In this document: positions 1 to 64,000 of the stretch, one piece after another
Numbering within the stretch: position 1 is the first letter of the stretch
Layout: each line of letters begins with the position of its first letter
Source of the DNA: Actinotalea alkalitolerans
Lineage (GTDB): Bacteria; Actinomycetota; Actinomycetes; Actinomycetales; Cellulomonadaceae
Direction of reading: 5' to 3'
DNA: 64,000 nucleotides
Assembly (NCBI RefSeq): GCF_023369855.1
Contig: NZ_JAMBPP010000006.1
Span: forward strand, 62,001 to 126,000
Translations under genes and position numbers: made by a program
Notes under the pieces: model-generated
The model's input: the letters and a program-made list of their open reading frames with translations, nothing else
Databases searched by the model: none
What the model was told of the DNA's origin: nothing

Positions 1-619
1 GGCGACCGGCGACGTCGTCGAACAGGACGTTCCCGTTCGCCACGGCCATGGCCATCAGGCCCAGTACCTGTTCGCTGGCATCGGCGACCGGCATGAAGAG
101 GGTCGAGCCCGGCGTGTTGGCCATCCAGAGATTGGGCTCGAGCATGTGGGGTGGCGACGCGGGGAGATCCAGCCGATGGTCCGACAGCTGTTCCGTGTGC
201 GTTCGGACGACCTCGACCATGGTGTCGAGTGCGTCGTCGCGACTTCCCCCCGTCGGGAGTGGACGCGACGGCAGGAGGTCGCGGGTGTTGGTCAGGTACG
301 TGCCAGAGTCGTCCGTCGCGAAGAGCAGCGGCGTCCCGATCCCCGCGGCGGTCGGCGCCGTTCGTCCCGTGAACCGCTGCGTGTAGTGCGCGTGTTCGTC
401 GGGACGATCGGGGCCGAACGGCACACCAAGGCTCCAGCCGGTCACCCCGGTCGCGGCCGCGACAAGGACCGACCGCTCGACCTCGGACAATCCGAAGGGT
501 TCCGAGCGGGACGTGTGCGCGAGGGGCCCGGACGGCAGCTCCATCCCGAGGCCGAACCGTCTCGAGCGCCGCCCGGCGATGGCGTCGAAGAGGGGGAACT
601 CCGTGAAGCCGGTGTCCAT
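1..619 (-). CDS. Nitroreductase-like protein, 3' end outside window
   Basis: An open frame of 206 residues runs from an ATG at 619 off the left edge without a stop, so only the N-terminal part is seen. A GGGAGG ribosome site lies just upstream of the ATG. The start (FPLFDAIAGRRSRRFGLGM) and the later stretch around VLGLMAMAVANGNVLFDD resemble large nitroreductase-fold (FMN-dependent) proteins, where an early RRS-R motif contacts FMN phosphate. No catalytic residue can be confirmed. It is separated by about 237 bases from the response regulator upstream, so it probably has its own promoter. Frame and codon use look like a real gene; the family assignment is tentative. Confidence 0.55.
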   Translation of the reverse strand, partial: MDTGFTEFPLFDAIAGRRSRRFGLGMELPSGPLAHTSRSEPFGLSEVERSVLVAAATGVTGWSLGVPFGPDRPDEHAHYTQRFTGRTAPTAAGIGTPLLFATDDSGTYLTNTRDLLPSRPLPTGGSRDDALDTMVEVVRTHTEQLSDHRLDLPASPPHMLEPNLWMANTPGSTLFMPVADASEQVLGLMAMAVANGNVLFDDVAGR

Positions 620-856
620 GGGCGCCTCCCGCCCGGCTCGCTTCCAGGATGCGGATCACCTCGACCGTACGCGTGGATCACGGAGGGGTACAGCCCTTCC
701 TGCAGCTGCCGGACGACGGCGTCCTGTGCGGATCGGCACGATGGCGATCGCCGCGGCGGTACGCCGTCGATGCGGTCCGGGTCGTCGAACAGGACCCCGC
801 CGATGCTGGCGGGGCCGCCCTCAGCGTTCGTGGCCGCTCCGTGGCAGCGGGGAACA
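620..856. other. Gap between response regulator and nitroreductase-like gene
   Basis: No convincing gene is seen. Short minus-strand frames with high third-position GC exist here (for example around 690-800) but none continues as a recognisable family. The stretch presumably holds the promoter of the downstream gene; it could also hold a decayed coding remnant. Confidence 0.4.
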
Positions 857-1462
857 TCACAGCCACCCCCGGTCCCGCGCCTGCCGGGCCGCGGCGACCC
901 GGTTGGAGGCACCGAGCTTGCTCATCGCCTCCGACAGGTAGTTGCGCACGGTGCCCTCGGACAGGTGCAGCTGTCCGGCGATCTCGCCGTTGGTCAGCCC
1001 GTCCCCGGCCAGGCGCAGGACCTGGCGCTCGCGGCCGGTCAGTGGGTCCGGCTCACCCCACGCGTCGGCGGCGAGCTGGGGGTCGATGGCGCGACCTCCG
1101 GCATGCACGTCGCGGACGGCCTGGGCCAGGGTGCTGGCGGGCGCGTCCTTGAGCAGGTAGCCGACGGCCCCGGCGTCCAGGGCCCGCCGAAGGTAGCCGC
1201 TGCGGGCGAAGGTGGTCAGGATGACCACCCGGGTCGGCAGGCCCCGTCGTCGGACCTCGGCGGCCACCTCGAGACCGGTCATCGTGGGCATCTCGATGTC
1301 GGTCAGCAGCACATCAGGTCGCAGCTCCTGGACCAGGCGCACGGCCTCCTCCCCGTCGCGGGCGGTTCCCGACACGGCGATGTCGGCCTCGAGCCCCAGG
1401 AGGGTGCTGAGGGCACCGAGGACCATGAGCTGGTCCTCGGCCAGGACCACGGTGATCGTCAT
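857..1462 (-). CDS. NarL/LuxR-family response regulator
   Basis: A 201-residue two-domain regulator. The receiver domain (about 1-118) has the acidic pocket VVLAEDQ, phospho-acceptor Asp55 (LLTDIEMPT) and Lys105 (GYLLKDA). The C-terminal LuxR helix-turn-helix covers about 141-185 (LTGRERQVLRLAGDGLTNGE). The ATG at 1462 is chosen over an in-frame GTG at 1474 because it gives an ATGA overlap with the kinase stop and the family's usual N-terminus MTITVVLAEDQ. Last gene of a four-gene operon with a DesK-like kinase and an ABC-2 exporter, so it most likely controls that exporter in response to a membrane-active compound. Confidence 0.93.
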   Translation of the reverse strand: MTITVVLAEDQLMVLGALSTLLGLEADIAVSGTARDGEEAVRLVQELRPDVLLTDIEMPTMTGLEVAAEVRRRGLPTRVVILTTFARSGYLRRALDAGAVGYLLKDAPASTLAQAVRDVHAGGRAIDPQLAADAWGEPDPLTGRERQVLRLAGDGLTNGEIAGQLHLSEGTVRNYLSEAMSKLGASNRVAAARQARDRGWL

Positions 1463-2601
1463 CGCCCACCCCACTCCTTCGCACGGTGCCCGTCGTCTGC
1501 CGTCCCCGTCAGGGGCACTGTCACCTCGACGAGGGTCCCGTGCCGGTCGTCGTGGCCCTTCGGGTCGCTCACCTCGACCAGGCCACCGAGGGCCGCGATG
1601 CGCTCGCGCATGCCGGTGATCCCCGATCCCGCCGGCCCCACGACGCCGTGGCCGTCGTCGCTCACCTCGAGCCGGACCTCGGCCCCGGCCGTGGTGATGC
1701 TGATGGTGACGCGCCGGGCACCGGCGTGACGCACCACGTTGGTCACGGCCTCGCGCAGTGCCATCGCCAGGGCGGACTCCTGCTCGGGGCGCAGGTCGAC
1801 AGGGTCGGCGTGCACCTCGACCTCGACACCCGCCGCCTCCAGCGCCACCCGTGCCCCGTCGAGCTCGGCGCCGAGACCACGGGCCCGGTACCCGGTGACC
1901 GCGGCGCGCACCTCGTCCAGGGCCTCGCGGCCGATCTGCTCGATGTCGTTGACCTCGGCCGTCGCCCGGTCGGGGTCTGCGCGCACCAGTCGTGCGGCCA
2001 GCTCGGACTTCAGCACGATGACCGAGAGGGTGTGCCCGAGCAGGTCGTGCAGGTCGCGCGCGATCCGCTCCCGTTCAGCGATCTTCGCCAGCCGCTCGAT
2101 CTCCTCGTCGGCGCGCAGGAGACGCCGGTTGGCGCGGCTCCGCTCCGCGTCGAAGATGCTCGCGGCACCGACGGCCAGGGTGAACAGCAGCGCGGGAGCG
2201 AGCGCGGCGAACCGCCACGGCATCGGGGCCGGGGAGACCAGGACCATCAGACCGACCAGCCCAGCCAGTCCGGCGACCACCCTGACGGCCCGACGGGTGG
2301 GACGAAGGCGACCGGCCGTGGCCGCCGCGTAGATCACGAACACGCTCGCCCCGCTGTTGACCAGCGAACCCGCCAGGGCCAGGGCGCCGAGGCACGCGAT
2401 GAGGACCAGGGTCTGCCGGTCGTCGCGAGCCCGGAACGTCGCGACGTAGATCGGCAGGAACAGCGCGATCAGCACCGGCACCGCCACCCAGTCCAGGACG
2501 TCGGTCGAGGAGTCGAACACGGGCTGGAAGAACAGCGAGCCGAGGTAGACCAGCCAGACGTAGCGCAGGTACCGGTGGGGGTGCGGGGGGCCTTGGCTCA
2601 T
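1459..2601 (-). CDS. Sensor histidine kinase, HisKA_3 (DesK-like)
   Basis: About 380 residues. The N-terminal half holds several hydrophobic segments (about 12-150) forming a membrane sensor without an obvious extracellular domain. The dimerisation/phospho-acceptor box RERIARDLHDLLGH places the phosphorylated His near residue 185. An N-box (ALREAVTNVVRHAG) and a G-box (DDGHGVVG and GITGMRERI) follow in the HATPase domain. The ATG at 2601, ten bases after the permease stop, is preferred over an upstream in-frame start at 2637 inside the permease gene. Cognate partner of the NarL-type regulator. The gene set resembles exporter/two-component systems that sense membrane-perturbing antibiotics; the ligand is unknown. 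Confidence 0.92.
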   Translation of the reverse strand: MSQGPPHPHRYLRYVWLVYLGSLFFQPVFDSSTDVLDWVAVPVLIALFLPIYVATFRARDDRQTLVLIACLGALALAGSLVNSGASVFVIYAAATAGRLRPTRRAVRVVAGLAGLVGLMVLVSPAPMPWRFAALAPALLFTLAVGAASIFDAERSRANRRLLRADEEIERLAKIAERERIARDLHDLLGHTLSVIVLKSELAARLVRADPDRATAEVNDIEQIGREALDEVRAAVTGYRARGLGAELDGARVALEAAGVEVEVHADPVDLRPEQESALAMALREAVTNVVRHAGARRVTISITTAGAEVRLEVSDDGHGVVGPAGSGITGMRERIAALGGLVEVSDPKGHDDRHGTLVEVTVPLTGTADDGHRAKEWGGR

Positions 2602-2611
2602 CAGGTGCGCC

Positions 2612-3424
2612 TCATCCGTAGGTCCGGCCCTCGTCACGCCGGAAGCCCCACGCGGCCACGGTCAGGAACAACGCCGTGAACGCCAGCAGCACGACGATGT
2701 GCAGCGCCGCAGGCCCGCCCTCAGCGGCACCGACGGTGCCCAGGGCGAGCTGGGCGAAGTGGTAGGGCGGCAGTGCCGGCGCGATGCCCTGCACGAAGGC
2801 GGGCAGCTGGTGGATCGGGATCCACAGCCCTGAGGCGAACGCCATCGGCAGGTAGAACAGGTTCAGCATGGCCGGTGCGGAGTTCGGGCCGACGAGGTAC
2901 CCGAAGGCCAGGCCCATGGCCGAGAACGGGAGCGCCCCCAGGACCAGCACCAGGCCGAGGCTGAACCACTGGGCGGCGGGCATGCGCACACCACCCAGTG
3001 TGGCCCCGAGGACGAACAACGCACCGATGATCAGCGCGGAGACCGTCGTGCTCATCGCGACCTTCGCCACGAAGTATGCCTGCGGCGGCATCGGCGAGAC
3101 ACGCTTGAGCCGCATCCAGCCCTGCCCGCGTTCGAGGGCGACCGAGACCCCGAAGCCGAACAGCGCCGCGCCGATGACCCCGAAGGAGCCGTACGTCGCC
3201 ATCATGTACGTGGTCGCGCCGACCCCACCGGCTTCGCCGCCACCGAGAGCCACCCCGAAGAGCACGTAGAACATCACCGGCAGGGTGATCGTGCTCACGG
3301 CGAAGATGGGTATGCGGATCAGCTTGAGGAACTCGTGCAGGGCCTCGGTGACGAAGATCCTCGCCAGGCTCGTTCGAGGCGCCGCTGTGCCGGTGGTTGT
3401 CGCTGTCGCGGCGGGGGTGGTCAT
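2612..3424 (-). CDS. ABC-2 type transporter permease
   Basis: A 270-residue integral membrane protein with about six hydrophobic segments, including an early cytoplasmic helix and paired helices around FAVSTITLPVMFYVLFG. The layout (soluble N-terminus, transmembrane segments, conserved GLWIPIHQLPAFVQ region before the last helices) is that of ABC-2 permeases of the drug or lipid exporter class. Its start overlaps the ATPase stop by four bases (ATGA), so the two are translationally coupled. Exported substrate cannot be deduced. Confidence 0.9.
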   Translation of the reverse strand: MTTPAATATTTGTAAPRTSLARIFVTEALHEFLKLIRIPIFAVSTITLPVMFYVLFGVALGGGEAGGVGATTYMMATYGSFGVIGAALFGFGVSVALERGQGWMRLKRVSPMPPQAYFVAKVAMSTTVSALIIGALFVLGATLGGVRMPAAQWFSLGLVLVLGALPFSAMGLAFGYLVGPNSAPAMLNLFYLPMAFASGLWIPIHQLPAFVQGIAPALPPYHFAQLALGTVGAAEGGPAALHIVVLLAFTALFLTVAAWGFRRDEGRTYG

Positions 3425-4374
3425 CGTGCTGCCTCCATGTCAGTGGTCAGGGCGAGGAAAGCCTCCTCCAGGCTTGGTTCGGCGACGGTCACACCCGTGG
3501 CGTGGGGGTCCAGGTCGAGCAGCGCACGGAGTGCGGGCTCTGCGGATCCGGTGAGCAGCTCGAGCCACGGGCCCTCGCGTGACGCGCGAGCCACGCCGGG
3601 CCAGCGGTTCGCCACGGCCACGCTCACCGAGGTCTGTGCGCGGACCCGTCGCCCGGGGACCTGGGCCTTGATCTCGGCGGGCGTTCCCTGGGCGATCACC
3701 ACGCCGCGGTCGATCACCACGATCCGGTCAGCCTGGGCGTCGGCCTCTTCGAGGTAGTGCGTGGTGAGCACCACGCCACGCCCCGACCGGGCCAGGTCGC
3801 GCAACGTGGCCCACAGGCCCCGTCGGGCCTCCACGTCCAGGCCGGTGGTCGGCTCGTCGAAGACCAGCAGGTCGGGGTCGCCGGCCAGGGTGATCCCGAA
3901 CAGCACGCGTCGCTGCTGGCCGCCGGACAGCTCGCCGAACATGCGGCCCTCGAGCCCGTCCAGGCCCGCCGCGGTGACGACCTGCGCCATGGGCAGGGGA
4001 GCGGGGTAGTAGCCGCGGAACTCGGTGAGCAGCTCGCGCACACGAAGGGTCTGCGGTACGCCCGAGGCCTGCAGCATCACGCCCAGGCGCCGTCGCGCCC
4101 GCACGTCGCGGGGGTCACGCCCGAAGAGGCGCGCCCTCCCCGACGTCGGTGCCGTCAGCCCCGTCAGCATCCCGATCGCCGTGGACTTGCCGGCCCCGTT
4201 GGGCCCCAGGAGGGCCAGGAGCTCGCCCGGCCGCACCTCCAGGTCCAGCCCACGGACCGCCTGGACCGTGGCCGCGCCGCTGCCGAACTGCTTGGAGGCG
4301 CTGAGCAGCTCGGCCAGGACGGGGGCGGCGTGGCCGGCGGACAGGTCATCGTGTGTCTGCTGCGTCGTCGTCAT
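3421..4374 (-). CDS. ABC transporter ATP-binding protein (exporter type)
   Basis: A 317-residue nucleotide-binding subunit with Walker A (LLGPNGAGKSTA), signature motif (GELSGGQQRR), Walker B (LLVFDEPTTGLD) and a switch His (TTHYLEEADAQ). A C-terminal extension of about 90 residues follows the core domain, as in DrrA/CcmA-like exporters. First gene of the operon ATPase, permease, kinase, regulator (4374 down to 857). The operon promoter should lie in 4375-4577, but I could not pick a clear -35/-10 pair there. Confidence 0.94.
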   Translation of the reverse strand: MTTTQQTHDDLSAGHAAPVLAELLSASKQFGSGAATVQAVRGLDLEVRPGELLALLGPNGAGKSTAIGMLTGLTAPTSGRARLFGRDPRDVRARRRLGVMLQASGVPQTLRVRELLTEFRGYYPAPLPMAQVVTAAGLDGLEGRMFGELSGGQQRRVLFGITLAGDPDLLVFDEPTTGLDVEARRGLWATLRDLARSGRGVVLTTHYLEEADAQADRIVVIDRGVVIAQGTPAEIKAQVPGRRVRAQTSVSVAVANRWPGVARASREGPWLELLTGSAEPALRALLDLDPHATGVTVAEPSLEEAFLALTTDMEAAR

Positions 4375-4577
4375 GCCCCAAGGCTCGCGCCCCCGGTGCT
4401 GCGCCAGTAGTGCCCGTGATCACGACCTCGGCATGACAGATGTCTTGCGTGGGTGGAGGTGGACGCCCGGCCCGGCCGGGGAGGCGGAGGGCTGGAGCGG
4501 CACGTCGCTCACCGGCGCGCCTCGAGTCAACGCGGGGATCGAGCCCGACGGCTTGCGCGCAGACAGACGGGTCGTGG

Positions 4578-5843
4578 TCAGGTCGTGCGACGTGCCGTCG
4601 CGCGCAGATTCCATGTCCGGTAGCCGATGCCGACGGCGAACACGGCCAGTCCTACGAGCACCGAGGAGACCGGCAGGGTGACGACGAGGACGACGCAGGC
4701 GATGGCGCCCAGGACCTGCAGCGCCTGGGGGAAGCGGCGGCGGTCGGGGGTCTGGGTGAAGGCCGCGATGTTGGCGACGAGGTAGTACAGCAGCACCCCG
4801 AAGGAGGAGAACCCGATGGCGCCTCGGAGGTCCACGGTGAGCACCAGGACGCAGACGACGACCGCGAGGGCGATCTCGGCGTGGTGCGGGACCTGGTGGC
4901 GAGGGTGGACACCCGCGAGCCACCGGGGCAGGTCGCCCTGGCGGGCCATGGCGAGGCCGGTCCGCCCCACGCCGGCGATCAGGGCCAGCAGGGCGCCGAG
5001 CGCGGCCGTAGCACCTCCGACCCGGACGACCGGTGACGCCCAGCTCCAGGTACTGGCATCCACCGCGGCGGCCAGGGGCGTGGGCGTCGCGGCGGTGCCG
5101 TCGGCGCCGAGCACCGCGAGCAGGGTGACGGCGATGGTGGCGTAGACCACGACAGTGATGGCGAGTGCGATGAGGATGGCGCGCGGGATGGTGCGCTCGG
5201 GGTCGCGGACCTCTTCACCCATGGTCGCGATGCGGGCGTAGCCGGCGAAGGCGAAGAACAGCAGCCCGGCCGACTGCAGGACGCCGTACCAGCTGCCCTC
5301 TGCTGCGTCCCACACCGTCACCTGCGACCACTGCGGGTCCCCTCCGGCGAGGCTGGACAGGACCACGGCAGCCAGCGCGACGAGCACCACCGTCACGATG
5401 ATGCGCGTGAGCCGGGCGGTGCGGGTGACCCTGCGGTAGTTCACTGCGGCCAGGCATACGACTGCCGCGACGGCTACGGGGCGTTCCCAGCCCGCCGGTG
5501 CAGCATAGGCCGCGAAGGTCAGCGCCATCGCGGCGCAGCTGGCCGTCTTGCCGATGACGAACCCCCACCCCGCCAGGAAGCCCCACCACGGGCCGAGCCG
5601 CTCGCGGCCGTAGACGTAGGTACCGCCGGAGGTCGGGTACTGCGCAGCGAGCTGAGCCGAGGCCGTCGCGTTCGTGTACGCCACGAACGCCGCCAGCGCC
5701 AACCCGAGGAGGAGACCCGCACCGGCCGCCTGTGCCGCCGGCGCGAAAGCGGCGAAGACCCCGGCGCCGACCATCGACCCCACGCCGATGACGACAGCGT
5801 CACCCGTACCCAGGCGCCGGGCGAGGACTCCGTGTCCGCTCAT
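4578..5843 (-). CDS. APC-superfamily amino-acid permease
   Basis: A 421-residue multi-pass transporter (about 12 hydrophobic segments). The first helix contains the unwound GVGSMVGAGVFAAF motif typical of APC carriers, which binds the substrate amino and carboxyl groups. The ATG at 5843 is chosen because the conserved protein begins MSGHGVLARRLGTGDA; upstream in-frame sequence is not conserved-looking. The ATG overlaps the stop of a 30-codon upstream ORF in a TGATG junction, so translation is probably coupled to that ORF. Substrate unknown; the sequence looks like the cationic/neutral amino-acid branch. Confidence 0.9.
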   Translation of the reverse strand: MSGHGVLARRLGTGDAVVIGVGSMVGAGVFAAFAPAAQAAGAGLLLGLALAAFVAYTNATASAQLAAQYPTSGGTYVYGRERLGPWWGFLAGWGFVIGKTASCAAMALTFAAYAAPAGWERPVAVAAVVCLAAVNYRRVTRTARLTRIIVTVVLVALAAVVLSSLAGGDPQWSQVTVWDAAEGSWYGVLQSAGLLFFAFAGYARIATMGEEVRDPERTIPRAILIALAITVVVYATIAVTLLAVLGADGTAATPTPLAAAVDASTWSWASPVVRVGGATAALGALLALIAGVGRTGLAMARQGDLPRWLAGVHPRHQVPHHAEIALAVVVCVLVLTVDLRGAIGFSSFGVLLYYLVANIAAFTQTPDRRRFPQALQVLGAIACVVLVVTLPVSSVLVGLAVFAVGIGYRTWNLRATARRTT

Positions 5844-5935
5844 CAGGCGACCACCCCTGCCGCGCGGCGCGCGGATCCCGTCCCTGGTGCCGCGCTCACC
5901 TCTGGCGTCGACTCGATCAACGTCGTGTCGCCCAT
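5843..5935 (-). CDS. Short upstream ORF (30 codons) coupled to the permease
   Basis: A small frame starts at an ATG at 5935 behind a strong ribosome site (GGGAGGAGCCGC) and ends in a TGA that shares bases with the permease start (TGATG). The peptide (MGDTTLIESTPEVSAAPGTG then an Arg/Ala tail) has no signal, membrane segment or run of a single amino acid that would suggest classical attenuation. The strong site here and the weak one directly before the permease suggest re-initiation: ribosomes enter at the leader and then translate the permease. Confidence 0.55.
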   Translation of the reverse strand: MGDTTLIESTPEVSAAPGTGSARRAAGVVA

Positions 5936-6147
5936 CGCGGCTCCTCCCGGTCCCGTACCCGACGAGCGGCATCGTATGTCGACATCGAGCGGCGGGGCCG
6001 GGGCGATCCATGTCGCCACGCGGACGTCCGACCCCGACGTCCGGTCCGTGACCGACGCTGCTGGTGAGGCTGGCACACGCCGGCCGAGCAGCACCCCGAG
6101 GCTCACCAGACCCGCCGCCGCGAGGCCGGCCACCGTGTCGGCTGACC

Positions 6148-6834
6148 TCAGTGGACGCCAGGTGCCGTGCCGAGCACCAGGTGCTCGACGTCGTCGGGCG
6201 TCCGGGCGGTGTGGGTGGCGCCTGCCGCCAGCAGCTCGTCGCGGGTCCCGTAGCCGTAGAGGACGCCGATGCAGTCGATGTCGTTGGCCTGGGCGGCGTG
6301 GACGTCGTGCTCGCGGTCGCCGATCATGACGACCCGGTCGCGTGGCACGGCGAGGCGGGCCAGTGCGGCGGCCAGCGTCACGTCCTTGGTGACGACCTCG
6401 TCGGGGGCTCGGCCGCTGACGAGGTCGACCAGCCCGCGCAGCCCGGTGCTGAGCAGCGCCTGCTCGGCGAACGGTTGGATCTTCGCGGTGACGACGCTGA
6501 CGGCCACGCCGGCGTCCCTCAGGCGCCGAAGCAGCGACGCTACGCCGTCGTAGGCGCGGTACTGGTCCAGGCCCTGGCGTTGGTAGGACTCGCGGTAGTG
6601 CCGGACGGCGGCGGTGACCTGCTCGGCGTCCAGGGCGTAGTAGTCGCGGAACGAGTGCTCCAGCGGTGGCCCGACGAAGCGCCGCAGGGCTGCGGGATCC
6701 TGCTCGTCGATACCCAGGCGCGCCAGCGCGTGCTGAGCGGCCGAGGTGATGCCCGTCCCGGGATCGCACAGCGTGCCGTCGATGTCGAACAGCGCCACGT
6801 CGTACCGCGGGCCTCGAGCAGCCGTGTCAGCCAC
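6148..6834 (-). CDS. HAD-superfamily phosphatase (phosphoglycolate phosphatase-like)
   Basis: A 228-residue HAD hydrolase. Motif I is DIDGTLCDPG (nucleophile Asp and acid/base Asp), motif II lies around VSVVTAK, motif III uses the Lys near VTKDVT and motif IV is VVMIGDREHDVHAA. The cap domain follows motif I directly (subfamily IA, GpH/PGP-like). A GTG at 6834 is preferred because GGAGGGA stands just upstream; an in-frame start at 6891 would add an unconserved leader. Probably a sugar-phosphate or phosphoglycolate phosphatase; the substrate cannot be fixed from sequence. Confidence 0.88.
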   Translation of the reverse strand: MADTAARGPRYDVALFDIDGTLCDPGTGITSAAQHALARLGIDEQDPAALRRFVGPPLEHSFRDYYALDAEQVTAAVRHYRESYQRQGLDQYRAYDGVASLLRRLRDAGVAVSVVTAKIQPFAEQALLSTGLRGLVDLVSGRAPDEVVTKDVTLAAALARLAVPRDRVVMIGDREHDVHAAQANDIDCIGVLYGYGTRDELLAAGATHTARTPDDVEHLVLGTAPGVH

Positions 6835-7021
6835 GCGTCTTCCCTCCGTCGGTGATGCCTCGTGCCGTGCGAGACCTGCCCATACCACCACATGAACCTC
6901 CCCCGGCCGGGCGGGCCGGCCGGCGTGAGTCGGGGGCGTCTGGCGATGTCACACCTGAGGTGCGCCGTGCTCTTGAGGGGCGAGGGCCCGGTGCCGTGCC
7001 GACGCCCGGTGGAGGGACGCC

Positions 7022-7525
7022 ATGCAGGCATCGACCCGCTCCGTGCGCTACTGGCTGCGCCGCTACCTGCCCAACGAGATCGCGGGGACCCTGGGCGCCG
7101 TCGGAGGCGCGTGGCTCGCCTACCGCATGAGTGGATCGCTCGTCGTCGCCGCGGGCGCCGGGACGGTCGCCGAGGCAGTCGCGTTCTACGGCGTGGCCTA
7201 CGCCCGAGCCCTGCGGGTCGAGCTCCGGGCGCATCGGTCGGTCGCGCGCCGGCACGCGGTGCTGCGGACGGCGGCGCTGACCGTGGTCGAGTTCGGGCCG
7301 GCCGAGGTGGTCGACTCCCTGCTCGTGCGACCGGGCCTGCTCTGGATCGGTCCGATGCTCACCGGCACCACCCCCGTCGTCGGGTGGCTGCTCGGCAAGC
7401 TCGCGGCCGACGCCGTGTTCTACCTGATCGCCGCGCGGTCCCACCTGCTCACCCGGTCTGGTGCCACCTCGACGTCCGACGGTCGTCCCAGGGCTGTCGC
7501 GCGCGCCGGCGCCGTGGCAGATTGA
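7022..7525 (+). CDS. Hypothetical membrane protein
   Basis: A 167-residue protein with hydrophobic segments at about 20-60, 85-110 and 115-140, and an Arg-rich C-terminal tail. A GGAGGGACGCC ribosome site stands directly before the ATG. No family is recognised with certainty. It is divergent from the HAD phosphatase and not obviously tied to the YCII gene 85 bases downstream. Confidence 0.7.
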   Translation: MQASTRSVRYWLRRYLPNEIAGTLGAVGGAWLAYRMSGSLVVAAGAGTVAEAVAFYGVAYARALRVELRAHRSVARRHAVLRTAALTVVEFGPAEVVDSLLVRPGLLWIGPMLTGTTPVVGWLLGKLAADAVFYLIAARSHLLTRSGATSTSDGRPRAVARAGAVAD

Positions 7526-7610
7526 CGCCGCGGCGGGTGTCCTCGTGGGGCCACCGTGTGCGTCGGAGGGGTGAGCCGGCCGGACGGGCCGGGACGACGA
7601 AGGAGCGACC

Positions 7611-8312
7611 ATGACCTACCTGATGATCGTGCGGGTACCCGAGGACGCCGAGCCGACCCCCCAGGACGCGAGTCCCGAGGCGTGGTTCGAAGACGTCACG
7701 CGCCGCGGTGTGCACCTGGCAGGGGACCGGCTGCGCCCGCCGTCCGACGCGACGTGCGTCCGCGTGCGCGACGGCGAGACCGTGGTCACCCACGGGCCGT
7801 TCGTCGAGATCGCCGAGCAGATCGCCGGCTTCGACCTGCTGCAGGTCGCGGACCTCGAGGAGGCGGTCGGCGTGGCGGGGGCGCACCCCGTGGCCCGTTT
7901 CGGCGCGCTCGAGCTGCGCGAGCTCGTGCCGCACGACGACGACCCGGCAGGCGGCGCGAACGCGGTCCTGGAGGGCGCTGCCACCTACCTGCTGCTCATG
8001 GGCCGCGAGCCCGGTTCGCCCACGCCCGCTCCCCAGGACGCGGGCTCTCCCGTCGGGTGGATCCAGGAGATGCGCGGACGTGACGTCGACCGTGGTGGCT
8101 CGCTGCTCGCGCCGCCGGACCGCACCGTGACCGTGCGGGTGCGAGGCGGTGAGGTCGTGCTCGCGCGCGGCCCGTTCGCCCAGCTCCCCGAGCAGGTCGA
8201 CGGGTACAACCTCATCGACGCCGCAGACCTCGACGAGGCCCTCGAGGTCGCCGCCGCGCACCCGGCTGCGCGGCACGGCGTCGTCGAGATCCGCCCCATG
8301 TGGCCCCTCTGA
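7611..8312 (+). CDS. Tandem YCII-domain (DGPF) protein
   Basis: A 233-residue protein made of two YCII-like domains (about 1-105 and 125-233). Each carries the THGPF/ARGPF signature (VVTHGPFVEIAEQI and VLARGPFAQLPEQV) and the following GYNL or GFDL strand. The stop lies inside the start of the sigma-factor gene. DGPF/YCII proteins are the standard genomic partner of ECF42 sigma factors, and this pair fits that rule. The biochemical role of DGPF proteins is not settled. The ATG follows a GAAGGAGCGACC ribosome site. Confidence 0.88.
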   Translation: MTYLMIVRVPEDAEPTPQDASPEAWFEDVTRRGVHLAGDRLRPPSDATCVRVRDGETVVTHGPFVEIAEQIAGFDLLQVADLEEAVGVAGAHPVARFGALELRELVPHDDDPAGGANAVLEGAATYLLLMGREPGSPTPAPQDAGSPVGWIQEMRGRDVDRGGSLLAPPDRTVTVRVRGGEVVLARGPFAQLPEQVDGYNLIDAADLDEALEVAAAHPAARHGVVEIRPMWPL

Positions 8313-9631
8313 CCCAGGTGGGTGCTTCCCGCGCCGCCGCGTCCCCGGGACGGTCCGACGACGCCGTGCCCGCGCCGTCGCGTCCCGGCCCGGCCCTGAC
8401 GCGGGCGTTCGCCGACGAGTGGGGCCGGGTCGTCGCGACGCTGGTGCGTGTCACCGGGGACTGGGCGCTCGCGGAGGACGCCGCGCAGGACGCCTTCGGG
8501 AGCGCGGCGGTGAGCTGGGAGCGCGACGGCGTGCCGGACCGTCCGGGGGCGTGGCTCATGACGGCAGCACGGAACGCGGCGCTCGACCGGATGCGCCGCG
8601 ACGCGTCGCAGCGCCGCCGTCTCGCCGACCACGCGGTCCTCGCGCGCGGCCGCGACGACGGCACGGCGCCCCTCGCGGACGTCGAGGAGGAGGGGGACGA
8701 GGTGCCCGACGACCGGTTGCGGCTCATCGTCACGTGCTGCCACCCCGCCCTGCCGCTCGACGCGCGCGTCGCGCTGACGCTGCGGACCCTGTGCGGGCTG
8801 ACCGTGGAGGACATCGCCCGTGCGTTCGGCACCACGGACGCGGCGATGGCCAAGCGACTGGTCCGCGCCCGGCAGAAGATCGCGCACGCCCGCATCCCCT
8901 ACCGGGTGCCGCGAGGCCCCGAGCTCGGCGGACGCCTGCCAGGTCTGCTGGCGGTGCTGTACCTGCTGTACACCGAGGGGTACGCGCCGACGTCGGGTGA
9001 CGCCGTCGTGCGTGGCGAGCTCACCGGGGAGGCCGTGCGCCTCACCCGTGCACTCGCCGGTCTGGTCCCGGACGAGCCCGAGGTGCACGGGCTGCTCGCC
9101 CTCGAGCTCCTCCACGAGTCCCGGCGCACCGCCCGGCAGACGCCCGACGGCGACGTCGTGCCGTTCGACGAGCAGGACCGGTCGCTGTGGGACGGGGACC
9201 TGGTGCGCGAGGGCCTCGCGGCGCTCGCGGTCGCCCGCGCGGTCGACCGGCCCGCCGGCCCGTACGTGCTGCAGGCGGAGATCGCGGCGTGCCACGCGAC
9301 CGCCGCGACACCCGCCACGACCGACACGCGGCGGGTCGTCGTCCTGTACGACGCGCTCGTGCGGATCCAGCCGACACCTCACGTGCGGCTCGGGCGGGCG
9401 ATGGCCGTCGCGGCGGCGGACGGGCCCGCCGCGGGGCTCGCGCTGCTGCCCGGCCTCGCTGACGACCTCGCGGGCTCACACCTGCTCCCCGCCGCCGAGG
9501 CGGACCTCGAACGTCGCCTGGGCCGGGTCGACCGTGCCGCCGATGCCTACCGGCGCGCGCTGGAAATGGCCCCGAGCGGGCCGACGCGACGGTTCCTGGA
9601 GCGCCGGCTCACCGAGGTCACGCCCGCGTAG
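8300..9631 (+). CDS. ECF42-type RNA polymerase sigma factor with TPR-like C-terminal domain
   Basis: A 443-residue sigma factor, much longer than minimal ECFs. Region 2 lies at about 35-100 (core TGDWALAEDAAQDAFGSA), region 4 at about 135-195 (LCGLTVEDIARAFGTTDAAM). A long C-terminal extension follows, with the GYAPTSGDAVVRGELTGEA block and TPR-like repeats near the end. In ECF42 this extension replaces an anti-sigma factor as the regulatory module. The GTG start at 8300 overlaps the YCII stop by 13 bases, so expression is coupled. The signal is unknown. Confidence 0.92.
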   Translation: MAPLTQVGASRAAASPGRSDDAVPAPSRPGPALTRAFADEWGRVVATLVRVTGDWALAEDAAQDAFGSAAVSWERDGVPDRPGAWLMTAARNAALDRMRRDASQRRRLADHAVLARGRDDGTAPLADVEEEGDEVPDDRLRLIVTCCHPALPLDARVALTLRTLCGLTVEDIARAFGTTDAAMAKRLVRARQKIAHARIPYRVPRGPELGGRLPGLLAVLYLLYTEGYAPTSGDAVVRGELTGEAVRLTRALAGLVPDEPEVHGLLALELLHESRRTARQTPDGDVVPFDEQDRSLWDGDLVREGLAALAVARAVDRPAGPYVLQAEIAACHATAATPATTDTRRVVVLYDALVRIQPTPHVRLGRAMAVAAADGPAAGLALLPGLADDLAGSHLLPAAEADLERRLGRVDRAADAYRRALEMAPSGPTRRFLERRLTEVTPA

Positions 9632-9714
9632 CCACGGGGGCCGGGCCGGGGCGGCAGAATGGGGCCGACCGGCACGATCGTCGAGCAGTCCGCACCACAG
9701 ATCCGGAGGAGAGG

Positions 9715-10254
9715 ATGACAGGCCAGTCGGTCCCTCAGCCCAGCACGGATCGCATCGTGGACCCGCGCAACCATCCGCTGGTGGTCGGCCTGGTTCCCGG
9801 GCAGCCCGAGCTCGTCCTTCGGACGGCCGCGCGGTGGTCCCGCACCCTGGGCGCCGCGCTGTACTGCGCGTACGCGGACCCCTCGCGCTTCACCGTGGAG
9901 GAGTTCGACGACGGCACGGTCCGCCACGCCCCGGTCGACCCGGACTCCGTGGAGGACTCCTGGAAGGCCCGGGAGCGGGACATCGAGGACTTCGTGGCGA
10001 CCGTGCTGCGGGACGAGGGCGTCGAGTGGCACACCCGCTACCTCGCGGGCAGGCCGGACCGTGCCCTGACGCACCTGGCGCGGGCCGTCGACGCGAGCGC
10101 CTTCGTGGTCGGCACCAGGGCCCCCGGGGTGGGCGCGCGGGTCCGGGAGCTCGTCGAGGGGTCGGTCGCGGTGCACCTCTCGCACCATCAGCACCGGCCC
10201 GTCCTCGTGGTGCCGCTCGAGGTCGTCGACTGGAAGGTGACGGTGTGGCGTTGA
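9715..10254 (+). CDS. Universal stress protein (UspA-fold)
   Basis: A 179-residue single Usp domain: a first beta strand (NHPLVVGLVPGQPELVLRTA), a central acidic loop, and a C-terminal part with the degenerate nucleotide loop VVGTRAPGVGARVRELVEGS ending in RPVLVVPLEV. The final part corresponds to the G-2x-G-9x-G(S/T) ATP-binding pattern of UspA proteins. Its stop lies within the next gene, the first fluoride channel gene, suggesting a common operon and a role in the same stress response. A GGAGGAGAGG ribosome site precedes the ATG. Confidence 0.85.
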   Translation: MTGQSVPQPSTDRIVDPRNHPLVVGLVPGQPELVLRTAARWSRTLGAALYCAYADPSRFTVEEFDDGTVRHAPVDPDSVEDSWKARERDIEDFVATVLRDEGVEWHTRYLAGRPDRALTHLARAVDASAFVVGTRAPGVGARVRELVEGSVAVHLSHHQHRPVLVVPLEVVDWKVTVWR

Positions 10255-10742
10255 GCCCTCGTCCGATGCACCTGCGGGCACCGCTGATCCTGCTCGTCGC
10301 CGTGGGAGGAGCCGTCGGCAGCGGTGCCCGCTACTGGCTGTCGGGGACGCTGAGCCTTCCCCACGGCCTGCCGGTGGCCACCCTCGTCGAGAACGTCGTC
10401 GGTGCCTTCCTCCTGGGTGTGCTGCTCGAGGCACTGCTCCGGCAGGGGCCCGAGACGGAGCGCATCCGTCTCCTGCGGCTCGGGCTCGGCACCGGTCTGC
10501 TGGGTGGCTTCACGACCTTCAGCACCCTCGCGCTCGAGGTCGAGCGCTTCCTGGCAGAGGGCAGTCCGGCACTCGCCGTCGGGTACGGGCTGGGCAGCAT
10601 GATCCTGGGTGCACTGGCTGCGGTGCTCGGGATTGCGGTCGGCGCGTGGGGGATGCGACGGCGTGGTCGGACGGCGTCGACCAGCCACGAGGACCCGTCG
10701 CTCGAGGGCTCCATCGAGACAGGCAAGGACCTGCCGACGTGA
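10245..10742 (+). CDS. crcB: Fluoride channel Fluc/CrcB, subunit 1
   Basis: A 165-residue four-helix membrane protein. Fluc hallmarks are present: GAVGSGARYWLSG early, the central NVVGAFLLG segment with the pore Asn, and GLLGGFTTFSTLALEVE with the phenylalanine-box and sodium-site TTFST motif. The GTG at 10245 is chosen because GGAAGG lies just upstream and it overlaps the Usp stop; an ATG at 10266 is an alternative with no ribosome site. The acidic/basic tail after the last helix (residues about 140-165) is longer than usual. Confidence 0.92.
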   Translation: MALSPRPMHLRAPLILLVAVGGAVGSGARYWLSGTLSLPHGLPVATLVENVVGAFLLGVLLEALLRQGPETERIRLLRLGLGTGLLGGFTTFSTLALEVERFLAEGSPALAVGYGLGSMILGALAAVLGIAVGAWGMRRRGRTASTSHEDPSLEGSIETGKDLPT

Positions 10743-11110
10743 TCGCTCTGCTGGTCGCCCTGTTCGGTGGCCTGGGCGCAGCGCTGCGGTTCGTCGTCGA
10801 CGGTGCGGTTCGGGCCCGGTGGTCGGGGGTCGGCCCGCTGGCGACGGTCGTCGTCAACATCAGCGGCTCGTGGATCCTCGGGCTCGTCGTCGGCATCCAG
10901 CTGTTCCAGGGGTTCTCATCGGTGTGGTTCACCGCCGTGACGATCGGGCTGTGCGGGGGGTACACGACGTTCTCGACGGCGTCCGTCGAGGTCGCACGCC
11001 TCCTGCAGGCCGGTGAGGTGCGTGCCGCGGTGCTCAACGCGCTCGGCGGCCTGGCGGCCTGTGTGGGCGCGGTCGCCCTAGGCCTGTGGATAGCCTGGAT
11101 CGCCTCGTAA
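10739..11110 (+). CDS. crcB: Fluoride channel Fluc/CrcB, subunit 2
   Basis: A 123-residue second Fluc protein, minimal in length. It carries LFGGLGAALRFVVDG, the pore segment VVVNISGSWILG and the GLCGGYTTFSTASVEV motif. The GTG start overlaps the stop of the first copy (GTGA), so both subunits are made in step. Paired Fluc genes in Gram-positives usually form an antiparallel heterodimer; the two copies here differ in length and loops, consistent with that. The pair exports fluoride to keep the cytoplasm below toxic levels. No fluoride riboswitch was recognised upstream of the operon. Confidence 0.92.
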   Translation: MIALLVALFGGLGAALRFVVDGAVRARWSGVGPLATVVVNISGSWILGLVVGIQLFQGFSSVWFTAVTIGLCGGYTTFSTASVEVARLLQAGEVRAAVLNALGGLAACVGAVALGLWIAWIAS

Positions 11111-11125
11111 CCGGTCCCCTCCCCG

Positions 11126-11159
11126 CTCCCTCCCTCCCTCCCTCCCTCCCTCCCTCCCC
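11126..11159. repeat. CTCC tetranucleotide repeat
   Basis: About eight and a half uninterrupted copies of CTCC begin 15 bases after the second fluoride-channel stop. It lies outside any gene, between two converging transcription units, and is the longest simple repeat seen in the window. Such tracts slip easily, so its copy number may vary between isolates. Confidence 0.9.
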
Positions 11160-11189
11160 GTCCCGCGCGCCCTGGGTCACCCGCGGTCC

Positions 11190-11247
11190 CGAGATCGGGC
11201 TTTCCGCCGCTTCCCGAGTCGGGAAAGCGACGGAAAGCCCGATCTCG
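11190..11247. terminator. Long near-perfect palindrome, likely bidirectional terminator
   Basis: Arms of 28 and 29 bases (11190-11217 and 11219-11247) pair with a single mismatch and one bulged base around a one-base centre. It sits between the plus-strand fluoride-channel operon and the minus-strand gene ending at 11470, the position expected for a shared terminator. No T-run follows. The arm length is greater than normal for a terminator, so a mobile or repetitive palindromic element is an alternative. Confidence 0.6.
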
Positions 11248-11469
11248 ACGTGTACTGCGTGCGGACCGAAGGGACCGGGTGGGGCGTGACGTGGGTGACC
11301 GGACCTCCCAGCACGTCGGCCAGGACCCTGCATCCAGCGGTGGCCCAGGCGGCGCCGGTGCTCACCGGCGCATCGTGGGGTCACGGCGGCCTCGGGGGCT
11401 CCCGTGCCCCCACCCGACCAGCGGCGAGTGAGTCACCGGCCGGGAGAGCCGGTGACCGGAGTGCCCGGC

Positions 11470-12048
11470 TCAGACCGTGCCCGGTGCTGCCTGAGCCTCG
11501 GGGGCGGGAGGCTCCTGTGCAGCGGGCCGATCGTCGTCGGAGGGCACCGGCGCCGCGCTCACCCGAGCTGCCGCGAAGGCGCCGCGGAGTGTCGTGAACG
11601 AGCCGAGGGCGCCGAAGCCGACGGCCCACGCGAAGTCGGGGAGATAGTCCGGGAGGGCCTCGGGCAGGAGCGTCCCGAGCGTGGGCCAGAACTCACCGTG
11701 CGTGAAGGCACCCCAGGCGCCGAGTCCGCTGACCTCTCCGAGCCCCTGCGCGGCGTCGAGCACGATCCCGCTGAAGAAGGCCAGCAGCAGGGTCACCGCC
11801 GTGACGGCGAGCACGATCAGCGCACCTGTGCGGCTGACCAGCCCCGCTCCTCGCAGGTACAGGCGCAGCGCGAGGTAGGCGACCAGTGCACCGACGAGCG
11901 AGGCGATGAACCCGAAGCTCCACAGGACGACCCAGACCACGACGCCCACCGGAATGGTCAGCAGGGCCGCGAGCGTCCCGCGCCCGAGGTTGGCACGAGC
12001 GGGCTCGGAGGTCGGTGAAACGGCAGGCGGAACGGCGTTGACGGACAT
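11470..12048 (-). CDS. Hypothetical four-helix membrane protein
   Basis: A 192-residue protein with hydrophobic segments at about 27-50, 50-68, 75-97 and 138-160 and an acidic, Pro/Ala-rich C-terminal tail. The ATG at 12048 follows an AGGGGGG ribosome site. The spacing of helices with a YLRGAGLVSR loop is common in uncharacterised actinobacterial membrane proteins, but I do not recognise a named family. No partner genes are evident; upstream lies a stretch of decayed sequence. Confidence 0.7.
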   Translation of the reverse strand: MSVNAVPPAVSPTSEPARANLGRGTLAALLTIPVGVVVWVVLWSFGFIASLVGALVAYLALRLYLRGAGLVSRTGALIVLAVTAVTLLLAFFSGIVLDAAQGLGEVSGLGAWGAFTHGEFWPTLGTLLPEALPDYLPDFAWAVGFGALGSFTTLRGAFAAARVSAAPVPSDDDRPAAQEPPAPEAQAAPGTV

Positions 12049-12282
12049 GGGAACCCCCCTGGTGGCCCGGGAGAGCCCCGGGCGAGCAGCACGACGCTAG
12101 TGGGGCCGGGGGTCTCCGCGTGCAGGATTCACCCGAATGATGTATTGGGGCATTCCTGCAGGTCACGGCGCTCGATCGCGGCGGACATGAGGTCCGGGAA
12201 CAGGTCCGGGGTGCAGGCGAACGCCGGCATCCGGGTCTGCGCCGATCACACCGGGGCCAGCACTGCGCCGCTCGAGCGGCTC
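12049..12282. other. Non-coding stretch before decayed genes
   Basis: No gene is seen. It should contain the promoter of the minus-strand membrane protein. The remaining 12283-12722 region consists of two gene remnants and spacer, so the whole 12.05-12.72 kb interval looks like a site of past gene loss. Confidence 0.5.
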
Positions 12283-12414
12283 TCATGACTGCGAGCTGTC
12301 CGCCGCACGATCCAGCGCTTCGGTCACCGCGGCGATCACGGAGTCGACGTCGATCGGCCCCTCGTGCCGGAGACCGTCGATGAAGTGGGTCGGCGCCTGG
12401 CTCAGGGCTGCGCC
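12283..12414 (-). pseudogene. C-terminal remnant of a DsbA/thioredoxin-like protein
   Basis: Only the last 43 codons are recognisable: THFIDGLRHEGPIDVDSVIA followed by a short acidic tail. This matches the pattern of the final strands of DsbA-family thioredoxin domains, where a cis-Pro segment is followed by F-(V/I)-(D/N)-G and a GP-D-(L/V)-x-S-L helix start. Upstream the frame turns into unrelated low-complexity sequence at about 12415, directly against the AraC remnant on the other strand. The catalytic CxxC part is absent, so this is a fragment. Confidence 0.4.
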
Positions 12415-12429
12415 CGGAGGTGGTGGCCG

Positions 12430-12676
12430 AGCTGATGAGCGGGAGATGCTCTGGTTGGTCATGTCGGGCGACCAGGGAGCGACCGTGCGGCAGCTGGGCC
12501 TCGCTGACAGCGGCCTCAACCGGGTGCGTCATGTGGTGCGGTGGATCAGGGAGCGGTACGCCGAGCCGGTCCGGGTCGAGGACCTCGCCCGGCTGCAGGA
12601 GGCACGCCTGCGGCTCGTCGCACACCCCGGCGACGTGACCGGAACCGCCTACGCCGTCGGTGGGGTGAGCACCTGA
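12430..12676 (+). pseudogene. AraC-family regulator remnant with internal deletion
   Basis: The frame shows EMLWLVMSGDQGATVRQLGL then VVRWIRERYAEPVRVEDLAR, which corresponds to the end of the AraC_N sensor domain and the first helices of the AraC helix-turn-helix region. It then jumps directly to LQEARLRLVAHPGDVTGTAY, normally found 25-30 residues later. The recognition helix of the first HTH is missing, and the protein stops soon after at GGVST, before the second HTH. The sensor domain start is also missing. It cannot be a working regulator. Confidence 0.65.
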
Positions 12677-12722
12677 GGCGCGTGCGGGCCCGTCGGGGGC
12701 GCGCTGGGTGTCGCGCGGACGT

Positions 12723-13598
12723 TCAGCGTCGCCGGGCGGTCAGCGTGAACGTCGCCGGGAGGCGTTCGGGGCGCTCGCGCAGCCGGTACTCGCCGACCTC
12801 CTCGTCCAGGACCATCAGTCCGGGAAGGGCGTCCCAGGGGGCGCTGTCGTGCTCGGTCAGCGAGGTCAGCTCGAGGTCCGCGTCCAGGAGCGCGGTGACG
12901 ATCTCGCCGAGGCCGTGGTTCCACTCCATCGAACGGGGCTGGGCGACCTTGTCGACACCCGCGTAGCTGTACTCGTCGTCCCAGACCAGCGGGTCGGGCT
13001 GCTCGAAGTACGGGAGCTCGAGTGCGGGGGTCAGGCCTCCCGGGCCGGTGATCCACTGCTGCTGCTGGCGGTCGACGTGCTCGGCGCCCACCGTCATCGC
13101 GAGCGTGGACAGCAGCACCGGGTGGCCGTCGCGGATGAACAGGCGCCCGCCCGGGCGCAGCAGGTCGGCGACCGTCCGCGCCCAGCGGCGGATGTCCGGC
13201 AGCCAGCAGATGGCGCCGATCCCGGTGTAGACGAGGTCGAAGCGCCGGCCCTCGAGCGCGTCGGGTGCCGCGTACACGTCGGACCGGACGTACTCGATGT
13301 CCGCGCCCGCGCGCTGCGCCAGGCTCCGCGCCTCGTCGAGCGACGCGCCCGACAGGTCCACACCCGTCACGCGCGCGCCCAGCCGCGCCAGGCTCAGGGT
13401 GTCGGTGCCGATGTGGCACTGCAGGTGGACGACGTCCAGACCGGTGACGTCCCCCAGGCGTGGACGGTCGAACTCGACGACGCTCGACAGCTGGGCCGGG
13501 TCGGCGAGCAGCCCGTCGATCCCGTAGCCCTCCGCATGGACCGACGCGCGGCTGTCCCAGTTCGAGCGGTTGACGTCCAGGTACTCCTCGGCAGGCAC
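12723..13598 (-). CDS. Class I SAM-dependent methyltransferase
   Basis: A 291-residue protein. Motif I is DVVHLQCHIGTDTLSLARLG, a variant of the glycine-rich SAM loop with Gln-Cys-His, as in a widespread actinobacterial methyltransferase group. Motif II Asp follows in VTGVDLSG, and a later acidic FDLVYTGIGAICWLPD covers motif IV. The GTG at 13598 (VPAEEYLDVNRSNWDSRA) is chosen because that is where family-like sequence starts; longer in-frame starts run into the divergent gene. The methyl acceptor is unknown. Confidence 0.85.
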   Translation of the reverse strand: MPAEEYLDVNRSNWDSRASVHAEGYGIDGLLADPAQLSSVVEFDRPRLGDVTGLDVVHLQCHIGTDTLSLARLGARVTGVDLSGASLDEARSLAQRAGADIEYVRSDVYAAPDALEGRRFDLVYTGIGAICWLPDIRRWARTVADLLRPGGRLFIRDGHPVLLSTLAMTVGAEHVDRQQQQWITGPGGLTPALELPYFEQPDPLVWDDEYSYAGVDKVAQPRSMEWNHGLGEIVTALLDADLELTSLTEHDSAPWDALPGLMVLDEEVGEYRLRERPERLPATFTLTARRR

Positions 13599-13671
13599 CC
13601 GCCGGACGGTAGCAGCGCGGCCGGGTGGGTCGCGGCCCTGGACCGGGTCAGCGGCGAGGATTAGCGTCGGC

Positions 13672-15522
13672 ATGGACGTCGTCCGACGCACTGGGGGCGC
13701 GATGATCCTCGAAGCCCGCAAGGCTCCGGGGTCCGCGAGCGCCCCCGGTCCGGTGGAGTCCGAGGCGTCCATGCCCGACCCCGCCCGTCGGTCCACGCAC
13801 GGGGGCGCCGCGCTCCACGACCTGCTCGCCGGCTACGCCAGCGTGCTACGGGCCGGCGAGGAGTGCCGGGGGCTCCTCTGGATCCGCACCCGCCCGCCGA
13901 CGTCCTCGCCGTGGGCGCGGTGGGTCCGCCTTCCGCACCCGACCCTCGGGCTGAGGTGGATGGTGGTGCGGCACGTGACCCGTTCGGTCGATGCGCTGTC
14001 CCGCTCCTACGCCCGCAGGGCCGCGCTCGGCGAGCTCGACGCCCAGGGGCTCCACGAGCGCCAGGTGCTGGCCGACTTCCGCGCCGGGCTCCCTCCGGTC
14101 CCCTGGAAGGCCATCGTCCTGGTCTCAGCTCTCGCCGGACTGGTCATCACCCGTGCGCTCGCCGCCGTGCTGGGCTCGGAGGCGCTGCGGGGGGTGTTCG
14201 TGCTCTTCGGCGCCGCCGGGCCTCCCGACTCCGCGGGAGGTGTCGAGGTCCTCGCCCGCGTGATCACCATCGTGGGCAGCTTCGCGTCGGTGAACCTGAG
14301 CGACGCCGCGGTGGTCCTGACGGACTGGGAGGGTGTCGAGCTCGCGGATGCCCTCATCCTGCTGGGGTTCGTCGTTCTCGCGACGTATCTCGTCCTGCGG
14401 TCGATGTCTGCGGTGTTCCGCGTCAAGCGGATGCTCTTCAACCTGTGCGACGAGCCGCCCGTCCGCCTGGCGCGCACGACGTCGACGTGGCACGTGCCGC
14501 GCTCCACCGGCGTGTACGCCCACGAGCGGGACGTCTTCCGCCGCGCCGGGTGCGTGGCACCCAGGGAGCCGATGCTGGACCTGGGCGTGAGCCTGCTGGC
14601 GGTCGCCCTCGTCGCGGGTGTGATCGCGGCGGCGGTCGCGGTGGACCTCGAGGTGGTCCTGACTCCCAGCGGGCTGTTCATCCTCGCCTACGTGGTGCTG
14701 CTCCCGGCCGCCCGCTTCTGGTGGTTGGTCCAGGCTGCTCGGGCGCGGCGTGGCCCGTCGCCGGACGCGGTGCCTCAGGTGCTCGTCCTGCCGGCGACGG
14801 CCAGGGTGGTGGACCGCAGGTCGCCGCTCGAGGTGCTGGCTCTGGTGGTGGTGGCCCAGGTGGTCCTCTTCGCCGCCTGGGAGGCGTTCCTCCCGTTCTG
14901 GCTCCTGCCCTCGACGGTGTGCATGGCGATCCTCGTGCGCCTGCGGAGCCAGGCGGTGGCCACCGCGAAGGAGGTCAGCGCGCAGTCCGTCGATCCTTCC
15001 CTCCGTCGTCGACCGCTGGTCGGGTACGGGGCCGTGGTGGCGTCGTTCGCCGCCCTCCCGCTCGTCGTCGCCGTCGTCACCCGGCGAGCCGTGGTCGCAG
15101 GCGTGGTCAGGGGTCGTGTGCTCGGCGTTGCCCGGGCGCTCGCGGGGCTCTGGGTCCTGTCCATACTCCTCACGGTGGTCGTGGGTATCGGCCTCGAAGC
15201 GGCGGCCACCGTCGCCGAGGACCCGGGGCTTGCGGGCGAGGCATTGATGGCCGAGCTGCTCGTGATCGGCATGTTCCTCCTGCTGGCCAGCGTGGCGGTC
15301 GCCGGCGCCCTGGTGCAGCACGTCGTCAACGAGGAGGTCGCCCGGCACGCGGTGGCGTGGCCCGCCGGGACGATCCCCGCGGCGTTCACGGCCGAGTTCC
15401 ACGTGCCGCCCTCGTGGCCCGCCCCGCCCTCCGGCTGGCGCCCGGGACCGGGCTTCGCCCCTGAACCCGAGTGGGGGCCGGCGCCCGAGGGCTGGCAGTT
15501 CTGGCACGTCAGGCCGCGGTGA
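13672..15522 (+). CDS. Large multi-pass membrane protein with Pro/Trp-rich tail
   Basis: About 616 residues with roughly ten hydrophobic segments. The N-terminal 110 residues are cytosolic-looking and basic. The last 45 residues form a repeating W-P-x-P-P-x-G-W / P-x-P-x-W pattern (PPSWPAPPSGWRPG and PAPEGWQFWHVRP), reminiscent of the short Trp/Pro motifs that end or begin many actinobacterial membrane proteins of unknown function (DUF2510-like). Start is uncertain between ATGs at 13672 and 13702. No named family recognised; the gene stands alone between a divergent methyltransferase and a convergent reductase-like gene. Confidence 0.65.
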   Translation: MDVVRRTGGAMILEARKAPGSASAPGPVESEASMPDPARRSTHGGAALHDLLAGYASVLRAGEECRGLLWIRTRPPTSSPWARWVRLPHPTLGLRWMVVRHVTRSVDALSRSYARRAALGELDAQGLHERQVLADFRAGLPPVPWKAIVLVSALAGLVITRALAAVLGSEALRGVFVLFGAAGPPDSAGGVEVLARVITIVGSFASVNLSDAAVVLTDWEGVELADALILLGFVVLATYLVLRSMSAVFRVKRMLFNLCDEPPVRLARTTSTWHVPRSTGVYAHERDVFRRAGCVAPREPMLDLGVSLLAVALVAGVIAAAVAVDLEVVLTPSGLFILAYVVLLPAARFWWLVQAARARRGPSPDAVPQVLVLPATARVVDRRSPLEVLALVVVAQVVLFAAWEAFLPFWLLPSTVCMAILVRLRSQAVATAKEVSAQSVDPSLRRRPLVGYGAVVASFAALPLVVAVVTRRAVVAGVVRGRVLGVARALAGLWVLSILLTVVVGIGLEAAATVAEDPGLAGEALMAELLVIGMFLLLASVAVAGALVQHVVNEEVARHAVAWPAGTIPAAFTAEFHVPPSWPAPPSGWRPGPGFAPEPEWGPAPEGWQFWHVRPR

Positions 15523-15630
15523 GCCCGCAGCAGGCATCATCGTCCCCGACGCAGCACGGTGAGCCTGCGTGGCGGAGGCGGCCATGCCGGCGAGGGCGAC
15601 GTGGGGTCGCACCGACCGCGTCCTGCCACC

Positions 15631-16272
15631 TCAGCCGTCGTGTGCGGCCCCGTGATCGGGCTCGCTCATGTCTCCCGTGCGGGGTGCGCCCTCGCCGCGC
15701 GCGTAGCGCAGGTGGACGGTGCCCTGCGGGCCGGCGGCCGGGGGCTCGAGGAGCGTGAGGTTGGTGGGTACCGCGCCGCCGTCGAACACCTTCTTCCCGA
15801 CGCCGAGGACGATCGGGTGCACCCAGAGGTCGAGGCGGTCGAACAGCTGCTCGCGGAGCAGGGACTGCACCAGGTTCAGGCTCCCGACGACCTTGACGTG
15901 CTCGTGCCGGTCACGGATCTCGTGGACCGCGCCCGCCAGGTCCGGACCGAGCTGCGTGGACCCCTCCCACGAGAGGTCGGGCCTGCCGCGCGACGCCACG
16001 TACTTCGGGATGCCGTTGAAGAGCCGGGCGATCCAGCTGGCGTCACCGTCCTGGTGCGGCCAGTAGGCCGAGAAGATGTCGTGCGTGCGGCGGCCGAGCA
16101 GCAGGGCGTCGGTGCCTTCGTACGCGGAACGGATCTGCGCGCCGGCGACGTCGTCGAGCAGGGGCGCCTGCCACCCGCCGAACGGGAAGCCCAGAGGGTC
16201 CTCGTCGGGACGGCCTGGCGACTGCCCGACGAGGTCGAGGGTCGCGAACAGCTCGATGTGGACAAGGCCCAT
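15631..16272 (-). CDS. RibD C-terminal/dihydrofolate-reductase-like protein
   Basis: A 213-residue protein of the RibD_C fold. It begins MGLVHIELFATLDLVGQ and carries the NADPH-binding helix region LLLGRRTHDIFSAYWP, the middle segment VVGSLNLVQSLLREQLFDRL and the terminal strands (LWVHPIVLGVGKKVFDG). These proteins reduce pterin- or pyrimidine-like substrates with NADPH; most of this branch has no assigned substrate. A GGGAGCC ribosome site sits before the ATG at 16272. A second paralogue lies at 44335-45030. Confidence 0.88.
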   Translation of the reverse strand: MGLVHIELFATLDLVGQSPGRPDEDPLGFPFGGWQAPLLDDVAGAQIRSAYEGTDALLLGRRTHDIFSAYWPHQDGDASWIARLFNGIPKYVASRGRPDLSWEGSTQLGPDLAGAVHEIRDRHEHVKVVGSLNLVQSLLREQLFDRLDLWVHPIVLGVGKKVFDGGAVPTNLTLLEPPAAGPQGTVHLRYARGEGAPRTGDMSEPDHGAAHDG

Positions 16273-16398
16273 GCCGGCTCCCGAGGTGTGGTCGTCCTGG
16301 TGTCGTGAGGTAGACCTCCGGGCGCGGTCGAACTCATCGCACGGCAGCACCACGGCGGGTCGCACGGGTCCTGAGCGGGGCCGTGCGGAGACCCAGGG

Positions 16399-17010
16399 TC
16401 AGGCGGGGTCGACGCCGGTGGAGCGGGTCATCTCGGGAAGGTCGACATCGGTCCATCGGTCGAGCGTGAGGATGAAGCCCTCGACGAGCCGCTCGAAGCT
16501 ACGGTCGATGTCGGCGCTGAGGGCGAAACCGCCCTGGGCCTCGAGCGAGACGAACCCGTGCAGGGTCGAGCGGAACGCGCGGATGACGTCGATCGCGTCG
16601 TCGCCCTCGAGCTCGTAGGCCGCCAGGACGTCGGCGATCACCTGGACGGCCGCGAGGGACGTGGCCTCGCTCTCGAGGTCGCCGGGTGCCGGCATCGCGT
16701 GGGAGGCCTCGTACCGGGCGGGATGCAGCAGCGCCCAGCCCCGGTAGGCGTGGGACATCGCGCGGATGGCGTCATCTCCCGAGCGGCCGACCGCGGCTCG
16801 TGCGAGCACGGTGCCCAGCTCGCGCTTGGCCTGGATCGAGATGCTGCGGTGCAGGCCGGCCAGCGAGTCGATGTGCTTGTAGAGCGAGGGCTGGCGGACG
16901 CCGAGGCGCGTGGCGAGGGCTGCGAGGGTGAGCCGGCTCAGACCGACCTCGTCGGCCATCACGGCCGCCGCGTCGACCACGTTCTCGCGGGTCAGGCCGG
17001 CCCTAGGCAC
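16399..17010 (-). CDS. TetR-family transcriptional regulator
   Basis: A 203-residue repressor-type protein. The N-terminal helix-turn-helix (about 10-55) contains LSRLTLAALATRLGVRQPSL and YKHIDSL, the standard TetR DNA-binding unit. The C-terminal part (about 80-195) matches the TetR_C_33/WHG ligand-binding type (YRGWALLHPARYEASHAMPA). A GTG start overlaps the stop of the upstream hydrolase, so both genes form one operon. It probably represses that operon through repeats at its promoter. Confidence 0.9.
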   Translation of the reverse strand: MPRAGLTRENVVDAAAVMADEVGLSRLTLAALATRLGVRQPSLYKHIDSLAGLHRSISIQAKRELGTVLARAAVGRSGDDAIRAMSHAYRGWALLHPARYEASHAMPAPGDLESEATSLAAVQVIADVLAAYELEGDDAIDVIRAFRSTLHGFVSLEAQGGFALSADIDRSFERLVEGFILTLDRWTDVDLPEMTRSTGVDPA

Positions 17011-17839
17011 GGTGGACGGTCCTGCCCAGGAAGTCCAGCACGGCAGCGGTGGTGGTCTCGGGCTGCTGGGACTGGGGGTAGTGGCCGGCCTCGGCGACCA
17101 TCACCGTCTCGCCGTTCAGGGTCTCGGCGATCCAGCGGGCCTCGGCGGCGGGGTCCTTGAAGTCCGGGTCGCGCTCGCCCATGACCACCAGGACGGGGGT
17201 GCTCACGGCACCGAGCCGCGCCTGCGCGGGGGCGTGGTCGGTCTGCCTCGTGGTGAGCGAGAACGCCGTGCCGTACCCGGGTCGGCGCAGGCTCGCGATC
17301 ACGGACGCACGGTACTCGTCGAAGTCGGTGGGCTTCTTCCCGGCGTAGAGCGTGGGCAGGTAGCCCTTCCACATGGTGGCCACCCACAGGGGCGCCATCA
17401 TCGTCCGGAACAGGGCCATCATCAGCGCGCTGGTCGGAGGGTTGCGGACGAAGGGGCCGACCAGCACCAGGCCGTCGACCTGCGTGGGGTGGTCGGCCGC
17501 GAGGATGACCCCGGCTCCGGCGGCCAGCGAGTTGCCGACGACGACGGCCGATCCGCCGAGCTCGGTGATCAGGGCACTGATGTCGGAGGCTGTCTCGACG
17601 TCGCCGTAGGCGGAGAAGGTGGGGTCGCTGTCGCCGTGGCCGCGCAGGTCGGTGGTCGCGACCCGGTACCCGGCCTCGACGAGCGCGGGGGCCAGGAAAC
17701 GGTACGACGACCGGAGGTCGCCCATGCCGGGGACGAGCACCAGGAGCGGCCCGGTACCGCGGACGTCGTAGGCGATCCTCCCCTCGGGGCGGGCGAGGTA
17801 CTGGGTGGTCGGGACCGGGACTGCGGGGCGTGAGGTCAT
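17003..17839 (-). CDS. Alpha/beta hydrolase
   Basis: A 278-residue alpha/beta-hydrolase. The oxyanion region is LLVLVPGMGDLRSSYRF, the nucleophile elbow is VVVGNSLAAG with Ser in an atypical G-N-S-L-A context, the acid is in VMGERDPDFKDP, and the catalytic His is in EAGHYPQSQQP. The ATG at 17839 is chosen over one at 17854 because a TTGACA-18-AAGATA promoter places transcription start at or next to that ATG, making the mRNA leaderless. Operon partner is a TetR repressor, as is common for small-ester or lactone hydrolases. Confidence 0.9.
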   Translation of the reverse strand: MTSRPAVPVPTTQYLARPEGRIAYDVRGTGPLLVLVPGMGDLRSSYRFLAPALVEAGYRVATTDLRGHGDSDPTFSAYGDVETASDISALITELGGSAVVVGNSLAAGAGVILAADHPTQVDGLVLVGPFVRNPPTSALMMALFRTMMAPLWVATMWKGYLPTLYAGKKPTDFDEYRASVIASLRRPGYGTAFSLTTRQTDHAPAQARLGAVSTPVLVVMGERDPDFKDPAAEARWIAETLNGETVMVAEAGHYPQSQQPETTTAAVLDFLGRTVHRA

Positions 17840-17880
17840 GTGGCTATCTTGCATTCCGCTGTGGCTAGTGTCAATAGCTA
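17839..17880 (-). promoter_or_regulatory. Promoter and candidate TetR operator of the hydrolase operon
   Basis: On the minus strand TTGACA (17874-17869) and AAGATA (17850-17845) are 18 bases apart. Two direct copies of TAGCCACA (forward-strand positions 17839-17846 and 17860-17867) are 21 bp apart, and an imperfect inverted repeat TAGCTA-N7-TAGCCA spans the -35 box. The predicted transcript begins at about 17839, the A of the chosen start codon. These are likely contacts for the downstream TetR regulator. Confidence 0.6.
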
Positions 17881-17943
17881 AAGCAGTGTCCTCGGGTCGG
17901 CTCCGCGACGCCCAGGGCGCAGCCGCTGTGTCACAGTGGTCAG

Positions 17944-19473
17944 GTGTTCCGCTTGCTGGAGCTCCTCGGCGGCCTGTCCGTCGCGACCGACCTGGGTACG
18001 GGCGCGCCCCCCGAGGAGTCGCTCACGAGGGCCCTGGTCGCGACGAGGCTCGCGCGCGCCGCCGGCTGCGACGAGGCCGTCATCAGCGACGTGATCTACA
18101 CCTCCCTCCTCCAGCACCTCGGCTGCACGGCGTACTCGCACGAGAGCGCAGCACTGTGGGGCGATGACGTCGCGGTGGTGCGGCTGGCCTTCCTGACCGA
18201 CCTCACCGCATCGACCCAGGTGTGGCGGCGGTGGGTGCCCGGTGTGGCGGAAGCCACCGGGACCTCCCGGCTGCGCGTCCTGGCGACCACCCTGTCGGCC
18301 GGCAGGAAGGTCGACCTCGAGGGTGCCCGGGCGACCTGCGAGGTCGCCCGGGACGCCTCCAGGCAGCTCGGGCTCCCCCCGACCGTGCAGGAGGGTCTCC
18401 TGCACACCATGACGATGTGGAACGGCAAGGGCTTCCCGCCGTCGAGAGGGACGGACATCCCCACCAGCACCCGGGTCATGCAGGTCGCGGCGGTCGCGGT
18501 CCTGTTCGCGCTGCACGCGGACCAGGACGAGGCGGTCGCCCAGGTGCGCCACCGGGCGGGGGAGTACCTCGACCCCGACCTCGCCGACGTGTTCCTGCGC
18601 CGCCCTCGGGAGATGCTCGAGGGGCTCGACGAGGTCGACGCCTACCGATCCGTGCTGGACTCGGAACCGGATCCGGTCCCCTTCGTCGACGACGCGGAGA
18701 CCGAGGCGGTCGCGCGGACCTTCGGCCACCTCGTGGACCTGAAGAGCCCCTGGTTGCACGGCCACTCGGCCGGGGTGGCCGAGCTGGCCGCGACGGCGGC
18801 CCACGCCATGGGACTGGACGACCAGGTCTCGACCGTGCGGATCGCCGGTCACCTGCACGACCTCGGACGGATCGGGGTATCCAGCCGCATCTGGGACAAG
18901 GCCACCCCGAGCCAGACCGAGCGTGACCAGGCACGGCTCCACCCCTACTACAGCGAACGGATCCTCGCGAGGATCCCTGCCCTCGCCGACGCCGCGCGGC
19001 TGGCCGGGCAGCATCACGAGCGCTGCGACGGCAGCGGCTACCACCGGGGGCTCGGGGCGGCACAGCTCACCCTCGCGTCTCGCGTGCTGGGGGTGGCGGA
19101 CGCCTACCGCTGCCTCGTCGAGGGTCGACCCGACCAGCCTGCCCTGGACGGCGACCGGGCGGCCGAGAGGATCACGGACGAGGCCAGGGCGGGGGGCCTG
19201 GACGGCGACGCCGTGGCCGGTGTGCTGAGCGCCGTCGGCCGCGGGCGTGGGGGGCGACGAGCGCTCCCGGGAGGGCTCACCTCGCGGCAGGTCGAGGTGC
19301 TCCGCCTGGTCTCGGCGGGGATGTCCAACCGCGAGATCGCCGATCGCCTCACGATCTCCCCCCGGACCGCCGAGCACCACGTCCAGGACATCTACACCAG
19401 GATCGGGGTCGCCTCCCGGGCCGGCGCGGCGCTCTTCGCCATGGAGCACGGACTGGTCGACAAACACTGGTAG
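17944..19473 (+). CDS. HD-GYP-type phosphohydrolase with C-terminal LuxR helix-turn-helix
   Basis: A 509-residue protein with three parts. Residues about 1-240 look like a degenerate HD-GYP domain (remnant MTMWNGKGFPPSRG). Residues about 255-425 form a fuller HD-GYP domain with IAGHLHDLGRIGVSS and QHHERCDGSGYHRG; the usual GYP triad reads GYH. A LuxR-type helix-turn-helix at about 443-500 (LTSRQVEVLRLVSAGMSN) ends the protein. HD-GYP domains hydrolyse cyclic di-GMP, so this may be a nucleotide-sensing transcription factor rather than only an enzyme. GTG start at 17944. Confidence 0.85.
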   Translation: MFRLLELLGGLSVATDLGTGAPPEESLTRALVATRLARAAGCDEAVISDVIYTSLLQHLGCTAYSHESAALWGDDVAVVRLAFLTDLTASTQVWRRWVPGVAEATGTSRLRVLATTLSAGRKVDLEGARATCEVARDASRQLGLPPTVQEGLLHTMTMWNGKGFPPSRGTDIPTSTRVMQVAAVAVLFALHADQDEAVAQVRHRAGEYLDPDLADVFLRRPREMLEGLDEVDAYRSVLDSEPDPVPFVDDAETEAVARTFGHLVDLKSPWLHGHSAGVAELAATAAHAMGLDDQVSTVRIAGHLHDLGRIGVSSRIWDKATPSQTERDQARLHPYYSERILARIPALADAARLAGQHHERCDGSGYHRGLGAAQLTLASRVLGVADAYRCLVEGRPDQPALDGDRAAERITDEARAGGLDGDAVAGVLSAVGRGRGGRRALPGGLTSRQVEVLRLVSAGMSNREIADRLTISPRTAEHHVQDIYTRIGVASRAGAALFAMEHGLVDKHW

Positions 19474-19516
19474 CCCTACCCATGTGGCGGGATCGGCCGC
19501 GGACGAGCCTTGCTCC

Positions 19517-20746
19517 ATGTCCACACGTCGCACCTCCCTCGCCCCGGCTCCCGACGCCGCGCCGGAACGGCTGCTGACCCGTCCGTTCGTCCTGCTGACG
19601 CTCGGCGACCTCGCGTACTTCACGGCCGAAGGCGTCGCCATCTACGCCCTGCCCTTCTACGTCACCGGACCCGTGGGATCAGACAAGGCAGGCGCAGGTC
19701 TGGCGTTCGGGGCGTTCGCCGTCACAGCACTCGTGCTGCGTCCCTGGGCGGGGCGCCTCAGCGACACCGGCGGACGTCGACCGCTCCTCGTGGGTGGCGC
19801 CCTGCTGTGCGCGCTGTCCATGGCCCTGACCGCCCACGTCGACACCCTGGCGCTCGTCGTCGTGCTCCGGATGCTCCTGGGTGTCGCGGAGGCCGCGTTC
19901 CTGGTCGCCTCGTTCGCGGCCCTCGCCGACCTGGCGCCCGCGAGCCGGCTGGGTGAGGCGCTCAGCTACAACTCGCTCGGGCTGTACCTGCGCCTGGCCC
20001 TCGGGCCCCCGCTCGGGGAGATCATCGTGACCACGGTGGGCTTCACCGCTGCCTGGTGGGGAGCCGCGGCACTGGCGCTGGTCGCCGCTGCCGTGGTGGC
20101 CCGCATCGGTGAGACCCGGTCACCGCGTCGCGCCGAGGACGGCGCGAGGCCGCCCCTCCTTCTCCGCAAGGCGCTCCCGCCCTCGCTGGGCTTCTTCGCC
20201 TCGGTCTTCGCGATGGGAGGGTTCCTCGCCTTCGCCTCGCTGCACGCCGCTGCCATCGGGCTCGGCAGCACGAGCGTCCCGCTGCTCGTGTACGGCTCGG
20301 TCGTGGTGACGTGCCGCATCGCTTTCGCCAAGGTCCCCGACCGACTGCCGTCCCTGCCCCTGGGAGCCGCGGCACTGGTCGCGATCGCGACAGGCCTGAC
20401 CCTCATGGCGATCTGGCAGACCCCAGCGGGAATGACGGCCGGGACTGCCGTGATGGCCGTGGGCGTCTCGTTCAGCACCCCGGCGTTCTTCTCCGCGGTG
20501 TTCGCCACGGTCGAGCCGAGCGAGCGCGGCGCCGCCTCCGGGACCATGAGCGCGTTCCTCGACCTCGGGATCGGTGCCGGACCGATCCTCCTCGGCGTGG
20601 TGGCCCAGAGCGTCGGCCTCCCGTGGATGTTCGGCGCCGCCGCCGCCGTCGCGCTCATGGGGAGCACGTGGACGCTCTCCCTGGCCTCCAGGACATGCCG
20701 TGTCACACGCGTTCGACCACGAGCCTCGACCGCCGATGTCCCCTGA
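19517..20746 (+). CDS. MFS transporter
   Basis: A 409-residue major-facilitator protein with about 12 helices. The loop 2-3 motif appears as RPWAGRLSDTGGRRPLLVGG and a motif C-like stretch follows in helix 5. The ATG at 19517 lies 43 bases after the HD-GYP/LuxR gene in the same direction, suggesting that the transcription factor-like gene controls it or that both form an operon. The family resembles drug/metabolite exporters; the substrate is unknown. Confidence 0.88.
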   Translation: MSTRRTSLAPAPDAAPERLLTRPFVLLTLGDLAYFTAEGVAIYALPFYVTGPVGSDKAGAGLAFGAFAVTALVLRPWAGRLSDTGGRRPLLVGGALLCALSMALTAHVDTLALVVVLRMLLGVAEAAFLVASFAALADLAPASRLGEALSYNSLGLYLRLALGPPLGEIIVTTVGFTAAWWGAAALALVAAAVVARIGETRSPRRAEDGARPPLLLRKALPPSLGFFASVFAMGGFLAFASLHAAAIGLGSTSVPLLVYGSVVVTCRIAFAKVPDRLPSLPLGAAALVAIATGLTLMAIWQTPAGMTAGTAVMAVGVSFSTPAFFSAVFATVEPSERGAASGTMSAFLDLGIGAGPILLGVVAQSVGLPWMFGAAAAVALMGSTWTLSLASRTCRVTRVRPRASTADVP

Positions 20747-20830
20747 GGCCTCGGTCCGTGCGGGTGCCGCGCGGCGCGAGTCGACATACCGTCGAAAAGG
20801 ACCGCACATCCTTCGACAGGAGGCACCCGC

Positions 20831-21379
20831 ATGGCACACCTCACCGGCAAGACCGTCGCGTTCCTCGCCACGAACGGCTTCGAGGACAGCGAGCTCACCA
20901 GCCCGTGGCAGGCCGTGACCGATCACGGCGCGACCGCGGTGCTCGTCTCGACCGAGACCGGCACGATCAGCGGCAAGAACGGGCACGAGGCGCAGGTCGA
21001 CCGCACCACCGCTGACGTCAGCGCTGCGGACCTCGACGCGCTCGTGCTGCCCGGCGGGGTCGCGAACGGGGACAAGATCCGCATGGACGAGAAGGCGGTC
21101 GCCCTCGTGCGTGACGTCTTCGCCCAGCACAAGCCCGTGGGCGTCATCTGCCACGGCGGCTGGATCCTCACGGACGCCGACGTCGTGCGTGGCCGGACGC
21201 TCACCTCCTACCCGAGCCTGAAGACGGACCTGCGCAACGCGGGTGCGACCTGGGTCGACGAGGAAGTCGTCGTCGACGCCGGGCTGGTCAGCAGCCGGGT
21301 CCCCGACGACCTGCCGGCCTTCAACGACAAGCTCGTCGAGGAGATCGCCGAGGGCAAGCACGCGGGGCAGACCGCCTGA
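20831..21379 (+). CDS. DJ-1/PfpI-family protein (type 1 glutamine amidotransferase-like)
   Basis: A 182-residue single domain. The nucleophile elbow is GVICHGGW with Cys107 followed by His108, and the family Glu sits in NGFEDSEL (Glu18). This is the PfpI/YhbO/general stress protein 18 pattern, associated with repair or removal of glyoxal-damaged protein and DNA. An AGGAGGCACCCGC ribosome site precedes the ATG. It stands alone, with a strong terminator hairpin eight bases after its stop. Confidence 0.92.
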   Translation: MAHLTGKTVAFLATNGFEDSELTSPWQAVTDHGATAVLVSTETGTISGKNGHEAQVDRTTADVSAADLDALVLPGGVANGDKIRMDEKAVALVRDVFAQHKPVGVICHGGWILTDADVVRGRTLTSYPSLKTDLRNAGATWVDEEVVVDAGLVSSRVPDDLPAFNDKLVEEIAEGKHAGQTA

Positions 21380-21386
21380 CCGGCCT

Positions 21387-21418
21387 CCGGTGCCGGCCCG
21401 CTGTCGGGCCGGCACCGG
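21387..21418 (+). terminator. Hairpin terminator after the DJ-1/PfpI gene
   Basis: A perfect 14-bp stem (CCGGTGCCGGCCCG) with a CTGT loop. No T-run follows, as is common in actinobacterial intrinsic terminators. Confidence 0.85.
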
Positions 21419-21480
21419 TGCTCGGCGGCCTTCTCCTGCGTCTGCCGAGGCAGTTGACTGGTGGGGTGACGTTCACCGCG

Positions 21481-21969
21481 ATGCCGACCGAGCTCGCGAC
21501 CGAGCGGTTCGTCCTGACGCCCGAAGAGCTCGATGACGCGCCGTGGCTCGCTGACCTGTTCACCGCACGGGGTGGCGGCACCGTCACGACGGCCGAGGCC
21601 CGCACGCGGGTACGGGCGATGCACGAGCTGACGAGCGCATGTGGCATCGGCGCCTACGTGCTGCGACCCAGGGACGGGGGAGCGCCCGTCGGCTACGCCG
21701 CGATCGTGATCGGCCGCGGCACGGTCGCAGAGCCCGAGATCGCGTACGAGATCCTGCCCGACGCCCAGGGGAACGGGTACGCCACCGAGGCGGCGAGCGT
21801 GGTGCTCACCGCCGCCTACGCCACAGGCCGCCGACGGATCTGGGCGACCATCCGCCCGTGGAACGCGGCCTCGTTGCGGGTCCTGGACAAGCTGGGTGGC
21901 TTCCAGCAGGTGCGCGCGACCTCCGACGAGGAGGGGCCGATCCGCTGGTACGCGCGTCAGGAGTCGTGA
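21481..21969 (+). CDS. GNAT-family N-acetyltransferase
   Basis: A 162-residue acetyltransferase of the RimJ/RimL type. It begins with the typical TERFVLTPEELDDAPWLADL strand and helix, and the acetyl-CoA loop is EILPDAQGNGYATEAASVVL. The end (TIRPWNAASLRVLDKLGGFQ) is the usual Asn/Ser-rich segment before the last strands. Start is placed at ATG 21481; a GTG at 21466 is possible. Ten bases separate its stop from a convergent gene. Acceptor substrate unknown. Confidence 0.87.
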   Translation: MPTELATERFVLTPEELDDAPWLADLFTARGGGTVTTAEARTRVRAMHELTSACGIGAYVLRPRDGGAPVGYAAIVIGRGTVAEPEIAYEILPDAQGNGYATEAASVVLTAAYATGRRRIWATIRPWNAASLRVLDKLGGFQQVRATSDEEGPIRWYARQES

Positions 21970-21978
21970 TCGTCGGGC

Positions 21979-22383
21979 TCAGCCGTCGAGGCTGCCGGAG
22001 GGCGAGGTCACGACGTCCTGGGAGATCCACGCCGTGATGTTCGGGTTCTTGGGCGAGAACACCACGCGGAAGGTGTCCGTCGGTGAGGTCTCCGCGGGCA
22101 GCTCGATGCTCGTTCGACCGCGACGTGACACTGGTCGCGTGTCGAGAGTCTCCCAGTTCCCATCAGGGTCACGCCGCTGCAGGCTCGCACCACCGGGCAG
22201 CGCGGTCAGGAGCAGGAGCATGGTCGGGCCCTGCTGCTGCAGCGAGGTCGTGGCGGCGCGTTCGCGGTCCTTGCGGCTCACCGCACCGATGGGTGCCGCG
22301 ACGCCGAACGAGGGGCTCATGCCGGCGCCCGAGCTCATCGGCACCGAGACCGCGGTGGTCGCGCGTTCCTCCTGACGGTCCAT
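21979..22383 (-). CDS. Hypothetical protein
   Basis: A 134-residue soluble protein starting at an ATG at 22383 behind a clear GGAGGG ribosome site. The first 55 residues are low-complexity; the rest alternates short strands (TMLLLLTALPGGASLQRRD, TFRVVFSPKNPNITAWISQD), possibly a small beta-sandwich. No signal peptide or known family seen. Confidence 0.6.
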   Translation of the reverse strand: MDRQEERATTAVSVPMSSGAGMSPSFGVAAPIGAVSRKDRERAATTSLQQQGPTMLLLLTALPGGASLQRRDPDGNWETLDTRPVSRRGRTSIELPAETSPTDTFRVVFSPKNPNITAWISQDVVTSPSGSLDG

Positions 22384-22470
22384 GAGTACCCTCCACCTCG
22401 GCGTGGTCCCGGCGCGCACCTGCCGACGCTGTGCTTCGAACCTAGCGCGGTCCGCTCCTTGCCGTGCGGC

Positions 22471-23193
22471 TCAGGGATCGCGGGTCTGGTTGTCGCGGTG
22501 GGCCGACAGGTATGCGGCTCGCTCATCGGGCTCGAGCTTCTCGACCGCCGCGCGCAGCATGGCCCGGGGCATGGTGGCCGTGTGCTCGCCGAGGAAGGCC
22601 AGCAGCGCCGGCCGGTCGACCTGGCCGGCGTAGCGCAGCATCCAGCCGGTGCCCTTGTGGACCAGGTCGTACGGGTCGTCGACGAGCAGGCGGGCGATGG
22701 CCAGGGTCTCGGCCACCTGTCCGTGCTTGAGGAAGGCGGCCGTGGCGACGATCGCGCTGCGGCGCTGCGGCCAGGCGTCGGACCGTGCCAGGGCGTAGAG
22801 CGGGTCGCGGGGACGGTCGAGCAGCCAGGTGCCGAGCACCTGGTGGGCCGCCAGGTCGACCAGGTCCCAGTCGTCGATGCGGTCGTGGCGCCGCAGGTAC
22901 AGGTCGTAGAGGCCGTGCTGCCGCTCAGGGGTGACGCGCTTGTGCGTCGCGGACTTGCCCATGACGGAGCACGCGCCCGCACGGTCCTCGTGGACGGGAC
23001 TCTCGAGCAACGCCTCGATCTCCGTCAGGGGCATCGCCAGGAACTCCTTCGCGAGGGCGAACACCGCGCCCATCCGGACCCCGATGAACGACTCGTCGCC
23101 GGGGAAGTACCGGCGGTAGGCTTCGCGCTGCTCCGGGCGCGCCTGAGCCCACAACCGCGCCTGGAAGGTCGCGGCGTCCAGGTCACCTGTCAT
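22471..23193 (-). CDS. DNA alkylation repair protein (AlkD-like HEAT-repeat glycosylase)
   Basis: A 240-residue all-helical protein built of HEAT-like repeats. It shows the AlkD pattern: REAYRRYFPGDESFIGVRMG near the N-terminus, a central RIDDWDLVDLAAHQVLGTWL segment with the conserved DxxD-containing helix, SDAWPQRRSAIVATAAFL, and a final VHKGTGWMLRYAG. AlkD enzymes remove 3-methyl- and 7-methyl-purines without base flipping. Start at ATG 23193, after GAGGACG. A broken second copy of its 5' end lies at 25366-25497. Confidence 0.92.
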   Translation of the reverse strand: MTGDLDAATFQARLWAQARPEQREAYRRYFPGDESFIGVRMGAVFALAKEFLAMPLTEIEALLESPVHEDRAGACSVMGKSATHKRVTPERQHGLYDLYLRRHDRIDDWDLVDLAAHQVLGTWLLDRPRDPLYALARSDAWPQRRSAIVATAAFLKHGQVAETLAIARLLVDDPYDLVHKGTGWMLRYAGQVDRPALLAFLGEHTATMPRAMLRAAVEKLEPDERAAYLSAHRDNQTRDP

Positions 23194-23371
23194 CGTCCTC
23201 GTCCTGCCGCGCGGCGTCGGGGGTGCAGGTCGCGAGCACCTTTCGTCACTCATGCTGCCGGGGTGCAACCGACCCGGTCATCACATCAGACCCCGGGACC
23301 TCAGGGAACTCATCGGCCCGCCAGCGTCCGGGCCGAGGACGAGCGCCGCCGGGCTCGCTAGGGTCGATCGG

Positions 23372-24178
23372 GTGGGGGAGCCGTCGGGAGCAGCGCCGGG
23401 CGCGGTCGGGAGCCTGAGCGTCGCCGCGGGCTCCGGGATCACGCGCGGACCCGGCTTCGAGCGTGCGCGCCACGAGACGGTCCGCTACCACGACGAGCTC
23501 TACGCGCAGGCCGACCTCGGGGTGCCCGGCACGTGGCTCGCGCGCCCGCACCCCCTGGTCACCTGGAGCCTGGACCTGGTGCGGGGCCGGGGGTCGATGG
23601 TCGCCTACGACCTGGGAGCGGGGGTGGGTCGCCACACGATCCCGATAGCCAGGGCCCTCGGGGTGGGGTCCCGGGTGGTCGCGGTGGACTTGCTCGACGG
23701 CGCGATCCGTCGGCTGCGGACCAACGCCGCCCGGGCGGGCGTGGGCCCGATGGTCACGACCTCCAGGTGCGACCTCGAGGCGTTCCGCCCCCGTGCCCCG
23801 GCTGGGCTGGTGGTGATCTTCTCCGCCTTGGAGCACCTGGCCGGCGGTGCGGTCGTGGCGCAGGTGCTGTCCCGGATGCAGGCCGTGACCCGGCCCGGCG
23901 GGATGCACGTCCTGGGGGTGCTCTGCGACCGGACCGAGGTCTGCGCCGGGCGGGAGCGTCCGGCGCTCGTCGAGCTCGCGTGGACCTCCGACCAGGCCCT
24001 GGCCGCCCTCGACGTCCAGTACGAGGGGTGGCAGGTCCTGCGCCGGGAGCTGGTCCCCTCGACGATCACCGAGACCCGGGACGGCCAGACGCACCAGCTG
24101 CGGTCCACGCTCGTGCAGTACGTCGCCGAGCGTCCTCAACGCCTCGGGGCCGCGACCTCGGAGGTGGCCCGCTCGTAG
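23372..24178 (+). CDS. Class I SAM-dependent methyltransferase
   Basis: About 268 residues. The SAM loop is VAYDLGAGVGRHTIPIARAL, motif II Asp is in VVAVDLLDGAIRRL, and VIFSALEHLAGG covers motif IV. The N-terminal 40 residues (ERARHETVRYHDELYAQADL) form a lid-like extension. GTG at 23372 is a tentative start; an in-frame ATG at 23252 would add a stretch of unconserved sequence. Its last 43 bases overlap the end of the convergent glycosyltransferase. Confidence 0.8.
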   Translation: MGEPSGAAPGAVGSLSVAAGSGITRGPGFERARHETVRYHDELYAQADLGVPGTWLARPHPLVTWSLDLVRGRGSMVAYDLGAGVGRHTIPIARALGVGSRVVAVDLLDGAIRRLRTNAARAGVGPMVTTSRCDLEAFRPRAPAGLVVIFSALEHLAGGAVVAQVLSRMQAVTRPGGMHVLGVLCDRTEVCAGRERPALVELAWTSDQALAALDVQYEGWQVLRRELVPSTITETRDGQTHQLRSTLVQYVAERPQRLGAATSEVARS

Positions 24179-25266
24179 TGGCGCAGCAGCTGGTCGCAGA
24201 CCACCGGCCAGGTCCGCGCCCGCACGGCGAGGTGAGCAGCGCGGCCCATGGCGACCCGCTTGGCCTGGTCGCCCGCCAGGTCGGCGACGTGCGCCCGCAG
24301 GGCAGCAAGATCACCCGGAGGGTAGAGCCAGCCGGTGCGGCTGTGGTCCACGAGGTTGCGGAGCCCTCCCGCGCCGACGGCGACGACGGGCACGGCGCTG
24401 GCCATCGCCTCCTGGGCTGCCTGGCAGAACGTCTCGAACGGGCCGGTGTGCACCATGACGTCGAGGCTGGCCACCGCTCGTGACAGGTCCGGTCCGGACA
24501 GCGACCCGGTGAAGTGCGCTGCGGGCAGGCGCCGCTCGAGCCGCTCCCGCTCCGGCCCGTCTCCGATCACGACGACCTGGACCCCGGGCAGGTCCGAGAG
24601 CACGTCGAGGTCCTCGACCTGCTTCTCGGCGGCCAGCCTGCCGACGAAGCCGACGAGCACGTCGCCGACGGGGCTGACCCGGGCCCGCAGGCCGGCGTCA
24701 CGGTGCGCCGGTGAGAAGGTTGCGGTGTCCACGCCGCGCGGCCAGACCTCGACGCGAGGGATGTCATGGCGCACGAGCTCGTGTGCGGCGGTCGGCGAGG
24801 GCGCGAGCGTGAGCCGGGCCCGCTCGTGGACCGACCGGATGTGGCGCCACGCCGAGCTCGACGCCGCGGTGAGCCCGTACCTGCGGGCGAAACCGGCGAC
24901 GTCGGTCTGGTAGATCGCGACGACCGGGATGCCGAGCGACGCGGCGACCCGCGTCACGGGTCCACCGAGGGCGAAGGGCGACGCGAGATGGAGGACGTCG
25001 GGCCGGAAGGCCGCGAGCTCGCGGGGCAGGGAGCCTGCCAGGACGGCGGGAACGGGCACCGGGACCCGGACGTGACGGTGACCGGGCACGCCGATGGAGG
25101 GCAGGTTCACGACGTCGAAGCCCTCGCACACCGGGGGCGGGTCGCCCAGCGCGAACACCCGCGCGCTGTGGCCCGTCCGGCTCAGGTGGCGCAGCACCTG
25201 AAGCACCGAACCCGTCACGCCGTTGATCGAGGGCAGAAACGTCTCGGACACCACGGCGACCTTCAC
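24136..25266 (-). CDS. GT4 glycosyltransferase (PimB/MgtA-like)
   Basis: A 376-residue GT-B enzyme. The start MKVAVVSETFLPSINGVTGS and HLSRTGHSARVFA belong to the alpha-mannosyltransferase MgtA/PimB' branch. The C-terminal domain has VLVGFVGRLAAEKQVEDL and the EX7E motif ETFCQAAQE that contacts the nucleotide sugar, followed by the PVVAVGAGGL loop. Such enzymes use GDP-mannose to build glycolipids or lipomannan. The gene stands alone; the donor is inferred from family likeness only. Confidence 0.88.
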   Translation of the reverse strand: MKVAVVSETFLPSINGVTGSVLQVLRHLSRTGHSARVFALGDPPPVCEGFDVVNLPSIGVPGHRHVRVPVPVPAVLAGSLPRELAAFRPDVLHLASPFALGGPVTRVAASLGIPVVAIYQTDVAGFARRYGLTAASSSAWRHIRSVHERARLTLAPSPTAAHELVRHDIPRVEVWPRGVDTATFSPAHRDAGLRARVSPVGDVLVGFVGRLAAEKQVEDLDVLSDLPGVQVVVIGDGPERERLERRLPAAHFTGSLSGPDLSRAVASLDVMVHTGPFETFCQAAQEAMASAVPVVAVGAGGLRNLVDHSRTGWLYPPGDLAALRAHVADLAGDQAKRVAMGRAAHLAVRARTWPVVCDQLLRHYERATSEVAAPRR

Positions 25267-25365
25267 GCCCGCATCAGATCAGCGTGATCTGCCCGTCAGG
25301 GGTGTCCGGGGAGTCCCGCACGAGACGCCCGGGTGAACCCTGTGCGGCGCGGCGACCCCGTCCCT

Positions 25366-25497
25366 CGGCGACGTCGCCGGGGGAGTACCGGCGGTAGGCC
25401 TCGCGCTGCTCCGGTCTGGCCTGGTGCGCAAGCGCGCCCGGTCTGGCCTGGTGCGCAAGCGCGCCTGGAAGGTCGCGGCGTCCAGCTCACCGGTCAT
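25366..25497 (-). pseudogene. Truncated, frameshifted copy of the alkD 5' end
   Basis: From an ATG at 25497 the reading MTGELDAATFQARL matches the first 14 residues of the intact AlkD gene (MTGDLDAATFQARL) with one change. A 27-base unit then occurs twice in tandem (25411-25464), after which the frame shifts; in another frame EQREAYRRYSPGD continues the AlkD match for 13 residues. After that the likeness ends. It is a decayed partial duplicate about 2.2 kb from the parent. Confidence 0.8.
25411..25464. repeat. Exact 27-bp tandem duplication
   Basis: Two identical head-to-tail copies of a 27-base unit beginning CCGGTCTGGCCTGGTGCGCA, inside the alkD fragment. The period matches that of another tandem duplication at 51236-51288. 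Confidence 0.95.
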
Positions 25498-25511
25498 GGG
25501 TCGCGCCCGCC

Positions 25512-25856
25512 TCAGACGGGGTCCGGCCGCTCGGACCCGGTCGGGAGGTCCGCCACTCCGGTCGCGGTCACCAGGTGCAGGCGCTGGACCTCGAGGCTCG
25601 TGACGTTCTCGTCGAGCGAGTCGAGGAAGCGCCTGGTCGTGGGCTGTGACTCGTGCTCGTCCAGGGCCTCCTGGCTCGCGTAGAGCTCGTAGAAGACACG
25701 GACGTCGGGTTCGCCCTCGAGAGCGTGCACGGCGTAGACCACGGTGCGGGGCTCGTGCGCGGCGATGCCCGCGACCGTCTCGCGCATCAGCGCGTCGAAC
25801 GCCTCGGCTCGTCCGGGCCTGAGCGTGAACCGGACCACCAGGCCGAGCTGGGACAT
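25512..25856 (-). CDS. Antibiotic biosynthesis monooxygenase (ABM)-fold protein
   Basis: A 114-residue small ferredoxin-fold protein. VVRFTLRPGRAEAFDALMRE followed by helix and strand VVYAVHALEGEPDVRVFYELYASQEALDEH is the standard putative quinol monooxygenase (YgiN-like) pattern, with the conserved (Y/F)ExY-x-S motif and a His near residue 68. These act as cofactor-free oxygenases or small-molecule binders. An AGGAGGATCAG ribosome site precedes the ATG at 25856. Confidence 0.88.
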   Translation of the reverse strand: MSQLGLVVRFTLRPGRAEAFDALMRETVAGIAAHEPRTVVYAVHALEGEPDVRVFYELYASQEALDEHESQPTTRRFLDSLDENVTSLEVQRLHLVTATGVADLPTGSERPDPV

Positions 25857-25889
25857 CTGATCCTCCTCCGTTCGGTCCGTGCCTGCCCG

Positions 25890-26246
25890 TTAGCCCGTCA
25901 CCTTCTTGACCACGGAGGACTTGAGCTGCATGGCCCCGAAGCCGTCGACCTTGCAGTCGATGTCGTGGCCGTCCACCCCGTCGACCAGTCGGATGTTGCG
26001 GACCTTGGTACCGGCCTTGATCGGCGTCGGGTTCCCCTTGACCTTCAGGCTCGTGACCACGGTCACCGTGTCGCCGTCGGCCAGCGGGTTGCCGACGGCA
26101 TCCTTCACGACGGTTCGCGGGGCCTCCTCCACGGGTTCGTCGCCTCCCTCCCACTCGTGCCCGCACTCGGGGCACACGAGCAGGGCACCCAGCTCGTAGG
26201 TGTACCCGCTCGAGCACGCGGGGCACGGGGGCAGGGGGTCGGTCAC
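25890..26246 (-). CDS. PhnA/YjdM-like zinc-ribbon protein
   Basis: A 118-residue protein. It starts with a zinc ribbon (CPACSS then CPECGHEW) and continues with the PhnA core, including RTVVKDAVGNPLADGDTVTV, SLKVKG, IKAGTKVRNIRLVDG and the terminal MQLKSSVVKKV. The family was named from a phosphonate locus, but its role is unclear; no phosphonate genes are nearby. GTG start at 26246. Confidence 0.92.
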   Translation of the reverse strand: MTDPLPPCPACSSGYTYELGALLVCPECGHEWEGGDEPVEEAPRTVVKDAVGNPLADGDTVTVVTSLKVKGNPTPIKAGTKVRNIRLVDGVDGHDIDCKVDGFGAMQLKSSVVKKVTG

Positions 26247-26372
26247 GTCAGCAACGATAGCGATCGCCGCCCCGAGCGGGAGGACGGCCGATGGGCAGAC
26301 ACGTGTCGCCGCACGGGTCCATGCTGGGACCGGGCGTTCGTCTCGCCAGCCCCTGACCACAGGGAGGACGGC

Positions 26373-28820
26373 ATGACCGAGTGGTCCTTCGTCTACGACG
26401 GCTTCGACCCCGAGCAGGAGGGGCGCCGCGAGACGCTGTGCGCCCTCGGCAACGGGTACCTGGTCACCCGTGGCGCCGCGGCGGACAGCATCGCCGACGG
26501 GGTCCACTACCCCGGCACGTACCTGGCCGGCGGCTACGACCGGCTGGTCACCACCGTTGCCGGCCGGGAGGTCGAGAACGAGGACCTGGTGAACCTGCCG
26601 AACTGGCTGGTGCTGAGGATCCGCATCGAGGACGACGACTGGATCCGTCCCGGTCAGGTCGAGCTGCTCACCCATCGTCAGGAGCTGGACCTGCGCCACG
26701 GGACGCTGCTGCGGACCGTGCGCATGCGGGATGTCGAGGGCCGGGTCACGCGGTGGGAGGAGCGGCGGATCGTCGCCATGCACGACAAGCACCTCGCGGG
26801 ACTCACGGTGGAGGTGACGCCGGAGAACTGGTCCGGCTGGCTGACCGTCCGCTCCGCGCTCGACGGCGCGGTGGTCAACGGGGGTGTCGAGCGCTACGCC
26901 GCGCTCGACGGGCGCCACCTGGAGACGGTCACCACGGCCTCCGACGGAGCCGACGTCATCCTGCTGCGGAGCCGGATGCGGCAGTCCCGCCGCGAGGTCG
27001 CGGAGGCGGCGCGGCTGCGGTTCTTCGCCGAGGGGCAGCCCCTCGAACCTGAGCGGCACACCGAGCGCGGCGAGGACGAGGTCGCCCAGGTCGCCACCGT
27101 GCACGTGTCCGAGGGTTCACCTGTGGTGATCGAGAAGCTCGTCGCCGTGTACGCGTCCGGGGACGCCGCGACGTCGGAGCCCGGCGTGGACGCGACCGCG
27201 GCCGTCAGACGGCTCGGGCGCTTCGACGACGTGCTGGCCGAGCACCGGCTCGCCTGGCGGCACCTGTGGGAGGAGTGCGACCTGCAGGCGCTGACCCGGT
27301 GGGACCAGGCGGTCAACCTCCAGCTGAGGCTGCACATCTTCCACCTGCTGCAGACCGTCTGCTACAACTCGATCGACCTCGATGTGGGCGTGCCACCCCG
27401 GGGATGGCACGGCGAGGCCTACCGCGCCCACATCATGTGGGACGAGCTGTACATCCTGCCCTTCCTCAACCTGCGCATCCCGGCGGTCAGCCGGGCGCTC
27501 CTCACGCACCGTTACCACCGCATGCCCCAGGCCCGCCTGGCGGCGCGCGCGGCCGGGTTCAAGGGCGCGATGTTCCCCTGGCAGAGCGGCAGCACCGGCC
27601 GCGAGGAGAGCCAGCAGCTGCACCTCAACCCTCTCTCCGGACGCTGGGTCGCCGACAGCTCCTACCGCCAGCGCCACATCGGCGCTGCGGTCGCCTACAA
27701 CGTGTGGCAGTACTACCAGGCGACCGACGACCAGGACTTCCTCTACTACTACGGCGCGGAGATGCTCCTGGAGATCGCACGGTTCTGGGCCAGCATCGCG
27801 ACCCGCAACCCGGTCGACGGCCGGTACGACATCCGCGGGGTCATGGGCCCGGACGAGTTCCACGTCGCCTACCCGGGCAAGGACCCGTCACGTGAGGGTG
27901 GGCTCGACAACAACGCGTACACCAACGTCATGGCGTCCTGGACGATGGCGCGGGCGCTCGACGTGATGGCTCTGCTGCCGGACGAACGTTCCCGCCGGAT
28001 CAGGGAGACCATCGGGCTCGACGACGACGAGGTGGCGTCCTTCGACGAGATCGGTCGCATGCTCCGCGTCCCCTTCCACGACGACGGCATCATCAGCCAG
28101 TTCGAGGGGTACGAGGACCTCGACGAGCTCGACTGGGATGCGGTGCGGACGCGCCATGGCGACATCCAGCGGCTCGACCGCGTCCTCGAGGTCGACGGCG
28201 ACACCCCGGACCGCTACAAGGTGTCCAAGCAGGCGGACGTCCTCATGCTCTTCTACCTCTTCTCGGCCGAGGAGCTCGGACACATCTTCGAACGGCTCGG
28301 GTACCACCTGGACCACGCCACCATCCGCAAGAACATCGACTACTACATCGAACGCACCTCGCACGGCTCGACGCTGAGCCTGGTCGTCCACTCCTGGGTC
28401 CTGGCGCGCTACGACCGGCCACGGTCGGGGGACCTGTTCCGTCAGGCACTGCGCAGTGACATCGACGACCTCCAGGGCGGGACCACGCGGGAGGGCATCC
28501 ACCTCGGTGCGATGGCGAGCACCGTCGACCTCATGCAGCGCTGCTACACGGGGCTCGACCTGCGCGGGAACATCCTTCACCTCGACCCGAACCTGCCCCG
28601 GGACATCGAGCGCCTGACCACGCACATCCGCTACCGCCGTCAGATCCTGGATCTCGACATCAACCACGAGTGGGCGCGCCTGACCAGCCGGGCGTTCACC
28701 TCGACCCCCATCACCATCGCCTACCGGGGTGAGATCCGGGAGATCAGCCCCGGTCAGGAGCTCAGCTTCCACCTGGTCCCGCCCGGCGCCGACGCCTCGA
28801 CGCGGTCGGGGCCCCACTGA
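26373..28820 (+). CDS. Glycoside hydrolase family 65 (kojibiose/maltose/trehalose phosphorylase-like)
   Basis: An 815-residue GH65 protein. The N-terminal beta-sandwich (about 1-260) starts RRETLCALGNGYLVTRGAAA; the (alpha/alpha)6 catalytic barrel spans about 320-720, with WHGEAYRAHIMWDELYILPF lining the pocket and general acid Glu495 in VMGPDEFH. KVSKQADVLMLFYLF and HGSTLSLVVHSW are further family blocks. GH65 phosphorylases reversibly split alpha-disaccharides with phosphate. AGGGAGGACGGC precedes the ATG. The usual partner, a beta-phosphoglucomutase (HAD), is not adjacent, so a hydrolase activity cannot be excluded. Confidence 0.92.
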   Translation: MTEWSFVYDGFDPEQEGRRETLCALGNGYLVTRGAAADSIADGVHYPGTYLAGGYDRLVTTVAGREVENEDLVNLPNWLVLRIRIEDDDWIRPGQVELLTHRQELDLRHGTLLRTVRMRDVEGRVTRWEERRIVAMHDKHLAGLTVEVTPENWSGWLTVRSALDGAVVNGGVERYAALDGRHLETVTTASDGADVILLRSRMRQSRREVAEAARLRFFAEGQPLEPERHTERGEDEVAQVATVHVSEGSPVVIEKLVAVYASGDAATSEPGVDATAAVRRLGRFDDVLAEHRLAWRHLWEECDLQALTRWDQAVNLQLRLHIFHLLQTVCYNSIDLDVGVPPRGWHGEAYRAHIMWDELYILPFLNLRIPAVSRALLTHRYHRMPQARLAARAAGFKGAMFPWQSGSTGREESQQLHLNPLSGRWVADSSYRQRHIGAAVAYNVWQYYQATDDQDFLYYYGAEMLLEIARFWASIATRNPVDGRYDIRGVMGPDEFHVAYPGKDPSREGGLDNNAYTNVMASWTMARALDVMALLPDERSRRIRETIGLDDDEVASFDEIGRMLRVPFHDDGIISQFEGYEDLDELDWDAVRTRHGDIQRLDRVLEVDGDTPDRYKVSKQADVLMLFYLFSAEELGHIFERLGYHLDHATIRKNIDYYIERTSHGSTLSLVVHSWVLARYDRPRSGDLFRQALRSDIDDLQGGTTREGIHLGAMASTVDLMQRCYTGLDLRGNILHLDPNLPRDIERLTTHIRYRRQILDLDINHEWARLTSRAFTSTPITIAYRGEIREISPGQELSFHLVPPGADASTRSGPH

Positions 28821-28866
28821 TCGAGGGTGGTGATCCCCGCCTGGGCAGGCCCTGAGGGGTGCAGCG

Positions 28867-29895
28867 TCACCCGGACGCGGCGGGAGTCGCAGGGGTCTCC
28901 AGTGCGGGCGCTCCGGTGAGGACCGTGAACACCCCCCAGAGCGCCGTCGCGTCCGTGCGCTCGCGGACCAGCCGGTAGGACCCCTCCTCGAGCGCGGGCA
29001 GCGCGACGGGGGAGCCCCACTCCACCCCCAGGTCGGTCTCGCGCTCCTGGACGGGCACGTCGACCACGTCGAGCCACTGCCTGCCGTCCCACCGCTGGAC
29101 GAGGGCGGACGGGTCCAGACCCGTGTCGACCTCCTCGATGTCCTCCGCGGTGAGTGTGCCGTCGGCTCCTGCGGGTACCTGAGTCACCACCCGGGCGAGA
29201 CCGCCCTCGGGCGGGACCAGCACCGGGTCGACGGTCAGCCGCACGTCGTCCTGTGCCGGCAGCGGCGGCGCGGCAGGCGCGCCGGTGCGGACCTCGAAGA
29301 CCCCCGCGGCGACGCCCTTCTCGAGCGCCGCACGCTGCACGAGCCGGTACCAGCCGTCGGCGAGCCCCTCGGTGCTCAGCACCGTGGCAGGTGCCGGGGT
29401 GCCGGGGACGGCCCCGAGCCCGATGCCCTCGACGGCGTCGAGCCTGTCCATCACTGTCCCGACGCACTCCCACTCCACCAGGCACAGGTGCGCGAACCCG
29501 GCCCGTCGCCACTGGGCGCCGTCCCAGCGGTCGACCTCCGCATCGACACCGAAGGTCAGGTCGTTCGCCTCGCCGGCCACGAGCACGGCCGTGACGACGT
29601 CGCCGGGCGCGACAGCCCCCGGGACCACCTGGACGGCGACGGGTCGGGTCTGCTCGGGCGGTGGCGGGGTGCTGACCGCGGGAGCGAAGCCTCTGCCCTC
29701 GGGCCGTACGAGCAGCACGACGGCCAGGACGACGGCGACCACGCCCAGGCCGGCCGCCGCGCGGGCGGTCGCCCGACGGCGCCGTCCGCGCCTGACGACC
29801 GGGTCGGGGTCGACGAGGATCACCGGTGCGACCTCCTCGAACCGTCTGCGCAGGTCCTCGGCCCGGTCGGCCGGCGGGCTCGGGTGCTCGGTCAT
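28867..29895 (-). CDS. Single-pass membrane protein, probable partner of the ECF sigma factor
   Basis: A 342-residue protein: a cytosolic N-terminus (1-45) with AEDLRRRFEEVAPVIL, one membrane helix (about 46-63) and a large outside part. The outer part holds two related beta-domains, each with a W-DG-(A/R)-Q-W strand (VDRWDGAQWRRAG and VQRWDGRQWLDV) and ending YRLVxE...WGVFTVLTGAP. It lacks the HxxxCxxC zinc anti-sigma motif. Its ATG overlaps the stop of the sigma gene (ATGA), so it is most likely the membrane sensor/anti-sigma of that sigma factor. Confidence 0.75.
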   Translation of the reverse strand: MTEHPSPPADRAEDLRRRFEEVAPVILVDPDPVVRRGRRRRATARAAAGLGVVAVVLAVVLLVRPEGRGFAPAVSTPPPPEQTRPVAVQVVPGAVAPGDVVTAVLVAGEANDLTFGVDAEVDRWDGAQWRRAGFAHLCLVEWECVGTVMDRLDAVEGIGLGAVPGTPAPATVLSTEGLADGWYRLVQRAALEKGVAAGVFEVRTGAPAAPPLPAQDDVRLTVDPVLVPPEGGLARVVTQVPAGADGTLTAEDIEEVDTGLDPSALVQRWDGRQWLDVVDVPVQERETDLGVEWGSPVALPALEEGSYRLVRERTDATALWGVFTVLTGAPALETPATPAASG

Positions 29896-30506
29896 CGTGC
29901 GCTCCCCTCGGGGATCGAGGTCGCCGTACCCGTGGGCTCCGCGAGCAGGTCCCGCAGGCGTGCGAGCCCGCGGGACGCGGTGGACTTGACGGTGCCGAGG
30001 GACACGCCCAGCTCGGCGGCCGTCTCCGCCTCGCTCAGCCCCAGCAGGTGCCGCAGGACGACGACCCGCCGCTGCTGGGTGGGCAGCGCCCGCAGTGCGT
30101 GGCCGAGCCTGTCCCGCTCGGCCCGCGCCGCGGAGCCGTCGTCGGCGGCAGGGTCGGGCATCGCGAGGGGAGCCGTGAGGGTCTCGCGGCGATCCTTGCG
30201 CCAGCTGTCGATGCGTGAGTTCGTCAGGATGCGACGGGTGTAGGCGACCGGGTCGCCGCCGCCCAGGCGTCCCCAGGCGAGGTAGGTGCGCAGCAGGGCG
30301 TGCTGCAGGAGGTCCTCGGCGCGCACCGGGTCGCCGCACAGGTACCAGGCCGCTCGCCCGAGCTCGGGTGACGCGGCGCGGACGAAGGCGGCGAACTCGG
30401 CGTCCGGGTCGGCTCGCCCGTCAGGCACCACGACGGTGTCCTCGACCGTGGCGGTCGCGGGTGCACGGGGCGGCGTCGACGTGCCGGTACCCCTCGAACC
30501 CCTCAT
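29892..30506 (-). CDS. SigE-family ECF RNA polymerase sigma factor
   Basis: A 204-residue ECF sigma. Region 2 (about 37-105) includes LCGDPVRAEDLLQHALLRTY and YTRRILTNSRIDSWRKDRRE; region 4 (about 130-185) includes ALPTQQRRVVVLRHLLGLSE and VSLGTVKSTASRGLARLRDL. This is the actinobacterial SigE/TIGR02983 pattern. The ATG at 30506 follows GAAGGG; the first 30 residues are low-complexity and the functional start could be later. Co-transcribed with the membrane partner downstream. Confidence 0.92.
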   Translation of the reverse strand: MRGSRGTGTSTPPRAPATATVEDTVVVPDGRADPDAEFAAFVRAASPELGRAAWYLCGDPVRAEDLLQHALLRTYLAWGRLGGGDPVAYTRRILTNSRIDSWRKDRRETLTAPLAMPDPAADDGSAARAERDRLGHALRALPTQQRRVVVLRHLLGLSEAETAAELGVSLGTVKSTASRGLARLRDLLAEPTGTATSIPEGSAR

Positions 30507-30836
30507 GACCCTTCAACGGATGAACCTGCCGAATGGTTGAGTCGCCCGACGGAACCGGACGACCGGCCGGCGGGGGCTAACGCCGTGTTTCGAGCAGGTT
30601 GTGCGCCCAGGACGACAGGTTGTGCACCGCACGCCCACCAGCCCGCGCCGGGCTGCTTGAGTCATGGCGAAGTCACCCCGGACGGGGGGGCACGCACCGG
30701 CATCGCCGGGGTGTTCCTTCCGACCAGGGCCCCACTGCACGACCGAACCGCTGATCAGACCGGGTAGGGGCAGCCCCGTCCGTTCGTCGTCCGGTGGCAG
30801 CACTCGGACCGCACCACTCGAAGAGGAGACAGAGCG
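30507..30836. other. Divergent intergenic region between the ECF operon and the GH3 locus
   Basis: About 330 bases without a gene. It must carry the promoters of the minus-strand sigma operon and of the plus-strand GH3 locus. The only clear structure is a pair of direct repeats at 30595-30625. I found no confident -35/-10 pair. Confidence 0.5.
30595..30625 (+). promoter_or_regulatory. Direct repeats 21 bp apart, candidate LytTR-regulator site
   Basis: CAGGTTGTGC occurs exactly at 30595-30604 and 30616-30625. LytTR regulators such as AgrA bind two 9-bp direct repeats with a GTT core separated by 12-13 bases; these repeats have the GTT core and a matching period, though outer positions deviate from the published consensus. 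A LytTR regulator is encoded in the same locus at 42454-43176. Confidence 0.45.
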
Positions 30837-33245
30837 ATGAAGCTTGGTCAGATGTCAACCGCGGAGAGGCGGCTGGCGAGGCGCGTCCCGTCGGCCGGGA
30901 TCGCCGCCTTCGCCGGGCTCACGGCCATCGCGCTCGTGGGATGCACCCCGAGCACGTCGGATCCCGACCCGGCCACCGCCGAGGCCTACGTCGAGCGTGA
31001 GGTCACCGACGGCACCACCACCTTCATGGTCGTCGACAACCCCGGTGACGGTGCGACGCTGTCGTACGGTGCCGACAGCGGTGTCACCCTGCTCGAGGAG
31101 GAGGTCGACGGTTCGACCTACGCGTTCAAGGACATGAACGCCAACGGCGAGCTCGACGTCTGGGAGGACTGGCGGCTCGACGCCCAGGAGCGGGCCGCAG
31201 ACCTCGCCGAGGACCTGTCGATCGAGCAGATCGCGGGTCTCATGCTGTGGAGCTCCCACGAGCGCTCCCCTGCGGACGGCCTGACCGACCCCCAGAAGAC
31301 GTACCTGTCGGAGTCCAACCTGCGCAACGTGCTGAACGCCGCGGGCAGCGACGCGGCCACGACGGTCCCGTGGGTGAACGAGATGCAGGCGTACGTCGAG
31401 ACCCTGGCGACGGCGGACACCCCCTACGTCCCGGTCAACTTCAGCTCCGACCCGCGATCGACCGCGGGCTCGGGCGGCTACAACGCCGAGGGCGCGGACA
31501 TCTCCCGATGGCCCTCGAGCCTGGGCCTGGCGGCGACGTTCAACCCCGACCACACCGCGAGGTTCGGCGAGATGTCCTCGGCCGAGTACCGCGCGCTGGG
31601 CATCACCACGGCGCTCAGCCCGCAGATCGACCTCGCCACCGAGCCGCGCTGGCTGCGGGTCGGCGGCACCTTCGGTGAGGACGCCGCGCAGAACACCGAG
31701 CTCGCAGCGGCCTACGTCGACGGGTTCCAGGGCACCGGCGGCGAGGACGTGTGGGGTTCCGAGTCCGTCAACGCCATGATCAAGCACTGGGCCGGCGACG
31801 GTCCGGGCGAGGGCGGTCGTGAGGGCCACACGAACGCCGGGAAGTACGGCGTCTACCCGGGGGACAACCTCGCGGGGCACACCGAGGCCTTCCTCGGCTC
31901 GCCGAGGTCCGCGGCCGTGATGACCGCCTACTCGATCGCGCTGGACGGCGACGGCGAGCCCCTCTTCGAGGACCGCGCCGGCGCCGCGTACGACTCCGGA
32001 CGGATGGCCATCCTCCGCGAGGACAACGGCTACGAGGGCGTCGTGGTCACCGACTGGGGCGTCATGAGCGGCTCCAACGACGAAGGAGCCTTCTTCGGCA
32101 TGGCGTGGGGCGCCGAGGAGCTGACCCCCGCCGAGCGCTACTTCGAGGTCCTGGCGACCGGGCACGACATGTTCGGTGGTGTCAACGACGCGACGTACAT
32201 CCTCGAGGGGTACGACGTCTGGCAGGAGCGCTTCGACGCCGGTGAGGTCGAGGTGGACGCCGACACCCGCTTCCGGGAGTCCGGTACCCGCATCCTCACC
32301 ATGCTCTTCAACCCGGGCCTGTACGAGAGTGCGTTCCTGGACCCCGAGGAGTCCGCGGCGATCCTGGCCAGCGCAGACAAGGTCGAGGCGGGCTACTCCG
32401 CGCAGCTCGACTCGGTGGTGCTGGTCAAGAACGACGGCCAGACCGTCACGGCCACCGAGGCCGACGACTGGTCCGAGATGACCGTCTACATCCCGCGGTC
32501 CTACAACACCGGGTTCGCGAGCGCGTTCGGACCTCCCGAGTACTCCGAGGCCCCCAGCCTGACCATCGAGGTCGCGGAGCAGTACTTCGCCGCCGTCCTC
32601 ACCGACGAGGCCGAGATGGACGAGAACGACCAGGTCATCTCGTACACCGCTCCCGACCTCAGCGACGTCGACATCGTCCTGGTGGGCATGAACAGCCCGG
32701 ACAACGGCGGCAACTTCTCCAACATCGGGCACGACACCGAGTCGGGCCAGTGGTACCCGCTCTCGCTGCAGTACCGCCCGTACACCGCCGACGGAGAGAA
32801 CGTCCGTCAGGTGTCCATCTCGGGTGACCTGCTCGAGGACGGCTCCCAGGAGAACCGCTCCTACTTCGGCAACACCTCGCGGATCGCCAACGAGGCCGAC
32901 CTGGACGCGTTCGAGCGTGCCGTGGCGGCCGTCGCGGCCAGCGGCAAGGACATCCCGGTGATCACCGTCCTCAAGGCGATCAACCCCGTCGTCCCGACCG
33001 AGTTCGAGGCCGCCTCCGACGCGATCGTCGTCGGCTTCGGCACGAGCGACCAGGCGCTGATCGAGGTGGCGCTGGGCATGTACGAGCCCCAGGGCCGTCT
33101 GCCGATCCAGTTCCCGGCCGACATGGACACCGTCGAGGCACAGCTCGAGGACGTCGCGAAGGACATGACGCCCTACACGGACTCGCTCGGCAACGTCTAC
33201 GACTACGGCTTCGGCCTGAACCACTCGGGTGTGATCGCCGACTGA
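30837..33245 (+). CDS. Secreted GH3 glycoside hydrolase, lipoprotein
   Basis: An 802-residue protein exported as a lipoprotein: basic start, hydrophobic helix, lipobox ALVGC at about residues 34-38. Domain order is normal, catalytic TIM barrel first. ALGITTALSPQIDLATEPRW, IKHWAGDGPGEGGREGH and the nucleophile Asp406 in VVVTDWGVMSG mark the active site. The C-terminal sandwich has IVLVGMNSPDN and ends GNVYDYGFGLNHSG. GAGGAGACAGAGCG precedes the ATG. Opens the glycan locus. GH3 enzymes release beta-linked glucose, xylose, N-acetylglucosamine or arabinose; the specificity here is open. Confidence 0.9.
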   Translation: MKLGQMSTAERRLARRVPSAGIAAFAGLTAIALVGCTPSTSDPDPATAEAYVEREVTDGTTTFMVVDNPGDGATLSYGADSGVTLLEEEVDGSTYAFKDMNANGELDVWEDWRLDAQERAADLAEDLSIEQIAGLMLWSSHERSPADGLTDPQKTYLSESNLRNVLNAAGSDAATTVPWVNEMQAYVETLATADTPYVPVNFSSDPRSTAGSGGYNAEGADISRWPSSLGLAATFNPDHTARFGEMSSAEYRALGITTALSPQIDLATEPRWLRVGGTFGEDAAQNTELAAAYVDGFQGTGGEDVWGSESVNAMIKHWAGDGPGEGGREGHTNAGKYGVYPGDNLAGHTEAFLGSPRSAAVMTAYSIALDGDGEPLFEDRAGAAYDSGRMAILREDNGYEGVVVTDWGVMSGSNDEGAFFGMAWGAEELTPAERYFEVLATGHDMFGGVNDATYILEGYDVWQERFDAGEVEVDADTRFRESGTRILTMLFNPGLYESAFLDPEESAAILASADKVEAGYSAQLDSVVLVKNDGQTVTATEADDWSEMTVYIPRSYNTGFASAFGPPEYSEAPSLTIEVAEQYFAAVLTDEAEMDENDQVISYTAPDLSDVDIVLVGMNSPDNGGNFSNIGHDTESGQWYPLSLQYRPYTADGENVRQVSISGDLLEDGSQENRSYFGNTSRIANEADLDAFERAVAAVAASGKDIPVITVLKAINPVVPTEFEAASDAIVVGFGTSDQALIEVALGMYEPQGRLPIQFPADMDTVEAQLEDVAKDMTPYTDSLGNVYDYGFGLNHSGVIAD

Positions 33246-33255
33246 CACGGCACCT

Positions 33256-33291
33256 CGGGGTGGCCGGCAGCGCACGCGGCCGGCCACCCCG
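33256..33291 (+). terminator. Hairpin between GH3 gene and small lipoprotein gene
   Basis: Perfect 13-bp stem (CGGGGTGGCCGGC) with a 10-base loop, starting 11 bases after the GH3 stop. It may end or attenuate transcription, or protect the upstream transcript. Confidence 0.8.
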
Positions 33292-33388
33292 GGCTCCGAC
33301 GGGCGGTCCTGACCACCACCTGTGCGAGCCTCGGTGCGCCTCACCGGCCACGGGGTTGTCCCGCGGCCAGATCTCAGAAGGAGCAGAT

Positions 33389-33799
33389 GTGAAGAACAAC
33401 AAGGTGCTGACCACCGGCCTCGGGCTGATGATCGCCGTCACCGGCGCCTTCGGGCTCACCGCGTGCTCGAGCGACGACGGCGGCTCGGGGGGCTCGTCGG
33501 AGAGCACCCCGAGCGACGTCGACGTCGCGGACGACCTCGAGAACGCCCGGCAGGCAGTCGCCGACGCGCTCGCCGAGGACGACAGCTGGGCCCAGATCAT
33601 GCTGGCCAGCGACGTCAGCGCACCGACGGTCAAGTACGGGCTGCTCGTCGTCCCCTACGAGTACTCCGAGGCGGCCTCCCGCGTCCAGGGGACCATCACG
33701 ATCGACGACGGCGACTTCACGATCGACGCCGACTCGGCGGCCACGGACCAGACCTGGCGGATCGACCAGGACGGCACCCTCACCGAGGTGACGGACTAG
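33389..33799 (+). CDS. Small lipoprotein of unknown function
   Basis: A 136-residue protein beginning at a GTG at 33389 behind AGAAGGAGCAGAT. A signal peptide with lipobox GLTAC (Cys near residue 25) is followed by an acidic Gly/Ser linker and a small domain of about 85 residues (ENARQAVADALAEDDSWAQI, RVQGTITIDDGDFTIDADSA). The fold is not recognised. It is flanked by hairpins and lies between two GH3 genes, so it probably works at the same surface, perhaps as a glycan-binding or scaffold component. Confidence 0.75.
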   Translation: MKNNKVLTTGLGLMIAVTGAFGLTACSSDDGGSGGSSESTPSDVDVADDLENARQAVADALAEDDSWAQIMLASDVSAPTVKYGLLVVPYEYSEAASRVQGTITIDDGDFTIDADSAATDQTWRIDQDGTLTEVTD

Positions 33800-33837
33800 C
33801 AGTCCCGGTACCTCGCTCGTCCGGTCCGGATCAGACC

Positions 33838-33876
33838 GAGTGCCCGCCCAGCCGCGCCCTGGGCGGGCGGGCACTC
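33838..33876 (+). terminator. Hairpin after the small lipoprotein gene
   Basis: A 12-bp perfect stem (GAGTGCCCGCCC paired with 33865-33876) around a 15-base loop. Confidence 0.75.
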
Positions 33877-33937
33877 GCTCCTCGGCCCCGACACCGCGCG
33901 ATCTTCGATCGCCGGCCCGCACCCAAGGAGAGATGCA

Positions 33938-36922
33938 GTGAACGCCAGACCGCAGAAGAACGCCGATCGCGTGAAGACGCCCATGTCGAACAGGAAGTAC
34001 CTGTCGATCTGGGTCCCCGTGCTGGCCACGGTGACCGCGCTGGGCGTCGTCGCGAACGTGGGGCTCGTCGTCGCCGGAGGGTGGGTCGCGTCCCAGTTCG
34101 GATCCGGCACGTACACCTTCACCAACGCCGAGGCGGCTGCGGAGTGGGACACCGAGTACAACCGGTCCGAGCTCGCGAGCATCGAGGAGGTCGACGAGGC
34201 CGCCAAGGCGCTCGTCGAGGAGATCTCCGGTGGCGGCATCGTCCTGGCCAAGAACGAGGCGGGCGCGCTGCCCCTGGCCCCGAGCTCGCGGGTCACGATG
34301 CTCGGTCGCGCGGCTGCCGACCCGGTCTTCGGCGGATCCGGCTCGGGCTCGGTCGACACGAACTCGGCGGTCACCGTGCGAGGCGGGCTCGAGAACGCCG
34401 GCTTCGAGATCAACGACCAGGTGTACGGCGTCATGGAGGCGTTCGCGGCGCAGGCACCCCGGGGCCACATCGAGATGGACAACCCCGGGGCCTCCAACTA
34501 CTACATCGGTGAGCTACCTGTCGGTGACTACGAGGCGCAGCAGTCGTCGTTCGCGAACTACCCCGACGCCGCCGTCGTCGTCATCGGCCGCCCCGGTGGT
34601 GAGGGCGGCGACCTCACCCAGGACATGACCGACTGGGACGCCAACGCCGTGCCCGGACAGCACCAGCTCGAGCTCAACCAGGACGAGCGTGACCTGGTCG
34701 ACCTGGCGAAGGCCTCCTTCGAGACCGTGGTCGTCGTGGTCAACTCCTCGACGACGATCGAGATGGGCGTGCTCCAGGACGACCCCGAGGTCGACGCGAT
34801 CCTGCTGGCCGGCTCGCCGGGCGCGACCGGGTTCAACGCCCTCGGGAGCATCCTCAGCGGAGAGGTCAACCCGTCGGGTCGTACCTCGGACCTGTGGGCC
34901 GCGGACTTCACGGCCGACCCCACCTTCGCCAACTTCGGCGAGTTCGTGTACGAGAACCTCGACGTCTCGTTCCCGGTCTCCACGGTCGAGCGGGCGACGT
35001 CGAACGCCACCGTGACCTCCGACGCGCCGTTCGTGAACTACGCCGAGGGCATCTACATCGGGTACCGCTACTACGAGACCGCGGCGGCCGAAGGGTTCAT
35101 CGACTACGAGGAGGCGGTCGTGTACCCGTTCGGGTACGGGCTGAGCTACACGGACTTCACGTGGCAGGTCACCGACACCCAGGCGGGTGCGGTCGACGGT
35201 GTGATCTCCGTGACGGTCGAGGTCACCAACACCGGTGACGTCGCGGGCAAGGACGTCGTCGAGCTGTACTACACCGCGCCCTACACGCCCGGCGGGATCG
35301 AGAAGGCCGAGGTCGTGCTCGGTGGCTTCGCCAAGACGGGCCTGCTCGAGCCCGGGGCGAGCGAGAGCGTCACCGTGGAGCTCGTCGTCGAGGACATGGC
35401 GTCCTACGACCACCTGGGCAACCGGGCGTACGTCCTTGAGGCAGGCGACTACCTGATCAGCCTGCGCACCGACTCGCACACCGTGGCCGCGCAGACCGAG
35501 CCGATCACCTACACGGTCGACTCCGACGTCGTGTACTCGGGGGAGGGGCACCGCACCAGTGACCTCGCCGAGGTCACCAACCAGTTCGACGACGTCTCGG
35601 CGCAGTTCGTCACCGAGCCCGAGGGGGGCAAGATCCTGTCGATGTCCCGGGCGGACTTCGCCGGGACGTTCCCGACGGCTCCCACGCCGGACCTCTACGT
35701 CGCGGACCAGGCGGTCGCGGACGGGTTCGCCGCATGGGACCACGAGGCGGCGGCGTCCGGGTTCGAGGGTGAGATGCCCACGACGGGCGACCGGTCGGAT
35801 GTGACGCTCATCGACATGCGTGGCCTGGCCAAGGACGACCCGCAGTGGGACGTGCTCCTGGACTCCCTCACGGTCGGCGAGATGACCGACCTGCTCCTCA
35901 ACGGCGCCTACCAGACGGCGGCGATCGAGTCGATCGCCAAGCCGCAGACGCTCGAGCCGGACGGCCCGGCCGGCTTCTCCTCGTTCATCAACTCCTCGAT
36001 CAACGGCGTCGCCTACCCGTCCCAGTTCCTCATCGCCCAGACCTGGGACGTCGAGCTCGGCGCGGCCATGGGGCGCATGCTCGGGGACGAGGCGCTCCAG
36101 AAGGGGATCAACGGCTGGTACGCGCCGGGGGTCAACCTGCACCGCTCGCCGTTCGGGGGCCGCAACTTCGAGTACTACTCGGAGGACCCCTACCTCTCGG
36201 GCACGATGCTCACCGCGGTCGCGAACGGGGTCGCCGAGAAGGGCGTCTACACGCTCATCAAGCACTTCGCGATGAACGAGCAGGAGACGAACAGGGTCAA
36301 CAACGGCATCGCCACCTGGGCGACCGAGCAGACCATCCGTGAGCTGTACCTCAAGCCGTTCGAGCTGGGTGTCAAGAACATCTCGATGGATGTGGAGTAC
36401 GTCTCCGACGAGGACGGCACGATCTCGCAGACGAGCGTCGGTGCGGGCGGCATCATGAGCTCCTTCAACCGGATCGGTGCCACCTGGGCCGGCGGATCAC
36501 CCGCCCTCATGTCGAGCGTGCTCCGCGACGAGTGGGGCTTCGAGGGCTTCGCGATCTCCGACTTCAACCTGTACCCGTACATGAACCCCAACGAGGGCAT
36601 CGACGCGGGGACCGACCTGACCCTGACGTTCCAGCCGTCGAAGTCGTTCGGGGACACCTCGTCGGCCAAGGCGGTCGGCGATATCCGGAACGCGACCCAC
36701 AACATCCTGTTCACGGTCGCCAACTCCAACGCCATGGACGGTCTCGCCCCGGGGGCGACGGTCACCTACACGCCGCCCACCTGGGTCTACGTCCAGATCG
36801 TGGCCTCGATCGTGCTCGGTCTCCTGGTGGTCCTCGGCATCGTCATGGTGTGGCGTCGAGTGCGCCGCCATCGCACCGTGCCCGTGGTCGGCTCCGGCCC
36901 GCGTCGGGGCGCCCAGGCCTGA
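33938..36922 (+). CDS. Membrane-anchored GH3 glycoside hydrolase with swapped domain order
   Basis: A 994-residue protein. A membrane helix lies near each end (about 22-53 and 953-978). Between them the GH3 order is reversed: the GH3_C sandwich comes first (about 85-400, GIVLAKNEAGALPLAP), then an Fn3-like domain (about 415-500), then the catalytic barrel (about 640-930) with TLEPDGPAGFS, NLHRSPFGGRNFEYYSEDPY, TLIKHFAMNEQETNR and nucleophile Asp875 in GFAISDFN. Swapped GH3s are known in some ruminal bacteria, but two membrane anchors are unusual. GTG start after AAGGAGAGATGCA. It probably trims glycans close to the membrane. Confidence 0.88.
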   Translation: MNARPQKNADRVKTPMSNRKYLSIWVPVLATVTALGVVANVGLVVAGGWVASQFGSGTYTFTNAEAAAEWDTEYNRSELASIEEVDEAAKALVEEISGGGIVLAKNEAGALPLAPSSRVTMLGRAAADPVFGGSGSGSVDTNSAVTVRGGLENAGFEINDQVYGVMEAFAAQAPRGHIEMDNPGASNYYIGELPVGDYEAQQSSFANYPDAAVVVIGRPGGEGGDLTQDMTDWDANAVPGQHQLELNQDERDLVDLAKASFETVVVVVNSSTTIEMGVLQDDPEVDAILLAGSPGATGFNALGSILSGEVNPSGRTSDLWAADFTADPTFANFGEFVYENLDVSFPVSTVERATSNATVTSDAPFVNYAEGIYIGYRYYETAAAEGFIDYEEAVVYPFGYGLSYTDFTWQVTDTQAGAVDGVISVTVEVTNTGDVAGKDVVELYYTAPYTPGGIEKAEVVLGGFAKTGLLEPGASESVTVELVVEDMASYDHLGNRAYVLEAGDYLISLRTDSHTVAAQTEPITYTVDSDVVYSGEGHRTSDLAEVTNQFDDVSAQFVTEPEGGKILSMSRADFAGTFPTAPTPDLYVADQAVADGFAAWDHEAAASGFEGEMPTTGDRSDVTLIDMRGLAKDDPQWDVLLDSLTVGEMTDLLLNGAYQTAAIESIAKPQTLEPDGPAGFSSFINSSINGVAYPSQFLIAQTWDVELGAAMGRMLGDEALQKGINGWYAPGVNLHRSPFGGRNFEYYSEDPYLSGTMLTAVANGVAEKGVYTLIKHFAMNEQETNRVNNGIATWATEQTIRELYLKPFELGVKNISMDVEYVSDEDGTISQTSVGAGGIMSSFNRIGATWAGGSPALMSSVLRDEWGFEGFAISDFNLYPYMNPNEGIDAGTDLTLTFQPSKSFGDTSSAKAVGDIRNATHNILFTVANSNAMDGLAPGATVTYTPPTWVYVQIVASIVLGLLVVLGIVMVWRRVRRHRTVPVVGSGPRRGAQA

Positions 36923-36925
36923 GCG

Positions 36926-36957
36926 GGTGCCGGGCCCGCCCCGACGGGCCCGGCACC
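36926..36957 (+). terminator. Hairpin between the second and third GH3 genes
   Basis: Perfect 13-bp stem (GGTGCCGGGCCCG) with a six-base loop, three bases after the stop codon. Confidence 0.82.
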
Positions 36958-37010
36958 GCAGGCCCGATGACCCGAACCGTCCGTCCGTGAGTACAGGAAG
37001 AGGCACCCTG

Positions 37011-39437
37011 ATGTCCGACGAGCTGACCCTGCTCGAGAAGGCGGCGCTGCTCAGCGGCGCGAGCGTGTGGGAGTCCCGTGCCGTGCCGCGCCTGGGCATC
37101 CGTTCGATGACCCTCGCCGACGGCCCGCACGGGATCCGCAAGCAGGTCGGGTCCTCCGACCACCTGGGCATCAACGCCTCGACGCCGGCGACCTGCTTCC
37201 CGACCGCTGCGACGGTCGCGAACTCCTGGGACGTCGACTTGGCGCACCAGGTCGGTGCGGCCCTGGGCGCCGAGGCGGTCGACCTGGGGGTCGACGTCGT
37301 GCTCGGCCCCGGCCTGAACATCAAGCGCAGCCCGCTGTGCGGCCGTAACTTCGAGTACTTCTCCGAGGACCCGTACCTGTCTGGCACGCTCGCCGCCGGC
37401 TACGTCAGCGGCATCCAGTCCCAGGGCGTGTCGGCCTGCCCCAAGCACTTCGCGGTCAACAGCCAGGAGCTGCGCCGGATGGCCAGCGACTCGGTGATCG
37501 ACGAGCGGACCCTGCGGGAGATCTACCTGACCGCGTTCGAGATCGTGGTCCGCGACGCTCAGCCCAAGGCACTGATGTCCGCCTACAACAAGGTGAACGG
37601 GACGTACGCGCACGAGAACGCCCATCTGCTCCAGGACGTCCTGCGCACCGAGTGGGGCTTCGACGGGGTGGTCGTCTCGGACTGGGGTGGCTCGAACGAC
37701 GCCGTCGCTGCTGTCCGCGCCGGCGGGACGCTCGAGATGCCCTCACCGGGACTGGACTCCGCCCGCCAGCTCGTCGCCGCCGTCGAGCAGGGACGGCTGA
37801 CCGAGGCCGAGCTCGACGCCCGGGTCGCCGAGATGATCTCGCTCGTCGCGCGGATCGACCCGTCACGGGACGCGACGGTCGACACCGACGCCCACCACGC
37901 GCTCGCCCGCCGGGCCGCCGAGGCGAGCCAGGTGCTGCTCAAGAACGACCACGGGACCCTCCCGCTCGCCGCAGGCACACGCGTCGCGGTCATCGGCGAC
38001 TTCGCCCAGACCCCGCGCTACCAGGGCGCGGGCTCCTCGGTGGTCAACCCGACGCGACTGACGACGACCCTCGACGCCCTCGCCGCCTCGTCGCTCGAGG
38101 TCGTGCGTCACGCACAGGGCTTCGTGCGCACCGGCGGTGCCGACCCGTCGCTGCTGGCCGAGGCCCTCACCGCGGCCGCGGCGGCCGACGTCGCGCTGGT
38201 CTACCTGGGGCTGGACGAGACCAGCGAGTCGGAGGGCAACGACCGCACCCACCTGCGGCTCGCGGACAACCAGGTCGCGCTCCTCGCGGCGCTCCGCGGG
38301 GTGGCGACCCGGGTGGTCGTCGTGCTCTCGGCAGGCTCGGTGGTCGAGATGCCGTGGCTGGGCGACACCGACGCCCTGGTGCACGGCTACCTGGGTGGCC
38401 AGGCGGGAGCCGAGGCGACCGTCAACGTGCTCACCGGAGCGGTCAACCCGTCGGGTCGACTCGCGGAGACCTACCCCGTGCGCCTCGAGGACACCGCGAG
38501 CCACGCCTATTACCCGGGCCGGCACGAGACCGCCGAGTACCGCGAGGGCATCTACGTCGGCTACCGCCACACGGTCACCGCCGCGGTCCCGACGCTCTTC
38601 CCGTTCGGCTTCGGTCTGGGCTACACGACGTTCGCCTACGCGGACCTCGTGGTCGACGCCCACGGTGCGACCTTCACGGTCACGAACACCGGCGCCGTCG
38701 CGGGTGCCGAGGTCACCCAGATGTACGTGGGACGACACGCACCGAGCGGGGTGCATCGCGCGGCGCGTGAGCTCAAGGGCTTCCGCAAGGTTCACCTCGA
38801 GCCGGGGGAGACGGCCACCCTGACCATCCCCTTCGACCGGTACACGTTCCGCCACTTCGCCGTGGCGCACGACGCCTGGCAGGTCGAGGCGGGCGAGTTC
38901 TCGGTGCAGGTCGGTCCGAACGTCGAGGACCTGCCCCTCGCGGCGGTCCTCGAGGTGGCCGGTGAGGAGGTCGCGGACCGACCCGCCGGTCTGGCGTCCT
39001 ACGACGCCGCCGCCGTGACCGCGGTGCCCGACGCGGAGTTCTCAGCGCTCCTGGGCCGAGAGCTCGTGGCACGTGCGCCGAGGGGGCCGCTGGACGTCAA
39101 CGCGCCGCTTCGTGCGCTGCACGGCGCCCGCAGCCCGCTCGCCCGGCTGGCCGCCTGGGTGCTCGCCCGGCTCATCGGACGGTCGATGCGCCGCGGCAAG
39201 CCCGACCTGAACCTGCTCTTCCTCTACAACATGCCGCTGCGGGCCATGGCGAAGATGACCAACGGCACGGTGACCACGGAGATGGTCGACTCGATGGTCA
39301 CCGTCGTCAACGGCCGGTTCTTCCGTGGCGTCGGGGGGCTCGTCGCGGGCTACGTCCGCGGCAGGCGGTCGACGCGTCGGCTGTCCGCCGAGCTCGCCCG
39401 GCCTGTTCCCGTCCCTGCCCCGAGCGCTGCTCGCTAG
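37011..39437 (+). CDS. Cytosolic GH3 beta-glycosidase with C-terminal extension
   Basis: An 808-residue GH3 with no signal peptide. Catalytic domain first (about 1-290): TLADGPHGIRKQ, NIKRSPLCGRNFEYFSEDPY, CPKHFAVNSQELRR, nucleophile Asp224 in GVVVSDWGGSNDA. GH3_C follows (about 310-540, including LLKNDHGTLPLA), then an Fn3-like domain (about 560-670) and a helical extension of some 120 residues (LNLLFLYNMPLRAMAKMTNG). The enzyme would split oligosaccharides after uptake, complementing the two surface GH3s upstream. ATG at 37011 follows AGGAAGAGG. The next gene begins 23 bases after its stop, without a hairpin. Confidence 0.92.
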   Translation: MSDELTLLEKAALLSGASVWESRAVPRLGIRSMTLADGPHGIRKQVGSSDHLGINASTPATCFPTAATVANSWDVDLAHQVGAALGAEAVDLGVDVVLGPGLNIKRSPLCGRNFEYFSEDPYLSGTLAAGYVSGIQSQGVSACPKHFAVNSQELRRMASDSVIDERTLREIYLTAFEIVVRDAQPKALMSAYNKVNGTYAHENAHLLQDVLRTEWGFDGVVVSDWGGSNDAVAAVRAGGTLEMPSPGLDSARQLVAAVEQGRLTEAELDARVAEMISLVARIDPSRDATVDTDAHHALARRAAEASQVLLKNDHGTLPLAAGTRVAVIGDFAQTPRYQGAGSSVVNPTRLTTTLDALAASSLEVVRHAQGFVRTGGADPSLLAEALTAAAAADVALVYLGLDETSESEGNDRTHLRLADNQVALLAALRGVATRVVVVLSAGSVVEMPWLGDTDALVHGYLGGQAGAEATVNVLTGAVNPSGRLAETYPVRLEDTASHAYYPGRHETAEYREGIYVGYRHTVTAAVPTLFPFGFGLGYTTFAYADLVVDAHGATFTVTNTGAVAGAEVTQMYVGRHAPSGVHRAARELKGFRKVHLEPGETATLTIPFDRYTFRHFAVAHDAWQVEAGEFSVQVGPNVEDLPLAAVLEVAGEEVADRPAGLASYDAAAVTAVPDAEFSALLGRELVARAPRGPLDVNAPLRALHGARSPLARLAAWVLARLIGRSMRRGKPDLNLLFLYNMPLRAMAKMTNGTVTTEMVDSMVTVVNGRFFRGVGGLVAGYVRGRRSTRRLSAELARPVPVPAPSAAR

Positions 39438-39460
39438 CCCACCACACGAAGGCGACAACG

Positions 39461-40105
39461 ATGTTCACGCCCATCACCCAGGCCTGGCGCCGGCTCGAGG
39501 CCAAGCGTCCCGGGACGGCCCAGTTCCTCATGTTCTTCCTGCTCAGCAACGGTGTCACCGTGCTCCAGCTGGCGCTCATGCCGATCTTCAAGGCGGTCTT
39601 CAACCGCACCGCGCTGGTCGACACCGACTTCCAGGTGCTGCAGATCGGGACCCAGGTCGGGGGCTCGCCGTACTTCGTCTTCGACTACCCGGCGGGCGAG
39701 CTGCCGCTCGGGGGCGGCGGTCTGGCGTACTTCCTGGCCGTGCAGATCACCATCGCGATCGCGCAGGTCATCAACTTCTTCGCCCAGCGCACCATCACGT
39801 TCAAGGCCACGAACTCGGTGGGCAAGGCGGCCATGTGGTACTTCATCGCCTACATCCTCATCACCTTCGGAGCGGCTGCCGCCCAGGGCTTCTACAAGGC
39901 CCCGATCTACACCCTGCTGATGGACACCTGGGGGTGGGGCAGCACAGGTGAGACCGTTGCCGACGTGGTCACGATGATCATCAACAGCGCCATCGCGTTC
40001 TGGATCTTCTTCCCGATCTTCAAGGTGATCTTCAAGAACGAGGGGGGCCAGGTGCAGGTCGAGGCCGACGCCGAGGCGGGCTCCTCCGGGGCGCTGTCCC
40101 GATGA
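39461..40105 (+). CDS. GtrA-like polytopic membrane protein
   Basis: A 214-residue protein with four hydrophobic segments (about 22-45, 88-110, 122-145, 170-190). The first helix FLMFFLLSNGVTVLQLALMP, the central INFFAQRTITFKATNS and the final IINSAIAFWIFFPIFK follow the GtrA/DPMS-type pattern, in which an Asn-Phe-x-x-x-(R/K)-x-(F/W)-x-F segment recurs. GtrA proteins are thought to move polyprenyl-phosphate sugars across the membrane. The insert of about 25 residues around GGSPYFVFDYPAGELPLGGG is longer than usual. Its stop overlaps the next start (ATGA), tying it to the glycosyltransferase. Confidence 0.8.
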   Translation: MFTPITQAWRRLEAKRPGTAQFLMFFLLSNGVTVLQLALMPIFKAVFNRTALVDTDFQVLQIGTQVGGSPYFVFDYPAGELPLGGGGLAYFLAVQITIAIAQVINFFAQRTITFKATNSVGKAAMWYFIAYILITFGAAAAQGFYKAPIYTLLMDTWGWGSTGETVADVVTMIINSAIAFWIFFPIFKVIFKNEGGQVQVEADAEAGSSGALSR

Positions 40106-41139
40106 GCGGCCGTCCTGGGGCGGTGACCCTGACCGTGGTCGTGCCGTGCTACAACTCGGCCGACTACATGCGTCGCTGCGTCGACTCGCTGCTCGCGGGC
40201 GGTGGTCCCGAGGTCGAGATCCTCATCGTCGACGACGGCTCGCACGACGCCACGGCCGAGATCGCCGATGGCTACGAGGAGCAGCACCCGGGGCGCGTCC
40301 GTGCGGTGCACAAGGACAACGGCGGGCACGGCTCGACGATCAACGTCGGCCTCGAGCTCGCCAGGGGCCGGTACTTCAAGGTCGTCGACTCCGACGACTG
40401 GGTCGACCTCATGGCCTTCTCCGAGCTGGTGTCGACGCTGCGTCGGTTCGGGACGGACGACGCGGATGTCGACATGGTGCTGAGCAACTTCGTCTACGAG
40501 AAGGAAGGGCGGGGGACGAAGCGGGCCGTCCGGTTCCGCAGGGCGCTTCCCCGGGGCCAGGTGTTCGGGTGGGACCAGGTGGGTCGGCTCCGCAAGACCC
40601 AGTACTTCCTCATGCACGCGATCGTGTACCGCACGGAGCTGCTGCGCGAGGTCGAGCTCCGGCTGCCCGAGCACACCTTCTACGTCGACAACATCTTCGC
40701 GTACATGCCGTTGCCCGCGGTGCGGCGCATGTACTACCTGGACGTGGACCTCTACCGGTACTACATCGGCCGGGCCGGGCAGTCCGTGGCCGAGCAGGTG
40801 ATGATCAGCCGCCTCGACCAGCAGCTCCGGGTCAACCGGATGATGATGGAGCACGTCGCCCGGACGGTCCCGTCCGGCCACCCCGCGTACCGGTACATGA
40901 CGCACTACCTGGAGATCGTCTGCGCGGTGTCGTCCACCCTGCTGCTGCGCTCGGGCACGGACGCGGCGCTCGCGACCAAGGAGGCGTTGTGGCGCGGTAT
41001 CCGGGAGGAGGACGTGCTGCTGCACCGTCGTCTGCGACGTAGTGCCCTGGGGCACATCACCAACCTCCCGGGGCGGCACGGCCGCCGGGTGACCCTTGCG
41101 GCCTACCGCGCGGCACACTGGCGGGTCGGCTTCAACTGA
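40102..41139 (+). CDS. GT2-family glycosyltransferase
   Basis: A 345-residue GT-A enzyme. The start LTVVVPCYNSADYMRRCVDS, the nucleotide Asp in ILIVDDGSHDAT, HKDNGGHGSTINVGLELARG and the metal-binding VVDSDDWVD give a complete GT2 active site. The last third (about 210-345) is helical and may contact the membrane. Translation is coupled to GtrA, a pairing seen when a sugar is first loaded on a lipid carrier and then used outside. The sugar is unknown; the proximity of glf makes galactose/galactofuranose a candidate. Confidence 0.9.
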   Translation: MSGRPGAVTLTVVVPCYNSADYMRRCVDSLLAGGGPEVEILIVDDGSHDATAEIADGYEEQHPGRVRAVHKDNGGHGSTINVGLELARGRYFKVVDSDDWVDLMAFSELVSTLRRFGTDDADVDMVLSNFVYEKEGRGTKRAVRFRRALPRGQVFGWDQVGRLRKTQYFLMHAIVYRTELLREVELRLPEHTFYVDNIFAYMPLPAVRRMYYLDVDLYRYYIGRAGQSVAEQVMISRLDQQLRVNRMMMEHVARTVPSGHPAYRYMTHYLEIVCAVSSTLLLRSGTDAALATKEALWRGIREEDVLLHRRLRRSALGHITNLPGRHGRRVTLAAYRAAHWRVGFN

Positions 41140-42453
41140 GGACACCCGGGACCGGGATCAGGACCCGAACGGTGAACCAGCCGTCCTCGGCGTGCACCGT
41201 GAGGGTCCCGCCGTAGCGCTCGGCGATGTGGCGGATGTTCCGCAGCCCGTAGCCGTGGTGCAGGGAGTCGGCGCCCTTGGTCGTCCTGGGCAGGCCGTCG
41301 TCGAAGGTCAGATCGCCCTCGTAGTAGTTCTCGAAGCGCAGCATGACGAACGAGTCCTGGCGGTGGACGGCCACCCGCAGCAGGCGCCGCTCGGGGTCCG
41401 GCAGGACGACGGCGGCCTCGATCGCGTTGTCCAGCGCGTTGCCGACCAGCGCCGCGACATCCATCGGCGACATGAGGTCCAGCGCGGCGCCGTCGGCCAC
41501 GCAGGTCAGGGTGATCCCCAGCTGCGCGCAGTCGGCGCTCTTGGTCGTCAGGATCGTGTCGAGCACGATGTTCCCGGTCTCCACCCGCGTGTCGTAGTCC
41601 CGGATCGAGTCCTCGAGCTGGTCCAGGTAGGAGGCGCGCGCATCGGCGCTGCTCTCCCCCCTGATCGCGTTGATGTAGTGCTTGAGGTCGTGGTACTTGC
41701 GGTTGACCACGTCGATGTTGTTCCTGGCCTGCAGGTACTGCTCGTGCTGGGAGTGCAGCAGACGGTCCATCGCCTCCACCTCGGCTGCCCGTCGCAGCTC
41801 GAGACGCTGCCCCTGCTGGGCGTAGAGAGCGACGTACCCCGCGAGGTCGACCAGCGTCCGGATGTAGAAGACCTCGGGACCGAGGCGTCCGCTGAACGGG
41901 GTGTTGGTGCTCAGGAAGCTCAGGTTGCTGATCAGGAAGGTGATCACCGCGATCGCCGCCGCGCTCAGGACGCCGCGACCGTCGACCTCGAACTGCTGGT
42001 CCGCGGGGAAGTGACGGCGCTCGATGCCGTACGCGGCCGAGAACCCGGCCGCGTAGACGATCACCAGCAGGATGATCACCGGCAGGCGAGAGGGACCGGG
42101 GTCGCCGTCGAAGAAGAACGTGTGCAGCTGCCAGTGCAGGGACGCGACCAGCTCGGCGAGCACGAAGGCGCGGGCGAGGAAGTACCCGGCGTTGAGCGGG
42201 GAGACGTCGGCGCACAACGCGATGAGCAGGTACATCGCGCCCACCGCCAGGGCCATCCCCACCACCCACAGCGCGATCGGCAGGGTCCCCGCGACCAGCT
42301 GGACCCCGATGAGGAGTCCGAGGCCGAGGGCGGCGGCGACGGCCAGCTGCACCGGGGCGAGCCGCTTGCGGATCAGCAGCACGTAGACCATGCACGCCGC
42401 CCACTCGGCGAGGGCGGTGTACAGCCGTGGGATGTCGGGCAGGACGTCCTCGA

Positions 42454-42457
<4 letters not shown>
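41132..42457 (-). CDS. AgrC-like sensor histidine kinase (GHKL type)
   Basis: A 441-residue kinase. Six or so membrane helices fill residues about 15-220 with no large extracellular domain. A coiled linker (about 225-260) leads to the phospho-acceptor box RKYHDLKHYIN, characteristic of AgrC/peptide-sensing kinases, followed by a GHKL ATPase with ALVGNALDNAIEA as N-box and GYGLRNIRHIAERYGG as G-box. It ends inside the 3' end of the convergent GT2 gene (8-bp overlap). Works with the LytTR regulator encoded just upstream. The signal may be a peptide or a cell-envelope state. Confidence 0.92.
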
Positions 42458-45028
<2,571 letters not shown>

Positions 45029-45030
<2 letters not shown>

Positions 45031-45925
45031 GACGCCGGCGACGGACAGAATCGAGCTCGTCCGCCACCGCCCCGCACCGGCGCTCGCCGCGCTGGTCGCC
45101 GGTGTGGTGAGGATGTTGGAGCGCGCGCCAGGTGTCGTCCGACGCCGTCAGTCGGCCGGGACCCTGCTTCCCCTCGTGCTCTCGTTCGGCGAACCCCTGG
45201 CGATCGACGCGCTCTCGGCCGGGACCGGTGCCGGTCGCCCCGATCGGTCGTTCGTCGCGGGGATCTCGACCGGGCACGCGAGCACCCGGTTCGATCGCCG
45301 CCAGGACTGTGTCCAGCTCTACCTCACCCCGCTCGGGGTACGACGCGTCCTCGGCGTCCCGGGGAGTGAGCTGGCTCATCGCGTAGTCGCGGTGGACGAC
45401 GTCGTCCGCGGGATGGCCGACCTGCCCGATCGCCTCGGGTTCGCGGCGACCTGGGCCGAGCGGTTCGCACTGGTCGAGACCGCACTCGTCCAGCAGGTGG
45501 CGAGAGCAGACGAGCCCCCGGCCTGGGTGGGCTGGATGTGGCGGCAGATCCAGGTCACCGGCGGGCGAGCCAGGATCGGTGACCTCGTGGCGCAGATCGG
45601 CTGGAGCCACCGGCACGTGGTGACCGGGTTCCGCGAGGAGGTCGGTCTGACACCCAACCAGGCGGCCGGCGTGGTCCGCTTCGAGCGTGCGGCCACGGAC
45701 CTCGGCAGGCTGCCGTTGGCCGAGATAGCCGTCCGGCACGGCTACGCCGACCAGAGCCACCTCACCCGCGAGGTCGCCCGGTATGCCGGAGAGACGCCCT
45801 GCGAGCTCGCCGCTGCGAGACGCCCCACACCGTCGACCGCCCTGGGCCAAAGCCCATCATCCCCGCGGGCTGCTGGCACTCCCGCTGGTCGGCGAGGAAC
45901 GCCTCATCGGCCCAGTCGACCCTAG
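45029..45925 (+). CDS. AraC-family transcriptional regulator
   Basis: A 298-residue regulator. The N-terminal part (about 1-150) is an AraC-type sensor (LPLVLSFGEPLAIDALSA); the C-terminal AraC domain (about 165-265) has two helix-turn-helix units, RIGDLVAQIGWSHRHVVTGF and LPLAEIAVRHGYADQSHLTR, followed by the conserved GETPCELAA. ATG at 45029 shares bases with the start of the divergent RibD_C-like gene, a common pairing for this regulator type, so it probably controls that gene. Confidence 0.88.
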
Positions 45926-46101
45926 CTCCACGCCGTCCACGCCACAGTGGGCACCGCGTCCAGGTAGCGGGAGACCACGACGCGCCCTGCCCTAGAACCG
46001 TTCGGTCCCCTCGTGGCCGTGGCGGTCCGACAGCCGGCCACTGGGGGTTCCGCCACCGGTTTTCGACTCAGGTCCGGTGGTCGGTGGTCGATCAGTAGGG
46101 C

Positions 46102-47277
46102 ATGGATCAGCCGGAGTCTCACGAGGCGCGTTGGTTCGGGACCGGCTCCTCGTCGACGCTGGACGCCGCTGAGGCGACGGCGGCGGCGGTCGCCTCAGCG
46201 ACTGCCGGACGTCCGCCGGCCCTGGTGATGGTGTTCGCGTCGTCCACCTACGACCTGCACGCCGTGGCGCGCGCGGCCGACGAGGCCGTGCCTGGTGACG
46301 TTCCGGTGATCGGCTGCACCACGTCCGGGGAGATCGAGGAGGGTGCGGCCGGTTCGGGCCGGGTGGTTGCCGTGGCTCTCGGTGGTGCTGGCCTGACCGT
46401 CCGGACCTCCGTCGGTCACCTGGCGGACGGGTCGCGCGAGGCGGGCCGTTCCGCGGCACAGGGTCTGGTCGGGCTGGGCCGACCGAACCAGGTTCTCCTG
46501 ATGCTCAGCGAGGGTCTGGCCGGCGGGCGAGCCGAGGTGGTCCGGGGTGCCCACAGCGTGGCCGGGGCCGCCGTCCAGCTGGTCGGCGGGTGCGCCGGGG
46601 ACGACCTGGCGATGTCCCAGACCTTCCAGCTCCACCGCGGTGAGGTGCTGACCGGGGCGGTCGTCGGTGCGGCAATCGGCTCGGAGGGGCCGATCGGCGT
46701 CGGGGTCGGGCACGGCTGGCGCCGGGTCGGTGAGCCGATCGTCGTCACCGAGAGCGACGGGCAGCGGATCTTCCGTCTGAACGACGAACCGGCACTGGAC
46801 TACTACCTGACCCTGGTCGGTGCTGCACCCGAGTTGTTCGCGGAGGAGAGCCCGGCGATGTCCGCCATCGGCCTGACGAACACCTTCGGGTTGCCGCGAC
46901 CCGGTGGCGAGGAGGTACGGGCCGTGCTGGGCTTCGACTTCGCGAACCGGTCCCTGTTCTGCGGCGATGTGCCGCAGGGCACGGTGATTTGGCGGATGGT
47001 CGGCGATGCGGACTCGGTGCAGGTCGGGACCCGGACGGCCTGCGAGCTGGCCCTCGAGGGACTTGGCGGCGCCACACCGCTGGGCATCGTGGCCTTCGAC
47101 TGCGCCTCGCGGCGCGCCATCCTCGGGGACGACGGCATCGCGGCCGAGATGGGATTGCTGGCCGAGCTGGCCCCGGAGGTACCGATCGCCGGCTTCTACA
47201 CCTATGGCGAGATCGCTCGGGTCACCGGCTCTCGCGGCGTCCACAACGCGACGCTCGTGCTCCTGGCCCTGGGCTGA
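46102..47277 (+). CDS. FIST-domain sensor protein
   Basis: A 391-residue protein with FIST N (about 30-220) and FIST C (about 225-370) domains. Recognisable blocks are VIGCTTSGEI, LVGGCAGDDLAMSQTFQLHR, HGWRRVGEPIVVTESDGQRI, LPRPGGEEVRAVLGF and VPIAGFYTYGEIAR. FIST proteins bind small ligands such as amino acids and are usually encoded next to histidine kinases, chemoreceptors or cyclic-di-GMP enzymes. Here the next gene, one base away, is a GGDEF-EAL protein, so FIST is likely its input module. Confidence 0.92.
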   Translation: MDQPESHEARWFGTGSSSTLDAAEATAAAVASATAGRPPALVMVFASSTYDLHAVARAADEAVPGDVPVIGCTTSGEIEEGAAGSGRVVAVALGGAGLTVRTSVGHLADGSREAGRSAAQGLVGLGRPNQVLLMLSEGLAGGRAEVVRGAHSVAGAAVQLVGGCAGDDLAMSQTFQLHRGEVLTGAVVGAAIGSEGPIGVGVGHGWRRVGEPIVVTESDGQRIFRLNDEPALDYYLTLVGAAPELFAEESPAMSAIGLTNTFGLPRPGGEEVRAVLGFDFANRSLFCGDVPQGTVIWRMVGDADSVQVGTRTACELALEGLGGATPLGIVAFDCASRRAILGDDGIAAEMGLLAELAPEVPIAGFYTYGEIARVTGSRGVHNATLVLLALG

Positions 47278-47278
47278 C

Positions 47279-49390
47279 ATGGTCGACGGCAACGTCTGCT
47301 CACCCCACCGGCTCGTCGAGTTCCTCACCGCGCTCAGCCGGTGCCTGACCACGGCCGACGCGGTGCGCAACGCGGCGGAGCTGGTCGCCGAGGAGTTCGA
47401 CGCCGAGGTGGGTGCCGTCGTCCTCGGGGGTGTCCTGACCGCTGTGGCGGGCTTCGGCCAACGCCCGGTGCCGTCCGCGGCCCTGACCGCGATGCGGCCG
47501 GGGACCGGCGTCATCGAGCTCGACTCTGTGGGCCGGTGCCAGACGCTCGCGGCACGGTGGACCGGAGAGAGCGAAGGCAGACTGCTTCTGGCTAGGACCG
47601 GAGAGCCCTTCACCGCAGAGGACCGCGACCTTCTGCTCGGCATGGCCGGTGCGATGGGGATGACGCTGGACATGATCGGCGTGCTGGAGCGCGAGCGCGG
47701 TCGTCACCGCGTGCTGGAGGTGCTGCTGGACATCCAGCGGTCCATCTCGCACCGCGCGCCCCTGGCCACCATCCTCGCCGCCGTGACCGACGGGGCGAGC
47801 ACGGTGCTCGAGGGTTGCCCCGTCTCCCTGGTGCTCGATGACGCCCTGGAACGGGATCGCCCGCTCGCCGTCGGTACGGACCTCGTCGATGAGGGGACCT
47901 CGGTCTCGGTCCAGGTGCACATCGAGGGGATCCCGGCCGGGGCGCTCGTCGCCACCAGCCGGGACGGGGCGCCGATCGGACCGGGTGAGCGTTCGCTGCT
48001 GACCGCGTTCGCCGAGCACGCGAGCCTGGCGCTGACGGACGCGCGCACCGTGGAGGCGATGCAGGAGGCGTACCACGACTCCCTGACGGGGCTGCCCAAC
48101 CGGGCCCTGTTCCTCGAACGGGTGTCGTCGGAGCTCCGGTCCGACGCGCCGCACAGGTCGTGGACCACGGTGCTCTTCATCGATCTGGACAGGTTCAAGG
48201 CGGTGAACGACTCGCTCGGCCATGCGGCGGGCGACGCTCTGCTGCGCGAGGTGTCCGACCGGATCCGGGCGTGCACCCGAACTGACGCCACGGCGGCCCG
48301 ATTCGGCGGGGATGAGTTCGCCGTGCTGCTGACCGAGCAGAGCGACTCCATCGGAGCCGTCGTCGTCGCCGAACGGATCATCGCCGCACTGCGTGAGCCG
48401 TTCACGATCCATGGCAAGGGGGTCCTCGTCTGCGCCACGATCGGGATCGCGCACGCTGATCACGCGACCGTCAGCATGGGGAGCGCCGCGGACGAGCTCC
48501 TGGGCAACGCTGACCTGGCGATGTACCAGGCCAAGGCGGCCGGTGGTAGTCGCGTGCTGACCTACGAGCCGCAGATGCGGGTCGCACTCCTGGCTCGGCT
48601 GGAGCTCCAGGCCGAGCTGCAGGGAGCACTGGGACGTGGCGAGCTGTTCGTCGTGTACCAGCCGATCGTCGAGCTGGACTCGGGACGGACCTGCGGGCTG
48701 GAGGCGCTGCTGCGCTGGCGGCACCCCTCGCGCGGCATCGTCGCACCGCTCGACTTCATCCCGATCGCCGAGACGACGGGGGTGATCGTCGCCATCGGCC
48801 GTTGGGTGCTGGACGAGGCCTGCCATCGCCTCGCGGGGTGGAGGCGGCTCGAACCCGATCTGACGATGAACGTCAACGTGTCGGTGCACCAGCTCCGGGA
48901 TCCGGCGTTCGTCGACGCGGTCGATCACGCGCTGAGGGCAGCGGGTCTACCGGGGCAGGCGCTGGTCCTGGAGATCACCGAGAGCGTCCTCATCGACGAC
49001 GTGGAGGTGGCCTTGACGTCGTTGCGTGCACTCAAGGGCCTGGGGGTCGCGATCGCCCTGGACGACTTCGGTACCGGGTTCTCGTCGCTGGGCTACCTGC
49101 ACCGGTTCCCGGTCGACATCCTCAAGATCGACCGGTCGTTCGTCTCCGGCCCAGCGAGCGAGACCGACGGGCACCAGCTCGTTCGCATGATCATCGAGTT
49201 GGGTCGCGCCTACGGGGTCGAGGTCATCGCCGAGGGGATCGAGGACGAGCTGCAGCGCGACAGGCTGCTCGGGCTGGGGTGTCGTCGTGGCCAGGGGTTC
49301 CACTTCGCGCGACCGGGCGAGGTGTCTCAGGTCGAGGCGTTCGTGACGGCGCCATCGCTCGCGGGCGCGGCCCCGCCCGGCCCCGCGTGA
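47279..49390 (+). CDS. GAF-GGDEF-EAL cyclic-di-GMP enzyme
   Basis: A 703-residue cytosolic protein. Two GAF-like sensor regions occupy about 1-125 and 140-265. The GGDEF domain (about 275-440) has an intact RFGGDEFAVLL active site and VLFIDLDRFKAVNDSLGHAA. The EAL domain (about 455-695) has CGLEALLRW, VNVSVHQL, EITESVLIDD, DDFGTGFSSL and KIDRSFV, so metal ligands and catalytic Glu are present. Both synthesis and breakdown of cyclic di-GMP are possible. ATG starts two bases after the FIST stop codon; the pair is one operon. Confidence 0.94.
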   Translation: MVDGNVCSPHRLVEFLTALSRCLTTADAVRNAAELVAEEFDAEVGAVVLGGVLTAVAGFGQRPVPSAALTAMRPGTGVIELDSVGRCQTLAARWTGESEGRLLLARTGEPFTAEDRDLLLGMAGAMGMTLDMIGVLERERGRHRVLEVLLDIQRSISHRAPLATILAAVTDGASTVLEGCPVSLVLDDALERDRPLAVGTDLVDEGTSVSVQVHIEGIPAGALVATSRDGAPIGPGERSLLTAFAEHASLALTDARTVEAMQEAYHDSLTGLPNRALFLERVSSELRSDAPHRSWTTVLFIDLDRFKAVNDSLGHAAGDALLREVSDRIRACTRTDATAARFGGDEFAVLLTEQSDSIGAVVVAERIIAALREPFTIHGKGVLVCATIGIAHADHATVSMGSAADELLGNADLAMYQAKAAGGSRVLTYEPQMRVALLARLELQAELQGALGRGELFVVYQPIVELDSGRTCGLEALLRWRHPSRGIVAPLDFIPIAETTGVIVAIGRWVLDEACHRLAGWRRLEPDLTMNVNVSVHQLRDPAFVDAVDHALRAAGLPGQALVLEITESVLIDDVEVALTSLRALKGLGVAIALDDFGTGFSSLGYLHRFPVDILKIDRSFVSGPASETDGHQLVRMIIELGRAYGVEVIAEGIEDELQRDRLLGLGCRRGQGFHFARPGEVSQVEAFVTAPSLAGAAPPGPA

Positions 49391-49462
49391 GCAACGCGGT
49401 TGGTCGGAGCGGGACCGTGGTCCTCTGGCTGACCGGTCGCGTCGGCGCCTATCGTCGGAACC

Positions 49463-50197
49463 GTGGGAACGGGCATCCCGGTCACGGTGCCTGACCCGGT
49501 GGGTGAGGTCGGGCCAGGCTGCGAACCCCTCGCCGAAGGCTTCCTGCGCGAGCCCGTTTCGACCTGGTCGAGCCTGGCGTTCGTCGTCGCTGGCGTGGTG
49601 GTGGTCGTCCTGGCCCGACGGCGGCGGCAGGCTCTGGGCACGCCGGTCGAGGGAGGCTTCGACGAGCCACCGTCCGCTGCGTACGCCGCGCTGGTCGCGG
49701 GGATCGGGGTGGGCTCGGTGGTCCAGCATGGCCCGAACCCGATCTGGGCCGACCTGGCTCACGACCTCCCGTTGCTGGCCACCCTGCTGCTCATCACCGC
49801 CGACGCCGTCGCCGACCTTGCCGGACGCGCACGCTCGTGGTGGTGGTGGGTCGTGCCGACGGTCGCAATCGCCCCGGTCATCCACTTCTGGCCGAGGGCG
49901 GGCGACCTGACCCAGGGTGGGGTGGCGGTGGTCACGGTGCTCATCAGCCTGGTCCGGGCCTGGAGACGGCCACCGTTGCGACGGACGATCCGGTGGACCG
50001 TGGTCCTGCTCGCGACCGGTGGGATCGTCGAGATCCTCTCGAGCCCGGGGTGGCCGCTGTGCGACCCGTCGAGCCGGTGGTGGTTCGGGCATGCCGCGTG
50101 GCACGTCCTGATCGCGGCGGGCCTGGCCGTCCTCGCGGGGGCGCTCGGCTGGCGGGAGGCGTCGGTGGGGCCCCGGCCGCGGGTGCCGGCGTCATGA
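49463..50197 (+). CDS. CREST-superfamily membrane hydrolase (ceramidase-like)
   Basis: A 244-residue protein with about seven helices. It contains the CREST signature set: EPVSTWSSLAFVVAG (Glu and conserved Ser), a GSVVQHGPNPIWADLAHDLP segment with a His and a D-x-x-x-D, and a terminal FGHAAWHVLIA (H-x-x-x-H). These residues bind catalytic zinc in alkaline ceramidases and related transmembrane hydrolases. The substrate in actinobacteria is not established. GTG start at 49463. Confidence 0.8.
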   Translation: MGTGIPVTVPDPVGEVGPGCEPLAEGFLREPVSTWSSLAFVVAGVVVVVLARRRRQALGTPVEGGFDEPPSAAYAALVAGIGVGSVVQHGPNPIWADLAHDLPLLATLLLITADAVADLAGRARSWWWWVVPTVAIAPVIHFWPRAGDLTQGGVAVVTVLISLVRAWRRPPLRRTIRWTVVLLATGGIVEILSSPGWPLCDPSSRWWFGHAAWHVLIAAGLAVLAGALGWREASVGPRPRVPAS

Positions 50198-50320
50198 CCG
50201 CCACGTGATCTCGGGTCGTCGTCGGATGATGGCTGCCAGCCACGGAGGTCGCGGGGACCCGCGATGCGGTCGAGGCCCTTCGTCCCTGGCGCAGGCTGTC
50301 GCTGGTGCCAGGCTGACATC

Positions 50321-50788
50321 GTGAGCATCGACAGGGAGCGAGTGTCCCCGCCCGGTGGGGCACGGATCACGTTGCTCTCGCTCGAGGCGCTGACGGCCGT
50401 GGGCGCCGTCACCGGGGTGCAGGGTTTTCTGACCGGGGCCTTCGATCCGCTGGTGGACCAGGTCCACGACGCATGGCCGATCGTGCAGGTCCGCATCCTG
50501 CCTGCGGCCGCCCTTGGGGCCGTGGTCGCACTTCCTCAGGCCGTCGCCTTCGTCCTGGGCCTACGACACCACCGGTGGGCGGCCGACGCCGGCGTTGCTG
50601 CCGGTGCTGCGCTGACCGCGTGGGTGACGCTCCAGCTGCCGCTGATCGGCTGGACCTCGCCCGTGCAGTGGGCGTTCGTCGGGGTCGGCGTCGTGCAGGT
50701 GGTGGCCGCGACCGTCTGGCGTCGACACGTCCGGCGACCCGAGGGGACGGACCAGGGCGTCGTGCAGCGATCGGCGACGCGAGCCTGA
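50321..50788 (+). CDS. Hypothetical four-helix membrane protein
   Basis: A 155-residue protein with hydrophobic segments at about 15-40, 52-75, 80-103 and 110-130 and a basic C-terminal tail (VWRRHVRRPEG). GTG start at 50321. The pattern is that of small DoxX- or DUF-type membrane proteins, but no family is recognised. It abuts the damaged acetyltransferase gene. Confidence 0.65.
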   Translation: MSIDRERVSPPGGARITLLSLEALTAVGAVTGVQGFLTGAFDPLVDQVHDAWPIVQVRILPAAALGAVVALPQAVAFVLGLRHHRWAADAGVAAGAALTAWVTLQLPLIGWTSPVQWAFVGVGVVQVVAATVWRRHVRRPEGTDQGVVQRSATRA

Positions 50789-51340
50789 CGACCGCCCGCC
50801 TCGTCCTTCGCCGGTTCGTGGACTCGGACGGGCCCGGACTGCACGGCTACCTGTCCCGCCCAGAGGCCGTCGAGTACGAGCCCTACGGGCCGGTCGGACC
50901 TGACGAGGCCGACGACCTGGCCCGGCAGCGGGCGGCCGATCAGAGGTTCTGGGCCGTGCAGACCGCCGCCGAGACGCTGGTCGGGAACCTCTACCTCGCC
51001 CCGTCGGGCCCCGAGTGGTGGCAGTCCTGGGAGCTGGGGTACGTGTTCCACCCGTACCACTGGGGACAGGGCTACGCCACCGAGGCGTGCCAGGCCCTGC
51101 TCGACGCGGTGTTCGACGACGGGGCCCACCGCGTGGTCGCGCACTGCGACCCGGCCAACCTCCGCTCCTGGGCGTTGCTCGAGCGCCTGGGCATGCGCCG
51201 AGAAGGTCACTCCCTGCGCGCCGCAGCCTTCGTCCGCGACCCTTCGGGTCGGCCGCTGGCGGGCGACCCTTCGGGTCGGCCGCTGGCGCGACGCGTACAC
51301 CTATGCGCTGCTCGACGAGGAGTGGCGCGCGAGGCCGTGA
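50785..51340 (+). pseudogene. GNAT acetyltransferase, start lost and C-terminus frameshifted
   Basis: The body is a clear RimJ/RimL-type GNAT: LTTARLVLRRFVDSDGPGLH, GNLYLAPSGPEWWQSWELGY, HPYHWGQGYATEACQALLDA and CDPANLRSWALLERLGMRR. There is no ATG, GTG or TTG in frame near the family start; only a CTG at 50785. Near the end, DPSGRPLA occurs twice because of a tandem duplication, then the frame shifts: the normal ending RDAYTYALLDEEWRARP is found one frame over, ending at 51340. In the original frame it runs to 51408. Confidence 0.6.
51236..51288. repeat. 26-base tandem duplication, period 27
   Basis: GCGACCCTTCGGGTCGGCCG plus six more bases occurs at 51236-51261 and again at 51263-51288. 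It encodes two copies of the DPSGRPLA block in the damaged acetyltransferase. Confidence 0.95.
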
Positions 51341-51355
51341 CCGCACCCGGGGCCC

Positions 51356-51554
51356 TCACCCGGCCGGGCGATCGGCCAGCATCTCGAGGTAGTGCTGGTT
51401 GTGCATGACGGCCAGGAGGTTGCCGAACGTAGAGGGGATCGCCCTGCTCGGGACGCACGAAGTACGGCCCGACGCCGAGCAGCTCGGTGTACCAGTCGGT
51501 CGCGGCAGCGACGTCGTCGGCGAGGTAGGTCAGGGTGGTCAGTCCGCGCAGCAT
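51356..51554 (-). pseudogene. VOC-family (glyoxalase-fold) gene with internal deletion
   Basis: The gene starts normally: ATG at 51554 behind GGAGGAGATCCCG, then LTTLTYLADDVAAATDWYTE and LLGVGPYFVRPEQGDPLYV. At about 51430 it jumps, out of frame, to a sequence that reads GNLLAVMHNQHYLEMLADRP and stops at 51356, which is a normal C-terminal end for this family. About 65-75 residues of the middle (second beta-alpha-beta unit) are missing. Confidence 0.75.
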
Positions 51555-51652
51555 CGGGATCTCCTCCGGTCGAGGCGGGCCGGTTCGCGCCCACAGGACC
51601 AGCCTCCTCGCTAAACTGCTCATCCTCTGATCACTTTTCTGGAAGGTCCTCC

Positions 51653-52414
51653 GTGCGAGCCGACCGCCTCGTCGCCACGCTCCTCCTGCTGCAGTCGCGC
51701 GGCCGAGCGACCGCGGCCGAGGTCGCTGCTGCGACGGAGGTCTCTGTCCCGACGGCTCGGCGGGACCTCGAGGCGCTGTCCGCCGCGGGGGTCCCGGTGT
51801 ACCCGCAGCCCGGTCGCGGCGGAGGCTGGTCGCTGGTCGGTGGGGCGCGGACCGACCTGACCGGGCTGACCGCTCCCGAGGCGCGGGCGCTGTTCCTGCT
51901 GCTCGGCCCAACGGCTGCCGCCTCGGACGAGGTACGCACCGCGTTGCGCAAGCTGGTGCAGGCCCTGCCGCCGACCTTCCGGACCGAGGCCGAGACCGCG
52001 GCGCACGCCGTCGTCGTCGACCGGGCGCGGTGGGGCACCTTCCGGGTGGACCGCGTCGTCGCGGCGGAGGTGACCGACGAGCCGGCTCGACGACCCGAGG
52101 GCTTCGTGCTCGAGGCGGCGTGGGAGCAGGTGGTCGACGAGGTCGAGGAGCGGCGGTCGCGCACCTGGGCGACGGTGCTCGTGGACACCCGCGACGTCCA
52201 CGTGCTCCGCGACCAGTTCGGCCGGCACTGCGTGCCTGAGAGCCAGGCCGAGGACGGACGGACACGCGTGAGGGTCGGTGCCCCGACGGCCCTCGACGTC
52301 GCGCGTCACCTGGCGGGGTGGGGCGCTCAGGTCGACGTGGTGGACGGCCAGGACGTGCGGGCCGAGCTCGCGCGGATGGGTGCCGAGCTCGTCGCGAGGC
52401 AGGAGGCCCAGTGA
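51653..52414 (+). CDS. DeoR/WYL-type transcriptional regulator lacking its WYL core
   Basis: A 253-residue protein. The N-terminal helix-turn-helix (LVATLLLLQSRGRATAAEVA, SVPTARRDLEALSAAGVPVY) and the GRGGGWSLVGG linker are intact. At about residue 128 HAVVVDRARWG is joined directly to TFRVDRVVAAEVTDEP, normally the strand after the WYL motif. Roughly 55-65 residues containing W-Y-L are therefore missing, in frame. Typical members have about 310-325 residues. DNA binding may remain but ligand/nucleic-acid sensing by WYL is lost. GTG start after GGAAGG; its stop overlaps the next start. Confidence 0.8.
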   Translation: MRADRLVATLLLLQSRGRATAAEVAAATEVSVPTARRDLEALSAAGVPVYPQPGRGGGWSLVGGARTDLTGLTAPEARALFLLLGPTAAASDEVRTALRKLVQALPPTFRTEAETAAHAVVVDRARWGTFRVDRVVAAEVTDEPARRPEGFVLEAAWEQVVDEVEERRSRTWATVLVDTRDVHVLRDQFGRHCVPESQAEDGRTRVRVGAPTALDVARHLAGWGAQVDVVDGQDVRAELARMGAELVARQEAQ

Positions 52415-53166
52415 GCGAGGACCGCGCGGTGGTCATCACCGGGATCGATGAGCGCGTCGAGGTCGAGACCAACCGCACCGGGTTGAGCCACCCCGCGCAC
52501 GAGCTGCTCTGGAACGAGCGCGGCGCCTCGACCGCGTCCGTCGGCCCACGGGTCTGGACGGTCACGGCCCGGATCGGCCTGTGGGTTCCTGCGGGCACGG
52601 TCCACTCGGTCCGCCTCCCCGCCGGGACCTGGTACCGGGCCGCGCGGTTCAGCGTCTGGGCCACGCCGAAGACCCCCCAGTGGCTCCGACCCTTCGGTGT
52701 CGAGATCACCGAGCTCCTCCGTCTGCTGCTCGTGCGACTCTCGGACACCGGGCTGAGCCCGCAGTCGCGGTCGCTCAACGAGCAGATGGTCATCGACCTG
52801 CTCAGGCCGAGCGAGCACGAGGTCGCCGTGCACCTGCCCGACGCCGCTGTGCTCTTGCCGATGGTCGAGGCGGTGACGGCTCGTCCCGCTGACCGGCACT
52901 CGCTCGAGGAGTGGGCCGCCCGCCTCGGGGTGTCGGGACGGACCGTGGGCCGCACTCTGCGTGCCCACACCGGTCTGGGTTTCACCGACTGGGTGGCCTC
53001 GGTACGGATGCAGCGCGCGATCGAGCTGATCGTCGCGGGCGAACGGCTCGACGACGTCGCGGCCGAGGTTGGCTACCGGTCGCCGAGTGCGTTCGGCGCG
53101 GCGTTCAAGCGTGCGTCGGGGCTCACCCCGGGAGCATTCCGGCCCGACTCACCGCGGGATGTCTGA
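52411..53166 (+). CDS. AraC-family regulator, probably of the siderophore uptake operon
   Basis: A 251-residue regulator. The N-terminal cupin (about 1-95) includes IGLWVPAGTVHSVRLPAGTW. The C-terminal AraC domain (about 160-245) has SLEEWAARLGVSGRTVGRTL, VASVRMQRAIELIVAG and LDDVAAEVGYRSPSAFGAAF. GTG at 52411 follows AGGAGGCCCA and overlaps the stop of the WYL-type gene. It lies 145 bases upstream of the iron-siderophore importer; AraC regulators in this place usually sense the ferric siderophore and activate uptake. Confidence 0.88.
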   Translation: MSEDRAVVITGIDERVEVETNRTGLSHPAHELLWNERGASTASVGPRVWTVTARIGLWVPAGTVHSVRLPAGTWYRAARFSVWATPKTPQWLRPFGVEITELLRLLLVRLSDTGLSPQSRSLNEQMVIDLLRPSEHEVAVHLPDAAVLLPMVEAVTARPADRHSLEEWAARLGVSGRTVGRTLRAHTGLGFTDWVASVRMQRAIELIVAGERLDDVAAEVGYRSPSAFGAAFKRASGLTPGAFRPDSPRDV

Positions 53167-53196
53167 ATCGCGACAGGGCGCGTCATTATCACGCGA

Positions 53197-53246
53197 TTGC
53201 GTCGCGTCGTACGGTCCTCTATCTTCATGAGGCAAGCCTCACCTAA
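53197..53246 (+). promoter_or_regulatory. Promoter with DtxR/IdeR-type iron box
   Basis: TTGCGT (53197-53202) and TATCTT (53220-53225) are 17 bases apart. Directly after the -10, TGAGGCAAGCCTCACCTAA (53228-53246) matches the DtxR/IdeR 19-bp consensus TTAGGTTAGCCTAACCTAA at 15 positions. An iron-loaded repressor bound here would cover the transcription start. Confidence 0.75.
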
Positions 53247-53310
53247 CGCCCGACCCGGGTGGTCATGCCCCGGCGGCGAGGCGGAGCACCCGACGACGAA
53301 CGGATCCCCC

Positions 53311-54351
53311 ATGCGCGCATCGCGCCTCTTCACGACCGCCACGGCCGTGGCCGCCCTGAGCATCCTCGCCGCCTGCGGCTCGACCGGGGAGGCCGACGTC
53401 GACGCGACGGCCGAGCCCACCTCGGCCGCGCAGGAGGGCGTGTTCCCGGTCACGATCCCGCACGCGTTCGGTGAGACCACCGTCGACGCGCAGCCGGTGC
53501 GCGTGGCCACGGTCGCCTGGTCCAACCACGAGGTGCCGCTCGCACTGGGCATCGTCCCGGTGGGCATGGCCGCGGCGACCTGGGGCGACGACGACGACAA
53601 CGGCGTGCTGCCCTGGGTCGAGGACGCTCTCGCCGAGCTCGGTGCCGAGCTCCCCGTGCTGTTCGACGAGACCGACGGGATCGACTTCGAGGGCGTCGCC
53701 AACACCCAGCCCGACCTGATCCTGGCGACCTACTCGGGGCTGACCGAGGAGGACTACGCCACGCTCTCGTCGATCGCGCCGACGATCGCCTACCCCGAGG
53801 TCGCCTGGGGGACCTCGCACCAGGACATGATCACGATCAGCTCCGCGGCCCTGGGGATGGCCGAGGAGGGCGAGGCCCTGGTCGCCGACCTCGACGCCCA
53901 GGTCGCCGAGGCGCTGGCCGCCAACCCCGCGCTGGACGGCGCGAAGGTGCTGTTCTCGTACATCGACCCCTCGGACTTCAGCCAGATCGGCTTCTACACC
54001 AGCCACGACACCCGCCCGGGCTTCCTGCTCGACGCGGGCCTGCCGATGCCGGCCGTGGTCGAGGAGGAGACCGCCGGGACCGACGCCTTCTACGTGACGG
54101 TCTCGGCCGAGGAGGCCGACCGGTTCGACGACGTCGACCTGTTCGTCACCTACGGCGACGCCAGCAGCGACATCGTGGCCCAGCTCCAGGCCGACCCGCT
54201 GCTGTCCACGATCCCCGCGATCGCCGAGGGCCGGGTGGCGGTGCTCGAGAACTCCACACCGCTGGCGGCCTCGGCCAACCCGTCGCCGCTCTCGATCGGG
54301 TGGGGTGTCCAGGACTACCTCGCGCTGCTCGCGGCACCGCTGGCCGACTAG
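53311..54351 (+). CDS. Iron-siderophore ABC transporter substrate-binding lipoprotein
   Basis: A 346-residue lipoprotein: signal helix, lipobox ILAAC near residue 22, then a FecB/FhuD-type periplasmic-binding fold (about 50-340) with VATVAWSNHEVPLALGIVPV, FEGVANTQPDLILATYSGLT and the final LSIGWGVQDYLALL. Two lobes joined by a long helix are expected, the type-III class that binds ferric siderophores or haem. First gene of a four-gene importer operon, three bases before the permease start. Siderophore type unknown. Confidence 0.93.
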   Translation: MRASRLFTTATAVAALSILAACGSTGEADVDATAEPTSAAQEGVFPVTIPHAFGETTVDAQPVRVATVAWSNHEVPLALGIVPVGMAAATWGDDDDNGVLPWVEDALAELGAELPVLFDETDGIDFEGVANTQPDLILATYSGLTEEDYATLSSIAPTIAYPEVAWGTSHQDMITISSAALGMAEEGEALVADLDAQVAEALAANPALDGAKVLFSYIDPSDFSQIGFYTSHDTRPGFLLDAGLPMPAVVEEETAGTDAFYVTVSAEEADRFDDVDLFVTYGDASSDIVAQLQADPLLSTIPAIAEGRVAVLENSTPLAASANPSPLSIGWGVQDYLALLAAPLAD

Positions 54352-54354
54352 ACG

Positions 54355-55440
54355 ATGGTCGCGGTCCACGCGCCGGAGGTCACCGGCCTGCCACGCCCAC
54401 CGTCCGGGCGTCGGGGAACCCCCCGCGGTCGGACGGTGGGCGTCCGGCTGGCCGTGCTGGCACTCGTGCTCGGGCTGCTCGGGCTCGCGGTGCTGGCCTC
54501 GGTCGCGTTCGGCACCCGTCCGGTCAGCCTGGCCGAGGTGTTCTCGGCGCTCACCGGGACCGGTGGGCTCGGCGAGGGCTCGGTCGTGGCCGAGGCCGCG
54601 GTGCGCCAGCGCATCCCGCGCACCGTGCTCGCGATGATCATCGGTGCCTCGCTGGCGATGGCGGGCGCCGCGATGCAGGCGGTGACCCGCAACCCCCTGG
54701 CCGACCCGGGCATCCTCGGGGTCAGCGGCGGGGCCGCGCTCGCCGTGGTCGTCGGGATCGTCTTCTTCGGCGTGACCGGACCGGTCGGCTACATCGTGAT
54801 GGCGATGGGCGGTGCCGCGGCCGCGGCCGTCCTGGTCTACACGATCGGTTCGCTCGGCCGCGGCGGCGCGAGCCCGCTCAAGCTCGCCCTCGCGGGCGCG
54901 GCGATGTCGGCCGCCTTCACCTCTCTGGTCAGCGCGATCCTGCTGCCGCGGGTCGACGTGATGGTCACCTTCAGGTTCTGGCAGATCGGCGGGGTGGGCG
55001 GGGCCCAGTGGGAGCGCATCGGGGCGGTCGCGCCGTTCCTCCTGGCCGGGGCGGTCCTGGTGGTGGGGATGGCCAGCGCGATGAACTCGCTCGCGCTCGG
55101 CGACGACCTGGCGGTCGGGCTCGGGGTGCGCGTGGCGCGGACCCGGCTGCTCGCCTCGGTCGGCGCCGTCGTGCTGACCGGGGCTGCGACCGCGATCGCC
55201 GGGCCGATCGGCTTCGTCGGGCTCGTGGTCCCGCACGCCGTCCGGCTCCTGGTCGGACCCGACCACCGGTGGCTGCTGCCGATCTCCGCGCTGGCCGGGG
55301 CGGCGCTGCTCACCGCGGCGGACGTCGTGGGCCGGGTCGTGGCCCGGCCGGCGGAGATCGAGGTCGGGATCATCACCGCCCTGATCGGCGCACCGGTGTT
55401 CATCGCGTTGGTCCGCCGGCTCAAGGTGCGTGAGCTGTGA
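54355..55440 (+). CDS. FecCD-family siderophore permease, subunit 1
   Basis: A 361-residue membrane protein with about ten helices. Family blocks: VRQRIPRTVLAMIIGASLAM, GAAMQAVTRNPLADPGILGV and ATAIAGPIGFVGLVVPHAVR with the coupling-helix Gly. Pairs with the next gene to form the heterodimeric pore of the iron-siderophore importer. Confidence 0.95.
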   Translation: MVAVHAPEVTGLPRPPSGRRGTPRGRTVGVRLAVLALVLGLLGLAVLASVAFGTRPVSLAEVFSALTGTGGLGEGSVVAEAAVRQRIPRTVLAMIIGASLAMAGAAMQAVTRNPLADPGILGVSGGAALAVVVGIVFFGVTGPVGYIVMAMGGAAAAAVLVYTIGSLGRGGASPLKLALAGAAMSAAFTSLVSAILLPRVDVMVTFRFWQIGGVGGAQWERIGAVAPFLLAGAVLVVGMASAMNSLALGDDLAVGLGVRVARTRLLASVGAVVLTGAATAIAGPIGFVGLVVPHAVRLLVGPDHRWLLPISALAGAALLTAADVVGRVVARPAEIEVGIITALIGAPVFIALVRRLKVREL

Positions 55441-56477
55441 CCGCGGTCCTGACCACGACCTCCGTGGTGGTCGCCGGTCGTGCGCGCCGAGGAGCGCGGC
55501 GCCGGCGCGTCCTGGTGGTCCTCGCCGTGGTGGCGCTCGCCCTGCTGGCCGCGTCCCTGCTCGCGGGCACCACCTACCACCCGCCGGCGGACGTGCTGAG
55601 GGCGCTGGCCGGGGAGAACATCCCCGGGGCGAGCTTCGCCGTCCGTGAGCTGCGGCTGCCGCGCGCGGTGACCGGGCTCGCGGTCGGGCTCGCCTTCGGC
55701 GTGGCGGGCACGGTGTTCCAGACGATGCTGCGCAACCCGCTCGCCGCCCCCGACGTCATCGGGATCAGCTCGGGCGCGAGCGCGGCCGCGGTGTTCGGGA
55801 TCGTCGTGCTGTCGCTCGGCGACACCGCGGTGGCGCTGCTCGCCCTGGGCGGAGGGCTCACCACCGCCACGTTGATCTACCTGCTGGCCGTCCGGCAGGG
55901 GTTCGCCGGGACGCGGCTGATCCTGATCGGCATCGGGATGGCGGCGATGCTCGACTCGACCGTCACCTACGTGCTGAGCCGCGCCTCCCAGTGGGACCTG
56001 CAGGCGGCGATGCAGTGGTTGGCCGGGAGCCTCAACGGGGCGAGCTGGTCGCGCACCCTGCCGCTCCTGCTCGCCCTCGCCGTCGGTCTGCCGCTGATCG
56101 CCGGCCAGGCCAGGAACCTGCAGCAGCTCCGCCTCGGCGACGACGCCGCCGCCGGGGTGGGCGTGCCGGTCGACCTCACCCGCCTGGTGCTCATCGCCAC
56201 CGCGGTGACCCTGCTCTCGGTCGCCACCGCGGCCGCCGGACCGATCGCCTTCGTCGCCTTCATGGCCGGCCCCATCGCGGCCCGGCTGATCGGGCAGGGC
56301 GACTCGCCCGTCCTCGCTGCCGGGATGGTCGGAGCGATCCTCGTGCTGGCCGCCGACCTGGTCGGGCAGCTCGCGACCGGCACGCGCTACCCGGTCGGTG
56401 TCGTGACCGGCGTGCTCGGCGCGCCGTACCTGCTGTACCTGCTCGTGCGCACGTACCGGACCGGAGGAGCACTGTGA
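55437..56477 (+). CDS. FecCD-family siderophore permease, subunit 2
   Basis: A 346-residue second permease. ELRLPRAVTGLAVGLAFGVA, FQTMLRNPLAAPDVIGISSG and AAGPIAFVAFMAGPIAARLI match the FecCD pattern. GTG start overlaps the first permease stop (GTGA). It ends RYPVGVVTGVLGAPYLLYLL, the usual terminal segment. Confidence 0.95.
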   Translation: MTAVLTTTSVVVAGRARRGARRRRVLVVLAVVALALLAASLLAGTTYHPPADVLRALAGENIPGASFAVRELRLPRAVTGLAVGLAFGVAGTVFQTMLRNPLAAPDVIGISSGASAAAVFGIVVLSLGDTAVALLALGGGLTTATLIYLLAVRQGFAGTRLILIGIGMAAMLDSTVTYVLSRASQWDLQAAMQWLAGSLNGASWSRTLPLLLALAVGLPLIAGQARNLQQLRLGDDAAAGVGVPVDLTRLVLIATAVTLLSVATAAAGPIAFVAFMAGPIAARLIGQGDSPVLAAGMVGAILVLAADLVGQLATGTRYPVGVVTGVLGAPYLLYLLVRTYRTGGAL

Positions 56478-57373
56478 CCGACGAGAGCGAGAACCTGCGG
56501 CCCAGGCACGACCTGCGGGCCCAGGACGTGACCCTGGCCTACGGGGATCGCGTCGTGGTGCGTGATCTCGACCTGGCCGTCGTGCCCGCCGAGGTCACGG
56601 CCGTGGTCGGGGCGAACGGCTCGGGCAAGTCGACCGTGCTGCGCGCCCTGGCCCGGCTCCTGTCGCCCGCGTCCGGGCAGGTGCTGCTCGACGGCAAGGA
56701 CCTGCACCGGCTCCCCACCCGTGAGGTGGCGCGCACGCTCGGGCTGCTCCCGCAGAGCCCGGTGGCCCCCGAGGGCATCGCCGTGGCCGACCTGGTCGGT
56801 CGCGGTCGTCACCCGCACCAGCGGTTCCTCGCCCCGTGGTCGGCTGCCGACACCGCCGCCGTGGCCGACGCGCTCGACGTGACCGGCACCGCCGACCTGG
56901 CCGACCGCAGCGTCGACGAGCTGTCCGGCGGGCAGCGTCAACGGGTGTGGCTGGCCATGGTGCTCGCCCAGCAGACCGACATCCTGCTGCTCGACGAGCC
57001 GACCACCTTCCTCGACGTCGCCCACCAGGTCGAGGTGCTCGACCTGCTGACCGACCTCAACCGCGACCGCGGCACCACGGTGCTCATGGTGCTGCACGAC
57101 CTCAACCTCGCAGCCCGCTACGCCGACCGGCTGGTCACGGTGTGCGACGGGCGGGTGCACAGGGTGGGGACCCCCGATGAGGTGCTGACCGTCGAGACGG
57201 TGCGTGAGGTGTTCGGGCTCGAGGCCCACGTCATGCCCGACCCGATCACCGGCCGACCGCTCGTGCTGCCGCTCGGTCGGCACGCCCGCCTCGCGCGCTC
57301 CGAACAGCTGCCGGAGATCCCCCCGGTCACGGTCGAGGGACGCGTCGCCGCGCAGGCACCACCCTCGACCTGA
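56474..57373 (+). CDS. Iron-siderophore ABC transporter ATP-binding protein
   Basis: A 299-residue FepC-type ATPase. Walker A is VGANGSGKSTVLRAL, the Q-loop follows in LGLLPQSPVAPEGIAV, the signature is VDELSGGQRQRVWLAM, Walker B is ILLLDEPTTFLDVAHQ and the switch His is in VLHDLNLAARYADR. GTG start overlaps the upstream stop. A C-terminal tail of about 30 residues is extra. Last gene of the operon that starts at 53311. Confidence 0.96.
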   Translation: MTDESENLRPRHDLRAQDVTLAYGDRVVVRDLDLAVVPAEVTAVVGANGSGKSTVLRALARLLSPASGQVLLDGKDLHRLPTREVARTLGLLPQSPVAPEGIAVADLVGRGRHPHQRFLAPWSAADTAAVADALDVTGTADLADRSVDELSGGQRQRVWLAMVLAQQTDILLLDEPTTFLDVAHQVEVLDLLTDLNRDRGTTVLMVLHDLNLAARYADRLVTVCDGRVHRVGTPDEVLTVETVREVFGLEAHVMPDPITGRPLVLPLGRHARLARSEQLPEIPPVTVEGRVAAQAPPST

Positions 57374-57450
57374 CCAGCGTCGCGGCGTGAGCACGAGCCA
57401 CGGCGTGAGCTCACGTGCCACGTCGTCCGTCCGGACGTACCGTCGTGCTC

Positions 57451-58164
57451 ATGGACATGCTCGACGCAGACCAGATCGCGGCGGTCGACCTCGCCGACTG
57501 GCGCAGGCTCGGTCAGGGCCTCCATGCCCGCTACCGGGTGGAGGACTTCAGCGCCGGTGCGCAGTTCGTCGCGGCCGTGGCGGCTGCGGGTGACGCGCTG
57601 GGGCACCACCCGCGGGTGACGATCGGCGACGACTGCGTGGACCTGAAGCTGCTCAGCCAGGACGCGGTCCTCCGGGGGGAGGACGGCACCGAGCACCGGG
57701 TCGAGTGGGTCACCCAGCAGGACGTCGACCTCGCGCGCAGGATCACCGCGATCGCCGCGGAGCAGGCGGTGCGCGCCGAGCCGACGTCGGTCACCGCGAT
57801 CGAGCTGGCGCTCGACACCGCGCACGCCGCCGTCCTGGCACCCGTGTGGGCGGTGCTGCTCACCGGCAGCCTCGACGCGCGCGGCCACGGCACCGTCGAC
57901 GACGAGGTCCGTGACGTGACCGGCCGTGTCCCGAACCTCTGGTTCCAGGGAACCGACGAGCACGAGACCCCGCGTCAGCGCTTCCACATCGACGTCTGGG
58001 TGGCGCCCGAGGTCGCTGCCGAGCGGATCGCCGCCGCGGTCGCGGCGGGTGGCACCGTCGTCGACGACAGCCAGGCGCCGTCGTTCACGGTCATCGCGGA
58101 CCAGGACGGGAACAAGGCGTGCGTGTGCACGTCGCTGTCACCCGCGCAGCAGGAGCCCGGGTGA
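57451..58164 (+). CDS. Pterin-4a-carbinolamine dehydratase/glyoxalase-like fusion
   Basis: A 237-residue two-domain protein. Residues about 8-100 are DCoH-like: WRRLGQGLHARYRVEDFSAG and GDALGHHPRVTIGDDCVDLK carry the conserved HHP and the later strand. Residues about 120-230 are a VOC/Glyoxalase_6-type domain (VPNLWFQGTDEHETPRQRFH, IDVWV, SFTVIADQDGNKACVCTS). Dehydratases of this kind recycle pterin cofactors or act in molybdopterin-linked steps; what the VOC half adds is unknown. Upstream a CGTGAGCTCACG palindrome could be an operator. Confidence 0.85.
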   Translation: MDMLDADQIAAVDLADWRRLGQGLHARYRVEDFSAGAQFVAAVAAAGDALGHHPRVTIGDDCVDLKLLSQDAVLRGEDGTEHRVEWVTQQDVDLARRITAIAAEQAVRAEPTSVTAIELALDTAHAAVLAPVWAVLLTGSLDARGHGTVDDEVRDVTGRVPNLWFQGTDEHETPRQRFHIDVWVAPEVAAERIAAAVAAGGTVVDDSQAPSFTVIADQDGNKACVCTSLSPAQQEPG

Positions 58165-58192
58165 GGGAGCCGGGCCCGTCGAGGGAAGTCCG

Positions 58193-59398
58193 TCACGCGC
58201 GACGTGCCGTGGTCCTGCCCGAGGTGGGCTCCGGACGATCCGTGACGATGTCGGTGAGCTCCATCTCGGCGTAGACGAACGTTCCCTCGGGCTCCGGGGC
58301 GTGCCACAGCGCGCGTGCCGAGCCGGCCAGGCGACGGCCGTCGGACTGCGCGAACCCGCCCACCGGCGTGGACCAGCGCATCGGCGTGAAGGACCGTCCG
58401 TCGGGGGAGGCGCGCAGACGGTCGTCGGACACGAAGTCCCGCAGGTCGCCCTCGGCATCGACGACGAGCACCGCGCTGACCTCCTGCCCGCCGGTGCGGT
58501 AGGTGCCTCGCACGCGCCGGTCGTCGAGCTCCTCCCACGTCACGGGGGCGTCGACGAGCGCGGCGGGCGCGAGAAGGCACAGGTCGTTGAACAGGGTGAC
58601 GGTCTCGCCGCGGTCCATCTCCGCGCCGGCGCCCCGGACCACCGGGATCACCGAGAGCAGACGCGCCTGCATGGTGGCCGTGCCGTCGGTGAGCACGTGC
58701 AGCACGTCGATCGGGAGCCCGGCACGGGTCGCGTCGAGCAGGAAGTGGCGCGTGGGTCGCTCGCCGTAGGTGTTCACCTGCTCCCCGGTGAAGGTCATCC
58801 ACGGCTCGTCGGGTCCGCCGCGGATCCGACCACGCAGCCTCACGCGCACGCGGCTGACGCGCGGCCTGCCCACCGCGCCGGTGCGGCGGACGTACCGGGC
58901 GACCACCGGGGGCAGCCTGTCGACGTCGGCGTCGCTGACCGGGCTGGACGGGGTCGGTTCGTCGCGGGACGCCGCGACCCCGGTGCGGTACCGGCCGCGC
59001 AGCGACCGTGGGCTCGCGCACCACCACCCGTGCAGGACGGCGAGCAGGAGCGCGGCGTCGGGGAGCAGCGCTGGTGCCGGGGCGGGCCAGTGGGTGGCGA
59101 CCAGAGCGAGTGAGCCTGCCGCCGCCACGGCACCGAGCTGCCACCAGCGGGGCCGGCCGGCCAGCAGGGCCGTCCCCGCTGCGACGGTGATGGCAGCGAC
59201 GGCGAGCCAGGCCCATCCGCCGACCGTCGTGACCTCGAGCTCGCTCGTGGAGGTCCACCCCAGGCCGGCGGCGGCGCCCAGCAGGTGCACACCTCCGTGC
59301 GCCACGACGAGCGCTCCGAGGACGACCCGGACGGTGCGGCGCACGGGACCCCTCGTCCCGGGCGTCGGCCTCCTCGGCACGGATGCTGAGCCGCTCAT
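58193..59398 (-). CDS. DUF6544-type membrane protein
   Basis: A 401-residue protein. Four membrane helices fill about 22-125, followed by a soluble part of about 250 residues (VSDADVDRLPPVVARYVRRT, TFTGEQVNTYGERPTRHFLL, GETVTLFNDLCLLAPAALVD, WSTPVGGFAQSDGRRLAG). The soluble part matches a widespread family of unknown function (DUF6544/DUF6920), likely a beta-barrel lipid- or membrane-facing domain. ATG at 59398 overlaps the MarR stop (ATGA), so it is under the MarR regulator. Confidence 0.8.
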   Translation of the reverse strand: MSGSASVPRRPTPGTRGPVRRTVRVVLGALVVAHGGVHLLGAAAGLGWTSTSELEVTTVGGWAWLAVAAITVAAGTALLAGRPRWWQLGAVAAAGSLALVATHWPAPAPALLPDAALLLAVLHGWWCASPRSLRGRYRTGVAASRDEPTPSSPVSDADVDRLPPVVARYVRRTGAVGRPRVSRVRVRLRGRIRGGPDEPWMTFTGEQVNTYGERPTRHFLLDATRAGLPIDVLHVLTDGTATMQARLLSVIPVVRGAGAEMDRGETVTLFNDLCLLAPAALVDAPVTWEELDDRRVRGTYRTGGQEVSAVLVVDAEGDLRDFVSDDRLRASPDGRSFTPMRWSTPVGGFAQSDGRRLAGSARALWHAPEPEGTFVYAEMELTDIVTDRPEPTSGRTTARRA

Positions 59399-59853
59399 CG
59401 GGCTGCGCTCCGATTCAGAGTTCCGAGACAGCGGTCGATCAGCTGCTCGAAGGTCGCGAGCTCGGCGTCCTCGAGGGTCGCGAACACGCCGGCGACGACC
59501 TCCTGCTGGTGACGGGCGGCCTCGGGCGCGTCGAACGTCCCGGAGACCAGCGGCGTGACGGCGAGCCTGGTCGCACGGCGGTCGCGGGGGTCCGTCTCGA
59601 GCTCGACCAGACCACGTGCGGCGAGCTGGAGCGCGATCTGCTTGACGTTCTGACGTGAGGTGCCGTAGGCCGCGGCGGTCTCGGAGAGCGTGGGCCGTTC
59701 CCCGGGGAACCCGCGCACCAGCACGGCGAGCAGCAGCCACTGCCGGGCGGTCACGCCGTAGCGTTCGAGCGCGTCGTCGGCGTAGCGGTTCAGGTGCTGC
59801 CCGAGCACGAACAGCGCACCGAACAGCCGGGCCTCGACGGGGGAGCGATCCAT
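59395..59853 (-). CDS. MarR-family transcriptional regulator
   Basis: A 152-residue winged-helix repressor. GVTARQWLLLAVLVRGFPGE, TLSETAAAYGTSRQNVKQIA and the wing VELETDPRDRRATRLAVT are standard MarR elements. ATG at 59853 lies only four bases from a GTAAT-GT-ATTAC inverted repeat, so it probably represses its own operon with the DUF6544 gene. Its mRNA may be leaderless. Confidence 0.92.
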   Translation of the reverse strand: MDRSPVEARLFGALFVLGQHLNRYADDALERYGVTARQWLLLAVLVRGFPGERPTLSETAAAYGTSRQNVKQIALQLAARGLVELETDPRDRRATRLAVTPLVSGTFDAPEAARHQQEVVAGVFATLEDAELATFEQLIDRCLGTLNRSAAR

Positions 59854-59857
59854 CTAA

Positions 59858-59869
59858 GTAATGTATTAC
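59858..59869. promoter_or_regulatory. MarR operator candidate
   Basis: Inverted repeat GTAAT-GT-ATTAC, the only AT-rich palindrome in this region, immediately upstream of the marR-like start. Confidence 0.55.
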
Positions 59870-60053
59870 GCAGTTCTGTCGTGGAGCGGGATCTTGGTCC
59901 CTGCTGCACGGTGGGACGCCCGGGCGTCGGGCGTCGCCTGATGTTCACCCGGGTGTGCGACCATCCGGCGACCACCGCCCGGCAGGGGTGGACCGCAAGC
60001 ACCCGACGGCCCGGAGTCGAGGGAGCGCACCCGAAGCAGGAGCACCGCCGACC

Positions 60054-63000
60054 GTGATCAACCAGGACGTCACCGTGCAGGGGGCCCTGCGCGCCGGTCA
60101 TCGCGCCCCCGCCCCCCGCACCCTGATGGACGTGTTCACCGCGACCGTGGAGCGCCACCCCGATGCCGTCGCGATCGACGACGGTGACGAGGTGCTCACC
60201 TACACGGCGCTCGCCGAGGCCGTCGGGCTGCGTGCCGCTCAGCTGTCGGCCGCAGGGGTGGGACGCGGGGACTGGGTCGGCGTGCGCGCGACCTCGGGCA
60301 CCGTAGGGCTGTACCTGTCGATCCTGGCGGTGCTGCGCGTCGGTGGTGCCTACGTACCCGTCGACGCGGACGACCCCGACGAGCGGGCCCGTCGGGTGTT
60401 CGCCGAGGCCGACGTCGCCGCGGTGATGGGCGACGGGCTCGAGGTCCTCGGGCCGGACGGGCGCCCCGGCTCCGGCCGGCCCGCCACCGCTCCCTCTCTC
60501 GGTGCGCCCCGGCCGAGCGGGCCCGGTCCGGACGACGACGCCTGGGTCATCTTCACCTCGGGCTCGACCGGGACGCCCAAGGGCGTCGCTGTCACGCACC
60601 GCAGCGCGGCCGCGCTGGTCGACGCCGAGGCACGGCTGTTCCTGCAGGGTTCGCCGATCGGCCCCGGCGACCGGGTGCTCGCGGGGCTGTCGGTGGCCTT
60701 CGACGCCTCGTGCGAGGAGATGTGGCTGGCGTGGCGGCACGGTGCGGCCCTCGTCCCGGCCCCGCGTGCGCTGGTCCGGGCCGGCAGCGAGCTCGGCCCC
60801 TGGCTCGTCGAGCGCGAGATCACCGTGGTGTCGACCGTCCCCACGCTGGCGGGCATGTGGCCCGTGGACGCCCTGGACGGCGTGCGGCTGCTCATCTTCG
60901 GTGGCGAGGCGGTCCCGCCCGAGCTCGCGGTCCGGCTGCACGCGCCGGGACGGGAGGTCTGGAACACCTACGGGCCGACCGAGGCGACCGTGGTGACCTG
61001 TGCCGCCCTCCTCGAGCCCGACGAGCCCGTGCGGATCGGGCTGCCCCTGGACGGCTGGGACCTGGCGGTCGTGGACGCCGAGGGGCAGGAGGTCCCCGAG
61101 GGCGGGTCGGGAGAGCTGATCATCGGGGGAGTCGGCCTGGCCCGCTATCTCGACACCGCGCTCGACGCCGTGAAGTTCGGCCCGTCGGCCACGCTCGGCT
61201 GGGACCGCGCGTACCGCACCGGCGACCTGGTCGAGAGCCACCCCGAGGGACTGGTCTTCCTGGGCCGGGCCGACGACCAGGTCAAGGTCAACGGCCACCG
61301 GATCGAGCTCGGCGAGGTCGAGACGGCACTGCAGTCGCTGCCCGGCGTGGCCGCCGCTGCCGCCGCCGTGCGGCACTCACCGACCGGGGCGGGACTCCTG
61401 GTCGGCTACGTCGTTCCCGACGGCTCGACCACCCTCGACCGGGCCGACCTGCTGGGCCGCCTGCGCGACGAGCTCCCGGCGACCATGGTCCCGGTGCTCG
61501 CGGTCGTCGAGGGCATCCCGACCCGCACCTCGGGGAAGATCGACCGCGACGCCCTGCCGTGGCCGATCGACGGGCTCGGGGACCCGGGCGCGGGCTCGAC
61601 CCTGCACGGCACGCAGGCCTGGGTGGGCGAGCAGTGGGCTGCGGTCATCGGCGTGCACCCCACCGACGCCGCCGACGACTTCTTCGCCCGCGGTGGGAGC
61701 TCGCTGACCGCGGCGCAGCTGGTCTCGGCACTACGGGTCCGGTACCCCCAGGTCACGGTCGCCGAGGTCTACGACCACCCGACCGTCGGCGACCTCGCAG
61801 CGCACCTGGGAGCGCGCTGGCCGCAGGCCACCCAGGACCCGGCCCCCGAGGGACCCGCCCGGCTGGTCCGCCCCGTGCCTGTCGGCAGCCAGGTCGCCCA
61901 GCTGCTGGCCCTCGTCCCGTTGCGCACGCTCGTCGGCCTGCGCTGGCTGACTGCGCTCGCGGCGGTCAACGCCCTGCTCGACGGCGTGTGGGGGGTGCCC
62001 TGGGCGGTGCCTGTCCCGTGGTGGTGGGCGCTCGCCGGGTGGGTGGTCACGGTGAGCCCCCTGGGGCGGATGGGGGTCACCGCGCTGGGTGCGCGGCTGC
62101 TGCTGCTGGGGGTGACCCCGGGCTCGTACCCCCGTGGTGGTGGGGCGCACCTGCGGCTCTGGGCCGCCGAGCAGCTCGCGGCGGGCTTCGGGGCGATCAC
62201 CCCGGCCAGTGCACCGTGGGTCGGTCTGTACGCGCGTGCGCTGGGCGTACGGATGGGGCCCGGTGTCGACCTGCACTCGCTGCCGCCGGTCACCGGGATG
62301 CTCACGCTGGGCCGCGAGTGCGCGGTCGAGCCCGAGGTCGAGCTGTGCGGGTACTGGGTGGACGGGGACGTCGTCCACCTCGGGCACATCACCGTCGGCG
62401 CGCGCGCCACCGTGGGTGCCCGGAGCGTGCTGTACCCCGGGGCGCACGTGGGCCAAGGCACAGACGTCGCGGCGGGATCGGCCGTGCACGGCGCGACGGG
62501 AGAGGCGGAGTACTGGACCGGGTCGCCGGCGACCAAGGCCCACGAGGCCCGTCACCCGTGGCCGTCCGACCGTCCGTCGACCTCCGCGAGGTCGGCGGTC
62601 TGGGTCGTGGGCTACGCGTCGGTCGGCACGGTGGTCGCCGGCCTGCCGGTGGTCGCCGTGGGCGCCGCGCTGCTGGTCGTGGGAGCGGCCGTGCGGGAGA
62701 CGGCGACGCTCACCCAGGCGGTCGGCGCCGCTCTGCTCGTCGCCCCCGCGGCGACCCTGGGCGCCTACGCGCTGTACGCCGTGCTGGTCGTCGGCAGCGT
62801 CCGCCTGCTGGGGCGCGGGCTCGAGCCGGGCTACCACCCGGTGCGCTCGCGCGCGGGCCTCCAGGCGTGGTCGGTCCAGCGACTCATGGACGCCGCACGC
62901 ACGAGCCTGTTCCCGGTCTACTCCTCGGTGGCGACCTCGTCGTGGCTGCGCCTGCTCGGAGCCGAGGTGGGCCGCGGCACGGAGATCTCGACGGTGATCG

Positions 63001-64000
63001 GCCTGCCGAGCATGATGCGGCTCAAGGACGGCGCCTTCCTCGCGGACGACACCATGGTCGCCCCCTACGAGCTGGGCGGCGGCTGGGTCCGGGTGGCCTC
63101 GGCCAAGGTGGGCCGGCGAGCCTTCGTCGGCAACTCCGGCATGACCGCTCCGGGCCGCACGGTGCCCAAGAACGGTCTGGTCGCCGTCCTCTCGGCCACA
63201 CCGCGGCGCACCAGCGCGGGCTCGAGCTACATCGGCAGCCCCCCGGTCCGGCTGCCCCGTGCCGCGGTGCTCGATGACCCGGGCCGCACCTACGACCCGC
63301 CGCGGCGGCTGCGCGTGGCCCGCGGGCTGGTCGAGGTGTGCCGCGTGGTCCCGGCACTCGTCGTCGGTCTGCTCGCGCTCGCGACGCTGCTCACGCTGCA
63401 GGCCGTCGTCGTCGCCGGCGGGTGGGGCCTGGGAGCGGCCTTCGGGGGCGTGGTGCTCCTGGGCACAGGTGTGGTCGCGGCCGGGGTCACGGTGGCCGCG
63501 AAGTGGGCGCTCGTGGGGCGGTTCCGGGTGGGAGATCACCCGCTGTGGAGCCCCGCGGTGTGGCGTGGTGAGCTGGCTGACACCTTCACCGAGATGGTCG
63601 CCGCCCGGTTCTTCGCCGACGTCGTGAGCGGTACTGTCGCGCTGGTGTGGTGGCTTCGGGCGATGGGTGCGCGGATCGGCCGTGGCGTGTGGTGCCAGAC
63701 GTACTGGCTCCCCGAGGCGGACCTGGTCCGGCTCGGCGACGGCGCGAGCGTCGGACCAGGGTGCGTGGTGCAGACCCACCTCTTCCACGACCGCGTGATG
63801 AGCCTGGACACGGTGACGCTCGACGACGGTGCGACCCTCGGGCCGCACGGCGTGATCCTGCCGGCCGCGAGCCTGGGCGCTGGTGCCAGCGTGGGACCGG
63901 CGTCGCTGGTCCTGCGCGGTGAGCGCGTCCCGGCGGGCTCACGGTGGGTCGGCAACCCGATCGCCCCGTGGCCGGTCGCGCCGGACCCGGTGCCGGTGTG
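60054..64000 (+). CDS. Poly-lysine-synthetase-like NRPS, 3' end outside window
   Basis: 1315 residues are visible and the frame runs off the right edge. An adenylation domain (about 20-520) carries FTSGSTGTPKGV, TYGPTEA, YRTGDL and TSGKIDRDALP. The ten specificity positions, aligned to GrsA, read D-A-E-S-I-G-T-V-V-K, like codes for lysine. The carrier domain follows with FFARGGSSLTA (phosphopantetheine on Ser550). Then come three pairs of membrane helices (about 614-686, 845-925, 1090-1155), each followed by a hexapeptide-repeat-like (LbH) soluble domain. This is the layout of epsilon-poly-L-lysine synthetase (Pls, about 1319 aa). There is no classical condensation or thioesterase domain. GTG at 60054 follows AGCAGGAGC. 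Confidence 0.82.
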   Translation, partial: MINQDVTVQGALRAGHRAPAPRTLMDVFTATVERHPDAVAIDDGDEVLTYTALAEAVGLRAAQLSAAGVGRGDWVGVRATSGTVGLYLSILAVLRVGGAYVPVDADDPDERARRVFAEADVAAVMGDGLEVLGPDGRPGSGRPATAPSLGAPRPSGPGPDDDAWVIFTSGSTGTPKGVAVTHRSAAALVDAEARLFLQGSPIGPGDRVLAGLSVAFDASCEEMWLAWRHGAALVPAPRALVRAGSELGPWLVEREITVVSTVPTLAGMWPVDALDGVRLLIFGGEAVPPELAVRLHAPGREVWNTYGPTEATVVTCAALLEPDEPVRIGLPLDGWDLAVVDAEGQEVPEGGSGELIIGGVGLARYLDTALDAVKFGPSATLGWDRAYRTGDLVESHPEGLVFLGRADDQVKVNGHRIELGEVETALQSLPGVAAAAAAVRHSPTGAGLLVGYVVPDGSTTLDRADLLGRLRDELPATMVPVLAVVEGIPTRTSGKIDRDALPWPIDGLGDPGAGSTLHGTQAWVGEQWAAVIGVHPTDAADDFFARGGSSLTAAQLVSALRVRYPQVTVAEVYDHPTVGDLAAHLGARWPQATQDPAPEGPARLVRPVPVGSQVAQLLALVPLRTLVGLRWLTALAAVNALLDGVWGVPWAVPVPWWWALAGWVVTVSPLGRMGVTALGARLLLLGVTPGSYPRGGGAHLRLWAAEQLAAGFGAITPASAPWVGLYARALGVRMGPGVDLHSLPPVTGMLTLGRECAVEPEVELCGYWVDGDVVHLGHITVGARATVGARSVLYPGAHVGQGTDVAAGSAVHGATGEAEYWTGSPATKAHEARHPWPSDRPSTSARSAVWVVGYASVGTVVAGLPVVAVGAALLVVGAAVRETATLTQAVGAALLVAPAATLGAYALYAVLVVGSVRLLGRGLEPGYHPVRSRAGLQAWSVQRLMDAARTSLFPVYSSVATSSWLRLLGAEVGRGTEISTVIGLPSMMRLKDGAFLADDTMVAPYELGGGWVRVASAKVGRRAFVGNSGMTAPGRTVPKNGLVAVLSATPRRTSAGSSYIGSPPVRLPRAAVLDDPGRTYDPPRRLRVARGLVEVCRVVPALVVGLLALATLLTLQAVVVAGGWGLGAAFGGVVLLGTGVVAAGVTVAAKWALVGRFRVGDHPLWSPAVWRGELADTFTEMVAARFFADVVSGTVALVWWLRAMGARIGRGVWCQTYWLPEADLVRLGDGASVGPGCVVQTHLFHDRVMSLDTVTLDDGATLGPHGVILPAASLGAGASVGPASLVLRGERVPAGSRWVGNPIAPWPVAPDPVPV

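Follow-up and report, generated by a model that had tools for sequence, protein, structure and literature searches.

A probable epsilon-poly-L-lysine synthetase gene overlapping a putative PldII-type peptidase gene in Actinotalea alkalitolerans

In the 64,000-nt stretch of DNA that was analysed (hereafter the window), we identified a gene that very probably encodes an epsilon-poly-L-lysine synthetase (pls). Together with the gene for a probable PldII-type M1 aminopeptidase, which overlaps it and is probably coupled to it in translation, it forms a unit of two genes. The enzyme family is already known in actinobacteria and the pls-pldII pair has already been published; the present locus extends this known pair to Cellulomonadaceae. 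Since the protein belongs to the Pls family and carries a lysine-type pocket, its predicted product is a cationic homo-isopeptide, as the initial annotation had expected, and epsilon-poly-L-lysine is our best call for it.

Gene frame, family and domain architecture

The pls-type open reading frame is real and complete, with a GTG start, a third-position GC of 0.93 and a TGA stop at 63999-64001. The last base of this stop lies outside the window because the codon spans its right edge, so that the stop sought there was found to end just one base beyond. The features of the locus are as follows.

59395-59853, divergent: MarR-type gene, its sole NCBIfam match below the model cut-off
60054..64000, + strand: pls-type gene, GTG start, 1315-aa product
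60135..61538, + strand: adenylation domain, residues 28-495 (PF00501 at 28-364 plus PF13193 at 421-495)
61620..61808, + strand: single carrier (thiolation) domain, residues 523-585 (PF00550)
61881..62546, + strand: membrane-half repeat 1, modelled helix pair and left-handed beta-helix C1, residues 610-831 (AlphaFold2)
62592..63254, + strand: membrane-half repeat 2, modelled helix pair and beta-helix C2, residues 847-1067 (AlphaFold2), with invariant Asp998
63279..63968, + strand: membrane-half repeat 3, modelled helix pair and beta-helix C3, residues 1076-1305 (AlphaFold2), with invariant Glu1173, Glu1221 and His1242 and near-invariant Asp1246
63777..63779, + strand: codon of His1242 in the QTHLFHD loop of C3, proposed catalytic base
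63998..64000, + strand: GTG start of the M1-family peptidase gene, overlapping the pls stop in GTGA; the gene runs to G000:C32:127347 (L004:6999-8348)

Against TIGR02353, the profile search that the initial annotation had proposed, the protein scored 666 bits, far above the cut-off of 423.1, and residues 614-1303 covered the whole profile (1-695). By these matches, the product of 60054-64001 is a Pls/PosA-family synthetase. The Pfam and TIGR02353 matches also agree with the earlier reading of an adenylation domain, one carrier domain and no thioesterase, neither a condensation nor a thioesterase domain being present among the four Pfam matches of the protein. For the whole genome, the condensation-domain family gave no match.

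The three helix pairs alternating with three left-handed beta-helix domains, previously read by eye, were reproduced by an AlphaFold2 model of residues 595-1315 (103-row alignment; pLDDT 94.3, pTM 0.93). In each modelled repeat, two long helices are combined with a strand, further helices and a left-handed beta-helix, and in this model six transmembrane helices separate three tandem soluble domains, the arrangement by which the family is defined. The membrane nature of helix pair 1 rests on the model and the family, because a simple hydropathy scan flagged pairs 2 and 3 only.

Adenylation pocket and predicted product

Residue assignment gave the adenylation-domain code DAESIGTVVK (residues 217, 218, 221, 260, 281, 283, 305, 313, 314 and 495), identical to the code read by hand. 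The best PDB match of the synthetase was 7wew, the adenylation domain of the Streptomyces albulus epsilon-poly-lysine synthase (E 1.1e-190), with which it has all ten pocket positions in common; over the whole adenylation domain, identity to S. albulus Pls was 66%. The pocket is thus lysine-type by its residues, and both the pocket and the family assignment of the initial annotation were borne out. In the tree, the synthetase falls inside a large lysine-code clade together with near-orthologues of S. albulus Pls, and the nearest S. albulus-type locus (L189) is about 55% identical over the whole protein.

A synthetase for another diamino acid, making poly-ornithine, poly-diaminobutyrate, poly-diaminopropionate or epsilon-poly-beta-lysine, would have the same family and architecture, and adenylation codes can be degenerate according to the available part of PMC10522769. 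We consider this highly unlikely. The same part of that paper gives DMEHNGTVSK, whose second residue is Met, for the delta-poly-L-ornithine synthetase PosA of Acinetobacter baumannii, DGESISVVNK for epsilon-poly-beta-lysine synthetase, and Phe at the second position for synthetases of poly-diaminopropionate or diaminobutyrate. None of these was matched: the second position here is Ala, and the PosA code agrees at 6/10 positions. Alanine at this position is described there as the lysine signature, and efficiency with lysine rose almost tenfold upon the M218A substitution in PosA. Our pocket columns, when checked on an Acinetobacter posA-type gene, recovered the PosA code printed in that source. 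The adenylation domain is only about 36% identical to that of the posA-type gene, and five rows with a DFE code form a separate branch of the tree, away from the present synthetase. Code and tree therefore disfavour the poly-ornithine or poly-diaminobutyrate analogue that had been offered beside poly-lysine.

For epsilon-poly-L-lysine, the adenylation domain would adenylate L-lysine, with Asp217 holding the alpha-amine and Glu221 the epsilon-amine, and the activated lysine would then be loaded on the carrier domain as a thioester.

Membrane half and a candidate catalytic site

The membrane half would build and export the cationic isopeptide. It contains 13 histidines, of which His1242 alone is invariant (103/103 rows, and 58/58 in a broader set). 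His1242 aligns weakly (27.5 bits) to the ATHP loop histidine of galactoside acetyltransferase, which we take to be the catalytic histidine of that enzyme; no paper on this residue was found in the literature searched. Because His1242 is the sole invariant histidine and shows this acetyltransferase alignment, a single polymerising site in C3 is suggested, at which His1242 would assist the epsilon-amine of a lysine in attacking the thioester of the lysine that follows it.

We extend this to a proposal for Pls/PosA in general, which stands an even chance of being right: only C3 would be catalytic, with His1242 and Asp1246, perhaps joined by Asp998 of C2 across a pseudo-threefold interface, forming one acyltransferase-type site for every isopeptide bond and any diamino acid, and C1 and C2 would be structural or chain-guiding. 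The invariant membrane-half residues are kept in the posA-type gene as they are here. Among the papers listed by our literature searches, PMC10522769 and one strain-improvement paper were the only ones whose titles concern this family; the available part of PMC10522769 names no catalytic residue of the Pls/PosA membrane half, and one may be published elsewhere. If the proposal is true, the polymerisation step could be tested with a few point mutants.

Among known enzymes, the left-handed beta-helix O-acetyltransferases LacA, Maa and SACOL2570 are comparable, but the synthetase is instead a threefold fusion with membrane helices, and whereas those enzymes use acetyl-CoA, the acyl donor here would be a carrier-bound aminoacyl thioester. 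Neither 38 sequences nor the best 60 of 144 profile matches included a solved structure matching the membrane half; all were single beta-helix proteins, and the strongest of the best 60 lay mostly on C1, not C3. Comparison of the membrane-half model with known structures returned single acetyltransferase-type or carbonic-anhydrase-type proteins among the 50 matches listed, one such comparison having tested mainly model residues 73-336.

The peptidase, other neighbours and distribution

The peptidase that the initial annotation had thought might lie beyond the right edge is an M1-family gene, overlapping the pls stop and encoding 449 aa with the zinc motif HELAH-18-E. It is probably translationally coupled to pls, as has been described for pldII of S. 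albulus in the accessible text of PMC9223678, and probably the PldII counterpart: the protein shares 40-43% identity with the peptidase encoded directly 3' of pls in 9/10 Streptomyces loci of the S. albulus type. The same text terms PldII a metallopeptidase without naming M1; its modelled zinc residues (D44, T45, D173, K174) differ from the M1 motif, and the likeness to PldII runs through the S. albulus-type loci only. PldII is placed outside the membrane there, whereas a hydropathy scan of the present peptidase gave no clear membrane segment. The enzyme may trim or destroy polymer that stays with the producer. According to the part of the review PMC8506220 available, inactivation of Pld and PldII left production and chain length unchanged; contrary to this, the accessible text of PMC9223678 reports a chain-length change upon pldII repression.

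Each of the 80 closest lysine-code relatives has an M1 peptidase gene no more than 4 kb from pls, and in 75 of them the distance is within 300 nt; these 80 are the closest matches and no random sample. Adjacency as proof of a lysine code was rejected as too strong. In a separately fetched set, 5/26 lysine-code loci have no M1 gene up to 4 kb away, although for L150 and L180 the available downstream sequence is shorter than this; the flanks of two lysine-code loci on plasmids (L203 and L204) also lack one, and at 4/9 DFE-code loci an M1 gene with 35-37% identity follows about 0.95 kb on. The two genes are thus not always paired: close M1 coupling accompanies the lysine code at many, not all, of the actinobacterial loci examined.

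The locus resembles the Pls and PldII systems of S. albulus and Corynebacterium variabile (PMC8117764 and the accessible text of PMC9223678) in domain order and overlapping peptidase gene, but its host is a member of Cellulomonadaceae and its product is predicted. PosA, by contrast, is reported as a single-gene operon in the available part of PMC10522769.

The carrier domain would be made active by a phosphopantetheinyl transferase (PPTase), probably the product of the gene three genes downstream of pls, one of two PPTase-superfamily genes in the genome; a PPTase lies within the flanks at only 8/80 closest lysine-code loci. Control by the divergent MarR-type gene was discarded, with no tblastn match at 1e-8 in these 80 loci, and so was the ParA-like neighbour as a functional part, present at 1/80. 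A phage-defence role, suggested earlier, gained no support and was rejected: a PADLOC scan gave 0 matches for synthetase, peptidase, PPTase and MarR-type gene. Two weak PADLOC PDC-M28B matches fell on the ParA-like neighbour.

The predicted role of the lysine polymer is antimicrobial, as for the characterised polymers of the family (PMC8117764 and the available part of PMC10522769). A role at the producer's surface, in adhesion or molecule binding, seems rather unlikely, and none of the identified genes points to the surface; the family is widespread, and a posA knockout formed slightly more biofilm according to the available part of PMC10522769. Such a role would not exclude the poly-lysine reading, since it concerns biological role and not chemistry.

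The host of the pls-type gene belongs to Cellulomonadaceae. The initial annotation called the lineage not noted for such a polymer, which did not hold: 105 of 394 sampled genomes of the class exceed the TIGR02353 cut-off, and Pls-type genes are published for coryneform actinobacteria, Cellulomonadaceae not being among the genera given (PMC8117764). Poly-lysine as new to the lineage was likewise dropped, such clusters being already named NAPAA by antiSMASH, a label for similarity to epsilon-poly-L-lysine in the available part of PMC10745605; our partial literature coverage yielded no paper on a poly-L-lysine NRPS in Cellulomonas and two papers that match NAPAA together with this genus.

Presence in the own family is patchy, with 11/37 sampled genomes over the cut-off and fragments on two contigs in a twelfth (G004), and no product was found in cultures of C. 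variabile itself, whose gene was productive only in S. coelicolor behind the S. albulus promoter (PMC8117764); the present pls may likewise be silent. We nevertheless regard a decayed or silent gene without product as extremely unlikely: the frame is intact, every invariant residue is kept, identity to near relatives reaches about 80%, and the overlapping peptidase gene is retained.

Synthetase gene and predicted substrate

The genome around the window (G000:C32:62001-126000) measures 4.37 Mb. The gene at the window's right edge had been recognised correctly, from sequence alone, as a Pls-type synthetase in the initial annotation, which left its 3' end open; the stop does lie beyond the window, although merely one base is missing.

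Features of the locus (window coordinates; L004 is the locus sequence covering the window's right edge and the downstream genes)
53197-57373: ABC transporter genes of iron-siderophore type; matches for the binding protein and the ATPase lie below model cut-offs
59395-59853, minus strand: MarR-type regulator, divergent from the synthetase gene, weak family match
60054 (GTG) to 63999-64001 (TGA), plus strand: pls-type synthetase gene, 1315 aa
63998 (start), plus strand: M1 peptidase gene, 449 aa, GTGA overlap with the pls stop
L004:8398-9147: ParA-like gene, further downstream of the peptidase
L004:9130-9912, strand opposite to pls: phosphopantetheinyl transferase (PPTase)

Pfam and NCBIfam searches identified an AMP-binding domain and one PP-binding domain, and the proposed comparison with TIGR02353 ('Pls/PosA family non-ribosomal peptide synthetase') returned a family match over the full domain at 666 bits. 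The synthetase is of a known enzyme kind. The lineage had been described as not noted for such synthetases, which does not hold: TIGR02353 scored over cut-off in 105 of the 394 class members sampled and in 16 of a set of 59 relatives that includes the host genome. A scan of named genomes listed at least 595 stretches, of which at least 592 encode a relative; 80 of these were kept. On these counts the lineage is ordinary for the family. The nearest named relatives among the matches listed were Actinotalea soli (80%), Cellulomonas telluris (76%), Cellulomonas cellasea (73%) and Georgenia (72%); in identity to the window's proteins, the locus L011 of the congener G018 hardly differs from A. soli (synthetases 80.7% and 80.2%, peptidases 71.4% both), so that the host probably belongs to Actinotalea or a closely related genus of the Cellulomonadaceae. 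The suggested defence role found no support.

The hand-read A-domain code was reproduced at residues 217-495, where D217, A218, E221, S260, I281, G283, T305, V313, V314 and K495 spell DAESIGTVVK. All ten are identical in the closest solved structure, the A domain of the S. albulus epsilon-poly-L-lysine synthase (7wew, 66% identity). As a column control, the same columns of an Acinetobacter posA-type gene gave DMEHNGTVSK, the PosA code as printed in PMC10522769, which associates Ala at the second pocket position with lysine, Met with ornithine and Phe with shorter diamino acids. DAESIGTVVK recurs in 79 of the nearest 80 of at least 592 named relatives; the remaining one has DAESIGTVIK. A 52-row tree, built by a quick method and uncertain in its placement of the long-branch rows L150 and L153, put the window's synthetase within the lysine-code clade together with near-orthologues of S. 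albulus Pls, and the five rows with a DFE code (Phe second) on a separate branch. The sequence-based assignment of lysine as the substrate is strong; epsilon-poly-L-lysine is the predicted product.

Two kinds of unusual relative were also observed. L180:5051-9187 (+) joins an A domain with the lysine code, which shares 59% identity with that of the window, to a membrane half that has diverged (23%), pairs with L153 outside the lysine-code clade and is possibly a chimera; its 2.5 kb of downstream sequence contained no M1 peptidase. L164:3932-9849 (-) is split: a carrier and membrane-half protein, shown by Pfam to have no A domain itself, adjoins a separate protein of A domain, carrier and thioesterase. 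L155, L157, L162, L163 and L165-L169 are split likewise, with the Pfam check made on L164; the code of the separate A domain reads DIWQSTADDK, where the alignment is weak.

The downstream M1 peptidase

A look for a peptidase past the right window edge had been proposed, and an M1 gene is present there, overlapping the pls stop (PF01433 and PF17900 matches; zinc motif HELAH-18-E). Of ten S. albulus-type loci in Streptomyces, whose A domains share 74-93% identity with 7wew, nine carry an M1 peptidase directly downstream, 40-43% identical to the one next to the window's synthetase. This arrangement is already known: Jiang et al. report that pls and a peptidase gene form an operon both in Streptomyces and in C. 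variabile (PMC8117764), and in S. albulus the gene coupled to pls is named as pldII (PMC9223678). PldII is described there with modelled zinc residues and a location outside the membrane, unlike the M1 protein, which has no membrane segment. The putative link between the two rests on position and on homology to the peptidases of S. albulus-type loci.

The peptidase lies within 300 nt in 75 of the 80 nearest named lysine-code relatives (best 80 of at least 592); the remaining five have it within 4 kb. From 50 further genome regions, chosen partly for weak matches, we obtained 35 fused synthetases, the remaining regions holding split, partial or no fused synthetase genes. Of the 26 with the lysine code, 20 had the peptidase adjacent, one had it about 2.2 kb farther on and in five it was not found; of the nine with DFE codes, none had it adjacent. 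Four of these nine (L146, L147, L149 and L151, DFEY code) carry a more distant M1 gene (35-37% identity) some 0.95 kb past the synthetase, and pairing with a peptidase may thus not be confined to lysine. Another 44 short loci, a set that overlaps the first two, comprised 42 lysine-code loci with an adjacent peptidase and one without, and one DFE-code locus without. The lysine-code exception is L054; L170, a longer region of the same genome, has the gene 2.2 kb on. No M1 peptidase was found in the flanks of two plasmid-borne lysine-code Pls genes, L203:2246-6124 (+) of Rhodococcus opacus and L204:938-4927 (+) of Streptomyces viridifaciens.

A candidate catalytic site in the membrane half

AlphaFold2, given residues 595-1315 and an alignment including 102 relatives (pLDDT 94.3, pTM 0.93), predicted three like units, each a long helix pair, a strand, helices and a left-handed beta-helix (C1, C2 and C3). 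A hydropathy scan marked the second and third of these helix pairs but not the first. When 103 membrane halves are aligned, with rows down to 22% identity and some proteins that lack their own A domain, four charged or histidine residues prove invariant: Asp998, Glu1173, Glu1221 and His1242. Asp1246 is present in 102 rows. His1242 is the sole invariant among 13 histidines, the next best being kept in 84, 83 and 82 rows, and no histidine of C1 or C2 is invariant. A further set of 58 sequences, including Acinetobacter, Sphingomonas, Rhizobium and Azospirillum, has the same four residues and Trp703 invariant, with Asp1246 in 57.

C3 aligned weakly (27.5 bits) with galactoside O-acetyltransferase, QTHL..FHDR falling on ATHPLNFHHR, and we take the aligned His to be the catalytic loop His of beta-helix acyltransferases. 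According to the NeuO structure paper, every crystallised left-handed beta-helix acyltransferase has a catalytic His on a loop that extends from the helix (PMC3046976). We infer, as a proposal, that a single catalytic site in C3 would deprotonate the incoming epsilon-amine.

Other neighbours

Two PPTase-superfamily genes occur in the genome, and nothing in it matches the condensation-domain family. The synthetase is thus apparently the sole NRPS-type assembly line there, with the adjacent PPTase as its likely activating enzyme. Support for this link comes from a Sphingomonas plasmid, where the end of a Pls/PosA gene (L199:1181-5742, plus strand, code DMEHNGTVTK) overlaps the start of a PPTase gene. 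A similar PPTase occurs in flanks of up to 4 kb in only 8 of the 80 nearest of at least 592 named loci. The MarR-type gene beside pls was not found in the same 80, although on the Rhodococcus opacus plasmid pROB01 a gene annotated as MarR-family lies immediately upstream of the Pls gene. As the genome is without a condensation-domain match, the 53197-57373 transporter may take up siderophores from other producers; two apparent permeases in this region were read from the ORF list.
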